Source of the DNA: Peristeroidobacter agariperforans
GTDB lineage: Bacteria > Pseudomonadota > Gammaproteobacteria > Steroidobacterales > Steroidobacteraceae
Direction: 5' to 3'
Length of the DNA: 64,000 bases
Assembly: GCF_004138335.1 (NCBI RefSeq)
Contig: NZ_RYFW01000001.1
Span: 1,922,001 to 1,986,000, forward strand
Shown: positions 1 to 64,000 of the stretch, piece after piece
Layout: each line of letters begins with the position of its first letter
How positions within the stretch are numbered: position 1 is the first letter of the stretch
Notes under the pieces: generated by a model
What the model was told of the DNA's origin: nothing
What the model saw: only the letters and a program-made list of their open reading frames with translations
Databases searched by the model: none
Made by a program: the position numbers and the translations under genes

Positions 1-646
1 TTTTCGCGACCGCATCCACCGGCACGTTCTGCCCGAGCACGACGATCACGCCCCGCGGAGCCGGAATGATCTCGCCCTGGAAACCTTGCTCGTCGATACG
101 TTCGCGTGGTTGAGTCGGTGCATCCGTCACAACGAGCGCGGTGACGGGCCCCTGTTCCGTTTGCACGACGAGATGCGGAACGCGTTGGCCACGGAAAGGG
201 CAACTCTGCGCGTACGACACTTTTGCCGCGCCGGCTTTCAAGCGTAGGCGCGATGCTGCGAGTACCGCTTCCAGTTCCTTGTCGTCGACGGTTTCCGAAG
301 TGCGCACGAGCGAGAATTGTTCATGCTTTACATGAGCGATTGCCTCAGCTGCGAAGCTCTCTCTCGGTGTCAGCAGCCACAAAGACATGGCGCCGATGAG
401 CACGGTAATGAGCATGCTCGCAGCCATGCGCCACGTGCGAGCCGGACTTTGCTTCCGCTTCGGTTCCGAGGCGATCGTCTCGGTCGGCGCATCGACCGCC
501 AGCGCGCGATAAATCAGCCGATCCATCGCCTGCAGTTCCTGGCGATAGCGCGCGCACTCGGCGCAGCTTTCGATGTGAGCAATGACGTCAGGGTTCGTCG
601 AGTTGGGCTCGGCGCCAACGAGCGTGCGCAGTTCTTCGCAGTTCAT
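1..646 (-). CDS. DUF3379-type membrane anti-sigma factor (3' end beyond window)
   Basis: Read by hand on the minus strand: an open frame from the ATG at 646 runs without a stop to base 1, so the C-terminus lies outside the window. The N-terminus has a zinc anti-sigma motif, His24-x3-Cys28-x2-Cys31, followed by a likely membrane helix at about residues 73-93. The remainder would be periplasmic. This layout fits DUF3379-type anti-sigma factors, which hold an ECF sigma factor at the inner membrane until a signal releases it. The ATG overlaps the stop of the upstream sigma gene (ATGA), so the pair is probably translationally coupled. The signal sensed cannot be told from the sequence. Confidence 0.8.
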   Translation of the reverse strand, partial: MNCEELRTLVGAEPNSTNPDVIAHIESCAECARYRQELQAMDRLIYRALAVDAPTETIASEPKRKQSPARTWRMAASMLITVLIGAMSLWLLTPRESFAAEAIAHVKHEQFSLVRTSETVDDKELEAVLAASRLRLKAGAAKVSYAQSCPFRGQRVPHLVVQTEQGPVTALVVTDAPTQPRERIDEQGFQGEIIPAPRGVIVVLGQNVPVDAVAK

Positions 647-1161
647 GGCCGCGAGCCCTCCGCGCCTAGAAGCTGCTGACGCAACACCTGTCGGGCGCGA
701 AACAAACGCGTCAACACGGCAGCGACACTGATGTCGAGGTGTCGAGCGATTTCCTCCGTGGAATAGCCCAGCAGCACCTGTAGCACCAGCGGCTCACGGT
801 GGGTCACGTCCAGTTTCAGAATCGCGCGGCGCATGTCCTCGACTTCATGCTGGTCGTTGACAGCCAGCGACTCGGGCTCGGCTTCGTTGGCGACATCGAG
901 GTCCACGAGCGGCAGCCGCTTGCGCTCGAATACTCTCGCCAGCTCGCGTCGTGCGATGGTCAGCAGCCACGGTCGCGCCGACTTCTCGTCCCCGAGCGAG
1001 TCCAGCGACCGCCACGCTCGCAACAGCGTTTCTTGCACCACGTCCTCCGCCAACGCCCGGTCTCGGCAAAGCCAGTACACGAACCGAAACACGTCGGCCC
1101 GAAACGGCATGCACAGCGCTTCGAAGCGCCCGCGCTCACGAGCACTATCGGCAGCGTTCAT
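643..1161 (-). CDS. ECF RNA polymerase sigma factor
   Basis: A 172-residue sigma-70-family protein of the usual ECF size. Region 2 is at about residues 15-80, with the recognisable stretch DRALAEDVVQETLLRAW and then RPWLLTIARRELA. Region 4, at about 105-165, contains LGYSTEEIARHLDISVAAV, a helix-turn-helix for -35 recognition. There is no extra C-terminal domain. It is followed by the DUF3379-type anti-sigma gene with a four-base ATGA overlap, the standard arrangement of an ECF sigma and its regulator. It lies 43 bases after cobC on the same strand, so read-through from the cobalamin genes is possible. The ribosome site before the ATG is weak. Its regulon cannot be inferred here. Confidence 0.9.
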   Translation of the reverse strand: MNAADSARERGRFEALCMPFRADVFRFVYWLCRDRALAEDVVQETLLRAWRSLDSLGDEKSARPWLLTIARRELARVFERKRLPLVDLDVANEAEPESLAVNDQHEVEDMRRAILKLDVTHREPLVLQVLLGYSTEEIARHLDISVAAVLTRLFRARQVLRQQLLGAEGSRP

Positions 1162-1204
1162 CGGGAGTAGACCGGGAACAGCAGGATTTTATTGCAGGGC
1201 GGGT

Positions 1205-1738
1205 TCAGGCTGGCTCGAAGCGTGCGTGCTCGCCCCAGTTCAGCGTCCAGGACCAGCGATCCTCGGCGGGTCGGCCCAGGATCAAACAGCGCAACACCCG
1301 CAACGACCCGCCGTGCGCGACGACTGCGCATCGACCGACCGGCCTCGAGGAAGCTGTGCGATGCCAGGTGGCGACTCGAGTCCATAAGGCCTGTTCTGTT
1401 TCTCCGCCGGGTGGGGCGAGGTTCCAGGTGTCCGCTGCCCATGGGTCGCTATGTTCTCTCGGAATCTGCGCCCACGGCAATTGCTCCCAATCGCCGAAGT
1501 TCAGTTCCTGCAGCTCGGGCGCGAGCACCAAGGGGCTCTGGTCTCTTTGTGCTAACGCGGAGGCAAGGCGCAGGCAGCGCTGCGCCGGACTGGAATAGAC
1601 CAGATCGAACTTCGGCAAGGGCGCCAATGCGATCTGGATGTCGCGCTCCGCAGAATCCGCCAGCGGCACATCGGTTTGGCCATAGCACACGCCTTTCACC
1701 ACCGCAGGCGCGGTGTGGCGAATCAGAAAGATTTCCAC
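1205..1738 (-). CDS. cobC: Alpha-ribazole phosphatase-type histidine phosphatase
   Basis: A 177-residue histidine phosphatase superfamily protein. The phosphate pocket begins with LIRHTAP near the N-terminus, and the second catalytic histidine is in VVAHGGSLRVL near the C-terminus. In cobalamin assembly CobC removes the 5' phosphate from alpha-ribazole phosphate or from cobalamin phosphate. I chose the GTG at 1738 because translation from there starts directly at the RHT motif strand. The longer open frame upstream is a shadow inside cobS. The gene overlaps the end of cobS by 16 bases and is last in cobT-cobS-cobC. The family alone would allow phosphoglycerate-mutase-like activity; the neighbours make CobC likely. 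Confidence 0.83.
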   Translation of the reverse strand: MEIFLIRHTAPAVVKGVCYGQTDVPLADSAERDIQIALAPLPKFDLVYSSPAQRCLRLASALAQRDQSPLVLAPELQELNFGDWEQLPWAQIPREHSDPWAADTWNLAPPGGETEQALWTRVATWHRTASSRPVGRCAVVAHGGSLRVLRCLILGRPAEDRWSWTLNWGEHARFEPA

Positions 1739-2517
1739 GACGCGAGCACGCCCAGATAAAACGCAATCTCGGTGAGCTGCTGCGTGGCGCCCAGTGTGTC
1801 GCCGGTGAAGCCGCCGAGTCGGTGCATGAACCAGCGAGCGAGCACGTACAACACGACCACCGAGCAAACAAATCCCGCGATCGCGTGTGTGCCGCAGCAG
1901 TACAGCGGTGCGATGCCGACTACGAGCGCAAAGATCAGTTCGCCCCGGCCCATGGTCTGCGCAACAGCTCGTGCCCGCGATAGCTCGGGATTGCTGACGA
2001 GATTGCCGGCAAAGATCAGCGTTACTGCGCACGCGCGCGAGAACGCATGCCCCGCGATCAATACGACGATCGCGAACGTTACGGGCAATTCGCTCAACGC
2101 GGCGATCTTGACCAGTAACGTCAGCACCAGCGCAGCCGTGCCGAATGTGCCGAGGCGCGAATCCTTCATGATTTCCAGTGCGCGCTCGCGTGTCGCGCCG
2201 CCGCCCAATCCGTCGAACGTGTCTGCGAGACCGTCCTCGTGAAATGCGCCCGTCATGAACACGGTAAACGCCGTGCTCAAGATGACCGGCAACGGGCCTG
2301 GGAGAACCACACTGGTCGCCCACAACACTAGCGCGCCGATAGCTCCAATCAGCGCGCCGACCGCCGGAAAGTAACGGGGCGTGCTACCCAAGTTCTCTGC
2401 CGAGTGACCAACCCAGGCTGGCATGGGCACGCGCGTGAAATACTGAATCGCCATCAGCAGCAGGCGCAGCTCGGCGAGCAGACGCGAAGGGCGAGCGGTG
2501 CGAGCTTCGCTACTCAT
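1723..2517 (-). CDS. cobS: Adenosylcobinamide-GDP ribazoletransferase (cobalamin synthase)
   Basis: A 264-residue integral membrane enzyme that joins adenosylcobinamide-GDP with alpha-ribazole (phosphate) to give cobalamin (phosphate). Visible signatures are the early YFTRVPMPAW segment and the acidic motif GAFHEDGLADTFDGLGGG, thought to bind magnesium and substrate, followed by several hydrophobic helices. The length is normal for CobS. The start is the ATG at 2517, which overlaps the cobT stop as ATGA. A longer reading to 2598 would run into cobT and adds a basic, non-family N-terminus. It sits in the middle of a three-gene overlapping operon for the nucleotide-loop steps of B12 assembly. 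Confidence 0.93.
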   Translation of the reverse strand: MSSEARTARPSRLLAELRLLLMAIQYFTRVPMPAWVGHSAENLGSTPRYFPAVGALIGAIGALVLWATSVVLPGPLPVILSTAFTVFMTGAFHEDGLADTFDGLGGGATRERALEIMKDSRLGTFGTAALVLTLLVKIAALSELPVTFAIVVLIAGHAFSRACAVTLIFAGNLVSNPELSRARAVAQTMGRGELIFALVVGIAPLYCCGTHAIAGFVCSVVVLYVLARWFMHRLGGFTGDTLGATQQLTEIAFYLGVLASWKSF

Positions 2518-3524
2518 GAAGCCTTGTCGTCCACTCCTGCGGATTCGAAGCTCGCCATCTCGGTCATCAAACGAGCTGCGGCGTCGATGATGGGCCACGC
2601 CATCGCTGCGCCGGTGCCTTCACCGAGTCGCATGCCCAGGTCGAGCAATGGCTTCACGTCGAGATGAGCCAACAAGTTGCGGTGGGCGTGTTCCGCCGAG
2701 CAATGACTGAAAATGCAGCGGGCGCGCACTCGGGGATCGATCTCGATGGCGAGCAGTGCGGCGACTGTGACAGCGAAGCCGTCGATCACGGCAACGCATT
2801 TGGCCTCGGCGGTTGCGAGCAAGGCGCCAGTGATCATCGCCAGCTCGAAGCCGCCGTACTCGGCAATTGTTTCGACGGGGGAGAGCTTCTCGGGACGACG
2901 CGCTGATGCGGCGGCCAGGCGTTCGCGCTTGCGAGCCAGTCCGACATCGTCGAGCCCGGTGCCGCGACCGACGCAGTCTTCCAAGGACCAACCTGTCCTT
3001 CGGTGCAGCAGCATCGATGCGCAGGCGGTGTTGCCGATGCCCATCTCACCAAACAGCAGCGCGTTCGAGCCTGCGCTCAAAGCCTGTTGCGCCAGCGCGC
3101 GGCCGGTGTCGAGAGCCTGCGTACATTGGGCTTGTGTCATCGCCGGCTCGACTCGAAAGTTGCGCGTGCTTCGGGCAACGGCACGAGCAACCAGTGACGG
3201 GTGCTGGCCAATGTCGCTGGCGACGCCGGCGTCGACGACGCGCAACGAGATGCCGTGCTGACGCGCCAGCACATTGATGGCTGCGCCGCCCTGCAGATAA
3301 TTGAGCAACATCTGTGAGGTCACCGACTGTGGGTATGCGCTGACACCGTCGGTGGCGATGCCATGGTCGCCAGCAAATACAAACATTTGCGGCGCACGGA
3401 ACAGCGGCGTTTCGGTGTCGAGCGCCAGGCCAATGCGAACCGCCAGCGTTTCCAGTGCGCCCAGCGAGCCTTGTGGCTTGGTGCGCGTATCGAGTCGGCG
3501 TTGCAAGGTGGCGTTGGTTATCAT
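2514..3524 (-). CDS. cobT: Nicotinate-nucleotide--dimethylbenzimidazole phosphoribosyltransferase
   Basis: A 336-residue CobT that activates the lower ligand base by transferring phosphoribose from nicotinate mononucleotide, giving alpha-ribazole phosphate. Signatures are the N-terminal DTRTKPQGSLGALE, the central GEMGIGNTACA and the C-terminal LGMRLGEGTGAAMA, which carries the glutamate known as the catalytic base in the family. I chose the ATG at 3524 because family members start just before the RTKPxGSLG block. The frame extends 35 codons further, but these residues are unlike the family and would overlap cobU on the other strand. First gene of cobT-cobS-cobC. Confidence 0.93.
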   Translation of the reverse strand: MITNATLQRRLDTRTKPQGSLGALETLAVRIGLALDTETPLFRAPQMFVFAGDHGIATDGVSAYPQSVTSQMLLNYLQGGAAINVLARQHGISLRVVDAGVASDIGQHPSLVARAVARSTRNFRVEPAMTQAQCTQALDTGRALAQQALSAGSNALLFGEMGIGNTACASMLLHRRTGWSLEDCVGRGTGLDDVGLARKRERLAAASARRPEKLSPVETIAEYGGFELAMITGALLATAEAKCVAVIDGFAVTVAALLAIEIDPRVRARCIFSHCSAEHAHRNLLAHLDVKPLLDLGMRLGEGTGAAMAWPIIDAAARLMTEMASFESAGVDDKAS

Positions 3525-3552
3525 GGCGGCATCTAATCGATGAGTGCAGGCA

Positions 3553-4161
3553 ATGGTAGAGGATGACGTGTCAGATGAGCGAGCTTCGGTCGGGCGGCGC
3601 CTGATCATCGGCGGAGCACGCTCGGGCAAGACCGCTCATGCCCTGGCGCTGGCGAAATCGCTGGCGGACGCGCGGGGCGTGAATGTCACCTACGTTGCCA
3701 CGGCGCAAGCACTCGATCAGGAGATGCAGCATCGCATCTCGTTACATCGGGCCGAGCGGCCGGCAACGTGGCGCACCTTAGAAGCACCGGCCGGTCTTGC
3801 GCAAGCGCTGCGAGGGCAGGATGCATCGTCGATCCTGGTGATCGACTGCATGACGCTGTGGTTATCCAACGCTTTGTTAAAGGATTTTCGCGAGGATGCG
3901 CCGACCGCGGAACTGGCGGCCTGGGAGTCGGAGCGCACTGAATTCCTGCAATGGCTGCAAGCAGTTCGCCGCGACGTACTGTTGATTTCAAACGAAGTCG
4001 GCGCGGGCATCGTGCCTTTGTCGCCGGTCGCGCGGCGCTTCCAGGATGAGCAGGGCCGATTGAATCAGGCGTTGGCCGCAACGTGCGACGAGGTGACGCT
4101 GGTCGTTGCCGGAATTGCCGTGCCCATCAAGACCTTCCGTGGCAGTCGATTGACGACGTAA
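3553..4161 (+). CDS. cobU: Adenosylcobinamide kinase/guanylyltransferase
   Basis: A CobU/CobP-type bifunctional enzyme of about 202 residues that phosphorylates adenosylcobinamide and then adds GMP, feeding CobS. The P-loop is GGARSGKT near the N-terminus. Further conserved pieces are VTYVATAQ, the strand VIDCMTLWLSN and ISNEVGAGIVPLSP. I prefer the ATG at 3553, which has GCAGG just upstream, over the in-frame GTG at 3544, which has none. Only 28 bases separate it from the divergent cobT start. Its stop is about ten bases before the cobalamin riboswitch, so a cobU transcript may run into the riboswitch leader. Confidence 0.92.
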   Translation: MVEDDVSDERASVGRRLIIGGARSGKTAHALALAKSLADARGVNVTYVATAQALDQEMQHRISLHRAERPATWRTLEAPAGLAQALRGQDASSILVIDCMTLWLSNALLKDFREDAPTAELAAWESERTEFLQWLQAVRRDVLLISNEVGAGIVPLSPVARRFQDEQGRLNQALAATCDEVTLVVAGIAVPIKTFRGSRLTT

Positions 4162-4170
4162 CAATTTTCG

Positions 4171-4345
4171 CGCAAGGTGTCGCGCGAACGACAAGTCATG
4201 GGAACCGGGTGCAATGCCCGGGCTGCCCCCGCAACTGTAAGCGGTGCCGCCATCTGAGCTCCCTGTGAGAGCTGACCACTGGGTTTCATGCCCGGGAAGG
4301 TGATGCGACGGCCCAAGCCGCGAGCCAGGAGACCAGCTTGCCGCG
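4171..4345 (+). promoter_or_regulatory. Cobalamin (B12) riboswitch
   Basis: Matches the adenosylcobalamin riboswitch core in order: an AGGTG-like start, GGGAACCGGGTGCAAT, the nearly invariant block GGCTGCCCCCGCAACTGTAA at 4221-4240 followed by GCGG, then CCACTGGG, CCCGGGAAGG and the closing GAGCCAGGAGACC at 4322-4334. The leader between it and the downstream start (4346-4467) has no T-run terminator. A small imperfect hairpin lies at about 4411-4432. Control of translation initiation of the CobN-like gene is therefore more likely than transcription termination. In the known class, bound cobalamin turns expression off. Confidence 0.95.
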
Positions 4346-4467
4346 GTCGTCTTCGTGCAGCCGGGGTGTGCTGAACGAGCGGGATTTCCTGCAGCGGCGA
4401 CAGGTTCACGGAGCGACGCCTGAAGGCGTTCGCACCGTGCAGTGTGTCAGCTTCTGCAGGTCCCGTT

Positions 4468-7400
4468 GTGCGATCTCAGTCCCGCTTCCTCGTCCGCTGG
4501 TTACGCGGACTGATTCTCCTGATCCTTTCCTGTTTCGCCGCTGAGATATCTGCGGCCACGCTGGTTGCTGTCGTTTCCGAGCGCAACTCGGGCGATCTCG
4601 CTCAAGCGGCGCGTGATTTCAGCCAGCGCCTGCCCAACCATCGACTGATCTTTCGCACGACCCCCCAGGTCGATGCGCTCAGCGATGCTCAGTTGCAAGA
4701 GCTGATTGGCGGCGCCGACGCGTTGCTGCTCGCGACGGTGTTCAAAGAAACTGCTCAGCGCGTTCAGGCGCTGCTGCCAGCTGCTCGCGCTCGCGAGATC
4801 ATTGCGGTCGCCGGCGATCCGGCGCTCGGGCGGCAGAGTCGGTGGCGCAGCAAACGTTTGTTCGTCGATGAAGATCCGCGCTATGCGGAGTTGTCGTCGT
4901 TGACGGCAGAGAGGGATGCAAGCGCGGATGCTGTCGCTGCAGCCGTTCGTCGCCATCCGCAGCTAATGCCTTGGATTCAAGCGCGCGCGTACTGGCAGAA
5001 TCGGGGCGCGTCGAATTTGATCTCGCTGCTGGCGTTGATGCTGTCCGAGCAAGATCTCGCAGCCGCGGCGGTTATCAAACCCGTCGAAGATGCGCTGCCC
5101 ATGCGCTTTCACTATCGCGGCGCATGGTCGACCGCTGAAACATTGCGTATCCCCGGCGATCGACGTGTGATCGCCGTGCTCGAAGATCAGCACGCCGATG
5201 TAACGTTGAGTGAAGCAATCTGTCGCTCGTTGAATGCGCGGGATCTGGATTGCCTCACGGTGCTTGCAGGGTGGGGAAAACCGAGCAGCGATGCGCTAAG
5301 AGTCATTGGCAGTAAGGTCGGCGCCCGCCTGGCTGCGATTGTATCCGTGCAAGATTTCATCGTCGGCGGCAGCAGCGATCGCGCTCGGGCGACGCGACAC
5401 ATCGAGCAGCTCGATGTGCCGGTGCTGAAAGCGCTTCGATTGCACGATGTCACGGTCGATGGCTGGCGCATGTCCGAACAAGGCCTGGCTTGGGACAGTG
5501 TTTATTACCGCGTGGCCATGCCGGAGCTGCAAGGAATCAGTCAGCCAATAGTTGTAGCGGCCGCGGCTGCTCCGCAGCTGGATTCTCTGACCGGCATCGC
5601 AGTGACCCGAGCCGCGGCCATTCCATCGCAACTCGAGCAGCTGACGGCGCGAATCGAGCGCTGGGCCGGGCTGCAGCAGCTGAAGAACGCCGAGAAGCAC
5701 ATCGCAATCGTTTACTACAACCATCCACCGGGTCGTCACAACATCGGCGCAGACAATCTCGATGTGCCGGCCTCGCTGCTGGAAATCCTGAAGGCTTTGC
5801 AGCGCGAAGGTTACGACACCGGACCGCTGCCTGCGTCATCAGCGCAGTTGCTCGAAAAACTGCAGCAGGATGGCGTGAATCTCCCCGAACAAGGCGACGT
5901 GCTGCGCGCGATGGCGGCGCGAGTTGCCAATGTACGCCCGGAACAGTATGCGCAGTGGTTTGCAACTTTGCCGCAACCCTTGCAGAAGGAAATGACCGGC
6001 GGCCCATTGGCGCTGCTACAAGCGAATGTCCAAGCGGCACAAGCGGCTCGCTTGCCGCAGGAAGCACGGGGTCAAGTCAATCGGACGCTGCATGAGGTCG
6101 AGCATCTGCTCGAAGGCGCACAGCATCCGGCGCGAAGCCGTGCTCTCGATCTCGTGAACCAACTGCAAGCTGCGTATGAAATGCAGCTGACCAAGGGCGG
6201 CAACGAAGCTCGCATCGACTCGTTGACTCGCGCGATAGCGGCCACGGGCGTCGAAGGACTGCGGGGGTGGGGCGAGGCGCCAGGTACTGTGATGGTGAAC
6301 AAAGGCAAGCTCGTGCTGCCGGGCGTGCGCTTCGGCAAGATATTTGTGGGGCCGCAGCCGCCGCGTGGGTGGGAGCTGAACGAGGAGTTGTTACACGCCA
6401 ACACCAGCATTCCACCGACGCATCAGTACCTCGCGTTTTATTTCTGGCTGCGTCACGAGTTTCGCGCCGATGCCATCGTGCATCTGGGTCGGCACTCGAC
6501 ATACGAGTTCCTGCCGCGCAAAGGCGTCGGTCAGGATGAGCTGGATTATCCGGCGCTGATCGCCGGTGACATTCCCGGCATCTATCCTTACATCGTCGAC
6601 GGCGTCGGCGAAGGTTTGCAGGCCAAGCGGCGCGGACTGGCCGTGATTGTCGATCACTTGATTCCGCCGCTGACGGCGACGCCGCTCTATGACGACCTGT
6701 TGCGTCTGCGGCAGCTGGTCGAAAGTTACGAGTCGTCGAACAATCCGGCGCTGCGCAAGCAGGCTGCTGAGTCGATGCGCGGTTTGATCGATGAGTTGCA
6801 TCTCAAAGACGCGCTGACCGCCAGCATGGACACGGAGTTGAAAGTGCGCGGTATCTCGTTCGAGCAGGCCGACGATGAACTGCTCGTGCACGAGATCGGT
6901 CACTATCTCACGCACTTGCAGGAAGATTTCATGCCGCTGGGACTGCACGTGTTTGGCAAGCCTTGGCAGAAAGAAGCGCTCGACACGATGCTGGTGTCCA
7001 TGAAGGCGCGCGACGACGACAAAGTGCTGCGGCAGAATCTGCAGAGCTCGCCCGAGAATGAAATGCGCGCGCTGTTGCACGGTCTCGCCGGGCGCTTCAT
7101 TCCTGCCGGACCGGGCAACGATCCCATTCGTAATGCCGAGGCGCTGCCGACGGGACGCAACTTTCACGGTCTCGACAACAGTCTGATTCCGTCGCGGCTG
7201 GGTTATTCACTGGGCGCGAAGCTCGCGAACGAGCGCTCGAAAGTGACAGAGGACGGCAAGGAAGCGGTCATCCTGTGGGCGTCCGATTCGGTCCGGGATG
7301 AAGGCGCGATGGTGGGCTTTGGATTGTCCCTGCTCGGGGTTGCGCCGCGGTGGAATAGTCGTGGGATCGTCGCGGGGCTCGAGCGTCTGCCGTTGAACGA

Positions 7401-8751
7401 CGGCGGTCAGCGCGCCGATACGGTGTTCGTCACATCGGGGTTGTTCCGCGATTTGTTCGGTCAGCAGATCGTTTGGCTGGATAAGGCTGTGTTGCTTGCG
7501 TTGGATGGCAGCCGACGCACCATCGAGCGCAGTCGTCCCGATCTCGCATCGGCACTGCGCGCCGCGCTGGAGCCGTTGGGGCCGATGGCGAGTCCCAGCA
7601 ACGAGCCGCTGGCGCGCAACCATGTCGCGCGCCATTGGGTGAACGAAGCATCGGCGCTCATCAAGCAAGGCGTCGGGCATGTGCAAGCGGGCAAGCAGGC
7701 GAGTTTGCGTGTGTTCGGCACATCGCCCGGCGATTACAGCGCCGGCATCAATCGCGCAGTCGAGCGCTCCGGCAGCTGGAACGATCGCAAGGAGCTGGCG
7801 AAGATCTATATCGATCGCCTTGGGCACGCGTACTCGGCCGACGGCACCAGTCAGGCGCATCAGGAACTGCTGAAGAGCAACCTGCGCGAGGTGCGCAACA
7901 CCTACCTGGGTCGGTCCAGCAATCTCTACGGCCTGATGGATAACAACGATGCGTTCGACTATCTCGGCGGCTTGAGCCTCGCGGTGGAAACACTGAGCGG
8001 TCGTGTGCCGGCCAGTCATGTGGCGGATCATTCCAACCCATCGCAGCCGACGATGCAGCCGCTGCCAGCAGCGCTGCTCTCGGAACTGCGCGGCCGTTAT
8101 CTGAATCCCGCATGGATCAAGCCGTTGATGCAGCATGGTTACGCCGGTGCGCGAACCATGGGCAGCGAGTTCACGGAGTACTTGTGGGGCTGGCAAGTCA
8201 CGAACCCGGATGTGATCAAGAGCTGGGCGTGGGATGAGGTCAAGCAGGTGTATGTCGACGACTCACATGACCTCGGGCTGGACGAGTTCCTCGAGCAAGG
8301 CTCCAACGTGCACGTGAAGACCAACATGATGGCGATCCTGCTGGTCGCCGCCGAGAAGCAGTTCTGGCAGACCGACGAGGCTACGTTGCAACAGCTCAGC
8401 CAGAAGTGGGTGGATCTGTTACTCGAACACGGCCTGCCGGGCAGCGGCCACACACAGCCGGATCATTCGGTGTTCCAGTGGGTGCAGCCATATCTGCGCG
8501 CCGATCAGATCGAACCGCTCAAACAACTGCTCGACCGTGCGCGCGTCGATGGGAAGGCTGCTTCGTCGCCAACGACGATGACGGAGCTGCAGACGGCAAC
8601 TGAAGATCAGGCGAAGCGGCGTTCTGACGCTGAGGGTGCGAGCGGTCGGTCGCCCTGGGCGTTGCTGGTCATCGTGCTCGCGATCGCGATATTGCTGTCC
8701 GCTGGATATCTCCGCGGACGTTACATTGCTCCCAAGGAGCGTTCCGCATGA
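4468..8751 (+). CDS. CobN-like protein, exported and membrane-anchored
   Basis: About 1427 residues related to the large magnesium/cobalt chelatase subunit CobN (BchH/CobN family). CobN-family blocks are visible, such as NHPPGRHNIGADNLDVPASL, HLGRHSTYEFLPRKGVG and YPYIVDGVGEGLQAKRRG. Unlike cytoplasmic CobN, it begins with a basic stretch and a hydrophobic segment resembling a Sec signal (LRGLILLILSCFAAEISA). It ends with a single membrane helix (WALLVIVLAIAILLSAGY) and a basic tail, so the body is probably periplasmic. The start is uncertain: GTG 4468 has GCAGGT upstream, and GTG 4444 is the alternative. It lies behind a B12 riboswitch and overlaps the ExbB-like gene as ATGA. CobN-like genes in the same company occur in haem operons such as hmuSTUV of Bacteroidetes. 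No cytoplasmic chelatase partner (CobS/CobT ATPase type) is present. Corrinoid or cobalt handling is inferred from the riboswitch. Confidence 0.85.
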   Translation: MRSQSRFLVRWLRGLILLILSCFAAEISAATLVAVVSERNSGDLAQAARDFSQRLPNHRLIFRTTPQVDALSDAQLQELIGGADALLLATVFKETAQRVQALLPAARAREIIAVAGDPALGRQSRWRSKRLFVDEDPRYAELSSLTAERDASADAVAAAVRRHPQLMPWIQARAYWQNRGASNLISLLALMLSEQDLAAAAVIKPVEDALPMRFHYRGAWSTAETLRIPGDRRVIAVLEDQHADVTLSEAICRSLNARDLDCLTVLAGWGKPSSDALRVIGSKVGARLAAIVSVQDFIVGGSSDRARATRHIEQLDVPVLKALRLHDVTVDGWRMSEQGLAWDSVYYRVAMPELQGISQPIVVAAAAAPQLDSLTGIAVTRAAAIPSQLEQLTARIERWAGLQQLKNAEKHIAIVYYNHPPGRHNIGADNLDVPASLLEILKALQREGYDTGPLPASSAQLLEKLQQDGVNLPEQGDVLRAMAARVANVRPEQYAQWFATLPQPLQKEMTGGPLALLQANVQAAQAARLPQEARGQVNRTLHEVEHLLEGAQHPARSRALDLVNQLQAAYEMQLTKGGNEARIDSLTRAIAATGVEGLRGWGEAPGTVMVNKGKLVLPGVRFGKIFVGPQPPRGWELNEELLHANTSIPPTHQYLAFYFWLRHEFRADAIVHLGRHSTYEFLPRKGVGQDELDYPALIAGDIPGIYPYIVDGVGEGLQAKRRGLAVIVDHLIPPLTATPLYDDLLRLRQLVESYESSNNPALRKQAAESMRGLIDELHLKDALTASMDTELKVRGISFEQADDELLVHEIGHYLTHLQEDFMPLGLHVFGKPWQKEALDTMLVSMKARDDDKVLRQNLQSSPENEMRALLHGLAGRFIPAGPGNDPIRNAEALPTGRNFHGLDNSLIPSRLGYSLGAKLANERSKVTEDGKEAVILWASDSVRDEGAMVGFGLSLLGVAPRWNSRGIVAGLERLPLNDGGQRADTVFVTSGLFRDLFGQQIVWLDKAVLLALDGSRRTIERSRPDLASALRAALEPLGPMASPSNEPLARNHVARHWVNEASALIKQGVGHVQAGKQASLRVFGTSPGDYSAGINRAVERSGSWNDRKELAKIYIDRLGHAYSADGTSQAHQELLKSNLREVRNTYLGRSSNLYGLMDNNDAFDYLGGLSLAVETLSGRVPASHVADHSNPSQPTMQPLPAALLSELRGRYLNPAWIKPLMQHGYAGARTMGSEFTEYLWGWQVTNPDVIKSWAWDEVKQVYVDDSHDLGLDEFLEQGSNVHVKTNMMAILLVAAEKQFWQTDEATLQQLSQKWVDLLLEHGLPGSGHTQPDHSVFQWVQPYLRADQIEPLKQLLDRARVDGKAASSPTTMTELQTATEDQAKRRSDAEGASGRSPWALLVIVLAIAILLSAGYLRGRYIAPKERSA

Positions 8752-9185
8752 ACTCACTCATCGTGCAATGGACACACGCGCTGGTGCCGCTGCTCCTGAC
8801 GCCTGTGGTCATCGGATTGTTTGTTTGCGTCGCGCTTGCTTGTGTCGATGTGGGCGTGCTCTTCGGTGAGCGGGGGTTCTTGCGCCGGCGTGAACGGCCA
8901 GCGGATGTCGGCGCGGTGGAACGCCGGGCACATCGACGCATCGAGCGCGCGGACATTCTCACTCGCACGTCGCCCATGCTCGGCTTGATGGCCACATTGA
9001 TTTCGCTCGGGCCTGGGCTCAAGGCGCTCAGCAATGGCAGTCTGAACCTGCTAGCCGAAGCGATGCTGACGGCCTTCGACGCCACCGTGCTTGGACTGGC
9101 TGCCGGTGTCGTGGGTTTTATCATCGGTCGGTTGCGACGACGCTGGTACGACGAGGCTTTGCTGCGTTGGGAGCAGCAGTCGTGA
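8748..9185 (+). CDS. ExbB/TolQ/MotA-like proton channel protein
   Basis: A short (145-residue) MotA/TolQ/ExbB-family inner membrane protein. Three helices are predicted, at about residues 12-36, 75-92 and 107-128, with a basic cytoplasmic loop at about 44-70. The family core is seen in TRTSPMLGLMATLISLGPGL, matching the ExbB pattern around the pore helices. These proteins conduct protons to drive a partner. The ATG overlaps the CobN-like stop (ATGA) and follows AAGGAG. The gene overlaps the DUF2149 gene by four bases. No TonB or TonB-dependent receptor is in the window, so the likely partner is the CobN-like protein. That partnership is inference from gene order. Confidence 0.85.
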   Translation: MNSLIVQWTHALVPLLLTPVVIGLFVCVALACVDVGVLFGERGFLRRRERPADVGAVERRAHRRIERADILTRTSPMLGLMATLISLGPGLKALSNGSLNLLAEAMLTAFDATVLGLAAGVVGFIIGRLRRRWYDEALLRWEQQS

Positions 9186-9490
9186 GGCGGCGCTGGAGCA
9201 GTGTGCGATTCGACGAGACACCCGAGGACCCGCAGGCATCGTTGGTCAATCTCGTCGACATCATGTTGGTGTTCATTTGCGGGTTGATCGTTGCGCTGGT
9301 GTCCGCGCAGCCGGTGCTCAACAGCACTCCCAGCAACGCCAACGGCGGCAAGCAAGTCGTTGAGCCGGGCCGTGAGCTCGCAGAACTGCCGGAGGGGCTG
9401 CGCGGCCAGGCTGCGGGCGCTGGCATGGAGCCGGTGGGGCAGGTGTATCGGGACCCCAAAACCGGCAAGTTGATCCTGGTGGGTCAATGA
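9182..9490 (+). CDS. DUF2149 protein, ExbD-like single-span membrane protein
   Basis: 102 residues starting at the GTG at 9182, which overlaps the upstream stop as GTGA. A basic N-terminus (RRRW) precedes one membrane helix at about residues 25-44 that begins NLVDIMLVFICGLIVAL. An aspartate just before a single helix is the layout of ExbD/TolR, which read FIDVMLVLL there. The rest is a small glycine-rich periplasmic tail ending in VYRDPKTGKLILVGQ. Family membership (DUF2149) and the CobN-like/ExbB-like/DUF2149 order are known from other genomes. The ExbD-like role is my inference from this motif. A longer reading from 9167 is possible but lies inside the preceding gene. Confidence 0.8.
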   Translation: MRRRWSSVRFDETPEDPQASLVNLVDIMLVFICGLIVALVSAQPVLNSTPSNANGGKQVVEPGRELAELPEGLRGQAAGAGMEPVGQVYRDPKTGKLILVGQ

Positions 9491-9535
9491 GCGGCTACAA
9501 TGCCTGGCCATCGCCCAGCCATTGTCCTACCGCCC

Positions 9536-10297
9536 ATGAACTCGCCCTTCCTAGACACCGCTCTCGAAGCCGCCCGCGCCGCGGCTGACGTTATCCGTCG
9601 TTACTACCAGAACAATCTGCAGGTCACGATCAAAGCCGACAAGACGCCGGTGACCGACGCGGACGTGGAGACCGAGAAAGTCATCCGCAGCATCATCAGC
9701 TCGCGCTTTCCTTCGCACGGTTTTTACGGCGAGGAGACCGGGCAGAGCGCGATGGATGCGGAATATCTGTGGCTGGTCGATCCCATCGATGGCACCAAGG
9801 CGTTCGTGCGCGAGTATCCGATGTTCTCCACGCAGATCGCGCTCATGCATCGTGGCCAGCTCATCGTCGGCGTGTCATCGGCGCCGGTGTATGGAGAGCT
9901 GGCCTGGGCAGAGATCGGCAAGGGCGCGTGGTTGAACGACAAGCCGATCAAGGTGAGCGAGATCGATTCGGTCGAGGCGGGCGCGATCTCCGGCGGTAAT
10001 TTGAAAACATTGGCGAACGGCCCGCGTTGGGATCGTTACGGCAAGCTGGTCGTGCGCGCTCATCGCATCCGCGGCTATGGCGATTTCCTTCACTATCACT
10101 TGCTGGCGGCTGGCAAGATCGACGTTGTCATCGAGTCGGATGTGAACATCCTGGACGTTGCCGCGTGCTCGGTGATCGTCGCGGCCGCGGGTGGCAAGTT
10201 CACCGATCTCGATGGCAAGGCGCTGACGCTGGAGACGACATCGGTGCTCGCGGCGAACGGCAAGTTACATTCGACAGTGCTGAGCGCGCTGGCCTGA
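9536..10297 (+). CDS. Inositol-monophosphatase-family phosphatase (possibly histidinol-phosphatase)
   Basis: 253 residues of the lithium-sensitive, magnesium-dependent phosphatase family. Metal-binding motifs are visible: GEET, then WLVDPIDGTKAF, and the C-terminal NILDVAACSVIVAAAGG carrying the third aspartate. Members hydrolyse inositol phosphate, 3'-phosphoadenosine phosphate (CysQ) or histidinol phosphate (HisN). The sequence around YGDFLHYHLLAAGKIDVVI looks closer to the HisN/ImpA branch than to CysQ, but I would not assign the substrate. I chose the ATG at 9536 because the preceding 12 codons are outside the family pattern. It lies 45 bases after the DUF2149 gene and may share its transcript. 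Confidence 0.82.
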   Translation: MNSPFLDTALEAARAAADVIRRYYQNNLQVTIKADKTPVTDADVETEKVIRSIISSRFPSHGFYGEETGQSAMDAEYLWLVDPIDGTKAFVREYPMFSTQIALMHRGQLIVGVSSAPVYGELAWAEIGKGAWLNDKPIKVSEIDSVEAGAISGGNLKTLANGPRWDRYGKLVVRAHRIRGYGDFLHYHLLAAGKIDVVIESDVNILDVAACSVIVAAAGGKFTDLDGKALTLETTSVLAANGKLHSTVLSALA

Positions 10298-10298
10298 G

Positions 10299-11069
10299 CT
10301 ATTTTTTCCGCCAGCGGATCTCGGCGGCGGTCAGCTCGCCCACGACAACCTGATTCAGCGATTCGGGCGTGACGGACTCTTCGTTCGTCAGCGGAATGCG
10401 GCCGCCCATCAGCTCGGCATGGGTCTGGGGCAAGCGCGGCTCTTTGGTGGGCTCTGCGTAGCCGAACGGATGGATGGGCTGGCTGGTGCGCGGATCGTAC
10501 TTGTCGGTCGCGCCCAATGTATGTAACAACTCGTGCGCAGTGATCATGTCGTTCGAGCCGGTCATCGATCGGTCGGCGAAGACATTCACGACACCGTACA
10601 AGCCTTTCTGCATGCCGATGGAGTGGGCCAGCGTCGGTGTCAGCGCCGGGTCGTGATAGACGACGAAGAGCTTGATGTCGGGCGCGACGCCGGGCCCGTC
10701 CGGCGCTTGCCAGGCCCAATACCGCATGCGCAGGCTCCACCACATGATGCTGAATACGTTCGCGTCACGATCCAGGGCGGGCGGCACGTCGTGCAGTTGG
10801 GGCGCGGCTTTGAACCGGATCGGCCGTTGCAGCGGCAGCTCCCAGAAGCTCGCTTCTTCCTCGAAGAAGTCTTCCAGGGCCTGGAAGCGATCCGGCTTCA
10901 GGCTGCCGATGAACTGCCCGGTGGCCGGGCTGCCGTCGCCGTCGATGGGATAGATGGTCACGCGCAGCGGGATGTTCCAGTCCGTCGAGTACACGCGATC
11001 GAAATACGTGTTCAGCGCGACGACGAGCAGGATCAGCAGCAGGACCAAGATGCGGAGATTGCGCCACAT
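10299..11069 (-). CDS. Exported HExxH putative zinc metalloprotease, unknown role
   Basis: 256 residues with an N-terminal signal anchor (RNLRILVLLLILLVVALNTYF) and a predicted periplasmic body. A zinc-protease-type motif, TAHELLHTLGATDKYD, occurs at about residues 180-195, with the two HExxH histidines and acidic residues after it. The segment FVVYHDPALTPTLAHSIGMQ and later KEPRLPQTHAELMGG are also striking. I do not recognise a characterised family; similar single-domain proteins are usually annotated as hypothetical. It converges on the phosphatase gene with only one base between the stop codons, and it follows the CPXCG gene on the same strand. Protease activity is an inference from the motif alone. 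Confidence 0.7.
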   Translation of the reverse strand: MWRNLRILVLLLILLVVALNTYFDRVYSTDWNIPLRVTIYPIDGDGSPATGQFIGSLKPDRFQALEDFFEEEASFWELPLQRPIRFKAAPQLHDVPPALDRDANVFSIMWWSLRMRYWAWQAPDGPGVAPDIKLFVVYHDPALTPTLAHSIGMQKGLYGVVNVFADRSMTGSNDMITAHELLHTLGATDKYDPRTSQPIHPFGYAEPTKEPRLPQTHAELMGGRIPLTNEESVTPESLNQVVVGELTAAEIRWRKK

Positions 11070-11116
11070 GCGCCGACGTTACCCGCTCACCGCCGGCCGG
11101 CCCCGCGCGACAGGTC

Positions 11117-11302
11117 TCAGTTCGCGGATTCGACCCGCAATTCGGTGAGCTCGCCGCCTTCGGCGCTGTAATAAACGGTCATGGGCTGGCAACAGACGGA
11201 GCAATCCTCGATGTATTCCTGCGATTCGACCGACAGGTCCAGGAACAGCATGATGGATTCGCCGCAATGGGGGCAGGTGGTTTCAGCAGTCGTTTCGAGC
11301 AT
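11117..11302 (-). CDS. CPXCG-motif cysteine-rich protein
   Basis: A 61-residue protein with two cysteine pairs: CPHCGE near the N-terminus and CSVCCQP after an acidic stretch (SQEYIEDC). It probably forms a zinc ribbon. Matches the small CPXCG-motif family found widely in Gammaproteobacteria, whose function is not established. It is short but credible because the codons around the cysteines match the family closely. It lies between yraN and the HExxH gene on the same strand, with gaps of about 50 bases, which allows a shared transcript. Confidence 0.82.
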   Translation of the reverse strand: MLETTAETTCPHCGESIMLFLDLSVESQEYIEDCSVCCQPMTVYYSAEGGELTELRVESAN

Positions 11303-11358
11303 GACGATTTCTCTGGCGCACCGAGGCGCGTCGCTGGCCTCAGCGACGTTCGATCAGG

Positions 11359-11727
11359 CTACAGCGTGAACGCGTTCTTGATCCAGTCCACTGTCGCTTT
11401 CGGCTCGCCGGTGGTGATGGCAACCACGTCAAAACGCGCCGGGTAACGCCGGAGTTCGGCCCGTTTCATCCGCAAATGCTCGGCTGCGAGCACGAGCCGG
11501 TGCTGCTTCTTCCAGTCCACTGAGGCGGCTGCGCCGCCGTAGTCGTTGTTGGCTCGCGTGCGAACTTCGACGAGCACCAATACCTCGCGCTCCATCATCA
11601 CTAGATCGAGCTCGCCCATCTTGCAGCGATAGTTGCGAATGAGCGGCTTGAGCCCGTGCGCAAGCAGATGCGCCAGCGCCAGCTCCTCGCCGAGCTGCCC
11701 GATGGCCTTGCGCTCGCGATCGTCCAT
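11359..11727 (-). CDS. YraN-family (UPF0102) endonuclease-like protein
   Basis: 122 residues of the YraN/UPF0102 family, which has the fold of Holliday junction resolvases and archaeal endonucleases. The core is visible: IGQLGEELALAHLLAHG, then NYRCKMGELDLVMMEREVLVLVEVRTR, with the E-x-D and E-V-R/K residues of a nuclease site. The start is the ATG at 11727, which gives the usual length. The frame extends 61 codons upstream without family similarity. YraN often sits beside rsmI and lpoA. Here those two genes are about 1-3 kb to the right, separated by the DUF72 gene, so the neighbourhood is partly kept. Confidence 0.87.
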   Translation of the reverse strand: MDDRERKAIGQLGEELALAHLLAHGLKPLIRNYRCKMGELDLVMMEREVLVLVEVRTRANNDYGGAAASVDWKKQHRLVLAAEHLRMKRAELRRYPARFDVVAITTGEPKATVDWIKNAFTL

Positions 11728-11899
11728 GGTCCACTCCGCCGCCTTGAGATGGCACCAGCGTGCCTGCGCAGCGTAGCCGCGGACGGCCGCATTTCTCGAC
11801 GAAGCGAGCCTAAATGCGCGCTCGCTCCGGGGTGATTTGCTGTACAGCCAGGGCGGTTGCGAGAGGAACCGCGTGGCACGACCGTGAGTTGGCTCGATT

Positions 11900-12700
11900 G
11901 TGACAAGCAAGTCTCGAGCTAAGAAGCCGCGTTCGCGGCCGGCGGCGAAAGGTGGGTCGACGAAGTTGTTCGTCGGCGTAGCGGGGTGGTCGATTCCGTC
12001 GAGATATCAATCGGAGCTTCCAGCTGAGGGTTCTCACCTCGAACGATACGCACAGCGCCTGAGTGCGGTCGAGATCAACAGCTCGTTCTATCGCCACCAT
12101 CGTGCGCAGACGTACGCTCGCTGGGCGCAGAGCGTTCCGAAGGGCTTCCGATTCGCGGTCAAGGCGCCGCAGGCATTCACGCACGAGGGTTCGCTTGCTG
12201 CTCGCGCGGATGTGCTCGGACAGTTTGCGGAAGAGATTGCTGGCCTGGGCGAGAAGCTCGGCGTGATTCTCGTGCAATTGCCACCGAAGCTGGAGTTCGA
12301 TGCCGTGGCGACGCGTCGTTTCTTCCGATCGATGCGCAAACGAATCGATGTGCGGTACGCGTGTGAGCCGCGCCATCCGAGTTGGGGCGCCGAGCGAGCC
12401 GATCGTTTGCTCACCGAGCTATCTGTGGCCCGCGTCGCGGCCGATCCGCCGTTATGGCCGGGCGGGAATCAGCCTGGTGGCGATCGCAGATGCGTGTACT
12501 TCCGATGGCATGGCCAGCCGAAAAAGTACTTCTCCGACTACGGTCGCGAGTGCCTCGCCATGCTTCAGCAGCAGATCATGGCGGCGAAGGCATCGGAAGC
12601 ATGGGCGATCTTCGACAACACCGCCCATGGATATGGGTTAGGAAATGCGCTGTCGCTCACGAGCGCATTACTGCGCCGACGCCGTCGCCGCCGTTCCTAA
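11900..12700 (+). CDS. DUF72-family protein
   Basis: 266 residues starting with GTG. The DUF72 (TIM-barrel-like, YecE) pattern is clear: VGVAGWSIPSRYQ, VEINSSFYRHHRAQTYARWA, the strand GFRFAVKAPQAFTH, ILVQLPPKLEFD and the C-terminal IFDNTAHGYGLGNAL. The biochemical function of the family is unknown. A lysine- and arginine-rich N-terminus and an arginine run (LLRRRRRRRS) at the very end are unusual features of this copy. The end overlaps the 3' end of lpoA on the other strand by 33 bases, and the arginine run lies in that overlap. Confidence 0.85.
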   Translation: MTSKSRAKKPRSRPAAKGGSTKLFVGVAGWSIPSRYQSELPAEGSHLERYAQRLSAVEINSSFYRHHRAQTYARWAQSVPKGFRFAVKAPQAFTHEGSLAARADVLGQFAEEIAGLGEKLGVILVQLPPKLEFDAVATRRFFRSMRKRIDVRYACEPRHPSWGAERADRLLTELSVARVAADPPLWPGGNQPGGDRRCVYFRWHGQPKKYFSDYGRECLAMLQQQIMAAKASEAWAIFDNTAHGYGLGNALSLTSALLRRRRRRRS

Positions 12701-14554
12701 CGGCAGCGCCCGGCCACCGGAGACTTTGGCCCAGTCGAGCTCTCGTTTGACGTGGCCTTGCTCGTCGACGGACAACAATCCTGTCATGCCTGGAATCGCG
12801 TGCGCGCTGCCGGTTTGGCCGGCCTTGAGCAGGGGCACGATGCGGCAGGCGTCGAAGCCGAAAGCATACAAACGGCCGCGGCCTCGGGCGCGGACGGGCC
12901 AGTGGCGCGTGAGGGCGCTACGAAGCTGAGTCGAAGCGGCGTCGGGGGAAATGACCCACGGCATATCTGGAAAGATCACGCCTTCCAGATCGTTGTTTGC
13001 TTGCGTGTCCGGCTCGAAGATGTCCGAAGTTGCATAGATGGGCAGGTCGCCGGCCAGATGAAATTTCAGGCCCGGACGAATCGAACGACCCTGCACCGGC
13101 TGCGCGCCGACAAAGATGAACTGCGCGTCACCGCGACGGCGCGGTTCGAACTCCATCCGGGTGCCGAGCGCGGTGAACAGTGAATTGGCGCGAGCACGGC
13201 TCTCGTCGATCAGCAACAGATCGGTAATGGGTTGCGAGAAGTCCCGCGCCGACGGGTCATAAAACGTCAGGCCCGCGATCTGTCCGCCCAACGTTTTCAG
13301 CTCGGTGTCGAACGCACGAAACACGCGCTGACCCCATTCGTTGTTCGGCAACAGCACCAACCCTCGCATGCGGCCGTCTGCAGTCACGCGTTGCGCAACC
13401 TGCCGTGCTTCTTCTTCCGGATCGAGCGAATACTGGAACAACAACGGCGGCGAAGAAACATTGTCCGCGGTCTGATTCAGCGTGAGCGTGAGCACGGAGA
13501 CCTCGCCCGAGGTCGCAATTGCCGTTACTTCTTCCTTGGTCAGCGGGCCGACGACGAACTGCGCGCCATCGGCAACAGCTTTGCGATAGGCGGTGGTCGC
13601 GCCCATCTCCGCCGAGTCATAAACATTCAACATCGGCCGACGGCTCGCCTCCTGCTGCAGCAAAGCCGCGAGGAAACCATCGCGAACCGCCATGCCTGCG
13701 GCCTGCTGACGACCCGACAGCGGCAGAATCAGCGCGATCTGGGTCGGATAATCCAGCCCGACGCTCAACTGAGGCAGCACGTCTTCGGAGATCAACGAAT
13801 TCGCCGGATGGGTCGGATAGCGATTGCGCCACTGCGCGATGTCTTCGTTCGCGGAGAACGGATTGCGAGCAGTCACGAGCGCCGCGCGACCCAGGTCGAG
13901 CCAGCCTGCGAGTGTCGTGCTCGCGCCGGCCGGAGGTGTGAAGTCAGCGTTGCCGGCCGCGCTCTTTTGCAAGCCCTGCCAGATCATGCGCTGGTTGGCG
14001 CGAATATCTTCCTTGCTCGTCAGCGCACGCTCGCGCTCGAGTGCGGCACTGATTGCCGCAGCCGGCCGGCTCAGCGCAAACAACGAGCGGGCGCGAAGTT
14101 CGAGCACATCGGAAGACAATTCGCTGGGAACCGGCTGAGGAATGCGATCCAGCTCGGCGAGCGCCTTGTCGCCCCTGCCGCCACGCAGTGCCAGCTCGGC
14201 AGTCACGAGTGAGCGCAAACCGAAATCAGCGCGAGGCAGCGACGCGCTGACTTGATTCAACAGCGTCGTGGCTTGGGCCGTGTCGTCACCTCGAACGTAT
14301 TCACGAGCAGCGCGCAGCAGGAAGCGATCGCGCAAGTCGCCAGGCGACTGTGCAGCCAGAGCTTCGTACACGCGGGCGGCGCCCTTGTAGTCGCCCTTTC
14401 CAGACAGGGCTTCGGCCTGATCGACTTGCCGGTCGGCGACGACGCTCGGGGTTTCCGGGGCGACGGGTGTGACTTCGCATGCGGTGAGGCCGATCGCCAG
14501 TATGATGGTGGCGATGCCATTCATCGCAAATCGAGCCGTCTTTGTGCCATTCAT
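12668..14554 (-). CDS. lpoA: Outer-membrane lipoprotein LpoA, activator of PBP1A
   Basis: 628 residues with a lipoprotein signal ending in the lipobox LTAC, so it should be anchored by lipid in the outer membrane. The N-terminal third has helical TPR-like repeats (SGKGDYKGAARVYEALAAQSP). The rest is a periplasmic-binding-protein-like domain (IALILPLSGRQQAAGMAVRDG and QFVVGPLTKEEVTAI), the LppC/LpoA architecture. In known Gammaproteobacteria LpoA reaches through the peptidoglycan to activate PBP1A. The start is the ATG at 14554; a second ATG at 14524 would also keep the signal. Upstream codons are not signal-like. It is divergent from rsmI, its usual neighbour, with 54 bases between. Confidence 0.9.
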   Translation of the reverse strand: MNGTKTARFAMNGIATIILAIGLTACEVTPVAPETPSVVADRQVDQAEALSGKGDYKGAARVYEALAAQSPGDLRDRFLLRAAREYVRGDDTAQATTLLNQVSASLPRADFGLRSLVTAELALRGGRGDKALAELDRIPQPVPSELSSDVLELRARSLFALSRPAAAISAALERERALTSKEDIRANQRMIWQGLQKSAAGNADFTPPAGASTTLAGWLDLGRAALVTARNPFSANEDIAQWRNRYPTHPANSLISEDVLPQLSVGLDYPTQIALILPLSGRQQAAGMAVRDGFLAALLQQEASRRPMLNVYDSAEMGATTAYRKAVADGAQFVVGPLTKEEVTAIATSGEVSVLTLTLNQTADNVSSPPLLFQYSLDPEEEARQVAQRVTADGRMRGLVLLPNNEWGQRVFRAFDTELKTLGGQIAGLTFYDPSARDFSQPITDLLLIDESRARANSLFTALGTRMEFEPRRRGDAQFIFVGAQPVQGRSIRPGLKFHLAGDLPIYATSDIFEPDTQANNDLEGVIFPDMPWVISPDAASTQLRSALTRHWPVRARGRGRLYAFGFDACRIVPLLKAGQTGSAHAIPGMTGLLSVDEQGHVKRELDWAKVSGGRALPLGTAATASAQ

Positions 14555-14608
14555 TTCCACTGCAACCTCTCGGCGTGAGCCGCGGACGGCATTATATAGG
14601 GCAACTGC

Positions 14609-15493
14609 ATGAGCGCTGGTTTTAGCACCGAATCTGCGGTGGCGGCCGGCACGCTCTACGTCGTGGCCACGCCGATAGGCAATCTCGGCGACCTCAGCGC
14701 GCGGGCGCGCGAGGTGTTGTCGGGCGTTCAGCTGATCGCAGCCGAAGATACGCGGCACACCCGACAAATGTTGCAAGCATTCGGGATCGATACTGCGCTT
14801 ACTTCGTTGCACGAGCACAACGAGATGCACAAGAGCGAGACGCTCATCACACGTTTGCTCGCCGGGGAATCCATCGCGCTGGTTTCGGATGCGGGCACGC
14901 CGCTGATCAGCGATCCAGGCTTCGACCTCGTCGCAACGGCTCGCGCCCGTGGTGTTTCGATTGCAGTTGTGCCCGGACCGTGCGCGGCCATCGCGGCGTT
15001 GTCGATTGCGGGTCTGCCGACCGATCGATTCGCTTTCGAAGGCTTTTTGCCCGCGAAAAACGCAGCTCGCGTGTCTCGGCTACGAGCATTGGCGAGCGAA
15101 CAACGTACGATGATCTTCTACGAGGCGCCGCATCGCCTGTCCGAAGTTCTGCGCGATATGGCGGCGGAATTGGGCGGCGAGCGTTCAGCCTCGGTGAGTC
15201 GCGAGCTCACCAAGCGTTTCGAGACGACATACACCGGCACTCTTGCGCAGCTGTGCGAAATCGCCGAAAAAAATGCCGATATGTCACGCGGCGAAATCGT
15301 CATCGTCGTCAGTGGCAACCCCAGCGAAGCGAGTGCTGCGCAGTGCTTGAGTGCAGACCAGCTGCTACGCGCGCTGATGGAAGAGCTCTCTCCGTCGCAG
15401 GCCGCGAAAGTAGCGGCAAAGCTCAGCGGCGAGAAGCGCAGCGACCTTTATGCGCGCGCCATGCAGTTGAGCGGCGGCAAACGCGACGAATAA
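14609..15493 (+). CDS. rsmI: 16S rRNA (cytidine(1402)-2'-O)-methyltransferase
   Basis: 294 residues of the RsmI branch of the tetrapyrrole methylase fold, which methylates the 2'-O of C1402 in the ribosomal decoding centre using S-adenosylmethionine. Typical motifs are TLYVVATPIGNLGDLSARA, AAEDTRHTRQML, ALVSDAGTPLISDPGF and the loop VPGPCAAIAALSIAGLPTD. The length is normal. The promoter region is the 54-base gap shared with lpoA. The rnpB promoter lies at the very end of this gene, so rsmI and rnpB are packed with 18 bases between stop and RNA start. Confidence 0.94.
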   Translation: MSAGFSTESAVAAGTLYVVATPIGNLGDLSARAREVLSGVQLIAAEDTRHTRQMLQAFGIDTALTSLHEHNEMHKSETLITRLLAGESIALVSDAGTPLISDPGFDLVATARARGVSIAVVPGPCAAIAALSIAGLPTDRFAFEGFLPAKNAARVSRLRALASEQRTMIFYEAPHRLSEVLRDMAAELGGERSASVSRELTKRFETTYTGTLAQLCEIAEKNADMSRGEIVIVVSGNPSEASAAQCLSADQLLRALMEELSPSQAAKVAAKLSGEKRSDLYARAMQLSGGKRDE

Positions 15494-15498
15494 GTCTG

Positions 15499-15504
15499 TA
15501 TCAT
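15499..15504 (+). promoter_or_regulatory. Candidate -10 element of rnpB
   Basis: TATCAT, preceded by TG, lies seven bases before the deduced 5' end of the RNase P RNA, a good fit for a sigma-70 -10 element. No good -35 hexamer is seen at normal spacing. It falls just after the rsmI stop codon. Confidence 0.5.
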
Positions 15505-15511
15505 GCGCGGC

Positions 15512-15892
<381 letters not shown>

Positions 15893-15981
15893 TTTTTCTT
15901 TTCGCTCCCAGCTGTTGCTGGAGCTGGCTACTAACGCTGCCCACGCTTCCGGGCACCCGAGCCAACGCCAGAGGCGGAGGA

Positions 15982-16119
15982 CAGGGCGGGGTCCCTCCTT
16001 CCGGCAGCTTTTCGGCACGGGGATGGGGTCGAAACCGCAGGGCTCATCATGGACGTGCGGTGAGGAGCGCAATGCGCTCCGGCCGGCGCCCCGGTGCCGG
16101 AAGGAGGGGCCCCGCCCTG
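15982..16119. repeat. Long inverted repeat (25-base arms) downstream of rnpB
   Basis: Arms at 15982-16006 and 16095-16119 are complementary over 25 bases with a single T/G position, which would still pair as G-U in RNA. The 88-base loop contains a second perfect small hairpin, GGAGCGC-AAT-GCGCTCC, at 16064-16080. No open frame here looks like a protein. It may be a structured RNA, part of a dispersed palindromic repeat, or a remnant of a mobile palindrome. Nothing in the window repeats it. Confidence 0.75.
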
Positions 16120-16497
16120 GCCTTCGCCCGCCACCGACGCCTCCGCACAGAAGCGTTAAATTTTAATAAATGTTGCTCAGGTCAAAGCCTCCTTAGAAGG
16201 CCGACTTAACCGTAACTGTCGATAAATTCCTGACGAACCTCGCGGCCACAATCGGCCCGATTTCGGCCCCGAAACGGCCGCCCTCCGCCCCGCGATTGCG
16301 CATTTCCGCGGCTTAAGGTTTTCCCTGTACTGGTTGGAATCACAGGTGGGGACAAACCCTGGTACTCGTGCCGCGGCACGCAAAGAACGTTTGCTAACCC
16401 ACTGATTTCTGTCAGACCGCTTTTGTCCAGTTTCCGGGTGGGTCCCAGCTTAGCGTTCTAAGTGCCTGTCGCTAAACAGGAAATGCCCCAGATTTTT
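16120..16497. other. Non-coding stretch upstream of the mraZ promoter
   Basis: No credible gene. It holds a short AT-rich patch near 16156-16172, a small stem TTAGCG/CGCTAA at 16450-16475 just upstream of the mraZ -35 element, and otherwise nothing I can name. The short open frames here have arginine/proline-rich shadow-type composition and no recognisable motif. Confidence 0.5.
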
Positions 16498-16526
16498 TTG
16501 ACCCGCGAGACCACGGTACCTATAGT
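16498..16526 (+). promoter_or_regulatory. Sigma-70 promoter of the dcw cluster (mraZ promoter)
   Basis: The -35 TTGACC at 16498-16503 and -10 TATAGT at 16521-16526 are separated by exactly 17 bases. It lies 44 bases before the mraZ ATG and immediately upstream of the MraZ boxes. This is the best sigma-70 promoter match in the window. Confidence 0.85.
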
Positions 16527-16535
16527 GCAACTCGG

Positions 16536-16568
16536 TGGGAAAAAGTGGGAATGCGTGGGTTAGTGGGG
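16536..16568 (+). promoter_or_regulatory. MraZ operator: repeated TGGG boxes
   Basis: TGGGA at 16536, TGGGA at 16546 and TGGGT at 16556 are spaced exactly ten bases apart, followed by TGGGG at 16564. Known MraZ operators consist of TGGGN repeats with five-base spacers, and MraZ represses its own cluster through them. The boxes lie between the -10 element and the mraZ start. The last one overlaps the likely ribosome-binding region. Confidence 0.88.
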
Positions 16569-16569
16569 C

Positions 16570-17025
16570 ATGTTCAGGGGCGCCAACAAGGTCACTCTCG
16601 ATAGCAAAGGTCGGCTAGCCATGCCGACGCGCTATCGCGAGCGCATCGTGGAGCGCTCCAACGGCCGGCTGATCGCAACCGTCGATCGCGCCGACCGGTG
16701 TCTGCTCATTTATCCGCTGCCGGAGTGGGAAGAGATCGAGCTGAAGCTGCGTCGTTTGCCGACCTTGAATCCGGTCGCGCGGCGCTTGCAGCGCTTGATG
16801 ATCGGTCACGCCACTGATCTGGAGCTGGACACCAGCGGCCGCATCCTGATTCCACCGAGCTTGCGTGAGTACGCGACGCTGTCGCGGACCGCGATGCTGA
16901 TCGGTCAGGGCAACCGGTTCGAGCTGTGGGACGAGGCGTTGTGGAACGACAGCCGCGAGCAGTGGCTGAAGGTCGACGAAACCGCCGAGGAGCTGCCCCC
17001 CGAACTCGAATCGCTGTCGTTGTAA
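16570..17025 (+). CDS. mraZ: Transcriptional regulator MraZ
   Basis: 151 residues with the two SpoVT-AbrB-like repeats of Mra[17 protein letters not shown] at the N-terminus and [19 protein letters not shown] in the middle. The DxKGR / DxSGR residues are those that contact DNA in the family. MraZ forms a ring and binds TGGG repeats such as those just upstream. The start is the ATG at 16570, directly after the last TGGGG. First gene of the dcw cluster; rsmH follows ten bases after the stop. Confidence 0.96.
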
Positions 17026-17035
17026 GGCCCCGGTC

Positions 17036-17965
17036 ATGTTGTCGCACACGCCGGTGCTTCTGCAGGAAGTGCTGGCCGCGCTCGATATTCGCGAGGGCGG
17101 CCGCTATCTCGACGCCACGTTCGGTCGCGGCGGCCACAGCGCCGCGATTCTGGAGCGAGTCGGGCCGCAGGGAGCGCTGATCGCATTCGATCGGGACCCG
17201 GCGGCGATCGCGGCCGGGCGCGAACGCTTCGCCAACGATGGGCGGATGACTTTGGTGAGCAGTGCGTTTTCGCGGTTGGGCTCGGTAGTCACGCAGATGG
17301 GGCTGGAAGGCGCCATCGACGGCGTGCTGCTCGATCTGGGCGTGTCGTCGCCACAGCTGGACGACGCCGCGCGAGGTTTCAGCTTCACGCAGGACGGGCC
17401 GCTCGACATGCGCATGGATGTTTCATCCGGCATGACCGCCGCGGAGTTCGTTGCGAAGGCGCCGGAGCACGAGATCGCTCGCGTCATTCGAGATTTTGGT
17501 GAGGAAAAGTTTGCGAAGCGCATTGCGCACGCCATCGTGAATGCGCGGCGTGAGGCGCCGATCGTCACTACGTTGCAGCTCGCGCAAATCGTTTCGCAGG
17601 CGAACCCCAAGTGGGAGCCGGGCAAACATCCGGCGACGCGTACGTTTCAGGCCATTCGTATTCAAGTGAACCACGAGTTCGAGGAAATCCGCGCCGCGTT
17701 GGCCGGCAGCCTCATTGCACTGGCGCCGCACGGGCGGTTGTGCGCCATCAGTTTTCATTCGCTCGAAGACAACATCGTCAAACGTTTCATGCAGGAACAG
17801 TCGCAGGAAGATCCCGTGTACGCCGGCTTGCCCGACGTGCCTGCGCACGCCCGTCCGAAACTGCGCCGCATCGGCAAGCCGATTCACCCGAGCGAAGCGG
17901 AAGTCGCCGCCAATCCGCGCGCCCGCAGCGCGGTGCTGCGAGTGGCGGAAAGGGTGGCTGCATGA
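17036..17965 (+). CDS. rsmH: 16S rRNA (cytosine(1402)-N4)-methyltransferase
   Basis: 309 residues of the RsmH (MraW) methyltransferase. Motifs are HTPVLLQEVL, the SAM-binding YLDATFGRGGHSAAIL, DGVLLDLGVSSPQLDDAARGFSF, GPLDMRMD and the C-terminal FHSLEDNIVKRFM. It methylates N4 of C1402, the same nucleotide RsmI acts on, so both C1402 modifiers are encoded within about 3 kb. It overlaps ftsL by four bases (ATGA). Confidence 0.96.
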   Translation: MLSHTPVLLQEVLAALDIREGGRYLDATFGRGGHSAAILERVGPQGALIAFDRDPAAIAAGRERFANDGRMTLVSSAFSRLGSVVTQMGLEGAIDGVLLDLGVSSPQLDDAARGFSFTQDGPLDMRMDVSSGMTAAEFVAKAPEHEIARVIRDFGEEKFAKRIAHAIVNARREAPIVTTLQLAQIVSQANPKWEPGKHPATRTFQAIRIQVNHEFEEIRAALAGSLIALAPHGRLCAISFHSLEDNIVKRFMQEQSQEDPVYAGLPDVPAHARPKLRRIGKPIHPSEAEVAANPRARSAVLRVAERVAA

Positions 17966-18228
17966 GCGCTCGCATTGCCATGCCAGTGTTGGGAGTGGCG
18001 CTGTTGGGCGCCGCGATTGCCGTCGTGTGGAGCAAGCACGAGCAGCGCAGCTTGTTCATCGAGCTGCAGCGTCTGCACGCGGAGCGCGACCGGCTCGAAA
18101 TCGAATGGGGCCAGCTGAAGCTGGAGCAGAGCGCCTTTGCGACGCACGGCCGAGTGGAACAGACCGCTCGCGTCAATTTGCAGATGGTCGTGCCGCGGCC
18201 CGATGAAGTGCGGATCGTGAAGCCATGA
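17962..18228 (+). CDS. ftsL: Cell division protein FtsL
   Basis: An 88-residue bitopic membrane protein. A short N-terminus is followed by a helix at about residues 5-20 (VLGVALLGAAIAVVW), then a periplasmic coiled coil (IELQRLHAERDRLEIEWGQLKLEQSAFA) and a conserved tail around HGRVEQTARVNLQM. FtsL joins FtsB and FtsQ in the divisome and activates FtsWI. It is placed between rsmH and ftsI, with ATGA overlaps at both ends. Size and position make the call safe despite weak sequence conservation. Confidence 0.92.
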   Translation: MSARIAMPVLGVALLGAAIAVVWSKHEQRSLFIELQRLHAERDRLEIEWGQLKLEQSAFATHGRVEQTARVNLQMVVPRPDEVRIVKP

Positions 18229-19952
18229 TCCGTCGCGACGAAACCAAGAACTTTTCTCCCGAGCAGTACCGAGGTCGCCTGCGATTCGTGCTCGGCACGC
18301 TGGTGCTGATCGCGACCGGCCTGCTCGCGCGCGCGGTGGATTTGCAGGTACTCGATGAAGGGTTCCTGGAAGGTCAGGGCGACGCTCGTTACACCCGCAT
18401 CGCCAAACTGACCGCGAATCGTGGCGGCATCTACGACCGCAACGGCGAACCATTGGCTGCCAGCATGCCGGTGGATACTGTGTGGGCCAATCCGCCCGAA
18501 GTGATGAAGGCCGCGGATCAGATCCCGAGCCTGGCCGAAGCACTGAATCGCGACAAGCGATGGCTGACGCAGCTCATCACCAGCAACCTGGATCGCGAGT
18601 TCGTTTATCTGGTGCGCCACATGCGCCCGAGCGATGCCGCGAAGGTCAAGGAACTGAAGATTCCCGGCGTGTACCTGCAGCGCGAATACCAGCGCTTCTA
18701 CCCGGCCGGCGAAGTCACGGGCCATCTGCTCGGCTTCACCAAGAAGTATGACGACATCGGCCAGGAAGGACTGGAGCTGGCGTACGACCGTTGGCTCGGC
18801 GCGGAAGCCGGTGCCAAGCGCGTCATTCAGGATCGTCTCGGCCGCACGGTGGAAGACGTGGAGAGCATCCGCGCGCCGCATCCGGGTGGCGATCTCATTA
18901 CCAGCATCGATCTGCGCATCCAGTACCTGGCCTATCGCGAACTGAAGGCAGCGGTTCAGGAATACGGCGCCAAGGCCGGCACGGTCATCGTGCTCGATAT
19001 CGAGACCGGCGAAGTGCTGGCCATGGTCAATCAGCCGGCTTACAACCCGAACGATCGGGATCAGGTCGCGGCTTCGCGTTATCGCAACCGCGCTGCCACC
19101 GACATCTTCGAGCCCGGGTCGAGCATCAAGCCATTCATCGCCGCTGCCGGGGTCACGAGCGGGCGCTATCACGGCAACACCATCATCGACACTTCGCCGG
19201 GTTTCGTGCAGGTGGGCATCAAACGAATTCCAGACAAGCACAACCTGGGTCCAATCACGCTGGCGACGGTGCTGGCGAAATCGAGCAACGTCGGCATGAC
19301 CAAGATGGCGATGAGCCTGCCGCCCAAGTCCATGTACGACACGCTGACCGCGTTCGGCTTCGGAGAGGTCACCGGCAGCGGCTTTCCGGGAGAGTCGGCC
19401 GGTTTGCTCAATGAATACTCGCACTGGCGCAAGATCGGCCAGGCGACCATCTCTTATGGATATGGTTTGTCAGTCACGCCGCTGCAGCTGGTGCGCGCCT
19501 ACGCGACACTCGGCGCATATGGCGTAAAGCGGCCGGTGACGTTGCGCAAAGTCGAAGAGCCCGTGCCGGGCGAGCAAGTCATCGATCCGCGCGCCGCCAA
19601 AGAATTGCTGGAGATGATGGAGTCGGTGGTCTCGATGGAAGGCACCGGCAAGCGTGCCTCGCTGATCGGCTATCGAGTTGCCGGCAAGACCGGCACTGCA
19701 TGGACCGCCGATGCCGGCGCGTATTCCAGCGAACGCTACAAATCATCGTTCGGTGGCGTGGTGCCGGCGAGCCATCCGCGTCTTGCTGCGCTGGTCGTGA
19801 TCGATGAGCCGACCGGCGATCGAAAGAACGGCGGCGACGTCGCCGCGCCCGTGTTCGCCAATGTGATGGCGGGCGCGTTGCGCTTGATGGGTGTACCTCC
19901 CGACGGTCTCGACCGAGTGCCTGCCACGACGCTGGTACAGGCCAATCCATGA
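18225..19952 (+). CDS. ftsI: Peptidoglycan D,D-transpeptidase FtsI (PBP3)
   Basis: 575 residues with one N-terminal membrane helix at about residues 22-40, a PBP dimerisation domain (starting near TANRGGIYDRNGEPLAAS) and a transpeptidase domain. The active-site motifs are complete: SxxK with Ser299 (SSIKP), SSN at 353-355 and KTGT at 488-491. FtsI cross-links septal peptidoglycan made by FtsW. It overlaps ftsL and murE by four bases each. Confidence 0.96.
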   Translation: MIRRDETKNFSPEQYRGRLRFVLGTLVLIATGLLARAVDLQVLDEGFLEGQGDARYTRIAKLTANRGGIYDRNGEPLAASMPVDTVWANPPEVMKAADQIPSLAEALNRDKRWLTQLITSNLDREFVYLVRHMRPSDAAKVKELKIPGVYLQREYQRFYPAGEVTGHLLGFTKKYDDIGQEGLELAYDRWLGAEAGAKRVIQDRLGRTVEDVESIRAPHPGGDLITSIDLRIQYLAYRELKAAVQEYGAKAGTVIVLDIETGEVLAMVNQPAYNPNDRDQVAASRYRNRAATDIFEPGSSIKPFIAAAGVTSGRYHGNTIIDTSPGFVQVGIKRIPDKHNLGPITLATVLAKSSNVGMTKMAMSLPPKSMYDTLTAFGFGEVTGSGFPGESAGLLNEYSHWRKIGQATISYGYGLSVTPLQLVRAYATLGAYGVKRPVTLRKVEEPVPGEQVIDPRAAKELLEMMESVVSMEGTGKRASLIGYRVAGKTGTAWTADAGAYSSERYKSSFGGVVPASHPRLAALVVIDEPTGDRKNGGDVAAPVFANVMAGALRLMGVPPDGLDRVPATTLVQANP

Positions 19953-21520
19953 GGACAGCCGCTGCAAAGATCACCATGAACAGCCGGGCCGACAACGTGC
20001 GTACCAAGAATCTGCGGGAGCTGCTCGCGGACAGCGGCGTGTCGTCCGTTGATTTCGTGCCGCCGGATCTGGAGATCACCGATCTCACACTCGACAGCCG
20101 CGCGGTGGCGCCGGGCGCCGCGTTCGTTGCGCTTCCCGGAACGCGTACTCATGGCATCGGCTTCGCGGCGCAGGCTGTGAACGCCGGTGCTGCCGCCATT
20201 CTGTGGGAGCCGGTCGAAGGCGTGATTCCGCCGCGTCTGCCCGAGGACGTGCCGCTGATCGGCATTCCCAGGCTCACGGCCTGGCTGGGCGCGATTGCGG
20301 ATTGGTTCTTCGACGCCCCGTCGGCGAGCGTGCGTGTCATTGGTGTCACGGGCACCAATGGAAAAACGACTACGGCGCACGTGATCGCCGCCGCCTTGCA
20401 ACAGTTGAATATGACTTCCGCCTACGCCGGCACGCTGGGCTATGGCCGCGTCGGCGCCTTGCACTCGGGCTCGTTGACGACGCCGGATTGCATCACGGTT
20501 CATCGGCAGATCGCTGAACTCCGCGACGAAGGCGTGCGTTGCCTCGGCATGGAAGTTTCCTCGCATGCGCTCGAACAGCATCGCGTCAACGGCGTGCGGT
20601 TCGACACTGCGGTCTTCACCAACCTCACTCGCGATCATCTCGACTATCACGGCACGCTCGAAGCGTACGGCGAAGCCAAGGCGCATCTGTTCCGCTGGCC
20701 ATCGCTGCGATATTCCATCGTCAACGTGGACGATGCGTTCGGTCGTGAGATCGCGACTCGAGTGGCGCACACCTGCCTGGTCGTGCTCAGTCGCGCCGGC
20801 CAGATCCAGCTGGATCCGCGTTGGCGCAGCGAGAAGGGCGAAGTGAAGCAATTGTTTGCTCGCCGCGTGACCGCCGCCCCGAACGGCCTCGATATCGAGT
20901 TCGACGGCAGCTGGGGCGCGGCGACACTGCGTTCGCGCTTCGTCGGCGACTTCAACGTCGAGAACCTGCTGACCGTGCTGGCGACCTTGCTGACCAGCGG
21001 CGTATCCGTGCAGGACGCGATTGGTGCGCTCGAGAAGTGCGGTCCGCCGCCGGGCCGCATGGAAACGATCACGGCGCCGAATCGGCCGCTCGCCATCGTC
21101 GACTACGCGCACACGCCGGACGCGTTGGAGAAAGCATTGCTGGCCGTGCGCAAGCATCGCACCGGCAAGTTGGTTTGTGTGTTCGGTTGCGGCGGCGACC
21201 GTGACGCGGGCAAGCGTCCCTTGATGGGCGCGATCGCCGAGCGTCTCGCCGATCGCATCATCATCACCGACGACAATCCGCGCACCGAGAACGGTGATGC
21301 GATCGTCGCCGACATCCTTAAAGGGTTGACTCGTCCCGAAGCCGCGACCGTCGAACGTGACCGCGCGGCTGCCATCCATCGCGCGATTGCCGAGAGTGCG
21401 GCGGCCGACGTGGTGCTGATCGCCGGCAAGGGGCACGAGGACTATCAGATCGTGGGAGCCGAGCGACGTTCGTTCAGCGACCACGAGCAGGCGCTGAATG
21501 CGCTTGGGAGGCAGTCATGA
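19949..21520 (+). CDS. murE: UDP-MurNAc-L-Ala-D-Glu:meso-diaminopimelate ligase
   Basis: 523 residues of the Mur ligase family. The P-loop is GVTGTNGKTTTAH, with conserved pieces EVSSHALEQHR, FTNLTRDHLDYHG and VDYAHTPDAL. The DNPRTEN motif near the C-terminus is the meso-diaminopimelate recognition signature of Gram-negative MurE. The ATG at 19949 overlaps the ftsI stop as ATGA. An in-frame ATG at 19976 would remove nine residues and is a possible alternative. The enzyme adds the third amino acid to the peptidoglycan stem peptide in the cytoplasm. Confidence 0.96.
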   Translation: MRTAAAKITMNSRADNVRTKNLRELLADSGVSSVDFVPPDLEITDLTLDSRAVAPGAAFVALPGTRTHGIGFAAQAVNAGAAAILWEPVEGVIPPRLPEDVPLIGIPRLTAWLGAIADWFFDAPSASVRVIGVTGTNGKTTTAHVIAAALQQLNMTSAYAGTLGYGRVGALHSGSLTTPDCITVHRQIAELRDEGVRCLGMEVSSHALEQHRVNGVRFDTAVFTNLTRDHLDYHGTLEAYGEAKAHLFRWPSLRYSIVNVDDAFGREIATRVAHTCLVVLSRAGQIQLDPRWRSEKGEVKQLFARRVTAAPNGLDIEFDGSWGAATLRSRFVGDFNVENLLTVLATLLTSGVSVQDAIGALEKCGPPPGRMETITAPNRPLAIVDYAHTPDALEKALLAVRKHRTGKLVCVFGCGGDRDAGKRPLMGAIAERLADRIIITDDNPRTENGDAIVADILKGLTRPEAATVERDRAAAIHRAIAESAAADVVLIAGKGHEDYQIVGAERRSFSDHEQALNALGRQS

Positions 21521-22899
21521 TTGCCTGGAAACCGAGTGAGATCGTGAAGTGTGCGCAGGGCCAGCTGGTCGGCGCCGATCGTGCGTTCACGAGCGTCTCC
21601 ACCGACACGCGCACCATCAAGCCGGGCGCGTTGTTCGTCGCGCTGAGCGGGCCGTCGTTCGATGGTCATGATTTCGTCGCGACCGCGGCTCAGAACGGGG
21701 CGGCCGCCGCGTTGGTGGCGAAGCAGTTGCCCGTGGACGTTCCACAGATCGTCGTCGCCGACCCATTGGCGGCGTTGTCCGCGTTCGCGCGTGAGTGGCG
21801 ACGTCAGTTCCCGATTCCCGTGGTCGGCGTGACGGGCAGCAACGGCAAGACGACGACCAAGGAGTTGATCGGCTCCATTCTGTCGCAGCGTGGCCCGACG
21901 CTCGTGACCCGGGGCAACTTGAACAATCACATCGGCGTGCCGCTGACGCTGCTCGAGCTGACCAAGGAGCATCGCTTCGCGGTCATCGAGATGGGCGCGA
22001 ATCACGTCGGTGAGATCGCCCATCTCGCCTCGCTTGCCGAGCCGACGGTCGGCATCGTGACCAATGCGGGCGCCGCGCACCTCGAAGGGTTCGGCAGCCT
22101 GGACGGCGTCGCGACCGGCAAGGGCGAAATGTTTCAGGCGCTGCCGTTCGAAGGCGTCGCGGTCATCAATGCCGACGACAAATATGCGTGGCAGTGGCGC
22201 GATGCGAGCGCGGCCGATCGCATCCTGACGTTTGGCTTCGAACAGCCCGCCGATTTCATGGCGCACAAGGTCCGCGAGGTGAACTCGCCGTCCGGCTTCC
22301 GTATCGACTTCGATCTGGTGACGCCGGATGGCACGCTCGCTGCGACAGTCCCGCTCGCCGGTCTGCACAACCTGCGCAACGCGCTGGGCGCGGCCGCAGC
22401 TGCATGCGCAGCCGGTACGCCGGCCGAGCAGATCGTCAAAGGTCTGGCGGCGATGAAGACGGTCGCGGGCCGGCTCGAATTGAAGCCTGCCATCAACGGC
22501 GCGTTCATCGTCGACGATTCCTATAACGCCAACCCCAGCTCGCTCAAAGCGGGTCTCGATGCGATGAAGAGCTTTGCCGGGACGCGCTGGCTGGTGTTGG
22601 GGGAAATGAAAGAGCTGGGCAATGCGAGCAACGAACTGCACGCCGAAGTCGGTCGCTATGCGCGGCAGGCGGGTATCGAGCGGCTGCTCGCCATCGGCGA
22701 GGGCTCGCGCTTCTCGGTGGAGGCGTTCGGTCGCGGCGGCCAATGGTTCGCCGACATCGATGCGTTGATTCGCGATGCCAAGGCGTCGCTGACCAGCGGG
22801 GTCGCGGTACTTATTAAAGGGTCGCGAGCGAATCGGTTGGAGCGCGTGTCGGCGGCACTGTCCGCGACGCCGCCTGGCAACATCAACGGCCATCATTAA
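21517..22899 (+). CDS. murF: UDP-MurNAc-tripeptide--D-alanyl-D-alanine ligase
   Basis: 460 residues. Mur ligase motifs are PVVGVTGSNGKTTTKEL, the central EMGANHVGEIAHL and FIVDDSYNANPSSLKAGLDA. MurF adds D-Ala-D-Ala, made by the Ddl encoded later in the cluster, to complete the pentapeptide. The ATG overlaps the murE stop. 16 bases separate it from mraY. Confidence 0.96.
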   Translation: MIAWKPSEIVKCAQGQLVGADRAFTSVSTDTRTIKPGALFVALSGPSFDGHDFVATAAQNGAAAALVAKQLPVDVPQIVVADPLAALSAFAREWRRQFPIPVVGVTGSNGKTTTKELIGSILSQRGPTLVTRGNLNNHIGVPLTLLELTKEHRFAVIEMGANHVGEIAHLASLAEPTVGIVTNAGAAHLEGFGSLDGVATGKGEMFQALPFEGVAVINADDKYAWQWRDASAADRILTFGFEQPADFMAHKVREVNSPSGFRIDFDLVTPDGTLAATVPLAGLHNLRNALGAAAAACAAGTPAEQIVKGLAAMKTVAGRLELKPAINGAFIVDDSYNANPSSLKAGLDAMKSFAGTRWLVLGEMKELGNASNELHAEVGRYARQAGIERLLAIGEGSRFSVEAFGRGGQWFADIDALIRDAKASLTSGVAVLIKGSRANRLERVSAALSATPPGNINGHH

Positions 22900-22915
22900 G
22901 AGCACAACTACTTAA

Positions 22916-23998
22916 ATGCTGCTGTACCTCACCAAACAGCTCGCACTCCTGGAAGGCGCGTTTCGCGTTTTCCAGTACCTGACGCTGCGCGCGATTCTGG
23001 CCGCGCTGACGGCGCTGGTGATCTCGTTCCTGATCGGCCCGTGGATGATCAACAAGCTGCAGGTGAACCAGATCGGCCAGCGCGTGCGCGACGAGGGTCC
23101 GAAGACCCATTTGCCGAAGGCCGGCACGCCGACCATGGGCGGCCTGCTGATTCTGGTCGCGATCACGTTCAGCACGCTGCTGTGGGCCGATCTGAGCAAC
23201 CGCTTCGTGTGGGTCACGCTGCTGGTGACGCTGGCGTTCGGCCTGATCGGCTTCTGGGACGACTATCTGAAGCTGGTGGTCGGCAACAGCCGCGGCCTGA
23301 TCGCGAGATACAAATATTTCTGGCAGTCGGTCGCGGGCCTGAGCTGCGCGATCGCCCTGTACATGACGGCCAAGTCGCCGGCCGAGACGGCGTTGTATGT
23401 GCCGCTGTTCAAGCAGGTCGTGATTCCGCTCGGCGTCTGGTACGTCGCGCTCGCTTACTTCGTCGTGGTCGGCACCAGCAACGCGGTGAATCTCACCGAC
23501 GGCCTGGACGGTCTGGCCATCATGCCGGCGGTTCTGGTGGGTGGAGCATTGGGGGTGTTCGCCTATGCGACAGGCAATGCAGTGTTCTCGGGCTATCTCG
23601 GCATTCCTTTCATCGAGGGCACCGGTGAAATACTGGTGTTCTGCGCGACGCTGGTCGGCGCAGGTCTCGGCTTTCTCTGGTTCAACACCTATCCCGCGCA
23701 AGTGTTCATGGGCGACATTGGCGCCCTCGCGCTCGGTGCGGCACTAGGCATCGTCGCCGTCATCGTGCGCCAGGAGATCGTCCTGTTCGTGATGGGCGGC
23801 GTGTTCGTGATGGAAACGGTATCGGTGATGCTGCAGGTGGCCTCGTTCAAGCTCACCGGCAAGCGCATCTTCCGCATGGCGCCGATCCATCACCACTTCG
23901 AGCTCAAGGGCTGGGCCGAGCCCAAGGTCATCGTGCGCTTCTGGATCATCTCCGTGATCCTGGTGCTCATCGGTCTTGCGACGTTGAAGGTGCGCTAA
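22916..23998 (+). CDS. mraY: Phospho-N-acetylmuramoyl-pentapeptide transferase
   Basis: 360 residues with about ten membrane helices. It transfers phospho-MurNAc-pentapeptide to undecaprenyl phosphate, making lipid I at the inner membrane. Family signatures are [13 protein letters not shown] near residue 65, the FWDDYLKL acidic motif, the [13 protein letters not shown] motif and HHHFELKGW near the C-terminus. The length equals that of other MraY proteins. Confidence 0.97.
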
Positions 23999-24002
23999 CG
24001 CC

Positions 24003-25340
24003 ATGACGCAGCAGCAGCGCGGACGTTCGATCGTCGTCGGCTTGGGCCGGACGGGGTTGTCGTGCGCGCGTTATTTGCAGTCTCGCGGCTTGAGCTTCGC
24101 TGTCACTGACAGTCGCGCGGCGCCGCCTGAGTCTTTGGCGCTGAAGACACTCGCGCCGGCAGCGGAAGTGCGTTTCGGAGGCTTCGATGAAGCGTTGCTC
24201 GACGGCGCGTCGCAGATCGTGGCGTCGCCGGGCGTGTCGCTGAAAGAGCCTTTCTTGATGAGTGCCGCCGTGCGTGGCATTCCGATCGTCGGCGACATCG
24301 AGTTGTTCGTGCGCGAGGCCAAGGCGCCGATCGCGGCGATCACGGGCACGAATGGCAAGAGCACGGTCACGACGCTCGTCGGCCTCATGGCGAACGCTGC
24401 GGGTCGGCGCGCCATCACCGGCGGCAACCTCGGCCGGCCGGCCTTGGAGTTGCTCGACGATCCCGTGCCCGAGTTGTACGTCCTGGAGCTGTCGAGCTTC
24501 CAACTGGAGACGACGCTGTCGCTGCGAGCCGCGGCTGCCGCTGTGTTGAACGTGACGCCAGATCACATGGATCGTTACGCGACGATCGAAGAATACGCCG
24601 CCGCGAAAGAACGCATCTTCCAACGCGCTCAGGCCGCCATCGTGAACATGGACGACATCGCAGTCCGCTCCATGCGCTACCAGTCGTCGCGCGTGTTCGG
24701 CTTCAGCCTGCGTGCCGATGGGGCAGCGGATTACTACGTGCATCACCAAGGCGATGACGTGGTGCTCATGCACGGCCGCGAGCGAATGATCGCGATGTCG
24801 GAGCTGAAGATTCGCGGCCTGCACAACGCGGCCAATGCATTGGCGTCGATCGCCATGTGCGATGCGCTCAACTTGTCGCGTCCCGCTTGTCTGCAGGCGC
24901 TGCGTGACTTCGCTGGACTGCCGCACCGTTCGCAGTGGGTTGCCGACGTGAAAGGGGTGCGCTTCGTCGATGACTCGAAGGGCACGAACGTCGGCGCAAC
25001 GCTCGCGGCGGTGGCGGGCATGCCAGGTTCGTTGGTGTTGATCGCCGGCGGTCAGGGCAAAGGTCAGGACTTCGAGCCGCTCGCTCAGGCGTTTCGCGGC
25101 AAAGTCCGGCACGTCGTGCTCCTCGGTCAAGATGCCAGGTTGCTAGACGCGGCCTTACGAGGTGTAGCGAGCACCGAGTTCGCGAAAGATATGAATGAGG
25201 CCGTGCAGTCCGCTGCGAATGCGGCGCGTCCGGGCGAGACGGTATTGCTGTCGCCCGCGTGCGCGAGCCTCGACATGTTCCGGGACTACGGTCATCGCGG
25301 CGATGTGTTCGCCGCTGCGGTGAAGGGGTTGCAGGCATGA
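24003..25340 (+). CDS. murD: UDP-N-acetylmuramoylalanine--D-glutamate ligase
   Basis: 445 residues. The N-terminal nucleotide-sugar domain starts SIVVGLGRTGLSCARYL. The P-loop is AITGTNGKSTVTTL, followed by NLGRPALELL, LELSSFQLET and LNVTPDHMDRY; the C-terminal domain has FVDDSKGTNVGAT. MurD adds D-glutamate to UDP-MurNAc-L-Ala. It overlaps the ftsW start by four bases. Confidence 0.96.
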   Translation: MTQQQRGRSIVVGLGRTGLSCARYLQSRGLSFAVTDSRAAPPESLALKTLAPAAEVRFGGFDEALLDGASQIVASPGVSLKEPFLMSAAVRGIPIVGDIELFVREAKAPIAAITGTNGKSTVTTLVGLMANAAGRRAITGGNLGRPALELLDDPVPELYVLELSSFQLETTLSLRAAAAAVLNVTPDHMDRYATIEEYAAAKERIFQRAQAAIVNMDDIAVRSMRYQSSRVFGFSLRADGAADYYVHHQGDDVVLMHGRERMIAMSELKIRGLHNAANALASIAMCDALNLSRPACLQALRDFAGLPHRSQWVADVKGVRFVDDSKGTNVGATLAAVAGMPGSLVLIAGGQGKGQDFEPLAQAFRGKVRHVVLLGQDARLLDAALRGVASTEFAKDMNEAVQSAANAARPGETVLLSPACASLDMFRDYGHRGDVFAAAVKGLQA

Positions 25341-26539
25341 GCGCTGTACCTCTGGCATTCGCGCGCAACAACGGGCGTCCGCGACGTTTCGCGTTCGATC
25401 CGGTGCTGTTGCTGACCATCGGCGGCATCTTGCTGCTCGGGCTGGTGATGATGACGTCCGCGTCCATCAGCATCGCCGACAAGCAACTGCAGGACCCGCT
25501 CTATTTTTTGGAGCGTCAGCTCTATGGCGTGGGCTTCGGCGTGCTCGGCGCGATGATCATGATGTCCATTCCCACGGCCGTTTGGGAAAAGCTGGCCATG
25601 CCGCTGCTGCTGGTCGGCTTCATTTTCCTGTTGGCAGTGCTGATCCCCGGCCTGGGTCACGAAGTGAACGGCAGCCGCCGCTGGCTGCGTGCCGGGGTCA
25701 TGAACTTCCAGGCGTCCGAGCTGGCTCGCGTGCTACTACTTATATATCTGTGCAGCTACGTCGTGCGGCGGCAGGGCGAGTTGAAGGAAGAACTGAAGGG
25801 ATTCCTCAAGCCGCTGGGCGTGCTCATGGGCGCTTCGGCTCTGCTGCTTATGGAACCCGACTTCGGTGCGGCGACCGTGCTGATGGCTACCGGCCTTGGC
25901 GTGCTGTTCCTCGCCGGCGTGAAGCTGCGTCACTTCCTTGCGCTCGTCGCGATCGCCGCCGCGGGCATGGCGGTGATTGCGGTGACCTCGGCCTATCGAT
26001 TGAAGCGTCTGACCGCGTTCATGGATCCGTGGGCCGATCCATTCAACTCCGGTTTCCAGCTGACCCAGTCGCTGATCGCCATCGGTCGCGGCGAGTTGTT
26101 CGGCGTCGGCCTCGGCTCCAGCGTGCAGAAACTTTTCTACCTGCCCGAAGCGCACACCGACTTCGTGTTCGCCGTGCTCGCGGAGGAGTTGGGTCTGGCA
26201 GGCGTGATCGTCACGTTGGGCCTGTTCGTGCTGCTGGTGTGGCGCAGCTTTTATATCTCGCGCATCGCGTCCGAGGCCGGGCTGGCGTTCCAGGCGTACT
26301 GCGCGGCGGCGTTCGGCATCTGGCTGGCGTTGCAGACCTTCATCAACGTCGGCGTGAACATGGGCATCCTGCCGACCAAGGGATTGACCCTGCCGCTCAT
26401 GTCTTACGGCGGCTCGAGCGTCATGGTGACGCTCGGCTGGCTGGGTTTCCTCATGCGCATTCATCACGAGGCACAGACGTCGGGTCGCCTCGCCGTGTCG
26501 CGTCCTGCTCGCCGTGCGCGAGAGGAGAGTGACGAATGA
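25337..26539 (+). CDS. ftsW: SEDS peptidoglycan polymerase FtsW
   Basis: 400 residues and about ten membrane helices of the SEDS family. FtsW polymerises septal glycan from lipid II together with FtsI. Signatures include PGLGHEVNGSRRWLRAG, FQASELARVLLLIY, MEPDFGAATVLM, the EAHTDFVFAVLAEELG loop with the catalytic aspartate region, and GLTLPLMSYGGSS. The start is the ATG at 25337, overlapping the murD stop. The longer frame from 25259 lies within murD. Confidence 0.96.
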   Translation: MSAVPLAFARNNGRPRRFAFDPVLLLTIGGILLLGLVMMTSASISIADKQLQDPLYFLERQLYGVGFGVLGAMIMMSIPTAVWEKLAMPLLLVGFIFLLAVLIPGLGHEVNGSRRWLRAGVMNFQASELARVLLLIYLCSYVVRRQGELKEELKGFLKPLGVLMGASALLLMEPDFGAATVLMATGLGVLFLAGVKLRHFLALVAIAAAGMAVIAVTSAYRLKRLTAFMDPWADPFNSGFQLTQSLIAIGRGELFGVGLGSSVQKLFYLPEAHTDFVFAVLAEELGLAGVIVTLGLFVLLVWRSFYISRIASEAGLAFQAYCAAAFGIWLALQTFINVGVNMGILPTKGLTLPLMSYGGSSVMVTLGWLGFLMRIHHEAQTSGRLAVSRPARRAREESDE

Positions 26540-27624
26540 AGCGCACGGTGCTGATCATGGCCGGCGGAACAGGCGGGCACGTGTTTCCGGCGCTCGCTGC
26601 TGCTCGCGTCTTGCGTGAACGCGGTTTCGAGCCCGTGTGGCTGGGAACGAGAAAGGGTTTGGAAGCAAAGCTGGTCCCGCCTGCGCAGATCGAGATCGAG
26701 TGGATCTCGATGAGCGGTCTGCGTGGCAAGGGCGCGGCGACGTTGTTGCTCGCGCCATTCAAGGTGGTGCAGTCGATCTGGCAAAGCCTGCAAGTCATTC
26801 GCAGGCGCAACCCCGTTGTGGTGCTCGGCTGCGGCGGCTTCGTGGCGGGCCCGGGTGGCGTGGCTGCATGGCTGACGCGTCGGCCGCTGGTCATTCACGA
26901 GCAGAACGCCGTCGCGGGCATGACGAATCGTATGCTGGCGAAGCTCGCGGGTCGCGTGCTCGAAGCTTTTCCAAAGAGTTTTCCCTCCGGCATGCGTGCC
27001 GAGCAGGTGGGCAACCCGGTGCGACGTGAGATCGCCGCGATCGCTCCGCCCGAGCAGCGCTTTGACGGTCGTACAGGGCCGATTCGTTTGCTCATCATCG
27101 GCGGCAGCCAGGGCGCGATGAAGCTCAACGCAACGGTGCCGGCGGCGCTCGCGACCGTCGATGTTACGTCTCGTCCCGTTGTAATTCACCAGGCCGGCGA
27201 GCGTCACTTGCCGGTCGTGCGCGAGACTTATGAGAAGCACGGCGTGCAGGCTGACGTTCGTGCCTTCATCACTGACATGGCCGAAGCGTATAGCTGGGCC
27301 GACGTGGTGGTGTGTCGTTCCGGCGCGATGACGGTGTCGGAGTTGGCGGCGGCAGGATTGCCGGCCATCTTCGTGCCGTTCGCCGCTGCCGTCGACGATC
27401 ATCAAACGCTCAACGCGAAGTTTCTGGTCGATGCCCAGGCGGGCGTCTCGATCGCCGAGCGCGATCTCACGCCGGAACGGCTCGCGCAGGAGCTCAACAA
27501 AATACTGAGCGGCGGACGTGAGCAACTGAAAGCGATGGCCATGCGCGCCCGCTCGGTTGCGATCACGGATGCTGACGTGCGTCTCGCGGACGCATGCGTG
27601 GCCGCTGCAGGAGGTGCCGCATGA
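26536..27624 (+). CDS. murG: Lipid II synthase MurG (UDP-GlcNAc transferase)
   Basis: 362 residues with the two Rossmann-like domains of MurG. The first opens with [35 protein letters not shown] and the second-domain [10 protein letters not shown] plus [22 protein letters not shown] bind lipid I and UDP-GlcNAc. It acts on the cytoplasmic face of the inner membrane. ATGA overlaps join it to ftsW and murC. Confidence 0.96.
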
Positions 27625-29051
27625 AAGATCGCATGCGCCGCATTCACAACATCCATTTCGTAGGCATCGGCGGCAGCGGCATGGGCGGCATCGCTGAAGT
27701 GCTGCTGAACCTGGGCTATCAAGTCCAAGGCAGCGACCTGAAGCCGAACGGCGTCACGCAGCGGCTGGCGAAGCTCGGCGCGCAGATCAAGATCGGCCAC
27801 GCGGCGGAGAACGTCGGCAAGGCGGACGTGCTCGTCGTCTCGACCGCCGTGCAAGCGGACAACCCCGAGGTCATCGAAGCGAAGTCGCGTCGCCTGCCCA
27901 TCGTGCAGCGTGCGGTGATGTTGGGCGAGCTGATGCGCTTCCGTTATTCCGTCGCGGTTGCCGGCACGCACGGCAAAACCACGACGACGAGTATGGTCGC
28001 GTCGATTCTCGCCGAGGGCGGCCTGGATCCGACCTTCGTCATTGGCGGCCGCTTGAAGAGCGCCGACAGCAACGCGCGCCTGGGCGCCGGCAAATATCTC
28101 GTGGCCGAAGCCGACGAGAGCGACGCGTCGTTCATGCACCTGCAGCCGATGATTTCGATCGTCACCAACGTGGACAACGATCATCTCGGCACGCACGAAG
28201 GCGACTTCGAGCGGTTGAAGCAGAGCTTCGTCGATTTCCTGCACAACTTGCCGTTCTATGGCCTGGCTGTGGTGTGCGCGGACGATCCGGTCGCGAAGAG
28301 CTTGTTGCCGCGGATCAATCGTCCGTTCGTGACTTATGGCATCGACAGTCCAGAGGCCGACCTGCGCGCTGTGAACATCCAGCGAGAGGGCGTGCAGACG
28401 CGCTTCGACGTGGAGCGTCGCGGCTCGTCGCAGAAGCTGTCGGTGCAGTTGAACCTGCCGGGACGACACAACGTGCTCAACTCGCTGGCGGCGATCGCTG
28501 TCGCGAAGGAGCTGGAAGTGAACGATGCGGCGATCCAGTCCGCGCTCGCGTCGTTCCATGGCGTCGATCGTCGCTTGCAGCAGTACGGCGATGTGGAGAC
28601 GTCGGCGGGCAAGGTCACGATCATCGATGACTACGGTCATCACCCGACCGAGCTTGCGGCGACGCTCGAAGCAATCCGCCAGGGGTGGCCGAATCGTCGC
28701 ATCCTGCTGGCGTTCCAGCCGCATCGTTACACCCGTACGCGCGATCTGCTCGATGACTTCGCTCGTGTGCTGGCCGCAAACGCCGACGCGCTCATCGTCA
28801 CTGAAGTTTATGCGGCCGGTGAACCGCCGATCGCGGGGGCCGACGGCAAGGCGATCTGTCGTGCCGTGCGTTCGCACGGCCGGGTCGAGCCCGTGTTCGT
28901 CGACAAGATCGAAGAACTGCCGCGCGCGTTGATCCAAATCGCTCGCGATGGCGACGTGATCGTGACCATGGGCGCCGGCACCATCGGCAGCCTGGCGCCA
29001 GAACTGCCGGCTGCGCTGACCTCTTTGTCGGCCGAGCGGAGGCAACCGTGA
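27621..29051 (+). CDS. murC: UDP-N-acetylmuramate--L-alanine ligase
   Basis: 476 residues. The N-terminus [20 protein letters not shown], the P-loop [15 protein letters not shown] and [14 protein letters not shown] are typical of MurC, and the C-terminal [18 protein letters not shown] completes the ligase fold. It adds the first stem-peptide residue. The start is the ATG at 27621, overlapping the murG stop. Confidence 0.96.
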
Positions 29052-29950
29052 ACGCGTTGTCGCTGCCGCCTGATTTTGAAGGACGCGTCCAACGCGACGA
29101 GCCGATGTCGAAGCACACGTCGTGGCACGTGGGCGGGCCGGCGGATCTGTTCTTTTCGCCCCTCGACGCGACCGACGTGTCCGGCTTCTTGCAAGGGCTG
29201 GAGCCCGGCACGCCGGTGATGTGGATCGGCCTGGGCAGCAACTTGCTGGTTCGCGACGGCGGCGTGCGTGGTGCAGTGATCGAGACGCACGGCATCTTCG
29301 ATGAGCTGGAGCGCCGTAGCGACAACGACGTTTGGTGTGGCAGCGGCGTCGCCTGCGCGAAGCTCGCCAAACAGTGCATCAAGTGGGGCTTGGGGCCAGC
29401 GGAATTCTTCGCGGGCATTCCCGGCACCCTGGGCGGTGCATTGGCGATGAATGCGGGCGCGTTCGGCGGCGAAACGTGGAAGCACGTCGTGTCGGTCGCG
29501 ACCATCGATCGCAACGGCGTGCGTCATGAGCGCCCGGCATCCGACTACAACGTTGGCTATCGCCACGTCGAAGGTCCGAAAGACGAATGGTTTCTCGGCG
29601 CGCTACTACGCTTCGAGCTACGCCCTGGTGTGAGCAACGACGACATTCGTCAGTTGCTCGCCAAGCGCAAGGCGACGCAGCCGATTCAGGAGTGGTCGTG
29701 CGGCTCGGTGTTTACAAATCCGCCGGGCAATCACGCCGCGCGACTGATCGAGGCGTGCGGACTGAAAGGTTTTCGCATCGGCGGCGCACGAGTGTCGGAG
29801 ATGCACGCGAACTTCATCGTCAACGACGGCACGGCGAGTGCTGCCGATATCGAGCAGTTGATTCGTCACGTGCAACAGACGGTGGAACAAAAACACGGTG
29901 TGCGACTCAACACTGAGGTGCGCATCGTCGGCGAGGTGAGTCATGGCTGA
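29048..29950 (+). CDS. murB: UDP-N-acetylenolpyruvoylglucosamine reductase
   Basis: 300 residues beginning with GTG, which overlaps the murC stop (GTGA). The FAD-binding motifs are [14 protein letters not shown] and [38 protein letters not shown] and the catalytic [10 protein letters not shown] follow, with a C-terminal glutamate region near [10 protein letters not shown]. It makes UDP-MurNAc, the precursor of all later Mur steps. It overlaps ddl by eight bases. Confidence 0.95.
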
Positions 29951-30941
29951 AGCAAACAAGCCAAAATCCAATAGTCTCGCGCCGAGGCGCGTCAGCAACG
30001 CGCGTGACTTCGGTCGCGTCGCCGTGCTGATGGGCGGCACGTCGAGCGAGCGTGAAGTGTCGCTGGATAGCGGCAGCAATTGTCTGGATGCGCTGAAGCG
30101 CCAGGGCGTCGACGCTTATAAGGTCGATGGCATCGCCGCGCTCGTCGATGAGCTGGTGAACAAGCGCTGCGATCGCGTGTTCAACATCCTGCACGGTCAT
30201 GCGGGCGGCGGTGAGGACGGCGTCCTGCAAGGCTTGCTCGACGCGTTCGCCATTCCGTACACCGGTTCGGATGTCTTGGGCTCGGCGCTGTCGATGGACA
30301 AGATTCGCACCAAGCAGGTGTGGCTGTCTCTCGGTCTGCCGACGCCGCGTTATGCACGCCTGTCTCGCAACAGCGATGTGGCGGCGGCCGCGCGCGATCT
30401 TGGCCTGCCGGTGATCGTGAAGCCGGCGTGCGAGGGCTCGAGCGTCGGCGTGACTCGCGTGTTCAAAGAAGCGGATCTCAAGCAGGCGGTCGATCTCGCC
30501 GCCCGCTATCAAGGCGAGATGCTGATGGAGCAGTTGATCGTCGGCGATGAGCTGACGGTTGCTGTGCTCGGCGACACGGCGTTGCCGAGCATTCGCATCG
30601 TGCCGGCGGGCGAGTACTACGACTATCACGCCAAGTACAAAGCCGAGGACACGCAGTACATCTGCCCGGGTCTGCAAGGCGCAGCCGAAGACGAGATTCG
30701 TGCGCTCGCGCTCGAAGCGTTCCGCACCGCTGGCTGTTACGGCTGGGGCCGCGTCGACGTAATGCGCGACCGCGCCAGCGGCAAGTTCTACTTATTAGAA
30801 GTGAACACGGCGCCGGGCATGACCAGCCATTCGCTCGTGCCGAAGTCGGCGAAGCAGTTCGGCATCGAGTTCGATGAGCTGGTGTGGCGCGTGCTGGAAA
30901 CCAGTCTGCCGCACGCCGGTCAAGGAGCGCTCCGCTCATGA
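29943..30941 (+). CDS. ddl: D-alanine--D-alanine ligase
   Basis: 332 residues of the ATP-grasp ligase. The N-terminal [36 protein letters not shown] and [16 protein letters not shown] are canonical. ATP-grasp residues follow in [12 protein letters not shown] and [20 protein letters not shown]. It supplies D-Ala-D-Ala for MurF. The first 20 residues ([20 protein letters not shown]) are a basic extension before the conserved fold. Confidence 0.95.
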
Positions 30942-31759
30942 TGGGCACGCGCAAGCGCAATCGTCGCAAGGCCGCGGGCGAGCAGCTCGATCTGCTCGGC
31001 CGGCTGCAACCGTTGGTCGCATCGTTGACCAATGGTGGCTTGCGTCCTGCGCTGGGCGTGCTCGCGCTGGTGCTCGGTATCGGCGTGATGGTGTGGGGCC
31101 TCGTGGTCTCGTTCGATCGGCCGATTGGCAAGGTGGAAGTGGGCGGGCAATTTCAGCGCGTCACGCCGCTGCAGGTCGAAGAAGTCGTCGCACAGTTTCG
31201 CGGTTCGGGTTTTCTTTCCGTCGACCTGGCTGCGTTGCGCACGTCGCTGGAAACGATTCCTTGGGTGGATCGCGCCCGCGTTGAACGCAAGTGGCCCAAC
31301 GGTGTGCGCGTGTTCATCACCGAGCATGTCGCGGCGGCACGTTGGGGCGAGTCGGGGCTGATGAATACGCGAGGCGAATTGTTTCTGAAAGAGGCGCGGC
31401 ACATTCCACAAGAGTTGCCGCAGCTCATCGGCCCGTCGGGCACCGAAGCTCAGGTCGCGAAGCTCTATCTCGAGTCATACCCACGTCTGTTGGGCGTGGG
31501 AATGCGCCTGAGCAAAGTCGAGCTGGACGCGCGCGGCGCGTGGCAGTTGACGCTCGGCAATGGCGTGATGGTCCGTCTCGGTCGGCAGGACGTGCCGGCC
31601 CGCTTGGAAAGATTCATCGCTGTGGCGAGCCCCGTGGTGGCGGCCCGAGCAGCGGAAGTTAGTTACGTAGATCTGCGTTACAGCAACGGCTTTTCTGTGG
31701 GTTGGAACGCTCCAGCCCGAGTCGCGCGCGACGCCGAGGAACCTCGCTCTGATGGCTAG
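30938..31759 (+). CDS. ftsQ: Cell division protein FtsQ
   Basis: 273 residues. A basic cytoplasmic tail ([12 protein letters not shown]) is followed by one membrane helix at about residues 36-56. A periplasmic POTRA domain ([38 protein letters not shown]) and a beta domain ([23 protein letters not shown]) complete it. FtsQ links FtsA/FtsZ-side and FtsWI-side divisome proteins. The start ATG at 30938 overlaps the ddl stop; a second ATG follows directly. Confidence 0.94.
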
Positions 31760-32987
31760 GAAGAATGACCGAAATCTGATTGTCGGCCTCGATATCGGCA
31801 CCTCCAAGGTGGTCGCCATCGTGGGCGAGGTCAATCACGAAGGTCGTATCGAAGTGGTGGGCCTGGGCTCGCATCCTTCGCGCGGCCTGAAGCGTGGCGT
31901 CGTCGTGAACATCGAGTCGACGGTGCAGTCGATTCAGCGCGCGGTGGAAGAAGCCGAGCTGATGGCCGGCTGCGAGATTCATTCGGTGTACGCCGGCATC
32001 GCCGGCAGTCACGTACGCAGCCTGAACTCGCACGGCATCGTCGCGATCCGGAACAAAGAAGTGACGTCCGAAGACGTCGATCGCGTGATCGACGCGGCGC
32101 GCGCCGTCGCGATCCCGGCCGACCAGAAGATCCTGCACATCCTGCCGCAGGAGTTCTTGATCGACAGCCAGGAAGGCATCCGCGAGCCCATCGGCATGTC
32201 GGGCGTGCGACTGGAAGCGAAAGTTCACATCGTCACCGGTGCGGACAGCGCGGCACAGAACATCGTGAAGTGCGTGCAGCGGTGCGGCTTGCAGGTCGAG
32301 GACGTGGTGCTCGAGCAGCTGGCGTCGAGCTACTCGGTGCTGGCCGACGACGAAAAGGAACTGGGCGTGTGCCTGGTGGACATCGGCGGCGGCACGACCG
32401 ACCTCGCGGTGTTCTCGGGCGGCGCGATTCGTCATACCGCCGTCATACCGATCGCCGGCGACCAGGTGACGAACGACATCGCGGTGAGCTTGCGCACGCC
32501 GACGCATCACGCCGAAGAGATCAAGATGAAGTTCGCCTGCGCGCTGTCGCAGCTGGCGAACTCGGACGAGACCATTGAAGTGCCGAGCGTGGGCGATCGT
32601 CCGCCGCGCCGGCTGGCGAGACAAACCCTCGCCGAAGTGGTCGAGCCCCGTTACGAGGAATTGTTTGCTTTGGTGCGCGAAGAGTTGCGCCGGTCCGGCT
32701 TCGAGGAAGTGATCGCCGCGGGCGTCGTGCTCACCGGCGGCAGCGCGAAGATGGAAGGCGCGGTCGAGCTCGCCGAAGAGGTGTTTCACATGCCGGTGCG
32801 CCTCGGCGTACCGCAACACATCACCGGACTGGTCGATGTGGTGAGCAATCCGATTCATTCGACCGGCGTCGGCCTGTTGCTGTATGGCCGGGAGAATTAT
32901 CTGCGCGGACGCCGCGAGTCGCCGCTGGGCGGCAACGTGCGCGGTACGTTCGATCGCATGAAAGCCTGGTTTCAAGGAAATTTTTGA
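31752..32987 (+). CDS. ftsA: Cell division protein FtsA
   Basis: 411 residues of the actin-like FtsA, which tethers FtsZ to the membrane. ATPase motifs are IVGLDIGTSKVVAIVGEV, LVDIGGGTTDLAVFSGGAI and VVLTGGSAKMEGAVELAE. The last residues (FDRMKAWFQGNF) form the amphipathic membrane-targeting helix. It overlaps ftsQ by eight bases. The 136-base gap to ftsZ is the first clear gap inside the cluster and could hold an ftsZ promoter, though I see no convincing one. Confidence 0.96.
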   Translation: MARKNDRNLIVGLDIGTSKVVAIVGEVNHEGRIEVVGLGSHPSRGLKRGVVVNIESTVQSIQRAVEEAELMAGCEIHSVYAGIAGSHVRSLNSHGIVAIRNKEVTSEDVDRVIDAARAVAIPADQKILHILPQEFLIDSQEGIREPIGMSGVRLEAKVHIVTGADSAAQNIVKCVQRCGLQVEDVVLEQLASSYSVLADDEKELGVCLVDIGGGTTDLAVFSGGAIRHTAVIPIAGDQVTNDIAVSLRTPTHHAEEIKMKFACALSQLANSDETIEVPSVGDRPPRRLARQTLAEVVEPRYEELFALVREELRRSGFEEVIAAGVVLTGGSAKMEGAVELAEEVFHMPVRLGVPQHITGLVDVVSNPIHSTGVGLLLYGRENYLRGRRESPLGGNVRGTFDRMKAWFQGNF

Positions 32988-33123
32988 TGATCGAGACGAG
33001 ATGCCATGGACAAGGCCAAAAGAAGGGGATCGTTGGGGAAGATGGGGCGTGCGGCGGGCCTCTGAACCGGCCGTACGTCGAGTTGCAATTTGATTTGTCT
33101 CGCTGACATTGAGGGGACTAACG

Positions 33124-34308
33124 ATGTTTGTACTTGCTGATACAGAAAACCAAGGCGCCGTCATCAAAGTGATTGGCGTCGGCGGCGGCGGCGGAAACGC
33201 GGTCGCTCACATGATCCAGGCCGGAATCGAAGGCGTGGATTTCATTTGCATCAACACCGACGCGCAGGCGTTGAAACATTCCAAGGTGAAAGTCGGTCTG
33301 CAGATCGGCTGCAACATCACCAAGGGACTCGGTGCGGGCGCCGATCCGGAAGTAGGCCGCCAGGCCGCGATGGAAGATCGTGACCGCATCATCGAAATGA
33401 TCGAAGGCTCGGACATGCTGTTCATCACCGCCGGCATGGGCGGCGGCACCGGCACGGGCGCGGCTCCGGTCGTGGCGCAGGTCGCGAAGGAGCTGGGCAT
33501 CCTGACGGTTGCCGTCGTTACCAGGCCGTTCGAGATGGAAGGCCGGAAACGTCACGGCTCCGCCGAGCGCGGCATTGCCGAGTTGAGCAAACACGTCGAC
33601 TCGCTCATCACCATCCCGAACCAGAAACTGCTCACGGTGCTGGGTGGCGATGTAACGCTGCTCGACGCGTTCAAGTCGGCGAACCAGGTGCTGCAAGGCG
33701 CGGTGCAGGGCATCGCCGAGCTGATTACCCGTCCCGGCATGATCAACGTCGACTTCGCCGACGTGCGTACCGTGATGGCCGAGACCGGCATGGCGATGAT
33801 GGGCACCGGCATCGCTCGCGGTGAGCATCGCGCGCGTGAAGCTGCCGAAGCCGCTGTTTCCAGCCCGCTGCTGGAAGATGTGAATCTGCAGGGCGCTCAT
33901 GGCCTGCTGATCAACGTCACCGCCGGCATGGACCTGCGCACCAGCGAGTTCAGCATCGTCGGCGACACGGTGAAGCAGTACGCCTCCGAGGATGCCAACG
34001 TGGTCGTCGGCTGCGTGATCGATCCGGAAATGACCGAACAGATTCGCGTGACTGTCGTCGCGACCGGCATCGGCCGTCCTGGGACTCAGATGCAGGCGCC
34101 GCAGCAGGATACGCGTCGCATGACCGCCATCGCAGGCGGCCGTCGTGGCAGCGTGCCGACGCTGGACGACCTGCACGTGCCGACCTACATCCGCAACCAG
34201 CGCGACCCGCATGCGGGTCAGACTCGTCGCGCGGTGGGCGATGGTCTGACGGCTGAGGACACGTCGATGCTGGATATTCCGGCGTTTTTGCGCCGGCAGG
34301 CGGATTGA
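33124..34308 (+). CDS. ftsZ: Cell division GTPase FtsZ
   Basis: 394 residues. The tubulin signature GMGGGTGTGAAP and the N-terminal GVGGGGGNAVAHMI give the GTP site. The T7 loop NVDFADVRTVM is present. The conserved C-terminal peptide LDIPAFLRRQAD, which binds FtsA and ZipA/ZapD-type partners, ends the protein. The start is the ATG at 33124 with GAGGGG at 33111-33116; the TTG at 33109 is within the ribosome site and unlikely. Confidence 0.97.
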   Translation: MFVLADTENQGAVIKVIGVGGGGGNAVAHMIQAGIEGVDFICINTDAQALKHSKVKVGLQIGCNITKGLGAGADPEVGRQAAMEDRDRIIEMIEGSDMLFITAGMGGGTGTGAAPVVAQVAKELGILTVAVVTRPFEMEGRKRHGSAERGIAELSKHVDSLITIPNQKLLTVLGGDVTLLDAFKSANQVLQGAVQGIAELITRPGMINVDFADVRTVMAETGMAMMGTGIARGEHRAREAAEAAVSSPLLEDVNLQGAHGLLINVTAGMDLRTSEFSIVGDTVKQYASEDANVVVGCVIDPEMTEQIRVTVVATGIGRPGTQMQAPQQDTRRMTAIAGGRRGSVPTLDDLHVPTYIRNQRDPHAGQTRRAVGDGLTAEDTSMLDIPAFLRRQAD

Positions 34309-34472
34309 GGCGGAATCCACTGGTGAACCGCGCTTGCTGAAGAGCGGCGGGCCGGGGCGGCGATCTCTATGGGCTGCATAGGGAACATGCATGGTGCCCC
34401 AGGAACTTCGCTGTACGCTGGCAAGTCGATTCATCAGGACGCGGGAAGTCCCTTTTCGATGTAAGCAAAAGT

Positions 34473-34497
34473 AACGGCAAGTCAGAGGCTTGCCGTT
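34473..34497 (+). other. Perfect hairpin in the lpxC leader
   Basis: AACGGCAAG at 34473-34481 pairs perfectly with CTTGCCGTT at 34489-34497 around a seven-base loop. No T-run follows, so it is not a standard terminator. It lies 44 bases before the lpxC ATG, in the 232-base gap after ftsZ that otherwise shows nothing I can name. Confidence 0.55.
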
Positions 34498-34540
34498 CAC
34501 TTGCTGGCAGTGTTAGGGTCTGCGCCGCTTGGAAATCCGC

Positions 34541-35458
34541 ATGCTCAGACAACGCACCCTCAAGAACACCATCCGCGCGACCGGCGTCGGCCTCCACTCC
34601 GGGAAAAAAGTGCTGATGGTGCTGCGACCGGCGCCGGTAGACACCGGCGTTGTGTTCCGTCGCACCGATCTGAATGAGCCGGTGGACGTGCGCGCGTATG
34701 CCGAAAACGTCGGCGATACCATGCTCGGCACGTCCCTGTTCAATGGCGAGGTCCGGGTCAACACGGTCGAGCACCTGTTGTCGGCATTTGCCGGTCTGGG
34801 GCTGGACAACGCCTATGTGGACCTGTCTGCCGAAGAAGTCCCGATCATGGACGGCAGCGCCGGTCCGTTCGTGTTCCTGCTGCAATCGGCGGGCATCGAA
34901 GAACAGCCCGCCCCGAAACGTTTCGTCCGCATCCTCACGCCACTGGAAGTGCGCGATGGCGACAAGTGGGCGCGCTTCGAGCCGTACCACGGTTTCAAGG
35001 TCAACATGGAGATCGAGTTCAATCACCCGGTCTTCAAAAAGCGCTCGCAGACCGCGTCGATGGACTTCTCCACGACGTCTTATTTGAAAGAGATCAGCCG
35101 CGCACGCACGTTTGGCTTCATGCGCGACCTGGAATACATGCGCTCCAAGAACCTGGCGCTCGGCGGCACGCTCGATAACGCCATCGTGTTGGATGAGTAC
35201 CGGGTGTTGAACGAAGACGGCCTGCGCTACGAGGACGAGTTCGTCAAACACAAGATCCTCGACGCCATCGGCGATCTGTACCTGCTCGGCAAGAGCCTGA
35301 TCGGCGAATTCAGCGGCCACAAATCCGGCCACGCGTTGAACAATCAGCTGGTCCGCAAGCTGATCAACACGCCGAACGCGTGGGAGCCGGTGACCTTCGA
35401 CAACATCAAGGACAGTCCGATTTCATATGTCCCCGCCGCCGCGATGGTGAGCGCGTAA
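34541..35458 (+). CDS. lpxC: UDP-3-O-acyl-N-acetylglucosamine deacetylase
   Basis: 305 residues of the zinc deacetylase that commits lipid A synthesis. Signatures are [18 protein letters not shown], the zinc histidine in [15 protein letters not shown], and the second zinc pair in [15 protein letters not shown]; a C-terminal [12 protein letters not shown] histidine is near the active site. The ATG at 34541 gives the standard start [12 protein letters not shown]; the TTG at 34529 is less likely. Last gene of the dcw cluster. Confidence 0.96.
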
Positions 35459-35503
35459 CAAGCGAGCAGTTCGGCCGTTCAGCGCAGAAATCTGCCGTAG
35501 ATC

Positions 35504-35824
35504 TCAAGTCGGGCCGGGCGCCTTCCTGCCGACGCGAACTTTCACTTTTGTGACTGGCTTCTCACCCGGGTTAGGGGTGGCGCGATTTAACACTTCCAGC
35601 AATTGCGCCTGGGCATAACGAATCTGCGGGCACCAGGCCGCCGAGTCCGCCAGCACCACCAGCGTATCGCCGCGGCAACTCGCTGACACCACATGATCTT
35701 TTTCCGGGCCGGTGAGCGCCGCGCGAATCTTCTCTGTGAGCTCGACGTGCTCTGCGACGCGCTGCTCGAGTTGCGCGAATAACGGGCCAACTGTCTCGCC
35801 CAGCGGTTTGAAACGATCAGTCAT
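35504..35824 (-). CDS. dciA: DUF721/DciA-family protein
   Basis: 106 residues of the DUF721 family, whose DciA members load the replicative helicase in bacteria lacking DnaC. The central strand pattern GDTLVVLADSAAWCPQIRYAQ, followed by QLLEVLN, is the family core. In many Gammaproteobacteria this small gene sits opposite to lpxC and ahead of an M23 peptidase and secA, exactly as here. It diverges from the c-di-GMP riboswitch leader. Confidence 0.83.
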   Translation of the reverse strand: MTDRFKPLGETVGPLFAQLEQRVAEHVELTEKIRAALTGPEKDHVVSASCRGDTLVVLADSAAWCPQIRYAQAQLLEVLNRATPNPGEKPVTKVKVRVGRKAPGPT

Positions 35825-35856
35825 TCGCTGAAAGCACTGTTCTGGGCGCCAGGCGC

Positions 35857-35886
35857 TTGATCTTTGTACGCGTCGTTATGCATATT
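35857..35886 (+). promoter_or_regulatory. Candidate promoter of the c-di-GMP riboswitch transcript
   Basis: TTGATC at 35857-35862 and CATATT at 35881-35886 with an 18-base spacer, each four of six bases from consensus. The expected start at about 35893 would place the riboswitch at the very 5' end of the RNA. Confidence 0.4.
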
Positions 35887-35897
35887 CCGGCCACTGT

Positions 35898-35997
35898 TAA
35901 GGGCAAACCCGTCGAAAGGCGGGGACGCAAAGCCACCGGTCTACGGCAGCAGGCACGCAGCGAAGCGGGCCGCGCCACGATAGCGGGGTTGCCAGGA
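35898..35997 (+). promoter_or_regulatory. Cyclic-di-GMP-I (GEMM) riboswitch
   Basis: Closely follows the class I aptamer: GGGCAAACC at 35901-35909, a GAAA tetraloop stem (CGTCGAAAGGCG), the nearly invariant GGGACGCAAAGCC at 35922-35934 with CCGG after it, then a variable P2 stem and the closing TAGCGGGGTTGCC at 35981-35993. The 238 bases from the aptamer to the next start hold two further hairpins. Class I aptamers bind cyclic di-GMP, usually controlling motility, surface or envelope genes; here the target is an M23 endopeptidase gene. Confidence 0.93.
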
Positions 35998-36063
35998 TGT
36001 ACAACACGAACATTCGGTTCTACGTCCACCGCAGTTCTGCTCGAGCCGTAGCTTGGCAAAAGT

Positions 36064-36108
36064 CACGCCTTTTGACAGGCGTGTCGAAAGGGCCTTGGCC
36101 GCTTTCGA
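36064..36108 (+). other. Two hairpins between riboswitch and M23 gene
   Basis: CACGCC/GGCGTG at 36064-36083, then a strong stem TCGAAAG-GGCC/GGCC-G-CTTTCGA at 36084-36108 with a two-base loop. No T-run follows either hairpin. They may form the expression platform or an RNA stability element. Confidence 0.5.
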
Positions 36109-36235
36109 TGAGAGAAGTAGTCCGGCTCGTATCGCCGCTGGAAACCCCATGGTTCCAGCCGGGTGTGAACGTATTGTCGTGCCGCCAGTGGCAAGCTGGC
36201 CGTTTAGGGCGCGAAAGAGAGAAGGTAGTGATCAA

Positions 36236-37156
36236 ATGAACGTCATCGTGTTCTCGAAGCGCTTCGGCAAGGCTCGCCAATTCGAGCTTGGCCGTCCGTT
36301 GGCGATGACGGTGACGATTTCCTCGGTGGTGTTGGTGCTTGCGGGCGTGCTGTTCGCCGGCATCCAACTCGGCCGCGGCGGCCTGGTCCTCGACCCCACC
36401 GCGCAGGTCACGGAGTGGGGCGGCAAGCTCGAGCAACAGCGGCTCGACATCGCCAATGCCCGGCGCGACCTGCAAGAACGCCTCGATGCGCTGACCAGCC
36501 GGGTCGGCCAGATGAATGCCCATGTGATCCGCCTCGACGCCCTCGGCCGCCGGCTCACCGAAATGGCCAATCTCGACAAGGGCGAATTCAATTTTGATAG
36601 CGAGCCCGCCGTCGGCGGTCCCGAAGGCCTGGTGGAAAGCGCCACCGTCGCCGCCCCCGAGCTGACCGCCATGCTCGATGACCTGACCCACCAGATTCGC
36701 GATCGCGAGCGCCAGCTGAGCGTGCTGGAGAGCATGATCTCCACGCGCAATTTGAGCCGCCAGGTGGTCCCGGACGGCCGGCCGGTGTTGCAGGGCTGGA
36801 TTTCCTCGCACTTCGGCTATCGTGCCGATCCGTTCACCGGTCGCAACGCTTATCACCGCGGCATCGACTTCGCCGGCCCGGCCGGCTCGCAGGTCGTCGC
36901 AGTCGCCTCCGGCGTGGTCACCTATTCCAAGGACCGCTTCGGCTACGGCCGAACAGTGGAAATCAATCACGGCAACGGCTATGTCACCCGCTATGCGCAC
37001 AACCAGAAGGCGCTGGTGCAGGTCGGGGACACCGTGCAGAAAGGCCAGGCCATCGCGCTGATCGGCTCGACCGGCCGCTCCACCGGCCCGCACCTGCATT
37101 TCGAGGTGCTCAAGCAGGGCCGTGCCGTGGATCCGATGACATTTGTCCGGCGGTAG
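36236..37156 (+). CDS. M23-family peptidoglycan endopeptidase, membrane-anchored
   Basis: 306 residues. A short cytoplasmic tail and one membrane helix at about residues 23-45 precede a long helical/coiled-coil region at about 60-175 (LEQQRLDIANARRDLQERLD). The C-terminal LytM/M23 domain has all zinc and catalytic motifs: NAYHRGIDFAGPAGS, YVTRYAHNQ and GPHLHFEVL. It most likely cuts cross-links in the cell wall, or activates amidases as an EnvC/NlpD-like factor. GAAGG lies upstream of the ATG at 36236. Control by c-di-GMP is suggested by the riboswitch upstream. secA follows after 211 bases. Confidence 0.9.
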   Translation: MNVIVFSKRFGKARQFELGRPLAMTVTISSVVLVLAGVLFAGIQLGRGGLVLDPTAQVTEWGGKLEQQRLDIANARRDLQERLDALTSRVGQMNAHVIRLDALGRRLTEMANLDKGEFNFDSEPAVGGPEGLVESATVAAPELTAMLDDLTHQIRDRERQLSVLESMISTRNLSRQVVPDGRPVLQGWISSHFGYRADPFTGRNAYHRGIDFAGPAGSQVVAVASGVVTYSKDRFGYGRTVEINHGNGYVTRYAHNQKALVQVGDTVQKGQAIALIGSTGRSTGPHLHFEVLKQGRAVDPMTFVRR

Positions 37157-37280
37157 TTGACGGTTGGTTGAGGAGGCGCCGCCCTCCGGTCAACCCCCCA
37201 ACTGCAACCCCAAAGCACTTGTTTTCGGGGCCGCCGCCCCCAGCCTCCCGACGCTCGTCCGTTCAGTTGCACGACCTTAA

Positions 37281-37308
37281 TTAGAGTCGCCGGGCGCGCG
37301 TGTACAAT
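37281..37308 (+). promoter_or_regulatory. Candidate secA promoter
   Basis: TACAAT at 37303-37308, preceded by TG, is a good -10 element; TTAGAG at 37281-37286 is a weak -35 with a 16-base spacer. It lies 59 bases before the secA start codon. Confidence 0.45.
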
Positions 37309-37367
37309 AACGGGCTTTTCCCAATAGGCTTTGCGGGCCCTGAAGGCCCCTTCCCCGGAGTTTCAGC

Positions 37368-40118
37368 GTGGCGAATTGGCTGACCCAGCTGTTTGGCAGT
37401 CGCAATCAGCGGCTTTTGAGCGGCTATTCCAAGATCGTCGGCAAGACCAACGCCCTGGAAGAATCCTTCCGGGCGCTGTCTGACGAGCAGTTGCAGGCCA
37501 AGACGGCGGAGTTCCGCCAGTTGCTTGCCGAGGGCAAGACGCTGGACGACATCGCGCCCCAAGCCTTTGCGGCCACGCGAGAAGCGGCGCGCCGCGTGCT
37601 CGGCATGCGCCACTTCGATGTGCAGATCATCGGCGGCACGGTGCTGCACCAGGGCAAGATCGCCGAAATGCGCACCGGCGAAGGCAAGACGCTGATGGCC
37701 ACCCTGGGCGCCTACCTCAATGCGTTGCCCGCCAAGGGCGTGCACGTGGTCACGGTCAACGAATACCTGGCCTCGCGCGACGCCGATTGGATGGGCCGGG
37801 TCTATCGCTTCCTCGGCCTCACTGTCGGTGTGATCAGGAGCGGCCAGAGCTCGGACGAGAAGCGCGCGGCTTACGCCTGCGATATCACCTACGGCACCAA
37901 TAACGAATTCGGTTTCGACTACCTGCGCGACAACCTCGCGTTCCGTCTCGAGGACCGCGTGCAGCGTGGCCTCGCGTACGCCATCGTCGACGAAGTGGAC
38001 TCCATCCTCATCGACGAAGCCCGCACGCCGCTGATCATCTCCGGCCCCGCCGAAGAGAGCACCGAGCTCTATCTGCGCATCAACGAGCTGGCGCCGAAGC
38101 TCAAGCGCCAGGAAAGCGAAGAAGGCGAGGGCGACTACTGGGCGGACGAGAAGTCCCGCCAGGTGCACCTGTCCGACGTCGGTCACGAGCATGCCGAGCA
38201 GCTGATCGCCGAAGCTGGCTTGTTACAGCCGGGCGAGAGCCTGTACGACGCGGCCAACATCCGCATCATGCATCACTTGAATGCGGCGCTCCGCGCGCAC
38301 TCGCTGTATCACCGCGACGTCGAATACATCGTTCGCAATGGCGAAGTGATCATCGTCGATGAGTTCACCGGCCGCACCATGCCGGGCCGCCGCTGGTCGG
38401 ACGGTCTGCACCAGGCTATCGAGGCAAAAGAGCGCGTGCGGGTTCGCGAAGAGAACCAGACGGTCGCATCGATCACGTTCCAGAACTACTTCCGCATGTA
38501 TTCGAAGCTGGCCGGCATGACCGGCACGGCCGACACCGAAGCGTTCGAATTCCAGTCCATCTACGGCCTGGAAGTGGTGGTCATCCCCACCAACAAGCCG
38601 ATGATCCGCAAGGATCACCCCGACTTCGTGTACCTCACGCAGAAGGACAAGTTCGAAGCCATCATCGAGGACATCCGCGATTGCGTGGCGCGCGGCCAGC
38701 CGGCGCTGGTCGGCACGACGTCCATCGAGACTTCCGAGCTGCTCTCGACGCTGCTGGAGAAAGAAAACATTCCGCACCAGGTGCTGAACGCCAAACAGCA
38801 CGAGCGTGAAGCCATGATCGTCGCGCAGGCCGGCCGCCCCGGTTCCGTGACTATCGCTACCAACATGGCCGGCCGCGGTACCGACATCGTGCTCGGCGGC
38901 AACCTGGAAGTCGAATTGCAGGGCATGGGCGAGGTCGATGAAGCGACCAAGGCCCGCGTGCGCGAGGAGTGGAAGCAGCGTCACGAGGCGGTGCTGGCCG
39001 CCGGTGGTTTGCACATCGTCGGCACCGAACGTCACGAGTCACGCCGTATCGACAATCAGCTGCGCGGTCGGTCCGGCCGTCAGGGCGACGCCGGCTCGAG
39101 CCGTTTCTATCTTTCGCTCGAAGACAACCTGATGCGCATCTTCGGCGATCCCGAGCGCGTCAAGCGCTGGCTGCAGACCGCCGGCATGAAGGAAGGCGAA
39201 GTGATCGAGAGCCGCATGCTCTCGAAGCAGATCGAGCGCGCCCAGCGCAAGGTCGAGGCGCACAACTTCGACGCTCGTAAGAACCTGCTCGAATACGACG
39301 ACGTTGCCAACGATCAGCGCAAGGTGATCTACGCGCAGCGCACCGACCTGATGGCCGCCGAAGAGGTGGGCGACGCCATCGCCGGCATTCGCCACGAAGT
39401 GGTCAATGCGTTGATGGATCGTTTCGTGACGCCCGGCAGCCTGGAAGAGCAGTGGGACCTCGAGGGCTTGAAACAGGCGGTCGATAAGGACTTCGCGGTC
39501 AGCATCGATCCCAAGGCCTGGCTGGAAGCGGATACCAACCTGGTCGAGGAAGGACTGCGCAAGCGCGTCCACGAGATCATCGACAAGGCCTACGAGGACA
39601 AGGTGGAGATGTACGGCGCGCCGGTCGTGCGTCACATCGAGAAGGCCATCATGCTGCAGCAGTTGGATTCGCACTGGCGCGAACACCTCGCTGCGATGGA
39701 TTACCTCCGCCAGGGCATTCACCTGCGCAGCTACGCGCAGAAGAATCCCAAACAGGAATACAAGCGCGAAGCCTTCGAGCTGTTCACCGCGATGCTCGAT
39801 CGCATCAAGCACGACACCGTCTCGATGCTCTCCCGCATGCAATTGCGCACGCAGGCCGACGTCGAACGCGAAGAGCGCGAAGAAGCCGAGCGCCAGGCTC
39901 GCCTCGCCCGCGCCTTGCAGTTCCAGCACGCCGCTCCCGAACAGCTCACGTCCCCAGCCGGCCCTGCCGAAGAGCCGCAGCCGATGGCCGCTGCTTCGGG
40001 AGAGCCCGTCGCGCAGTTCGTGCGTGAGACCAAGAAGGTTGGACGGAACGAGCTGTGCCCTTGCGGCTCCGGGAAGAAGTTCAAGCATTGTCATGGAGCG
40101 CTGGCGGGACAAGGCTAG
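37368..40118 (+). CDS. secA: Preprotein translocase ATPase SecA
   Basis: 916 residues starting at a GTG with CCGGAG upstream. The Walker A motif [10 protein letters not shown] is at residues 101-110, with the [13 protein letters not shown] Walker B region about 110 residues later, then the preprotein cross-linking domain and the second motor domain ([15 protein letters not shown]). The C-terminal zinc tail [14 protein letters not shown] binds SecB. It drives protein export through SecYEG; many exported proteins in this window depend on it. A strong terminator follows. Confidence 0.97.
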
Positions 40119-40147
40119 CAGCACTCTCCAGGCATCGTTCGAAACCG

Positions 40148-40179
40148 AACGCGCCGGGTTCTCCACCCGGCGCGTTTTT
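40148..40179 (+). terminator. Intrinsic terminator after secA
   Basis: A 12-base-pair perfect stem, AACGCGCCGGGT/ACCCGGCGCGTT, with a five-base loop followed by T5. It starts 29 bases after the secA stop and is the clearest terminator in the window. Confidence 0.93.
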
Positions 40180-40234
40180 ATTTGTGCGTAACGAGCTATG
40201 ATCGCGGCAGCGGTGGACTGGGGGCTATTCGATA

Positions 40235-40891
40235 ATGGGGAACCGACTCGTCGTCTGCCTGTTGCTTCTGCTCGGAGCGAATGCGCTTTGCCTCGCGCTC
40301 TCGAGCGTCGCGTTCGCCTACGAGCCGGATGTGACCCAGCAGCGCGATGAGACCATCGCCGGCACTTCCGATCGTTTGATCCCGGACGGCTCCGGAAGCG
40401 TCCGCGGGCGGTGCACGCGTTGCCTCGCGGAGTTCGGTCGATATCCCTCCTCCGAGCCGGCATTGGAGTGGCAGCTCCAGCTCGAGGATGGAAAGTATGT
40501 GCTCAGCAGCTGGCGGCTGGTAAACCCGAAATCGGATGTGGATGCTCGGCAAGTCGATGTGCTGAGGTTCGAGGTCAGCAAACCGTTCGCCGAGGTCGTC
40601 TACGACGTTTGGGCGAACAACATTCTCGAAGCGCGATACACCCGACACGCGCCCTCGGCCGATGACGTGAGCTATCGGTTCCGAACGAATCTGAAAGGTG
40701 TCGGCTGGCCCAGCGCAAGAATCGGGTCTGCGAACAAAGATCTTCCGCCCAAGTGGCTGGTGGACATCGGCGAAGAGATCCTGGCGCTCGCACGCGCGCA
40801 GAGTCCGAAAGAGGCTCCGGTGCTGACGAAGCTGCGAGCGGTGAGGAAACGTTTGAACGAGTACTATCATCCGCCGCCGCCGCGGAACTGA
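40235..40891 (+). CDS. Exported protein of unknown function
   Basis: 218 residues. The N-terminus is a signal peptide (a hydrophobic run of about 18 residues ending LSSVAFA). The mature part has one cysteine pair, RCTRCLAEFG, then alternating strand-like segments (LEWQLQLEDGKYVLSSWRLV, VDVLRFEVSKPFAEVVYDVW) and a C-terminal helix ending in a polyproline HPPPPRN. I do not recognise a family. It lies between the secA terminator and mutT, so it probably has its own promoter. Reading-frame length, signal peptide and base composition support a real gene. Confidence 0.68.
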   Translation: MGNRLVVCLLLLLGANALCLALSSVAFAYEPDVTQQRDETIAGTSDRLIPDGSGSVRGRCTRCLAEFGRYPSSEPALEWQLQLEDGKYVLSSWRLVNPKSDVDARQVDVLRFEVSKPFAEVVYDVWANNILEARYTRHAPSADDVSYRFRTNLKGVGWPSARIGSANKDLPPKWLVDIGEEILALARAQSPKEAPVLTKLRAVRKRLNEYYHPPPPRN

Positions 40892-41042
40892 AGCAGCCGC
40901 GCAGCGCTGGCGAAATCTTCACGCGTCTGCCTATCGCCGGCATAGCAAACATACATTGGACCCTCGATTGCTGGATCTCTAGCTTGGCGCCCGTCTCGCG
41001 CGGGTGGCGAGGCGTTTATTGAGAACGTCAATTGGAGATCCG

Positions 41043-41456
41043 ATGTCCAAAGAGAGTGGGTTGGGAATGATTCACGTCGTCGCTGGAGCGTTGTTCGATG
41101 GGCAGGGTCGTGTCCTCATTGCACAGCGACCACCGGGCAAGCACATGGCGGGCGGTTGGGAGTTTCCCGGTGGCAAGGTCGAACCGGATGAGCCAGCCCT
41201 GGACGGATTGAAACGCGAGCTGCGAGAAGAGCTGGGGATCGAAGTCCTCGATGCGACGCCGCTGATCGCGTACGAGCACGGCTACTCGGATCGTCGAGTG
41301 CTGCTCGATCTGTGGCTCGTGTCCCGCTACACCGGCGAGGCAACGTCGCTGGAAGGGCAGCCCCTCAAATGGGTCACGCTCGATGAGCTCGAAACTGTCG
41401 GCTTGCTGGAAGCCGACCGCCCGATGATTCCGGCCCTGCGCGAAGCGCGCCGCTGA
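41043..41456 (+). CDS. mutT: 8-oxo-dGTP diphosphatase, Nudix family
   Basis: 137 residues. The Nudix box is complete: GGKVEPDEPALDGLKRELRE followed by ELGI, with the metal-binding glutamates. The N-terminal HVVAGALFDGQGRVLIAQRPPGKHMAGGWEFPGGK is typical of MutT. It removes oxidised dGTP from the nucleotide pool. The ATG at 41043 has GGAG at 41034-41037; upstream in-frame codons are not MutT-like. mutT near secA is a common gammaproteobacterial order. Confidence 0.9.
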   Translation: MSKESGLGMIHVVAGALFDGQGRVLIAQRPPGKHMAGGWEFPGGKVEPDEPALDGLKRELREELGIEVLDATPLIAYEHGYSDRRVLLDLWLVSRYTGEATSLEGQPLKWVTLDELETVGLLEADRPMIPALREARR

Positions 41457-41479
41457 GGTCAGCGCGCGCGTTCGCATCC

Positions 41480-43768
41480 TCAGCTTTCGGGCGCGTTCAG
41501 CTCCCGCTCGAAGAATCTCAGCACCATCTCGTAGTAATGCCGCCCCTGCTGCGGCATCCTCACCAGCCCGTGCTTGCCGCCGGGATACGTCATCACATCG
41601 AACGGCTTGTTCAACGACTGCAGCGTCTGCATCAATCGCGTGCTGTGCGTGAATAGCACGTTGTCATCGGCCATGCCGTGCACGAGTAGCAGCGCGCCGT
41701 GGAGCGAGTCCGCGTAAGGAAGGACCGCACTGCTACGATAGCCTTCGGCATTGTTTTGCGGAGTGCCGAGATAGCGTTCGGTGTAGTGCGTGTCGTAGAG
41801 CCCCCAGTCGGTGACAGGCGCGCCAGCGACGCCGGCGCGGAAAGCTTTGGTCGTGGTCAGGCCCATCAGTGACATGTAACCGCCGTAGCTCCATCCCATG
41901 ATGCCGATGCGATCGCCTGCGACGAAAGGCAGCGATTTCAAATATTCGACGCCGCGCAGCTGATCTTCGACCTCGACCTTGCCGGTGCGGCCGACGATCG
42001 CGCTCTCGAACGCATTGCCTCTGAATCCCGAACCGCGATTGTCGAGCGTCAGCACGACGAATCCGTTCTGTGCCAGCACCTGGCGGAACAAGCCTTGAGC
42101 GGCGCGCGCACCGCCCATCCAATCCTTGCGCACGTTCTGAAAGTGCGGCCCGCCATAGACATCGATGATGGCCGGGTAGCGCTTGCCGGCAACGAGGTTC
42201 GCCGGCTTCATCAATCGATAGTAGAGCTGTTGTCCATCGCTGGCCGACACCGCGCCGAACTCTTCGGCGACCTGGTTGGAAACATACGGGTGGTATGGAT
42301 GAGTCGCATCGAGCGGATTCTTGAGCAACCAGTGCTGAAGCGAACCATCCGGTTTGCGCAGGCTCGCCGAAGGCGGCTGGTTTGGCGAGGAGTGCAGATC
42401 GAGATAGCCACGACCGCCCGGCAGCAGCTTCGCATCGTGCCAGCCGGCCTCTCGAGACACGCGCGTGACGTTGCTCGAAGTGTCTTTGCTCAGCGAGCTC
42501 CAGTACAAATGCCGTTCGAGCGGTGAATCCTTCGAGCCCAGGAAATACACGCGGCCGGCGGCTTCATCGACGCCAACCAGGCCATTCTCGGAGCCGTCGC
42601 CAACGACCATCCACTCGCCGGCGGTCAGCGGATGCAGCAGCTTGCCGTCGAGATCGTACAGATACAAATGTTTGTAACCGGAGCGTCGGGAGCTCCAGAT
42701 GAACTGCGGCTTGGACTGCAGGAACTTGAAGTCATCGCTCAGCTCGACCCAGTGCGGGTTCGTTTCGGTGAGCAGCACGCGAGCTGCGCCGCTCGCGATG
42801 TCGATCTTCAGCAGCTCGAGTTTTTTCTGATCGCGCGTCTGGCGCTGTACGGCGAGCGACTTCGAGTCCGGGAACCATTTGACGCGCGGCAGATAGCCGT
42901 CGCCCAGGCCGAGCTCGATATCTTTGATGTTCGAATTCGCGAGCGTGACGACTTGCAACTCGACTTTGGTGTTGGCAGTGCCGGCGGCAGGATAGCGCTG
43001 ACGAAACATGCGAGCGCCATCGGCGTTGATCTCGAAGCGTTCGACCTCCTGGACCGGGGTATCGTCGATGCGAGTGAACGCGATGTGCGAATCGTCAGGC
43101 GACCACCAGTAGCCGGTGTCCCGCCCCATCTCTTCCTGCGCGACGAATTCGGCCACGCCGTATTGCACCAGGCCGGCGCCGTCGGTCGTGATGGCCTGCT
43201 CCTGCTTCGTGTGCAAATCGATCACGAACAGGTTTTGATCGCGAATGAAACTGACGTAGCGGCCGGCGGGCGAGAGCTTCGCGTCGGTCTCGTAAGAGGC
43301 GCTGTGCGTAAGGCGAGTGACCGGCTCGCTCTTCGAATCCAGGTCGTACAGATACAAATCGCCGCCCAGCGGAATCAGCAGACGTTTGCCATCGCTGGAG
43401 AATTCGTACTCGACGATGCCGCGCAGCGAGGCGGTGCGCTGCCGTTCGCGCCGGGCCTCTTCTTCGGCCGAGAGCTTTTCGTCGTCGCCGACCAGCTTGC
43501 GAGAATCGACCAGCACGCGGGCCGCGCCGTTACGGGTGTCGAAGGCCCACAGATCGAGCTGATCCTTGTTGTCGGCCTTGCCCTGCAGATAGGTGACGTA
43601 GCGGCCGTCGGGCGAGAACTTCGGCTCGCGTAGCCGAGGTCCGGCGAGATCGGGATCCGCGAAAATACGGGCGACGGTCAAGGGTTCGGCGTGGCTGGAT
43701 TGGCTGGACAAGCAGAGGCCCATCAGGCAGGTCGCAAGGATCGCGACATTGGTCGTTGTATACCGCAT
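41480..43768 (-). CDS. Exported S9 peptidase, dipeptidyl-peptidase IV type
   Basis: 762 residues with a signal peptide ending near QSSHA. The N-terminal beta-propeller region (DPPIV_N) has repeated FSPDGRYVTYLQ-like blades. The C-terminal alpha/beta hydrolase has the serine in GIMGWSYGGYMSLMGL, the aspartate in HGMADDNVLF and the histidine in YPGGKHGL. DPP IV-type enzymes remove N-terminal dipeptides after proline or alanine. The motif VQYGVAEFVAQEEMGR resembles the Glu-Glu pair that binds the free N-terminus in the family. It diverges from a second S9 peptidase, with 113 bases between the starts. Probably periplasmic. Confidence 0.92.
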   Translation of the reverse strand: MRYTTTNVAILATCLMGLCLSSQSSHAEPLTVARIFADPDLAGPRLREPKFSPDGRYVTYLQGKADNKDQLDLWAFDTRNGAARVLVDSRKLVGDDEKLSAEEEARRERQRTASLRGIVEYEFSSDGKRLLIPLGGDLYLYDLDSKSEPVTRLTHSASYETDAKLSPAGRYVSFIRDQNLFVIDLHTKQEQAITTDGAGLVQYGVAEFVAQEEMGRDTGYWWSPDDSHIAFTRIDDTPVQEVERFEINADGARMFRQRYPAAGTANTKVELQVVTLANSNIKDIELGLGDGYLPRVKWFPDSKSLAVQRQTRDQKKLELLKIDIASGAARVLLTETNPHWVELSDDFKFLQSKPQFIWSSRRSGYKHLYLYDLDGKLLHPLTAGEWMVVGDGSENGLVGVDEAAGRVYFLGSKDSPLERHLYWSSLSKDTSSNVTRVSREAGWHDAKLLPGGRGYLDLHSSPNQPPSASLRKPDGSLQHWLLKNPLDATHPYHPYVSNQVAEEFGAVSASDGQQLYYRLMKPANLVAGKRYPAIIDVYGGPHFQNVRKDWMGGARAAQGLFRQVLAQNGFVVLTLDNRGSGFRGNAFESAIVGRTGKVEVEDQLRGVEYLKSLPFVAGDRIGIMGWSYGGYMSLMGLTTTKAFRAGVAGAPVTDWGLYDTHYTERYLGTPQNNAEGYRSSAVLPYADSLHGALLLVHGMADDNVLFTHSTRLMQTLQSLNKPFDVMTYPGGKHGLVRMPQQGRHYYEMVLRFFERELNAPES

Positions 43769-43881
43769 GAGAGTTGCGCCGGAAATGGAATGACGACGTT
43801 ACACTAAGCCACGCTCCAAGGCAGGAGCCGGGCGCCCCATCGCGCCCACCCCGTCATCTTAAAGTGTCGAGCGAGAGAACC

Positions 43882-46107
43882 ATGCAAAGGAAGATTCAGC
43901 TGCTATTGCCCGCCTTGCTGTTGCTCGGCGCCTGCGGCGTGGAGCCGGCCAAACAAGCGTCCGGCGATCCCGCGCCCTTGACCGCCAGCACGTCCGCAAC
44001 GCCCAACGCCTCGATGAACCCGGCCCTCAAGTATCCAGCAACACGACGCATCGAGCATATCGACACGTACCATGGCACGCAGGTTGCCGATCCCTACCGC
44101 TGGCTGGAGCAGGCCGACAGCCCCGACACCAAGAGCTGGATCCAGGCGCAGAACGCGCTCGCCCAGCCGTATCTCGAATCCATCCCGGCGCGAGAACGGA
44201 TCAAGCAGCGCATGACGCAGCTGTGGAACTACGAGCGCTACGACGTTCCGCTCAAGCGCGGCAAACGTTACTTCTATCTGCGCAACGACGGTCTGCAAAA
44301 TCAGAGCGTGCTCTACATGACCGAGCGGCTCGATGCGCAGCCGCGCGTGCTGCTCGATCCCAACCAGTTCAGCAAGGACGCGACGGTTGCGCTGGGCGAG
44401 TTCGTGCCGAGCCCCGACGGGCGCATCGTTGCATACAGCCTTTCCGACGGCGGCACCGATTGGCGGACGTGGCACTTCCGCGACGTCGAGACCGGCAAGG
44501 ATCTGCCCGACGTACTGCGCTTCATCAAGTTCGTGCCGGTGGCGTGGACGGCGGATTCCAAGTCCGTTTATTACGCGCGCTTCCCGGTGAAGGCGGATGG
44601 CCAGGGCGACGATAGCAAACAGCGTGAAGTGTACTGGCACAAGCTCGGCGCCGACGTCGGCAAAGACCCGCTGATCTTCAAAGTCACCGATCATCCAACC
44701 CGCAATCCGTACGTGCAGATCTCGGACGACGGCCGTTACGTGATCTTCTGGCTGTACGACGGCTCGCAGTCCACCGGTATTTATTATCGAAAGCTTGGCG
44801 CTGATGGTGCGCCGGTCGGAGAGACCGTGCGGCTGATCGACAGTTTCGACGCGAGCTATCAGTTCATCGCCGAGATCGACGATGTTTTCTATATCCGCAG
44901 CAACTCGGGCGCGCCAAACGCGCAAGTAGTGGCGATGCCGGTGACGGGCAAGAAGGAAACTCGCGTCGTCGTGCCCGCTGGGCCGTTCTCGGCGGATGAG
45001 GTTTCCATCGTCGGGCGCCGCATCATCGTGCGCTATCTGCAGGATGCGTACTCGCTGGTGCGCGTGTTCGATCTGGACGGCAAGGTTCAGTACGACGTGA
45101 AGTTGCCGGGCCTCGGCACGGCGCAGGGCTTCGAAGGCGGCGTAGATGACAACGAAACCTTCTTTGCTTACGCGGATTTTCTGACGCCGATGTCGATCTC
45201 GCGCCTGGATCTCGCCACCGGCGAGACCGAAGTGTTCCGCGCGCCGAAGCTGGCCGCGGACACCAGCCAGTTCGTCGTCAAGCAGGTGTTCTACAAGAGC
45301 AAGGACGGCACCAAGGTGCCGATGTTCATCGCGCACAAGAAGGACCTGGCGCTGACCGGGCAGAACTTCGTGCAGCTCTACGGGTATGGCGGTTTCAACA
45401 TCGCGCAGCAGCCGTCGTTCAGCGTGCCGGTGCTGGTGTGGCTGGAAATGGGCGGCGTCTATGCGGTGGCCAATCTGCGCGGTGGCTCGGAATACGGCGA
45501 GGCCTGGCACGAAGCCGGCACCAAGCTGCAGAAGCAGAATGTGTTCGACGATTTCATCGCCGCGGCGGAGTATCTGGTGGCCGAGAAGTACACCTCGGCC
45601 GCGAAGATTGCCATTCGCGGGCGCAGTAACGGCGGCTTGCTGGTCGGCGCAGCGCTGACACAACGTCCGGATTTATTCGGCGCAGCGCTGCCGGCCGTCG
45701 GCGTGCTCGACATGCTTCGCTACCACACCCCTAGCGCCAATGCGCGCCAGTGGTCGAGCGATTACGGGCTCAGCGAGAACGAAGCGGAATTCCGGGCGCA
45801 ATTGGCGTACTCGCCGCTGCACAACGTTCACAAGGTCTGTTATCCGCCGACGCTGGTGACCACTGCGGATCGCGACGATCGAGTCGTGCCCTGGCACAGC
45901 TACAAGTTCGCGGCGACGCTGCAGGCGGCGCAGAGCTGCGCGAACCCGGTGATGCTGCGAGTGGAGACCCGGGCCGGCCATGGCGCTGGCAAGCCAGTGT
46001 GGATGCAGATCGAGGACTACGCCGACCAGTGGGCGTTCCTGGTCAAGTCACTGCACATGGAGCAGCCGGGGCTGCTGTCCCAGCGCGCCGGTGCGGGGGC
46101 GGACTAG
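43882..46107 (+). CDS. Prolyl oligopeptidase (S9A), lipoprotein
   Basis: 741 residues starting at the ATG at 43882. The lipobox LLGAC follows the signal, so the enzyme should be lipid-anchored, unlike cytosolic relatives. The N-terminal part ([26 protein letters not shown]) and the beta propeller match prolyl oligopeptidase. The catalytic serine is in [15 protein letters not shown], the aspartate in [12 protein letters not shown] and the histidine in [10 protein letters not shown]. The frame extends 36 codons upstream, but those residues would precede the signal. The stop shares a CTAG with the converging yacG stop. Confidence 0.92.
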
Positions 46108-46298
46108 TCGTCGTCCTGGCCGCCGCCGCGTTTCGGGCCATCCTCGGTTTCGATGATCTCGCCGGGGATGGCGTGCTTCTCGGCGGCCCAGGCGCCCAGG
46201 TCGATGAGCTTGCAGCGCTCGCTGCAGAAGGGACGCCAACGGGAGGCTTCCGTCCACTCCACGGGACGGTCGCAGGTGGGGCAACGGACCACGGTCAT
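46104..46298 (-). CDS. yacG: DNA gyrase inhibitor YacG
   Basis: 64 residues with the four-cysteine zinc finger of Yac[13 protein letters not shown] and [16 protein letters not shown]. YacG binds GyrB and blocks its activity. The start is the ATG at 46298, giving the usual length. It follows zapD with a seven-base gap, the conserved zapD-yacG pair; coaE, the usual third member, is absent here. The stop overlaps the prolyl oligopeptidase stop. Confidence 0.92.
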
Positions 46299-46305
46299 GA
46301 CAGGC

Positions 46306-47100
46306 TCAAGTACAGACGGTGAGCTGGAACTGCACATCCTCTGTGGTCTGAACTGGCCGCGAATTCACATCGTTCCACGACAGGAAACGGATGCTGCAGC
46401 GATGGTGGCTGCCGCTGATCTCCGGGAACAGCTGGGTGCCGGCCGGCAGCGCCAGACGTAACAGCTGACAGGGATTTTCCCGCTCGAACGCGATCTGGAA
46501 GGTGCCGCCGGTCGCGACTTCGGGTCGGGGCCGCGCCGCCTCACGCGTCAGCCAGAGCAACTCGGTGACGGCATCGCACAGCGGCCGGATGGTGGACATC
46601 CAGTCGCCGAATGCCTTGGAGCGCATCGCGAACGGCTGATCCAGCCAGTGTCGGTAGTCGGGCAGGTCGAACTCGCAGGTGCCGCCGGGGATGGTGCTGC
46701 GATGCTTGATCGAATTGAGGAATTCCGAGTCGCGCAGCCGCTGCATGAACAGCGCGCCCACCGAATTGAGCTCGGTCCTTAGCCGCGTCAGATTGCTCAG
46801 CACGGCCTTGAGGCGCGAATTGTCCACGCCGGCGCGGCTGGCGTAGTCGTGCATCACCGCCATCTGCCGCTCGAGATCCTTCAGCACTTCGCTGCGAATG
46901 TCGCCGCGCGCCGTAATTGCCAGGATTTCCAGCAGCGCGCTCATGGCGGCGCGGGTCGACCACGGGTCTTCGCGCTCTTCGTGGAACAGCGCCTGCTGAT
47001 ACAAAAAGTCCAGTCGCAAAAAGGTACGCATCCGCTCATTGAGCGGCTGCTCATAGACGGGGCCGGTCGGGGCGGCGCGTAGGCTATCGGACGAGGTCAT
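46306..47100 (-). CDS. zapD: Cell division protein ZapD
   Basis: 264 residues matching ZapD, which cross-links FtsZ filaments by binding the FtsZ C-terminal peptide. Recognisable blocks are [20 protein letters not shown] near the N-terminus, [21 protein letters not shown], and [12 protein letters not shown] followed by the beta domain. The ATG at 47100 gives the standard length; the longer frame adds 39 non-family residues. The FtsZ peptide it should bind is encoded at the end of ftsZ in this window. Confidence 0.93.
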
Positions 47101-47239
47101 CCTGTGGATTGTGAAGCACTGGCCGGCAGTTGAGAAACCCTTTTTGATTCGGCCGTGGCCGGCTGGCGGATGCGTCGGCAGCGAGCGACGGGGAACTCGC
47201 TGCGGAGTTGGAAGCATTTACGTATTCTGCTTCCATATT

Positions 47240-47283
47240 GCGCCCGCTATTTTCCCGCGTTCGTTCGTGGGGCGGGCGCTTTT
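47240..47283 (+). terminator. Terminator-like hairpin just before the DUF481 gene
   Basis: GCGCCCGC at 47240-47247 pairs with GCGGGCGC at 47272-47279 across a 24-base loop, followed by T4. It lies 19 bases before the ATG of the downstream gene, so it could act as an attenuator in its leader. Confidence 0.42.
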
Positions 47284-47301
47284 GTTTACGGAGTTCTATT
47301 G

Positions 47302-48033
47302 ATGCGACGATTGTTTTTCGCGGCCACGGTATTGGCCGCCGCGCTGCCGGCGCATGCGGAGTGGACCGGCAAATCCGAAGCAGGCCTGGTGATTGCGAGC
47401 GGCAATACCAACACCGAGACCGCCAACGCCAGGCTCAACATGAAGTACGAGACCGAGCAGTGGAAGAACTTGATTGGCGGCGCCGCGCTCTATGCGTCCG
47501 ACGAGAGCGGCAAGACCGCGAACCGCTGGGAAACGTTCGGCGAGCTCGGCTGGAAATTCACCGAGCGCAATTTCGTGTTCGGCGCCGGCCGTTACGAAGA
47601 GGACGAGTTCAGCGGCTTCGAATACCAGGCCACCCTGTCGGGCGGCGTGGGCCGCCGCTTCCTCGACAACCCGACCACGACCATGGTCGGCACACTCGGC
47701 GCCGGTTACAAGTTCGTGGAGACACGCGACGCCTTTGACGAGGAGACCGGCGCGCTGCTCGAGGAAGGCAGCAGCAGCAGTGAAGTGGTGTTCCGAAGCA
47801 CGCTCGACTTCGAGCACAAGTTCACGGCCACGACGTCGCTGGTCGACAAGTTCATCGTCGAATCCGGCGCGGAAAACACGTTCGTGCAGAACGATATTTC
47901 GCTGCAGGTGAAGATGACCGACGTGCTGGCGCTGGCGGTGGGCTACGGGGTGCGCCACAACTCGAACCCACCGGTGGAGTTCAAGAAGACCGATACGTTG
48001 ACGACGATCAACCTCGTGTACGACATCAAATAA
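47302..48033 (+). CDS. DUF481-family outer-membrane beta-barrel protein
   Basis: 243 residues with a signal peptide ending PAHA. The mature protein opens with EWTGKSEAGLVIASGNTNTE, the typical DUF481 (YdiY-like) start, and then has regular amphipathic strands such as RWETFGELGWKFTERNFVFG and TTMVGTLGAGYKFVETRD, ending VYDIK. Such proteins form outer-membrane barrels of unknown role. The start is the ATG at 47302 with CGGAG upstream. It converges on dsbA. Confidence 0.88.
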   Translation: MRRLFFAATVLAAALPAHAEWTGKSEAGLVIASGNTNTETANARLNMKYETEQWKNLIGGAALYASDESGKTANRWETFGELGWKFTERNFVFGAGRYEEDEFSGFEYQATLSGGVGRRFLDNPTTTMVGTLGAGYKFVETRDAFDEETGALLEEGSSSSEVVFRSTLDFEHKFTATTSLVDKFIVESGAENTFVQNDISLQVKMTDVLALAVGYGVRHNSNPPVEFKKTDTLTTINLVYDIK

Positions 48034-48070
48034 CAGCCTCATGCCGCCTGCCTTCGGCAGGGGCGAGGCA

Positions 48071-48097
48071 GGGCGGTCCTCGTTGCGAGGACCGCCC
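48071..48097. terminator. Hairpin between convergent DUF481 and dsbA genes
   Basis: A perfect 12-base-pair stem, GGGCGGTCCTCG/CGAGGACCGCCC, with a three-base loop. No T-run on either side. It may stop both converging transcripts or protect their 3' ends. A UUCG-type hairpin, CCTGCC-TTCG-GGCAGG-like, lies just before it. Confidence 0.55.
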
Positions 48098-48105
48098 GCT
48101 GACGA

Positions 48106-48735
48106 TCAATTCGCGGTCTCTTGCTCCACCAGCTCGCGGGTGATGCGCAGCATGTCCGGGAAGTCTTTGCCGATCGCGCGGTATTTGCCGGCGACCGTCA
48201 GGGTCGGCACGCCGTTGATCTTGTAGTCGCGCGACAGCTGGTCCGCGCGCATCGCTTTAGCGCTGATTTCCGGTGAAGTGAACTGCGCGCGGAATTTGCT
48301 CGCATCGATGCCGTTCTCGGCGGCCCAGCCGACGAGCGAATCGAGATCGAACAACTGCTGGTGTTTGGCATGGATCGCGTCGAACAGCTTCGCATCGAGC
48401 CGTTCCAGTTCGCCGAGCGCCTCGAGCGTGTAGTAAGCGCGCACCAGCTGGCCCCACTCGCGGCGGCCGAACGAGACCGGCACTTTGATCAGCACCGCAT
48501 TGGCCGGCAGCTCGGTCTTGTGCCATTGGGTCAGCAGCGGGCTGAGGTGATAGCAGTGCGGACAGCCGTACGAGAAGAACTCGATCACTTCCACTTTGCC
48601 GACGGTGGTCGGCGCCTGCGGCGGATTGATCAAGCTGTAATCGGTGCCCTGCGCCGGCGCTGCCTGCGCCGGCGTGAGCGACAACGGAGCTGCGACTGAC
48701 AGGAACAGCGCGAACAAGAGCCGGGCTGCGGTCAC
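48106..48735 (-). CDS. dsbA: Thiol:disulfide interchange protein DsbA
   Basis: 209 residues with a signal peptide ending AQA. The active site is EFFSYGCPHCYHLSPLL (Cys-Pro-His-Cys), and the cis-proline loop is NGVPTLTVAGKY. DsbA forms disulfide bonds in exported proteins in the periplasm. The length is normal. It lies just downstream of the FKBP gene on the same strand (37-base gap), so the two periplasmic folding factors may be co-transcribed. Confidence 0.94.
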   Translation of the reverse strand: MTAARLLFALFLSVAAPLSLTPAQAAPAQGTDYSLINPPQAPTTVGKVEVIEFFSYGCPHCYHLSPLLTQWHKTELPANAVLIKVPVSFGRREWGQLVRAYYTLEALGELERLDAKLFDAIHAKHQQLFDLDSLVGWAAENGIDASKFRAQFTSPEISAKAMRADQLSRDYKINGVPTLTVAGKYRAIGKDFPDMLRITRELVEQETAN

Positions 48736-48772
48736 GATGGTTCTCCCCGATGTTTGCTAAGCCGATGATCGA

Positions 48773-49498
48773 TTACTTGGCGGGCGCAGGCTCAGCCGCC
48801 GGCGGCGCCTCGATGCCGAGCAGCTCCACGTCGAAGATCAGCGTCGCGCCCGGGCCGATATCCGGCGGCGCGCCGCGATCGCCGTAGGCGATGGCAGCCG
48901 GGCACACCAGCTTGCTCTTGCCGCCCACCTTCATCAGCTGCACGCCTTCGGTCCAGCAGGGGATCACACCGTTCAGCGGGAACGTCGCCGGCTCGCCGCG
49001 CTCAACCGAGCTGTCGAACACTTTGCCGTTCGGCAGCGTGCCGTGGTAGTGCACCTTGACGGTGTCGGTGGCCTGCGGCGACGCGCCGGTGCCTTCTTTG
49101 ACGGTAGTGATGACCAGGCCGGAGTCGAGGCGCTTTGCGCCCGGTTCGGCAGCGGCCTTGTCGAGCGCCACTTGCGCGACGGCGGCAATGCGCTGGCTCT
49201 GCAATTCACGCAGGCGCGGAATGTAGGTCTGCACATCGACCTGCGACGGCTTGCCGAGCGCGCCATCGGTGAAGCCCTGCTTGACCTTCTCCAGCTCTGC
49301 CGGCGTGAAGTTGAACGACGCAATGTTTTGCGACACGGCTACGCCCAGCGCATAAAACGCTTTGTCGTCGTCGCTGCCGGCCAGCGGCGCAGAGGTGGTT
49401 GCCCGGCCCGCGTCCGCCGCTTTGGGGTCCTTGGCGTATAGCTTGACCGCCGCCACGAACACCAAAAATCCGACCGCTGCTATCAGAAACGCGCGCAT
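48773..49498 (-). CDS. FKBP-type peptidyl-prolyl isomerase, exported
   Basis: 241 residues. An N-terminal hydrophobic segment (FLIAAVGFLVFVAAV) acts as signal or anchor. A helical dimerisation domain (KAFYALGVAVSQNIASF, FTDGALGK) is followed by the FKBP domain (ITTVKEGTGASPQATDTVKVHY, GKVFDSSVERGEPATFPL, IPCWTEGVQLMKVGGK). This is the FkpA/FklB/Mip architecture. It speeds prolyl isomerisation in periplasmic proteins. The ATG at 49498 is chosen because upstream codons precede the signal. Confidence 0.9.
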   Translation of the reverse strand: MRAFLIAAVGFLVFVAAVKLYAKDPKAADAGRATTSAPLAGSDDDKAFYALGVAVSQNIASFNFTPAELEKVKQGFTDGALGKPSQVDVQTYIPRLRELQSQRIAAVAQVALDKAAAEPGAKRLDSGLVITTVKEGTGASPQATDTVKVHYHGTLPNGKVFDSSVERGEPATFPLNGVIPCWTEGVQLMKVGGKSKLVCPAAIAYGDRGAPPDIGPGATLIFDVELLGIEAPPAAEPAPAK

Positions 49499-49517
49499 GG
49501 GAGTCCTTGTCCGGCAG

Positions 49518-49552
49518 AAAAAAGGGCGGCCAGCATACAGCATCGGCCGCCC
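49518..49552 (-). terminator. Intrinsic terminator after the M3 peptidase gene
   Basis: On the minus strand GGGCGGCC/GGCCGCCC pair around a 13-base loop and are followed by T6. It separates the M3 peptidase transcript from the FKBP-dsbA pair. Confidence 0.85.
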
Positions 49553-49610
49553 CTTTCGCCTTGTTTACCGCTGTCTTACAGCGGCGACGCTACCCGATTC
49601 AGGTAGCGGG

Positions 49611-51770
49611 CTATTCGGCCCCACCGGTCAGGCCACGGGCTTCCAGCAGCGGCCCGATCTCGGGCGACTTGCCGTAGAAATCCCGGAAGATCGTCAGCGC
49701 ATCCGCACTGAAGCCCTTGGACAACACCTTGGAGCGCAGCAGGTCGCCGTTCTCGCGCTTCAGGCCGCCGTGCGTCTTGAACCAGTGCTCCGTGTCACGC
49801 GCCAGCACTTCACTCCAGATGTAGGCGTAGTACCCGGCCGAATAGCCGATCGGGCTGGAGAAGATGTGCAGGAAATAAGTCGAGCGATAGCGCGGCGGCA
49901 CCGGCGCAAAGTCCACCTGTGCCGACTTCAATGCATTCGCCTCGAAAGCGGCAATATCGCTCGCCGCGGGGGTCTTGCCGGGCGCCAGCTGGTGATAGCG
50001 CTGATCGAGGATGGCCGCGGCCAGGTATTCCGTCGTCGCGTAGCCCTGATTGAATTTTTGAGCGGCGAGCACCTTGTCCATTAGCGCCTTCGGCATGGAC
50101 GCGCCGGTTTGATGATGCTTGGCGTAGTTCGCCAGCACGCGCGGCTCGGTGGCCCACATTTCGTTGTACTGCGAGGGATATTCCACGAAGTCGCGCGGCA
50201 CGTTGGTACCGGAGAACTGCGGGTACTGCACGCTCGAGAACAGGCCGTGGATGGCGTGGCCGAACTCGTGGAACGTCGTGGTCACCTCGTCCCAGGTCAG
50301 CAGCGTCGGCTGGCCCGCCGGCGGCTTGGGAATGTTCAGCGTGTTGGTGACGACCGGCTTGTTGCCGAACAGTCGTGACTGCTCGACGAAGCTGTTCATC
50401 CATGCGCCGCCGCGTTTGTTGCTGCGGGCGTAGGGATCGAACAGGAACAGGCCGAGCTGCGAACCGTCGCGGTCGGTCACTTCGAACACGCGCACGTCTT
50501 CCTGGTAGATGGGCAGATCTTTGCGCTCGGTGAACTTCAGGCCGTACAACTCCTGCGCGGCGAACAGCACGCCGTCGACGAGCACGCGATTCAACTCGAA
50601 GTACGGGCGCACCTGCGCGTCGTCATAGGCGTATTTCCTGGCGCGCACTTGCTCGGCGTAAAAGTCCCAATCCCACGCCTGCAGCTGGAAGCTCGGCGTG
50701 CCGTTGGCCTTGGCCTGCTCATCGATGAGCTGCTGCATGTCGGCGGCTTCGCGCTTCGCGTTGGCGACGGCCGCGGGCGCCAATTGGTTCAACATGCCGT
50801 TGACGGCTTCGGCCGTCAGTGCTGTTTCATCTTCCAGCACATAGGCCGCGTGGGTCGGATAGCCCAGCAGCTTGGCGCGGTCGGCACGCAGCTTGACGAT
50901 GTCGGCGATCAACTTGGTGGTGTCGAACTCGCCGCTCCAACCGCGACCGGCGGACGCTTTATACAAGCGCTCGCGCACAGCGCGGTTCTTCAATTGAGCG
51001 AGCGGCGGCTGACCGGTCGTGTTGAGCAGCGTCAGCACGTACTTGCCTTCCTTGCCGCGCGTTTTTGCCGCTTCGGCGGCGGTGGCGATCTGCGCATCGC
51101 TCAGGCCGTCCAGTTCTGCCTTCGTATCGACGACGACCGCAGCCGCGTTATCGCCCTTGAGCACGAGCTGCCGAAATTCCGTGGTCTTCGACGAGATCTT
51201 CTCATTGAGCGCGCGCAGCTCTTGCTTCTGCGCGTCTGAGAGATTCGCACCGGCGCGCACGAAGTTGGTGTGATAGCGCTCCAGCAGTCGCAGCGATTCC
51301 GGATCGAGCTTGAGCGACTGGCGCTGGTCGTAGAGCTTTTTCACTCGTGCGAACAGGGCGGCGTCGAGATAGATGCCGTCCGAGTGCGCCGACAGCTTCG
51401 GCGCCATGTCGGTCTGCGCTTTTTCGATATCCGGATTGGTGTTGGACGAGCTGAGCGCGAAGAACACCGTGGCGGCCCTATTCAGCATCTGGCCCGAGCG
51501 CTCCAGCGCGACGATGGTGTTCTCGAACGTCGGCGCGGCCTTGTTGTTGACGATCTCGGCGACTTCCTGGCGCTGCTCGGCCATGCCGGCTTCCATGGCC
51601 GGCACATAGTGCTCGTTCTTGATCTTGTCGAGCGGCGGCCACTTGAAGGGCAGCGTGCTTTCGCGGGCAAACGGATTGTCCGGCGAGAGGGCAGGGGCGG
51701 CGATCGCGTTCATGGTCATGGTTCCGAGCGCCGCGGTTAACAGTGCGGCGGCGAGCTTGCTGGTTGACAT
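49611..51770 (-). CDS. dcp: Exported M3 peptidase, dipeptidyl carboxypeptidase type
   Basis: 719 residues with a signal peptide ending NAIAA. The zinc motif TTTFHEFGHAIHGLF and downstream QYNEMWATEP define the M3 (thimet oligopeptidase/Dcp) family. Dcp removes C-terminal dipeptides from oligopeptides. The N-terminal PLDKIKNEHYVPAMEAGM matches Dcp closely. It probably works in the periplasm alongside the two S9 peptidases encoded upstream. OpdA (oligopeptidase A) is the nearest alternative. Confidence 0.9.
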   Translation of the reverse strand: MSTSKLAAALLTAALGTMTMNAIAAPALSPDNPFARESTLPFKWPPLDKIKNEHYVPAMEAGMAEQRQEVAEIVNNKAAPTFENTIVALERSGQMLNRAATVFFALSSSNTNPDIEKAQTDMAPKLSAHSDGIYLDAALFARVKKLYDQRQSLKLDPESLRLLERYHTNFVRAGANLSDAQKQELRALNEKISSKTTEFRQLVLKGDNAAAVVVDTKAELDGLSDAQIATAAEAAKTRGKEGKYVLTLLNTTGQPPLAQLKNRAVRERLYKASAGRGWSGEFDTTKLIADIVKLRADRAKLLGYPTHAAYVLEDETALTAEAVNGMLNQLAPAAVANAKREAADMQQLIDEQAKANGTPSFQLQAWDWDFYAEQVRARKYAYDDAQVRPYFELNRVLVDGVLFAAQELYGLKFTERKDLPIYQEDVRVFEVTDRDGSQLGLFLFDPYARSNKRGGAWMNSFVEQSRLFGNKPVVTNTLNIPKPPAGQPTLLTWDEVTTTFHEFGHAIHGLFSSVQYPQFSGTNVPRDFVEYPSQYNEMWATEPRVLANYAKHHQTGASMPKALMDKVLAAQKFNQGYATTEYLAAAILDQRYHQLAPGKTPAASDIAAFEANALKSAQVDFAPVPPRYRSTYFLHIFSSPIGYSAGYYAYIWSEVLARDTEHWFKTHGGLKRENGDLLRSKVLSKGFSADALTIFRDFYGKSPEIGPLLEARGLTGGAE

Positions 51771-51919
51771 AGTGAGCTTCGGTGTCCGGCGAGACGGCCA
51801 GGGTTACAAATGCGCGCCCATTCATCAAGCACGATGCGCCGACCAGAGTCGCGCCCACGCCGAAAGCTCACGGCTAGCGGATGTATACAAGCGAATCGTG
51901 GTATTTCAATGGGCCCGCT

Positions 51920-52672
51920 TCAATGCGGGCTGGGTGCGGGTTGCCAGGCGTGCGGACTCTTGCCGGCCTCGATGTGGCGGCGGCGTCGCGCCGGTTCGCG
52001 GGCGGCGAGGTCGTCCAGAAGCATCTCCTCGATGAGTTGCGTCACGCCCGGGCCGTGCGTTGCCTTCGTCACGAAGTCTGCCGCCTCTTGCAAGGCCGGC
52101 AGCGCATTCGCGACCGCCACCGCGCATTCGCAGATACCGAGAAACGCATGATCGTTTTCCGCATCGCCGACGCCGACGATGTTGTGTTCGGAGAGCTTCA
52201 GCTCTTTGAGGGCGGCCTTCAGGCCCGTGGCCTTGTTGACGCCGGAGGGAAGGATCATCACCGCGCCTTTGTTGAATATCACCTGCAGCTCGAGGCCGAG
52301 ATCGCGGATCACTTCGAGTGCAACCTCCTCATAGGGCTCGCGCGTGGCAACGATCGTGCGCCCGACGCTCAGAGGAAAGACGCCGCGTCGCTGCAGCGCT
52401 GCTACGAATTCCGGCAGCGGCGGCTCGCACAAGGGCTTTTGTTCTTTGGTCGCAGGGTCGTAGAGCAGGGCGCCGTTCTCGGCGACCACCAGGTCGAACA
52501 AATCCAGGCGCGGGAATACCGAAACGAGCTCGGCCAGCTCGCGACCCGTGACCATGATGAGCTTGCGGCCCGACTCGCGTAGTCGCGCCAAGGCATCGAT
52601 GGTGGGCAGGTCGACGACGCCATGGCGCGCGATGGTGCCGTCGTAGTCAGTGCACAACGCGAGGTAACGCAT
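51920..52672 (-). CDS. HAD-superfamily (IIB) hydrolase
   Basis: 250 residues of the haloacid dehalogenase fold, Cof-like subfamily. Motif I is LCTDYDGTIARHG, motif II IMVTGRELAEL, motif III the lysine region in ILPSGVNKATGLKAAL and motif IV VGVGDAENDHAFL. Subfamily IIB enzymes are phosphatases of sugar phosphates or nucleotides. The substrate cannot be told. It lies 67 bases after the DUF3089 gene on the same strand. A proline/histidine tail (SPHAWQPAPSPH) ends the protein. Confidence 0.86.
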   Translation of the reverse strand: MRYLALCTDYDGTIARHGVVDLPTIDALARLRESGRKLIMVTGRELAELVSVFPRLDLFDLVVAENGALLYDPATKEQKPLCEPPLPEFVAALQRRGVFPLSVGRTIVATREPYEEVALEVIRDLGLELQVIFNKGAVMILPSGVNKATGLKAALKELKLSEHNIVGVGDAENDHAFLGICECAVAVANALPALQEAADFVTKATHGPGVTQLIEEMLLDDLAAREPARRRRHIEAGKSPHAWQPAPSPH

Positions 52673-52739
52673 GGTCGACGAACGCGGCGGGGGAATTTTC
52701 GGTTCCGTCCGCCGCGTGTAAGCAATTCACGGCAGCCGT

Positions 52740-53924
52740 TTATTTCTTGAGGTACGCCTTCGACTGCTGCGCAACTACGTCGACCAGGTTGCCCATCGCG
52801 ACGTGCGCGTCGATCAAGTGCAGGCCCCAATCCTTCATCACGTTGCCGCCGGCGACGACATCGCCAGGGATCTCATCGGTGCGCGGATCCGAGGGATTCC
52901 CGTTCGTAGTGATCGCGAGATACGAGCCGCTATCGTTGCTCACACATTCGCCCGTCAGCAATCCAGGCAAGCTCACAAACGGCGTTTCGATCTTCGCACC
53001 GGTCACCCACGGCTTGGGCTGCGCAGACTCCGTGCTCACACCGTTGAAGCCGCTCGACAGATACGCATGCATCTCGGCCTTGCCGCCTTGCGGCGCTGCC
53101 GGGTTGACGCACGCAGCCTGCATTCCTTCCGTCGGCACACGACCGAAGCGTGAGTTCGCGGGCGGCGGCACGTCGCTGCGGAAAGTCACATACGAAATCA
53201 CGCAGCCGAGCTGAGAGGCAGAGCGGCACAGCGGCATGCTCTGGAACGAGCCGCCCACATCCTCGCCCTTCGGTACGGCGATGTTCGTTCCCAGCAGCAG
53301 CGCCGAGAGCACCTTCGATTGAATCGGCTTGCCGTCGATCTCGTTCTTGATCAGCTGAGTCAGCATGCCCGAGCCCTGCGAGTGACCGATGAGCACGACG
53401 CCGCGGCCCTTGTTGTCGTTCTGGAGATAGTAGTTCCAGGCATCGAGGACGTCGTTGTAACCGAGCTTGCGATCGGCGGGAAAGCCGCCGCCGCTCGCCA
53501 TCGCTGCCCGCAGCGCCTTCAACGTGATCTGTCGATAGAGCGGCGCATACAGCTTGCACTGAGAGCCGAAGCGAGCGAACTGCGCACGCACGACACTGTT
53601 CTCTTCCGGGCCCGCGTTCATGTCGCTGTTCGGCGTGGGATCGTTCGACACGGTCGGATACACGTAGAAACAATCGATCGGGGCGTTCGCATTCGCTTTG
53701 AACGCCGCTTTCGTGAGCTTCCCGTCCGCCGCGATCACCGTCGTCGTGAGATCGACTGTGCAAGAGTCCTGGCGTCCCGGGCGGCACAGCCACGTTTCGG
53801 GCTTGCTGTAGTCGTTGGCGGCCGGGGGCACGCTCTCGGGCGGTGCGGACGACTGCGCGAACGCTGACCCTCCGAGCAGCAGGCCGCAGGCAGCGATCGA
53901 AACTCGAATGATGCTGTTGGTCAT
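52740..53924 (-). CDS. Exported DUF3089-family alpha/beta hydrolase
   Basis: 394 residues starting at the ATG at 53924. A signal peptide ends near GSAFA. The serine-nucleophile elbow VVLIGHSQGSGML and the family opening CFYVYPTVSND define DUF3089, a lipase-like family with no fixed substrate. Six or more cysteines suggest disulfides, which DsbA could form. It follows the quinohaemoprotein gene by 20 bases on the same strand, so both are probably in one operon. An oxidation-then-hydrolysis pathway is possible but unproved. Confidence 0.84.
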   Translation of the reverse strand: MTNSIIRVSIAACGLLLGGSAFAQSSAPPESVPPAANDYSKPETWLCRPGRQDSCTVDLTTTVIAADGKLTKAAFKANANAPIDCFYVYPTVSNDPTPNSDMNAGPEENSVVRAQFARFGSQCKLYAPLYRQITLKALRAAMASGGGFPADRKLGYNDVLDAWNYYLQNDNKGRGVVLIGHSQGSGMLTQLIKNEIDGKPIQSKVLSALLLGTNIAVPKGEDVGGSFQSMPLCRSASQLGCVISYVTFRSDVPPPANSRFGRVPTEGMQAACVNPAAPQGGKAEMHAYLSSGFNGVSTESAQPKPWVTGAKIETPFVSLPGLLTGECVSNDSGSYLAITTNGNPSDPRTDEIPGDVVAGGNVMKDWGLHLIDAHVAMGNLVDVVAQQSKAYLKK

Positions 53925-53944
53925 GATGGTCCCCCTATGAAAAC

Positions 53945-55879
53945 TCAGCGGGTTCTTGCCTTCGGACGAAACGCCAGCAGCACGTTGCCGGGCGGCTGGC
54001 GGAAGCCGCCGTAGCCCGACGCCACGAACAACATGCCGCTGCCGGCGAACACCGAATGCGAGTCGATGCCGCCTCCTTGCCCTTTGACGCCGTTGAGCGT
54101 CGTGAAATCTCGCAGCGTGTCGTATTGCCAGACGATGTCGCCGGTTGCTGCGTCGAAAATATAGATGCGCCCATCGAGCGCACCGGCGACCACCGACTTG
54201 TCGATCACGAGCGGCGCGGCCGACAAACCATATTTCTCGCCGCACAAGTTGAAGCGAGCTTTACGCTCGTCGCTGCAATCCGCGGTGACGGGCCTGCGCC
54301 ACAGGACTTTGCCGGTGTCGATGTCGATGGCATTCATGCCCGGCTCCGGCACGTAGTCTTTGAACTCGGGGAAGTGCGGATCGTTGATCGGCGCGAACAC
54401 GCGATATTCGCTGTCGATGGCAATACCCCAGTGCACGCCGCCGAGCGCGCTGCCGTCGCCGAATGTTTGCCGCCACAGCAGTTTGCCCTTCTGCTCGGGA
54501 TCCAGTGCCCAGACATCGCCGGACTTCTGTCCCGCGAGCACGACGTCGCTGCCATCGCGCTTCTTTGTGAGCACGGCGCCGGCGCCGAAGTCGTAGTCCT
54601 TCAGCACGCTGTCGGCCGGGCTCGGGCAATTCGGTCCGGACTGTGCCGGATCCGGGCGACAGGCGAGATTCCAAACATCATTTGCGAGCGCCTGAAAGGT
54701 CCATTTCAGATGGCCGGTGGCAAGGTCGATCGCGAGCACCGCATCGCTGGTCGGCGTAGCGGGCAGCGAAGTGTTCTGTCCCGTGGTCGCATAGATCAGC
54801 CCGCGTTCGGCGTCGATCGAAGGTGTCGACCAGATAGGTGCGCCCGACGGGCCGCGCAACTTCACACCCGTCGCACTGGTCTTGCCGGTGTATTGCGCGT
54901 CTTCCATCGTGTGCGCGACCCAGAGTTGTTTGCCGGTCGCGGCATCGAGTGCGACGACCGCGCCGTGGCCGACGCAGCACTCGAACTTCGGATTCGCGCC
55001 GCTGCCGACGCCCGACGAGGACACCGGCACGATGATGCGATCTTTGTAGAGAACAGGAGCGCCGGTGATGTTGCCGCTCGCATCGTGACGGCCGTTTGCT
55101 TTCCAGATGCGCTCGCCGGTCTGCGCATCCACTACGTGCACTTGAGCCTGCTGATCGGCAAGAATCAGCGCTTGGCGAGAACCGATAGCGCCGAACGACA
55201 CCGAGCTGCGCACCGCGACGCCGACGTCATAAACCCACTTCGCGCACGCCTTCTCGATGTCCAGCGCGAGCAGCTTGCCGCTCTGAGCCGGCGCATAAAA
55301 CATCGTCGAGCCGACGATCACCGGCGATGAGCGCAGCGACGTCGTCTTCGGGAACCCGATGGCCCACGCCAGTTCCAGCTCGGGCAATTGTTTGCTGCTG
55401 AGTCCGGCCTGTTTGGCGCTTAAGCGCCGGCTGTTGTTGTGATCGACGCCAAACATGGTCAGCGCGGGACTGGTTTGCAAATTCACGCTGCGCCGATCGG
55501 GGCTGCACATCATCGCGGCAGTCCAATTCGTGTCTTCTTCCGGGGCCGCGAGATATTCGATGAGCTGCGGCATCTTCTCTTTGGGAACGATCGAGCCTTG
55601 CTGTTGCATCACTCCCGTCGTGAGTGCGAGACGCAGCGACTGCGCGCTCATCAATTGCAGCGCTGACAACGCAGGGGCGCGAGTGCCTGGAATGTTATGG
55701 CAGGCCGCGCAGTACGTTTCATATACCTGGTGGCCGGGAAGATTGGCGCGAGGATCAGGTGCAGGGGCTTCGGCCGCCATCGCGAACTGGTTGACGACAA
55801 GACCCAAAGCAAGTGCCGTCGCAACGCGCGCGAAAGCCTTGCGACACAGTGAATGCTCGCTCATGAACCACGCTGGCAT
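53945..55879 (-). CDS. PQQ-dependent dehydrogenase with N-terminal cytochrome c domain
   Basis: 644 residues. A signal peptide is followed by a haem c site CAACH at residues 57-61 and a candidate Met ligand near 103 (EKMPQL). The rest is a PQQ beta propeller with repeated blades (GKLLALDIEKACAKWVYDVG, AVVALDAATGKQLW, YIFDAATGDIVWQYD). Adjacent cysteines at 301-302 (ECCVGHG) match the vicinal disulfide of PQQ alcohol dehydrogenases. The overall plan resembles polyvinyl-alcohol dehydrogenase, a secreted quinohaemoprotein. The start at 55879 has GGGGGA upstream; MSEHSL at 55864 is the alternative. Substrate unknown. Confidence 0.85.
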   Translation of the reverse strand: MPAWFMSEHSLCRKAFARVATALALGLVVNQFAMAAEAPAPDPRANLPGHQVYETYCAACHNIPGTRAPALSALQLMSAQSLRLALTTGVMQQQGSIVPKEKMPQLIEYLAAPEEDTNWTAAMMCSPDRRSVNLQTSPALTMFGVDHNNSRRLSAKQAGLSSKQLPELELAWAIGFPKTTSLRSSPVIVGSTMFYAPAQSGKLLALDIEKACAKWVYDVGVAVRSSVSFGAIGSRQALILADQQAQVHVVDAQTGERIWKANGRHDASGNITGAPVLYKDRIIVPVSSSGVGSGANPKFECCVGHGAVVALDAATGKQLWVAHTMEDAQYTGKTSATGVKLRGPSGAPIWSTPSIDAERGLIYATTGQNTSLPATPTSDAVLAIDLATGHLKWTFQALANDVWNLACRPDPAQSGPNCPSPADSVLKDYDFGAGAVLTKKRDGSDVVLAGQKSGDVWALDPEQKGKLLWRQTFGDGSALGGVHWGIAIDSEYRVFAPINDPHFPEFKDYVPEPGMNAIDIDTGKVLWRRPVTADCSDERKARFNLCGEKYGLSAAPLVIDKSVVAGALDGRIYIFDAATGDIVWQYDTLRDFTTLNGVKGQGGGIDSHSVFAGSGMLFVASGYGGFRQPPGNVLLAFRPKARTR

Positions 55880-56020
55880 GTGAATCCCCCATGCTTGTTT
55901 ACCGGATTCGACCGGGGCGCCGTAAAAAGAAAAGTCAAAGCGGGGCGCACGCGATTGTCTCGTTGCGCCTCATCCATAACACTGCGCGGGCGTTGCATGA
56001 GTGACGCGAGTGGGGGAGCT

Positions 56021-57085
56021 ATGAAATATCGTTCGTCGAGTGCCCGCGTTCTGTTGGGCAGTATTCTGTCGGTCGTTTGTGTCGTCAGCGCATCTGCCGC
56101 AGGGTGGAAAGTGCCGCGCACTCCGGATGGCAAGCCGGACCTGCAGGGCAACTGGACCAATGCGACGCTCACACAGTTGGAGCGCTCGCCGGCGCAGGGC
56201 GATCGCAAAGCGCTGACCGCCGAAGAGGCGCAGAAGATCGAAGGCGCCGCCGCGGAGCACGTCGAAGAGAACGCCAAGCCCACCGATCCGAAGCTGGGCA
56301 TTCAGGATCTGCCCAAGGATTGCGGCTACGGTTTCAGCGGCACCAATTGCGGTTACAACAATTTCTGGGTGGATCGCGGCACGCAGGTGATTCGCATCAA
56401 CGGTGAGCCGCGCAGCTCGATCATCACCGAGCCGGCGAACGGCCGCATTCCTCCCATGACGCCCGCTGCAGGCAAAGAAGCAGCGGCGCGCGTGGCTGCT
56501 TTCCGCAAAGGCGCGGGGCCGGTCGATGGTCCCGAGCTGCGTTCGCTCGGTGAGCGCTGTCTGACTTCGTTCGGCTCGAGCGCCGGACCGCCGATGCTGC
56601 CGCTCATGTACAACAACACGTATTCGATCGTGCAGACGCCGGACACGGTGATGATCCTGGTCGAGATGATTCACGACGCGCGCGTGGTGCGCATCGGCGG
56701 CAAGCACGTGCCGAACAGTGTGAAGAAGTGGTACGGCGATTCCATCGGCCGCTGGGAAGGCGACACGCTGGTGGTCGAGACGACCAACTTCCATCCGATG
56801 CAGACGTTCCGCGGTCTCGGGCCGGATCGCAAAGTCACCGAGCGCTTCACTCGTATCTCGGCCGATCAGATCCTGTATCAGTTCAAGGTGGAAGATCCGG
56901 CGCTCACTCAACCCTTCGCCGGCGAGCTGCCGATGAATGCGACGCCGGACCTCATGTACGAGTACGCCTGCCACGAAGGCAACTACGCGCTGCCGGGCAT
57001 CCTGGCCGGTGCGCGTGAAGAGGAACGTCAAGCTGCCGGCAAGACGGTCAAGCAGGACGAGGCGGACAACGACAAAGGCGAGTAA
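56021..57085 (+). CDS. Exported protein of unknown function, about 354 residues
   Basis: A signal peptide ends near VSASA. The mature protein starts with WKVPRTPDGKPDLQGNWTNAT, a stretch seen in many uncharacterised proteobacterial and acidobacterial exported proteins. Later blocks are WVDRGTQVIRINGEPRSSII, ARVVRIGGKHVPNSVKKWYG, SIGRWEGDTLVVETTNF and YEYACHEGNYALPGIL. The tail is charged (EADNDKGE). GGGGGAG precedes the ATG at 56021. It is divergent from the PQQ enzyme gene with about 140 bases between. I can name no function. Confidence 0.8.
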   Translation: MKYRSSSARVLLGSILSVVCVVSASAAGWKVPRTPDGKPDLQGNWTNATLTQLERSPAQGDRKALTAEEAQKIEGAAAEHVEENAKPTDPKLGIQDLPKDCGYGFSGTNCGYNNFWVDRGTQVIRINGEPRSSIITEPANGRIPPMTPAAGKEAAARVAAFRKGAGPVDGPELRSLGERCLTSFGSSAGPPMLPLMYNNTYSIVQTPDTVMILVEMIHDARVVRIGGKHVPNSVKKWYGDSIGRWEGDTLVVETTNFHPMQTFRGLGPDRKVTERFTRISADQILYQFKVEDPALTQPFAGELPMNATPDLMYEYACHEGNYALPGILAGAREEERQAAGKTVKQDEADNDKGE

Positions 57086-57188
57086 TCCAAGCGACGGCCC
57101 GAAACCAGTCAAAGCCTGGCTGGATGCAAGCGTAAGCGCTTGTCGTTTGGCAAGACTGGTCAGTTCCTCGGGTCGCGGTCATCATTGG

Positions 57189-57215
57189 GGCGGAGTCTGC
57201 GTGGCAGGCTCCGCC
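57189..57215 (+). terminator. Hairpin between the 354-residue protein gene and the DUF411 gene
   Basis: A 12-base-pair stem with one G-U position, GGCGGAGTCTGC/GCAGGCTCCGCC, and a three-base loop. Only a weak T-rich stretch follows. Possible terminator of the upstream gene. Confidence 0.5.
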
Positions 57216-57247
57216 TTCAATCGTTTTCGGCCGTCCCGGAGATCGCC

Positions 57248-57709
57248 ATGAATCGTCGCCAGGCTTTGCTTGGGCTGGTTGCCTTGCCCGCGGTGGCACA
57301 AATTGCTTCGGCTGCCGCCGCGCCCGTCGTGGTCGTGAACAAGACGCCTACCTGCGGCTGCTGCGGTCTTTGGGTGAAGCATGTGCAGGCGGCGGGGTTC
57401 GCCGTTCAGGTGCACGACCTCGAGAATCTATCGCCCATCAAGGAGCGCGTCGGCGTGCCGTACGGCATGGGTTCCTGTCACACGGCCGAAGTCGGCGGCT
57501 ATTTCATCGAAGGCCACGTGCCGGCGCAGGACATCAAGCGGCTGCTGAGTGAAAAACCGGCGGCGAAGGGCCTGACCGTGCCGGGCATGCCGGCCGGATC
57601 GCCCGGCATGGAAGTGCCGTCGGGCCGCGTCGATCGCTACGACGTGCTGCTGGTCGACAAGGAAGGCAAGACTTCGGTGTTTGCAACTCATGGCGGCGAT
57701 CAGAAATAA
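57248..57709 (+). CDS. DUF411-family metal-binding exported protein
   Basis: 153 residues. The N-terminus NRRQALLGLVALPAVAQIASAAA is a signal with a twin-arginine-like start, though the pattern is not a full Tat motif. The DUF411 core is clear: VVNKTPTCGCCGLWVKHVQAAGF, then GMGSCHTAEVGGYFIEGHVPAQDIKRLL. Members are linked to copper or other metal handling in the periplasm. The gene is three bases ahead of xthA and likely co-transcribed with it. Confidence 0.88.
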   Translation: MNRRQALLGLVALPAVAQIASAAAAPVVVVNKTPTCGCCGLWVKHVQAAGFAVQVHDLENLSPIKERVGVPYGMGSCHTAEVGGYFIEGHVPAQDIKRLLSEKPAAKGLTVPGMPAGSPGMEVPSGRVDRYDVLLVDKEGKTSVFATHGGDQK

Positions 57710-57712
57710 CAA

Positions 57713-58513
57713 ATGAAATTCTATTCGTGGAACGTCAACGGCATCCGCGCCGTCGTGAAGAAAGGAACGTTTCAGACGTTCGTGAAAGAGCACAAGCCCG
57801 ACATCCTGTGCCTGCAGGAAACCAAGGCCGAGCGCGGCCAGGCGGAGGTCGATCTCGCCGGTTATCACGAGTATTGGAATTCGGCGGTCAAGAAGGGCTA
57901 CTCGGGCACGGCGATTTTTTCCAAGCGCGAGCCGCTCGATGTGATCAACGGCTTTCCCAAGGACTTCGCCAAGAAGTTCTCGTTCGCCGATGAGCTCAAG
58001 CGCGACGCCAACGAAGAAGGCCGCGTCATCACCGCGGAGTTCGATAAGTTTTTCGTGGTCACGGTGTACACGCCGAACGCCAAGGACGATCTGAGCCGGC
58101 TGCCGTTGCGGCACAAACATTGGGATCCGGCGTTCCTGGCGTATCTCAAGCAGCTCGAAAAGAAGAAGCCGGTGCTGTTCTGTGGCGACCTCAACGTGGC
58201 GCACACCGAGCTGGACCTGGCGAATCCCAAGCCGAACCGCGGCAAGAAAGGTTTCACCGAAGAGGAGCGCGAAGGCTTCCAGAATTTCCTCGACGCCGGC
58301 TTCGTCGACACCTTCCGCATGTTCACGGAAGGCAACGGCCATTATTCGTGGTGGAGCAATTTCTCCAATGCCCGCGCGCGCAATGTGGGATGGAGGATCG
58401 ATTACTGGCTGGTGTCGGAGAAGCTGCGCAAGCAGGTGAAAAAGGCCGAGATCCACACCGACGTGATGGGCAGCGATCACTGCCCGGTCAGCGTGACCGT
58501 GAATATCGACTAG
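57713..58513 (+). CDS. xthA: Exodeoxyribonuclease III
   Basis: 266 residues of the exonuclease III/AP endonuclease family. Catalytic motifs are SWNVNGIRAVVKKG, CLQETKAERGQ, VYTPNAKDDLSRLP, CGDLNVAHTELDLANP and the terminal GSDHCPVSVTV. It repairs abasic sites and 3' blocks in DNA. The length is normal for ExoA-type enzymes. A perfect hairpin follows the stop. Confidence 0.93.
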   Translation: MKFYSWNVNGIRAVVKKGTFQTFVKEHKPDILCLQETKAERGQAEVDLAGYHEYWNSAVKKGYSGTAIFSKREPLDVINGFPKDFAKKFSFADELKRDANEEGRVITAEFDKFFVVTVYTPNAKDDLSRLPLRHKHWDPAFLAYLKQLEKKKPVLFCGDLNVAHTELDLANPKPNRGKKGFTEEEREGFQNFLDAGFVDTFRMFTEGNGHYSWWSNFSNARARNVGWRIDYWLVSEKLRKQVKKAEIHTDVMGSDHCPVSVTVNID

Positions 58514-58527
58514 GTTGATCCTCTTAA

Positions 58528-58552
58528 CACCGGGCCGCGCTGCGGCCCGGTG
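58528..58552. terminator. Hairpin between convergent xthA and fpr genes
   Basis: A perfect 11-base-pair stem, CACCGGGCCGC/GCGGCCCGGTG, with a three-base loop. No long T-run on either side. Placed to end both converging transcripts. Confidence 0.6.
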
Positions 58553-58567
58553 CCGTCGATCGGAAGG

Positions 58568-59344
58568 TTATTTCTCGACGAACGCGCGCTCGATGACGTA
58601 GTCGCCGGGCGAGCCGATGTGCGCGGAGATCTGGAAGCCGCGCGCGTCGAGGATGGCAGACAGGTCCTTCAACATGGACGGGCTGCCGCAAATCATGGCG
58701 CGATCGTGTTCCGGGTTCAGCTGCGGCAGGCCGATCTGTTCGAACAACTTGCCGCTCTCGATCAGGTCCGTCAGGCGGCCGCGATTGCGGTACGGCTCGC
58801 GCGTTACGGTGGGGAAGTAGATGAGTTGATTGGCGACCATTTCGCCGATGTGCTCGTCCTTGGGCAGCACGTGCGTCAGATATTCCTCGTAGGCCAGCTC
58901 GCTGGTGGCGCGCACGCTGTGCAGGAGCACGACCTTCTCGAACTTCTCGTACAGCGCCGGATCCTTGACCAGGCTCATGAAGGGCGCGAGGCCCGTGCCC
59001 GAGCTCAGCAGGTACACATGTTTGCCCGGCTTCAAATCGTCGATCAGCAGCGAGCCGGTGGGCTTGCGGCTGACCAGCACTTCGTGACCCGGCAGCAGGT
59101 GCTGCAGGCGTGAGGTGAGCGCGCCGTTCTGCACCTTGATGCTGAAGAACTCGAGGTGCTCTTCGTGATTGGCGCTCGCGATGCTGTAGGCGCGGGTCAG
59201 CGGACGGCCGTCGACCTGCAGGCCCATCATGACGAACTGGCCGTTCTCGAAGCGCAGGCCTGGATTACGGGTCGTCACGAAGCTGAACAACGTGTCGTTC
59301 CAGTGACGGACTCGCAGAACGCGCTCAGTGTTGAAAGCAGACAT
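58568..59344 (-). CDS. fpr: Ferredoxin--NADP(+) reductase
   Basis: 258 residues of the FAD-dependent reductase family. The FAD motif is RPLTRAYSIASANHEE, the NADP-binding part starts at YLLSSGTGLAPFMSLVKDP, and RAMICGSPSMLKDL follows near the C-terminus; the protein ends with a conserved YVIERAFVEK. It moves electrons between NADPH and ferredoxin or flavodoxin. The ATG at 59344 is favoured over 59356. It is 19 bases downstream of the DUF3325 gene, so iron-regulated co-transcription is possible. Confidence 0.92.
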   Translation of the reverse strand: MSAFNTERVLRVRHWNDTLFSFVTTRNPGLRFENGQFVMMGLQVDGRPLTRAYSIASANHEEHLEFFSIKVQNGALTSRLQHLLPGHEVLVSRKPTGSLLIDDLKPGKHVYLLSSGTGLAPFMSLVKDPALYEKFEKVVLLHSVRATSELAYEEYLTHVLPKDEHIGEMVANQLIYFPTVTREPYRNRGRLTDLIESGKLFEQIGLPQLNPEHDRAMICGSPSMLKDLSAILDARGFQISAHIGSPGDYVIERAFVEK

Positions 59345-59363
59345 TTGGTTCCTCAATTCCTCA

Positions 59364-59696
59364 TCACGCGCTGACCAGAAAGTGACCCGCCAAGGCGCAG
59401 ATCGGCAGCCCCAGTCCCAGGCCGGCAGCCACCCGGGGGTAGTACGTCAGCAGTAAAACGAAACTCACGGCGCTCGCAGTGAGCATGCCGAACCATTCGA
59501 CCGTGCCTATCGGCCAGCCCGCCTGGGCGGCGGTCATCCATAACGACACGGTCAAAGCGATCCAGCCAGCGGCGCGCAGGAGCGCCCTTTGTAGGGGCGT
59601 TGGCTCCCGCTGCAAGAGCTCGCGGGCATGGCGGCTCATGGCGAAGCATAGCGCCGCCCACCCCGAGTACGTCAGCGCGAATGGGAATAAGGACAT
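59364..59696 (-). CDS. DUF3325-family membrane protein
   Basis: 110 residues with three or four predicted membrane helices (FALTYSGWAALCFAMS, AAGWIALTVSLWMTAAQ, TASAVSFVLLLTYY, GLGLPICALAGHFLVS). DUF3325 proteins typically accompany PepSY and DUF3649 genes near siderophore receptors. The ATG at 59696 overlaps the PepSY stop by one base (TAATG). No activity is known. Confidence 0.82.
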   Translation of the reverse strand: MSLFPFALTYSGWAALCFAMSRHARELLQREPTPLQRALLRAAGWIALTVSLWMTAAQAGWPIGTVEWFGMLTASAVSFVLLLTYYPRVAAGLGLGLPICALAGHFLVSA

Positions 59697-61279
59697 TACG
59701 CCCGCTCCGCTTCTGCCGGGAGATTCAGGGCTTCTGGAGCCTTACGCTGCGCGGGTTTGCGGCTGCCGGGCGTGCGGGAGGCGTACCACCCCGTCAAACC
59801 TAACAGGGCGGCGATGCCCAGCATTGTCAAATCGAAGCCCGCATAGACCCAGTTGCCTTGGGCCAGGGTGATGCCTAGATGGGTCTGAGTGGTGAGGGCA
59901 TTGACCGCCGGCAGGGCCGCGAACAGCGCTGCGCCCGCGACCAACTGGGTCGTCCAGGCGACCCGCGCCGGCGGGATCATCGGAAGCACGAAGCTGAGCA
60001 GCCAGGCGGCAAAGAAGACGCGCACTTCCCAAGCCGGCCGATCGGCCAGCGCCACTGGCAGCAGACGATTCGCGTAGAAGAACGCGGCCACCGCGATCGG
60101 CAGGCCCGTGATCACGCCGATGTTCAAGACTTCGACCAACCGGTGCCCGAACGGGGTGTAGCCCAGCTTGGCGCGCTCGGGAGCGCGCTTTACCGTCCAC
60201 AACACCAGGCCGCTCGCGACCATCAATATTCCGCCGAGGCCAGACAGCGTGAACAGCCAGCGCAGGGTCGTCGAAGAGAACGTCGCCATGTGCAGGCCGA
60301 ACATCACAGCGCGCGTCTGTGAGGCTGGCGCGGGTTCACCTGCAACGGAAAGCACCTCGCCGGTCGTGCCGGAGAACACGACGTTTCGATTGCTGTTGGC
60401 CAGCTGGCCCTCGGTGTCACGGCGGATCGTGATGCGCGAGTTGATGTCGGATGGATTGTTGATCGTGATGAACGCCGCGTGCGCGCCATTCCATCGCGTG
60501 CGCGCTTCGTGCAGCAGCGGCTCGATGTCGGTCAGCACGCCCGGCTGATTGGCCGGTTTGACTTCTTCGGCGACCCCGGTGGCGTCCGCGAAAAAAGCTT
60601 CACGATTGTCGCCGTAGTTCGCCTGCACGCCCCACGGCATGTACATGAACATCAACGTCACGAGGCCCGTGTACGTGATCATCACGTGATAGGGCAGGGC
60701 GAGCACGCCGACGGCGTTGTGCGCGTCGAGCCAGGAGCGCTGGCCCTTTCTCGGGCGAAGCGTGAAGAAGTCCTTGAAGATCTTCTTGTGGGTGATGACG
60801 CCGCTGATGATGGCGACGAACATGAACATGGCGCAGAAGCCGACCACCCAACGGCCCCAGATGGGCTTCATGCTCAGCTCGAAATGGAAGCGATAGAAGA
60901 AGTCGCCGCCGCGCGTCTCGCGGGCTTTCACTTCTTCGCCGGTGCTTGGATCCAGCCAGGCGGTCTTGAAACCGCGCCGTCCCTCGCCGCCGCCGTTGGG
61001 ATCTCGGTACGTCACCCGGACTATCGGCTCACGCGCTTCCGGCAAAGTGATGAACCAACGCGGCGAGTTCGGCGCGCGCTCCTTGAGCGTCGCGATTGTC
61101 TTCGACGCCGCGTTCGCGTCGGCCTTTACGTCGCGCAGCTCCGGCCGCGTCCATTGTGAGATCTCGGGGCGGAAGTAACTCAGCGTGCCGGTGACGAACA
61201 CCGCGAACAGAATCCAGCCGACCACCAGCCCGGACCAGGTGTGCAGCCACGCCATCGATTGGCGAAACCCTTCCTTCAT
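59696..61279 (-). CDS. PepSY-domain membrane protein (iron reductase-like)
   Basis: 527 residues from the ATG at 61279. It begins SMAWLHTWSGLVVGWILFAV, the PepSY_TM signature, has a PepSY-type periplasmic part (HFELSMKPIWGRWVVGF) and several later helices. Members near siderophore uptake genes are thought to reduce ferric siderophores. It is preceded by DUF3649 (ATGA overlap) and followed by DUF3325. The long frame upstream of 61279 is a shadow of DUF3649. The Fur box upstream of the operon supports iron control. Confidence 0.88.
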   Translation of the reverse strand: MKEGFRQSMAWLHTWSGLVVGWILFAVFVTGTLSYFRPEISQWTRPELRDVKADANAASKTIATLKERAPNSPRWFITLPEAREPIVRVTYRDPNGGGEGRRGFKTAWLDPSTGEEVKARETRGGDFFYRFHFELSMKPIWGRWVVGFCAMFMFVAIISGVITHKKIFKDFFTLRPRKGQRSWLDAHNAVGVLALPYHVMITYTGLVTLMFMYMPWGVQANYGDNREAFFADATGVAEEVKPANQPGVLTDIEPLLHEARTRWNGAHAAFITINNPSDINSRITIRRDTEGQLANSNRNVVFSGTTGEVLSVAGEPAPASQTRAVMFGLHMATFSSTTLRWLFTLSGLGGILMVASGLVLWTVKRAPERAKLGYTPFGHRLVEVLNIGVITGLPIAVAAFFYANRLLPVALADRPAWEVRVFFAAWLLSFVLPMIPPARVAWTTQLVAGAALFAALPAVNALTTQTHLGITLAQGNWVYAGFDLTMLGIAALLGLTGWYASRTPGSRKPAQRKAPEALNLPAEAERA

Positions 61280-61569
61280 GACGCAGCCACCTGTCTTTGC
61301 AGCCAAACGAGTGCACCGAGCACGATCATGGAGCCGACGATTCCCGCCCACGCGCGCCAGGTGGTGCGAGCGGCGAACACCCAGATCACGACGCAGGCGT
61401 AGATGAGGAACGATGACAGCGTCGCCGTCATCGACGCCTCGGCTCTCGACAGCGGCAGGAAGATCGCCATCGCGAAGCTGGCAAGCGCGGTCAGCGCGTA
61501 ACCACCGACGATGGCTGCGAGGGCTCGTGCGGCGACGGACAGGCGATAGGAAGGCGTGAGCGCCGCCAT
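61276..61569 (-). CDS. DUF3649-family membrane protein
   Basis: About 97 residues with three membrane helices (AARALAAIVGGYALTALA, TATLSSFLIYACVVIWVF, AGIVGSMIVLGALVWL). It matches DUF3649, the usual first gene before the PepSY-DUF3325 pair. I prefer the ATG at 61569, which has GGTGGAG upstream, over the GTG at 61584. It ends in an ATGA overlap with the PepSY gene. Confidence 0.8.
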   Translation of the reverse strand: MAALTPSYRLSVAARALAAIVGGYALTALASFAMAIFLPLSRAEASMTATLSSFLIYACVVIWVFAARTTWRAWAGIVGSMIVLGALVWLQRQVAAS

Positions 61570-61711
61570 GCTTAGCGACTCCACCGTGCTGACCCGCGCC
61601 CGATTCCCGACTGCATACGCCTCCCGACGACATCAGGGATGGCTAGCGGTCTCGGCCGCGCAAGTCGGGCCTCAAACGGGCGTGGCTGGTCCCAGCGATT
61701 AGAGCCGTCCG

Positions 61712-61739
61712 ATGATAATCATTCTTATTTGGAATGCAA
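61712..61739 (-). promoter_or_regulatory. Promoter of the DUF3649-PepSY-DUF3325 operon
   Basis: On the minus strand TTGCAT at 61739-61734 and TATCAT at 61717-61712 are separated by 16 bases. The start would be about 135-140 bases before the DUF3649 ATG. Confidence 0.7.
61713..61727. promoter_or_regulatory. Fur box upstream of DUF3649-PepSY-DUF3325
   Basis: TGATAAT-C-ATTCTTA matches the 7-1-7 Fur core TGATAAT-N-ATTATCA at 12 of 14 positions. It overlaps the -10 hexamer of the predicted minus-strand promoter. Iron-loaded Fur would therefore repress the operon. Confidence 0.85.
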
Positions 61740-61911
61740 CGCGGTTACGGTGGAGGAGTGGCCGGGTAGGGACCTGCCAGTACTGCTCGACCAGGCGCCG
61801 TGCCCGTGCATAACACACCATGGTGTCCGCAGTAGGATGGGCCGCCTCAGAGGTGCGCGCGATGATTTGATTGTGCTCGGGGGCGAAAACTTGAAAGTCG
61901 GGTGAATAGAT
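61740..61911. other. Gap between the Fur box and the RND adaptor gene
   Basis: No credible gene. The remaining sequence between the Fur-box promoter and the adaptor stop holds only a weak stem, GTGAA/TTCAC, near 61899-61912 that might end the RND transcript. I see nothing else. Confidence 0.45.
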
Positions 61912-62991
61912 TCACGCGTCCGGCCGGGGCTTGGCTTTGAGCGAGGCATCGCGAGTCAGGATGGTGACGCGCTGGCCGTCCTGCAGGCGTTCGACGCCCC
62001 GGACGACGACGACATCTCCGGCGCTGACCGGGCCGTCGATGGTGACGAGGTCGCCGTCGGTCGTGAGTGAGGTGATGGCGACGCGTTCAGCGGTGTTGTC
62101 GCGGCGGATGCGCATCAGGTAGTTGCCGCTCTGGCGGACGGCGATGGCGTCGCGCGGGACGACGAGGGCTTCGGTCGCGTCGCGTTCGGGCAGGCCGACT
62201 TCGAGGGCGGAGCCGACGTTGAAGGCGCTGTCCGCCAGCAGCATGCGCAGCTCGAACTGCCGCGAGCGTTCCTCGCCGACCGGCACGACCGTCCGCACCG
62301 TTGCAGGGACCTGTTTGTTCGCCACCTTGATCGGCAACTCCATGTTCGGCTTCACAGAGCTGAGCAGCGCCAGCGGCGCCTGGACGCGCGCTTCGACGTG
62401 AACCGTATCGACGAGTCGCGCGATCGACGCGCCGGTCGCAACGTATTCGCCGCGTTGAGCGAGCCGCTCCGTCACGACACCGGAGAATGGCGCCCGAACT
62501 TCCGTCTGCTCCAAATCGTGTTTAGCGGAACGATGACGCACCTCCGCCTGTTGCAGCTGAGCTGTGAGCATCGCGAGCTGCGACCGGACTTCGTCGAGCT
62601 GGGTTTGTGAGATGGAGTTGTTCGCCAGTTTCTCGATCCGCTGCAGCTGTCGCTCCGACATCGCGCGCTGCGCCTCGATGCGCATCATCTCCGCCTTCGC
62701 ATCTTCGACCTGCAGGCGCACGGCTTCGTCTTCCAGCTTCGCAACGCGCTCGCCGGCGCGAATGCGAGTGCCCACTTCGGCGACATATTCCAACCGGCCC
62801 GCGGCGCTGGTCGCGAGCCGCGCATCGTTGCGACTGACGACACTGCCGGGAACCCAGCGTCGCGGCGCCACGCGCGTCACCGAGGCTTGCGCGACTTCGA
62901 CCATCACGACCGGCAGCTCGGGTTTCGTTTGCTGAGCGCCGGCACTCGCGGCGCACAGCATCAGCAACCATCCTTTCGTGATTCGCATCAT
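61912..62991 (-). CDS. RND efflux periplasmic adaptor (membrane fusion protein)
   Basis: 359 residues with a signal peptide ending near ASAGA. The biotinyl-lipoyl half-motif AAGRLEYVAEVGTRIRAGERVAKLEDE, a helical hairpin (MRIEAQRAMSERQLQRIEKLA) and APFSGVVTERLAQRGEYVATG are typical of RND adaptors (AcrA/CusB type). It links the inner-membrane pump to the outer-membrane channel. The ATG overlaps the permease stop (ATGA). The order permease then adaptor is the reverse of most RND operons. Substrate unknown. Confidence 0.9.
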   Translation of the reverse strand: MMRITKGWLLMLCAASAGAQQTKPELPVVMVEVAQASVTRVAPRRWVPGSVVSRNDARLATSAAGRLEYVAEVGTRIRAGERVAKLEDEAVRLQVEDAKAEMMRIEAQRAMSERQLQRIEKLANNSISQTQLDEVRSQLAMLTAQLQQAEVRHRSAKHDLEQTEVRAPFSGVVTERLAQRGEYVATGASIARLVDTVHVEARVQAPLALLSSVKPNMELPIKVANKQVPATVRTVVPVGEERSRQFELRMLLADSAFNVGSALEVGLPERDATEALVVPRDAIAVRQSGNYLMRIRRDNTAERVAITSLTTDGDLVTIDGPVSAGDVVVVRGVERLQDGQRVTILTRDASLKAKPRPDA

Positions 62992-64000
62992 TGCGCAGTC
63001 TCCGTTAACAAACCGGCATCGTGAGTCGCCGCCGCCGGCGCGCGACGCTCGTAGACGAGTCGCATCAAGCTGGGCAGCAGCACGATCGAAAACACCATAC
63101 TCACAATCACGCCTGCGACATTTACAGCCGCGAGGCCGCGATAGATGGTGCTGGCAGGTCCAGGATTGACCACCATGGGCAAGGCGCCAAGCGCACCGGT
63201 CAGCGTGCTCGCAACCATCGCGCGTAGTCGCTGATTGAGCGACATCCGCAGCGCTTCTTCCAGGCTGTGACCGTGATTCATCGCCTCGCGCGTGAGGTCG
63301 ACCAGCAGGATCGCGTGATTGACGATGATGCCGATCATCATGATGAAGCCGATCATGGTGAGCAGGTCGAGCGGCTGGAACGCCACCACGCCCAGCAAAC
63401 GAATGCCGAGCACGCCGCCGGCCAGCGCCAGCGGCACCGTGAGCACGACGACCAGCGCATCGCGCAGCGAATGAAACATCGCCGCCATCAGCATGAACAG
63501 CACCAGCAACGCCAGCAGGAAGTTGCCGCTCATGGTGGCAATGATGGTGTCCAGTCGATCGGCGCTGCCCGCGAGCCGGATATTTGCATCGGCGGGCAGA
63601 TTGGCGCGCAACTGGGGCACGATGTCGCTGTTGATCTTCGCGAGCATGTCTTCCAGCGACAGCGTCGGCGGCGGATCGATGGTGAGCGTCACGGTGCGGT
63701 GATGATCGACGCGTCGGATCTGCTCCGAAACCAGCGTCGTCTCCAGCGTAACCAGTTCGCCGAGCGGCACGACTTCGCCCGAGGGCGTGATCAACGGCGC
63801 CTGCGCGAGATCTTCGGGCGTCTCGCCCAGATTGGTTCGCAGGATCACCGGCAAGCGGGTCTGACCATCGAAGTATTCCCCGAGCCAGGCGCCGTCGCCG
63901 AGCGAGCGGACGACCGTGCCCAACGCTGCGCGATCCCAGCCAACTTCGGCGATGCGTCGATCGTTGGGCTCGGCGCGCAGCTCCAGGACCTGCACGTCCG
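62988..64000 (-). CDS. RND-family efflux permease (5' part beyond window)
   Basis: The visible part covers about the last 337 residues of a much larger protein, running out of the window with no start. It shows a periplasmic porter segment (VILRTNLGETPEDLAQAPLI) followed by membrane helices with the RND signatures SLRDALVVVLTVPLALAGG, IGFIMMIGIIVNHAILLVD and ASTLTGALGALPM. Such permeases are proton-driven exporters of drugs, metals or lipids. The first membrane half, including the first porter domain, is not in the window. Confidence 0.9.
   Translation of the reverse strand, partial: DVQVLELRAEPNDRRIAEVGWDRAALGTVVRSLGDGAWLGEYFDGQTRLPVILRTNLGETPEDLAQAPLITPSGEVVPLGELVTLETTLVSEQIRRVDHHRTVTLTIDPPPTLSLEDMLAKINSDIVPQLRANLPADANIRLAGSADRLDTIIATMSGNFLLALLVLFMLMAAMFHSLRDALVVVLTVPLALAGGVLGIRLLGVVAFQPLDLLTMIGFIMMIGIIVNHAILLVDLTREAMNHGHSLEEALRMSLNQRLRAMVASTLTGALGALPMVVNPGPASTIYRGLAAVNVAGVIVSMVFSIVLLPSLMRLVYERRAPAAATHDAGLLTETAQ

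Follow-up and report, generated by a model that had tools for sequence, protein, structure and literature searches.

The locus and its genes

Within the 64,000-nucleotide window from Peristeroidobacter agariperforans analysed here, a cobalamin riboswitch stands at the head of a three-gene unit encoding a large CobN-like protein, a proton-channel protein of the MotA/TolQ/ExbB family and a short DUF2149 membrane protein (Table 1). The arrangement bears out the original prediction of a B12 riboswitch ahead of a CobN-like operon, the aptamer starting at 4158 and not at 4171, and of four-base overlaps joining the three genes (ATGA at 8748–8751 and GTGA at 9182–9185); the predicted size of about 1427 residues for the first protein matches an alternative GTG start at 4468. 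In view of the GTGA overlap, DUF2149 is best read as 9182–9490.

Table 1. Positions of the features discussed, counted from the first nucleotide of the window
Feature	Position	Strand	Basis
cobS-like gene	1723–2598	-	ORF translation; orthologues in relatives by blastp
cobT-like gene	2514–3629	-	ORF translation; orthologues in relatives by blastp
cobU-like gene (corrinoid salvage)	3544–4161	+	ORF translation; outside the three-gene unit
Cobalamin (B12) riboswitch aptamer	4158–4355	+	RF00174, 99.1 bits (gathering 31.5)
CobN-like protein, apparently exported, C-terminally anchored	4444–8751	+	Longest frame, 1435 aa
GRHS, residues 682–685, catalytic-His motif	6487–6498	+	91/91 group A; CobN and ChlH structures; HmuS paper
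HEIGH, residues 816–820, clade-specific HExGH	6889–6903	+	91/91 group A; helix 572–590 of model
D1169, aligned with HmuS His-1209	7948–7950	+	D in 91/91 group A
MotA/TolQ/ExbB-like proton-channel protein, 145 aa	8748–9185	+	PF01618, 36.3 bits (cut-off 22.9)
DUF2149, short ExbD-like membrane protein	9182–9490	+	PF09919, 44.5 bits (cut-off 27.1); GTGA overlap

The riboswitch begins within the final codons of cobU-like, and this upstream gene order is also kept in the Steroidobacter relatives L088–L090 and L092. Two cobalamin riboswitches were found in this Steroidobacter-like genome, that of the operon included; the other, 5 kb off, faces btuB and corrinoid-salvage genes, and, judging from translations, btuF/C/D-like genes adjoin btuB. 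A search of the same genome for a corrin ring marker returned none. On the downstream side, an inositol-phosphatase-like gene (9500–10297) was rejected as an operon member, being present in only three Steroidobacteraceae loci among those searched.

The CobN-like protein matches PF02514 with 832 bits and, by eye, begins with a signal-peptide-like segment and ends with a hydrophobic one. Throughout its clade (group A, see below), a simple hydropathy window is passed at the N-terminus by 83 of 91 sequences and at the C-terminus by 80 of 91, the latter figure being 0 of 22 for CobN and BchH rows. PF01618 is matched by the ExbB-like protein of 16 out of 16 group A members. In DUF2149 a membrane aspartate, D31, is invariant in 20 sequences and lies within NLVDIMLVF, which resembles the ExbD motif; a sequence match to ExbD did not appear in these sequences at E up to 1, DUF2149 itself being recognised in 20/20, nor did an ExbD chain appear in the PDB at E up to 10. 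HmuV is termed ExbD-like in PMC10100974. The predicted export of the CobN-like protein and its coupling to an ExbB/ExbD-type motor draw their support from homology and hydropathy.

A separate clade with its own motifs

In an IQ-TREE quick-mode tree, group A stands as a separate clade whose sister is a second exported CobN clade (group B), apart from CobN and BchH; in the FastTree run that this tree replaced, the support for group A had been ambiguous. The tree took in one HmuS-like row (L189), HmuS itself being absent. The division of the reference rows into CobN and BchH was initially made by residue 683 itself and was therefore circular, but NCBIfam models checked afterwards assigned all 14 rows with K to CobN and all six with T to BchH (L186 and L187 left out). 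TIGR02257 is exceeded by 14/14 CobN rows tested, whereas the operon's protein scores 526.6 against a cut-off of 822; with PRK05989.2-3 its best score is 602.5 (cut-off 1619), and it falls far below the cut-off of every NCBIfam CobN model.

The motif around the catalytic His is GRHS in all 91 group A sequences examined, GKHG in CobN, including 14/14 rows exceeding TIGR02257, and GTHG in BchH and group B. Since the 80 named group A loci were located with two peptide patterns and their frames picked by a pattern containing H684 and S685, which every locus possessed, part of this invariance is built in by the selection; neither R683 nor HExGH figures in either kind of pattern. The HExGH sequence, which has the form seen in zinc hydrolases, occurs at its site in 91/91 group A sequences and in 0/37 relatives. 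At the position of D1169 the 9uk9 and 7c6o CobN alignments show D, whereas HmuS and the ChlH chain 6ys9 show H; D also occurs in 11 of 15 group B rows, and six BchH rows vary. When every column with differing fixed residues is counted, group A agrees with CobN in 26 and with BchH in 21, and, in the other comparison, with CobN in 12 and with group B in 21. Group A is therefore not generally CobN-like; as this test failed to single out CobN, residues 683 and 1166 count as hand-picked support.

The structure model of the CobN-like protein keeps the chelatase fold, and the outstanding matches found by VIA-align are all chelatases. Coverage is good for model residues 1–496 and 672–1089, the head domain having been left out; no metallohydrolase fold was noticed in the VIA-align list, the HExGH region lying in the barely covered stretch between.

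Association with corrinoids

The suggested survey of riboswitches ahead of CobN-like/DUF2149 operons was carried out with an nhmmer profile, which replaced earlier regular expressions giving 85 hits in shuffled sequence (too loose) and then 11, and with Rfam on 22 loci and eight group B regions. Of the 12 group A genomes in the class survey, 11 (10 at the Rfam cut-off) have a same-strand riboswitch upstream, the expectation by chance within 6 kb being 0.03 of 12, and so have 68/80 named group A loci; in the group B regions Rfam found it in 0/8. The neighbours of group A include btuB, btuM, cobB, cobO, cbiB and cobD. A BtuB-type receptor lies near 34 of the 80 named loci, cbiB near 17, cobD near 15, a BtuM-like family near 11 (the single member tested matched PDB 8c7p with E 3.8e-42) and a PepSY_TM family, of which one member was tested, near eight. 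At many loci only the three operon genes were seen among the genes looked for. The presence of cobB alone says little, because 46% of precursor salvagers keep it (PMC6461909).

The prediction that this copy is linked to corrinoids and not to haem is upheld by the general riboswitch link, absent from the group B regions, by the B12 uptake and late-pathway neighbours and by the separate clade; taken together, the case for corrinoids is strong. Haem as the substrate was rejected, the riboswitch and the neighbours speaking against it and D1169 doing so weakly, given the group B and BchH rows mentioned above.

The group A trio recurs in many bacteria, and most of those checked are unable to build the B12 ring. 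Indeed, the ring marker CbiC is without a match in 42 of 47 further named group A genomes, hosts that should accordingly make no corrin ring. On the other hand, in four CobG-pathway genomes group A is the sole CobN found. Among the matches listed, CobG adjoins CbiC in at least seven cases, at least four of them under the model cut-off and all four in canonical-CobN genomes; CobG model matches over the cut-off in G314, G209, G085, G171, G070, G295 (contig C86) and G279 (contig C23) were not counted, CbiC not being adjacent, and the "CobG" blast matches in Pseudomonas-type loci were dropped as sulphite-reductase-like (about 30% identical). In one Zoogloea genome a CbiG-like fragment (134.7 bits, below the cut-off of 326) accompanies group A, CbiG marking the early-insertion route, and Azotobacter chroococcum has a canonical CobN alongside group A. 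The lack of CbiC in 42/47, the Zoogloea fragment, the A. chroococcum CobN, the CobG matches under the cut-off, the column counts in which group A does not look generally CobN-like and the loci showing just the three genes all argue against cobalt insertion.

What the unit may do

Cobalamin riboswitches of this class leave the downstream genes on when B12 is scarce. With regard to function, capture and transport survive from the original proposal of transport, capture or metal removal. On balance the data favour the insertion of cobalt or some other step in metal handling, and of the three original options metal removal ranks lowest, since the operon should be switched on during B12 shortage.

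Our tentative preference, held at somewhat less than even confidence, is for a PMF-coupled, B12-starvation-induced, extracytoplasmic class I corrinoid chelatase, most likely inserting cobalt. On this reading B12 scarcity would permit expression through the riboswitch; the CobN-like protein would be exported and tethered to the inner membrane through its C-terminal helix, with a corrin in the CobN-type cleft of the modelled fold; and the ExbB-like protein and DUF2149 would form a proton-driven motor acting on the anchor helix, playing for a periplasmic enzyme the role of the ATP-driven CobS/CobT or ChlI/ChlD ring for the cytoplasmic ones. The most likely chemistry would be entry of cobalt into a metal-free corrin, cell-made or putatively scavenged, the HExGH site perhaps holding metal in transit and the product passing into the CobO–CobQ–CbiB/CobD–CobU/S/T route.

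Energised capture or transfer, by which the CobN-like protein would bind a periplasmic corrinoid and the ExbB/DUF2149 motor would power its handover to BtuF, BtuM or the membrane, the metal staying unchanged, accounts for the riboswitch nearly always upstream, the nearby BtuB-type receptors and BtuM-like proteins and the hosts devoid of CbiC, and was one of the options originally offered; we consider it rather doubtful because btuF/C/D-like genes adjoin btuB in this genome, the catalytic His and chelatase fold are kept as in the enzyme HmuS, and group A is the sole CobN found in the CobG genomes. A remodelling or repair role other than cobalt insertion is distinctly unlikely, for the outstanding structure matches are all chelatases, though the HExGH region is barely covered; HExGH hydrolysis, wrong-metal exchange or periplasmic reduction with the PepSY_TM protein, the product being rebuilt by CobB/CobQ/CbiB/CobD, would nevertheless suit the zinc-hydrolase form of the motif, invariant in group A, and the recurrence of cbiB, cobD and PepSY_TM genes nearby.

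Nutritional removal of cobalt or another metal from corrinoids or porphyrins, as by HmuS, would follow the three-part anatomy of hmuS–hmuU–hmuV and the sister relation of the two exported clades; it would, however, destroy a scarce vitamin under a riboswitch that turns the genes on when B12 runs short, and all 91 group A sequences have Asp at the second His of HmuS (H1209), so that we hold it to be very unlikely. That the protein is an ordinary cytoplasmic CobN subunit, as its PF02514 score might suggest, is exceedingly improbable: the NCBIfam CobN scores, all far below cut-off although 14/14 CobN rows tested exceed TIGR02257, the tree and the signal-like and anchor segments led to the rejection of this candidate, found moreover in a genome devoid of the corrin ring marker.

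Returning to the preferred extracytoplasmic chelatase, its most specific form is a proton-driven cobaltochelatase in which the ExbB/ExbD-type motor replaces the CobST ring, the cobalt ion need not enter the cell, ring-less bacteria finish scavenged metal-free corrins, HExGH is a metal-donor site and group A has taken over from CobNST in at least three genera with the CobG pathway; taken as a whole, this is a doubtful proposition. If true, the step that defines B12, cobalt insertion, could run on the proton gradient and outside the cytoplasm, and a function would be found for a protein picked by the CobN domain model in many bacteria without corrin-ring genes. Even under the rival readings, a widespread B12 unit marked by its riboswitch becomes testable by gene deletion.

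Comparison with known systems

A system of this kind is partly known from BtuS, HmuS and a single Hmu-like operon whose link to a riboswitch was reported in 2023; in the literature consulted no study of the group A clade was recognised, the nearest statement being that of PMC10100974. That paper describes, as one named Bacteroidota example, a Hmu-like operon of Bacteroides fragilis NCTC 9343 behind a cobalamin riboswitch and with two HmuR copies, for which the authors suggest cobalamin metabolism. As cited in PMC6460266, BtuS of Rodionov 2003, a name later used for haem-linked Bacteroides proteins, covers CobN-like proteins that are exported and for which a role in metalloporphyrin salvage was proposed; it probably belongs to the same broad class. 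The Zur-regulated PA1922–PA1925 operon of Pseudomonas aeruginosa, as presented in PMC8531726 and PMC13083405, also unites a TonB receptor with a cobN-like gene, yet under zinc control.

With CobNST the operon's protein has the CobN/BchH domain and fold in common, but it is apparently exported, accompanied by ExbB and DUF2149 and below every NCBIfam CobN cut-off, with GRHS instead of GKHG at the catalytic His and, by hydropathy, a membrane anchor segment in most of its clade. The closest parallel is HmuS with HmuU and HmuV in the haem dechelatase operon of Bacteroidota, where, according to PMC12583661, PMC13227078 and PMC10100974, an exported, anchored CobN-fold protein that keeps the catalytic His is likewise followed by an ExbB-like protein and DUF2149. 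The hmu operon is iron-responsive, whereas a B12 riboswitch and B12 neighbours are found here; GRHS stands against the HFG(T/A)HG published for HmuS, group A has its own HExGH, and of the facing His pair of HmuS (H538, H1209) the first has its counterpart in H684, while D1169 takes the position of H1209 in 91/91. HmuS is further marked by a haem site made of Met-79 and His-254 and by a Met-rich insertion. HmuS and group A would thus offer a clean contrast, porphyrin versus corrin, for the choice of substrate and direction by class I chelatases.

The locus and its genome

The genome carrying the window (7.65 Mb; assembly completeness 97.9%), whose closest named relatives are Steroidobacter species (93% identity with the S. 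agaridevorans CobN-like protein), contains two detectable cobalamin riboswitches. One precedes the trio of CobN-like, ExbB-like and DUF2149 genes; the other, which lies on the opposite strand ~5 kb upstream, faces genes whose translations read as btuB, an aminotransferase, cobO, btuF, btuC, btuD, cbiB, cobQ and a PduO-type adenosyltransferase, and cobU, cobT and cobS lie between the two units. Because only three PF00590 methyltransferases are matched in this genome and neither the CbiC (corrin-ring marker) nor the CobB model finds a match, the organism appears from its sequence to make no corrin ring; the late steps seem to be kept.

Features of the riboswitch-trio unit (window coordinates)
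Feature	Position	Remark
Cobalamin riboswitch	4158-4355	ahead of the three-gene unit
CobN-like protein gene	4444-8751	first of three tightly packed genes
ExbB-like protein gene	8748-9185	ATGA overlap with CobN-like gene
DUF2149 gene	9182-9490	GTGA overlap with ExbB-like gene

Also between the two riboswitch units, translations suggest a gene pair resembling an ECF sigma factor and an anti-sigma factor, together with a DoxX-like gene (window 643-1161, minus strand, and adjoining), and similar sequences occur at a Steroidobacter locus (L089). Elsewhere in the window a c-di-GMP-I-GGC riboswitch (RF03167, 67.7 bits; 35893-35997, plus strand) is flanked by lpxC-like and M23-peptidase-like genes, ahead of a secA-like gene (from translations), a position that seems unusual.

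Distribution and riboswitch linkage

DUF2149 occurs in 21 of the 369 genomes of the class; sorted with the CobN/BchH model PF02514, these comprise 12 with group A (the clade of the window's CobN-like protein), 8 with group B (a related, likewise apparently exported CobN-like clade) and one without CobN. Group-A CobN frames measure 1436-1511 aa, bar one split across contigs; two of the eight of group B are fragmentary. Among named genomes, 279 relatives were found and 80 retained, ExbB and DUF2149 being present in 79 of these loci; most hosts, judging from record titles, are Gamma- or Betaproteobacteria, and further ones are Nitrospirota/Nitrospinota, Myxococcota and Arcobacter-like bacteria.

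A same-strand riboswitch lies upstream of group A in 11 of the 12 class genomes (0.03 expected by chance), counting one below cut-off (G256), the sole exception being G143. At the named loci the profile search (E <= 0.001, within 6 kb upstream, same strand) finds 63/80, and Rfam, which passed all five of the profile-positive loci put to it, contributes five more (L156, L160, L136, L154, L101), giving 68/80. As to the remaining 12, the upstream DNA is shorter than 2 kb in seven, a riboswitch stands ~8 kb away from L133, L132 and L139 have divergent ones only, and none was found at L143 and L159. None of the eight group-B regions (L070-L077) carries a cobalamin riboswitch; they combine CobN-like, ExbB-like and high-scoring DUF2149 genes, with TonB receptors near seven, and their substrate is possibly zinc or haem.

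Gene neighbourhood and corrin-ring genes

Near the 80 named loci are found BtuB-type receptors (34), CobO (22), CobB (18), CbiB (17) and CobD (15). A BtuM-like family adjoins 11 (L147 6471-7040 and relatives), twice in three Methylobacillus loci; the member tested matches PDB 8c7p (E 3.8e-42) and no Pfam model. A PepSY_TM membrane protein family, near eight loci (L144 7298-8815 and seven others) and also in a Zoogloea cob cluster (L181 2318-3751), might, speculatively, reduce corrinoid in the periplasm. cobB lies immediately upstream of cobN in 13/80 loci, with a 4-base overlap in four Methylobacillus loci, and part of the 13 display cobB-cobN-cobO, the order of the late-insertion pathway.

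CobG marks the oxygen-dependent route, in which cobalt is inserted late. It is matched beside CbiC in at least 7 of 41 CbiC-bearing class genomes. Four of these matches, in G018, G272, G279 and G365, fall short of the 234.8-bit cut-off (54-211 bits), and all four genomes have canonical CobN (the cytoplasmic cobaltochelatase subunit); the three in G089, G121 and G236 exceed it (248-324 bits), and there group A is the only PF02514 protein found. The latter three are also those of the 12 group-A class genomes with a CbiC match, and in them the trio heads a gene run with cobO, cobB, cobA, cbiD, an ABC-2 type exporter pair, cobG and cobH, adjoined by bluB in G236 and G121. The exporter pair, placed between cbiD and cobG inside the operon (L058 1789-3758 in G236) in genomes of two families, could, again speculatively, export metal-free corrin. 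Fisher's test on CbiC genomes with versus without CobG gives p = 0.002 when any PF02514 protein is counted and p = 0.003 when group A is; the comparison was chosen post hoc, and G121 and G236 are of one genus.

Zhongshania marina follows the same pattern (CobG 276 bits; group A the best PF02514 match). Counter-cases are three Zoogloea genomes with CbiC and group A, one having a CbiG-like fragment that points to early insertion, and Azotobacter chroococcum, with CobG, canonical CobN and group A together. Group A is, by match count, the sole PF02514 gene in most of 49 named genomes; canonical CobN occurs in two (Azotobacter, Peristeroidobacter), extra copies elsewhere being of group-B-type or ambiguous kind. 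In another 47 named genomes with group A, CbiC is not matched in 42.

Proteins over the NCBIfam CobG cut-off (frames 586-1402 aa) occur in G314, G209, G085, G171 and G070, where CbiC was not found; they are probably NirA-like and likely an annotation trap.

Proposed action

The analysis shows the sequence families, riboswitch, gene order, clade and fold of group A. Its substrate would be a corrin. Hydropathy suggests that the CobN-like protein is exported and membrane-anchored. Its ExbB-family partner and the invariant Asp in DUF2149 suggest that the trio is proton-coupled; since the CobN-like protein has its own anchor helix and the three-gene unit is constant, it may itself be the client of the ExbB/DUF2149 motor.

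As to the direction of the reaction, cobalt insertion is the preferred reading, given the gene order cobB-cobN-cobO and the genomes with CobG. The argument from cobB is weakened, since 46% of precursor salvagers generally keep this gene according to PMC6461909, and corrinoid capture or transport is a serious rival because the hosts of group A are mostly salvagers.

Relation to known systems

In the Bacteroidota haem operon, HmuS is a haem dechelatase (PMC12583661); passages of PMC10100974 term HmuV ExbD-like, assign HmuU/HmuV to powering an outer-membrane receptor via TonB, and describe a riboswitch ahead of a Hmu-like operon in B. fragilis, and a passage of PMC13227078 has HmuU/HmuV possibly affecting HmuS activity. 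BtuS is a third CobN type (as cited in PMC6460266), and PA1922-PA1925 are under Zur regulation (PMC8531726 and PMC13083405). Within the literature searched, what is new is a riboswitch-marked CobN-like clade with its own signatures, the spread of this clade, and the standing of group A, in some CobG-pathway genomes, as the sole CobN found.
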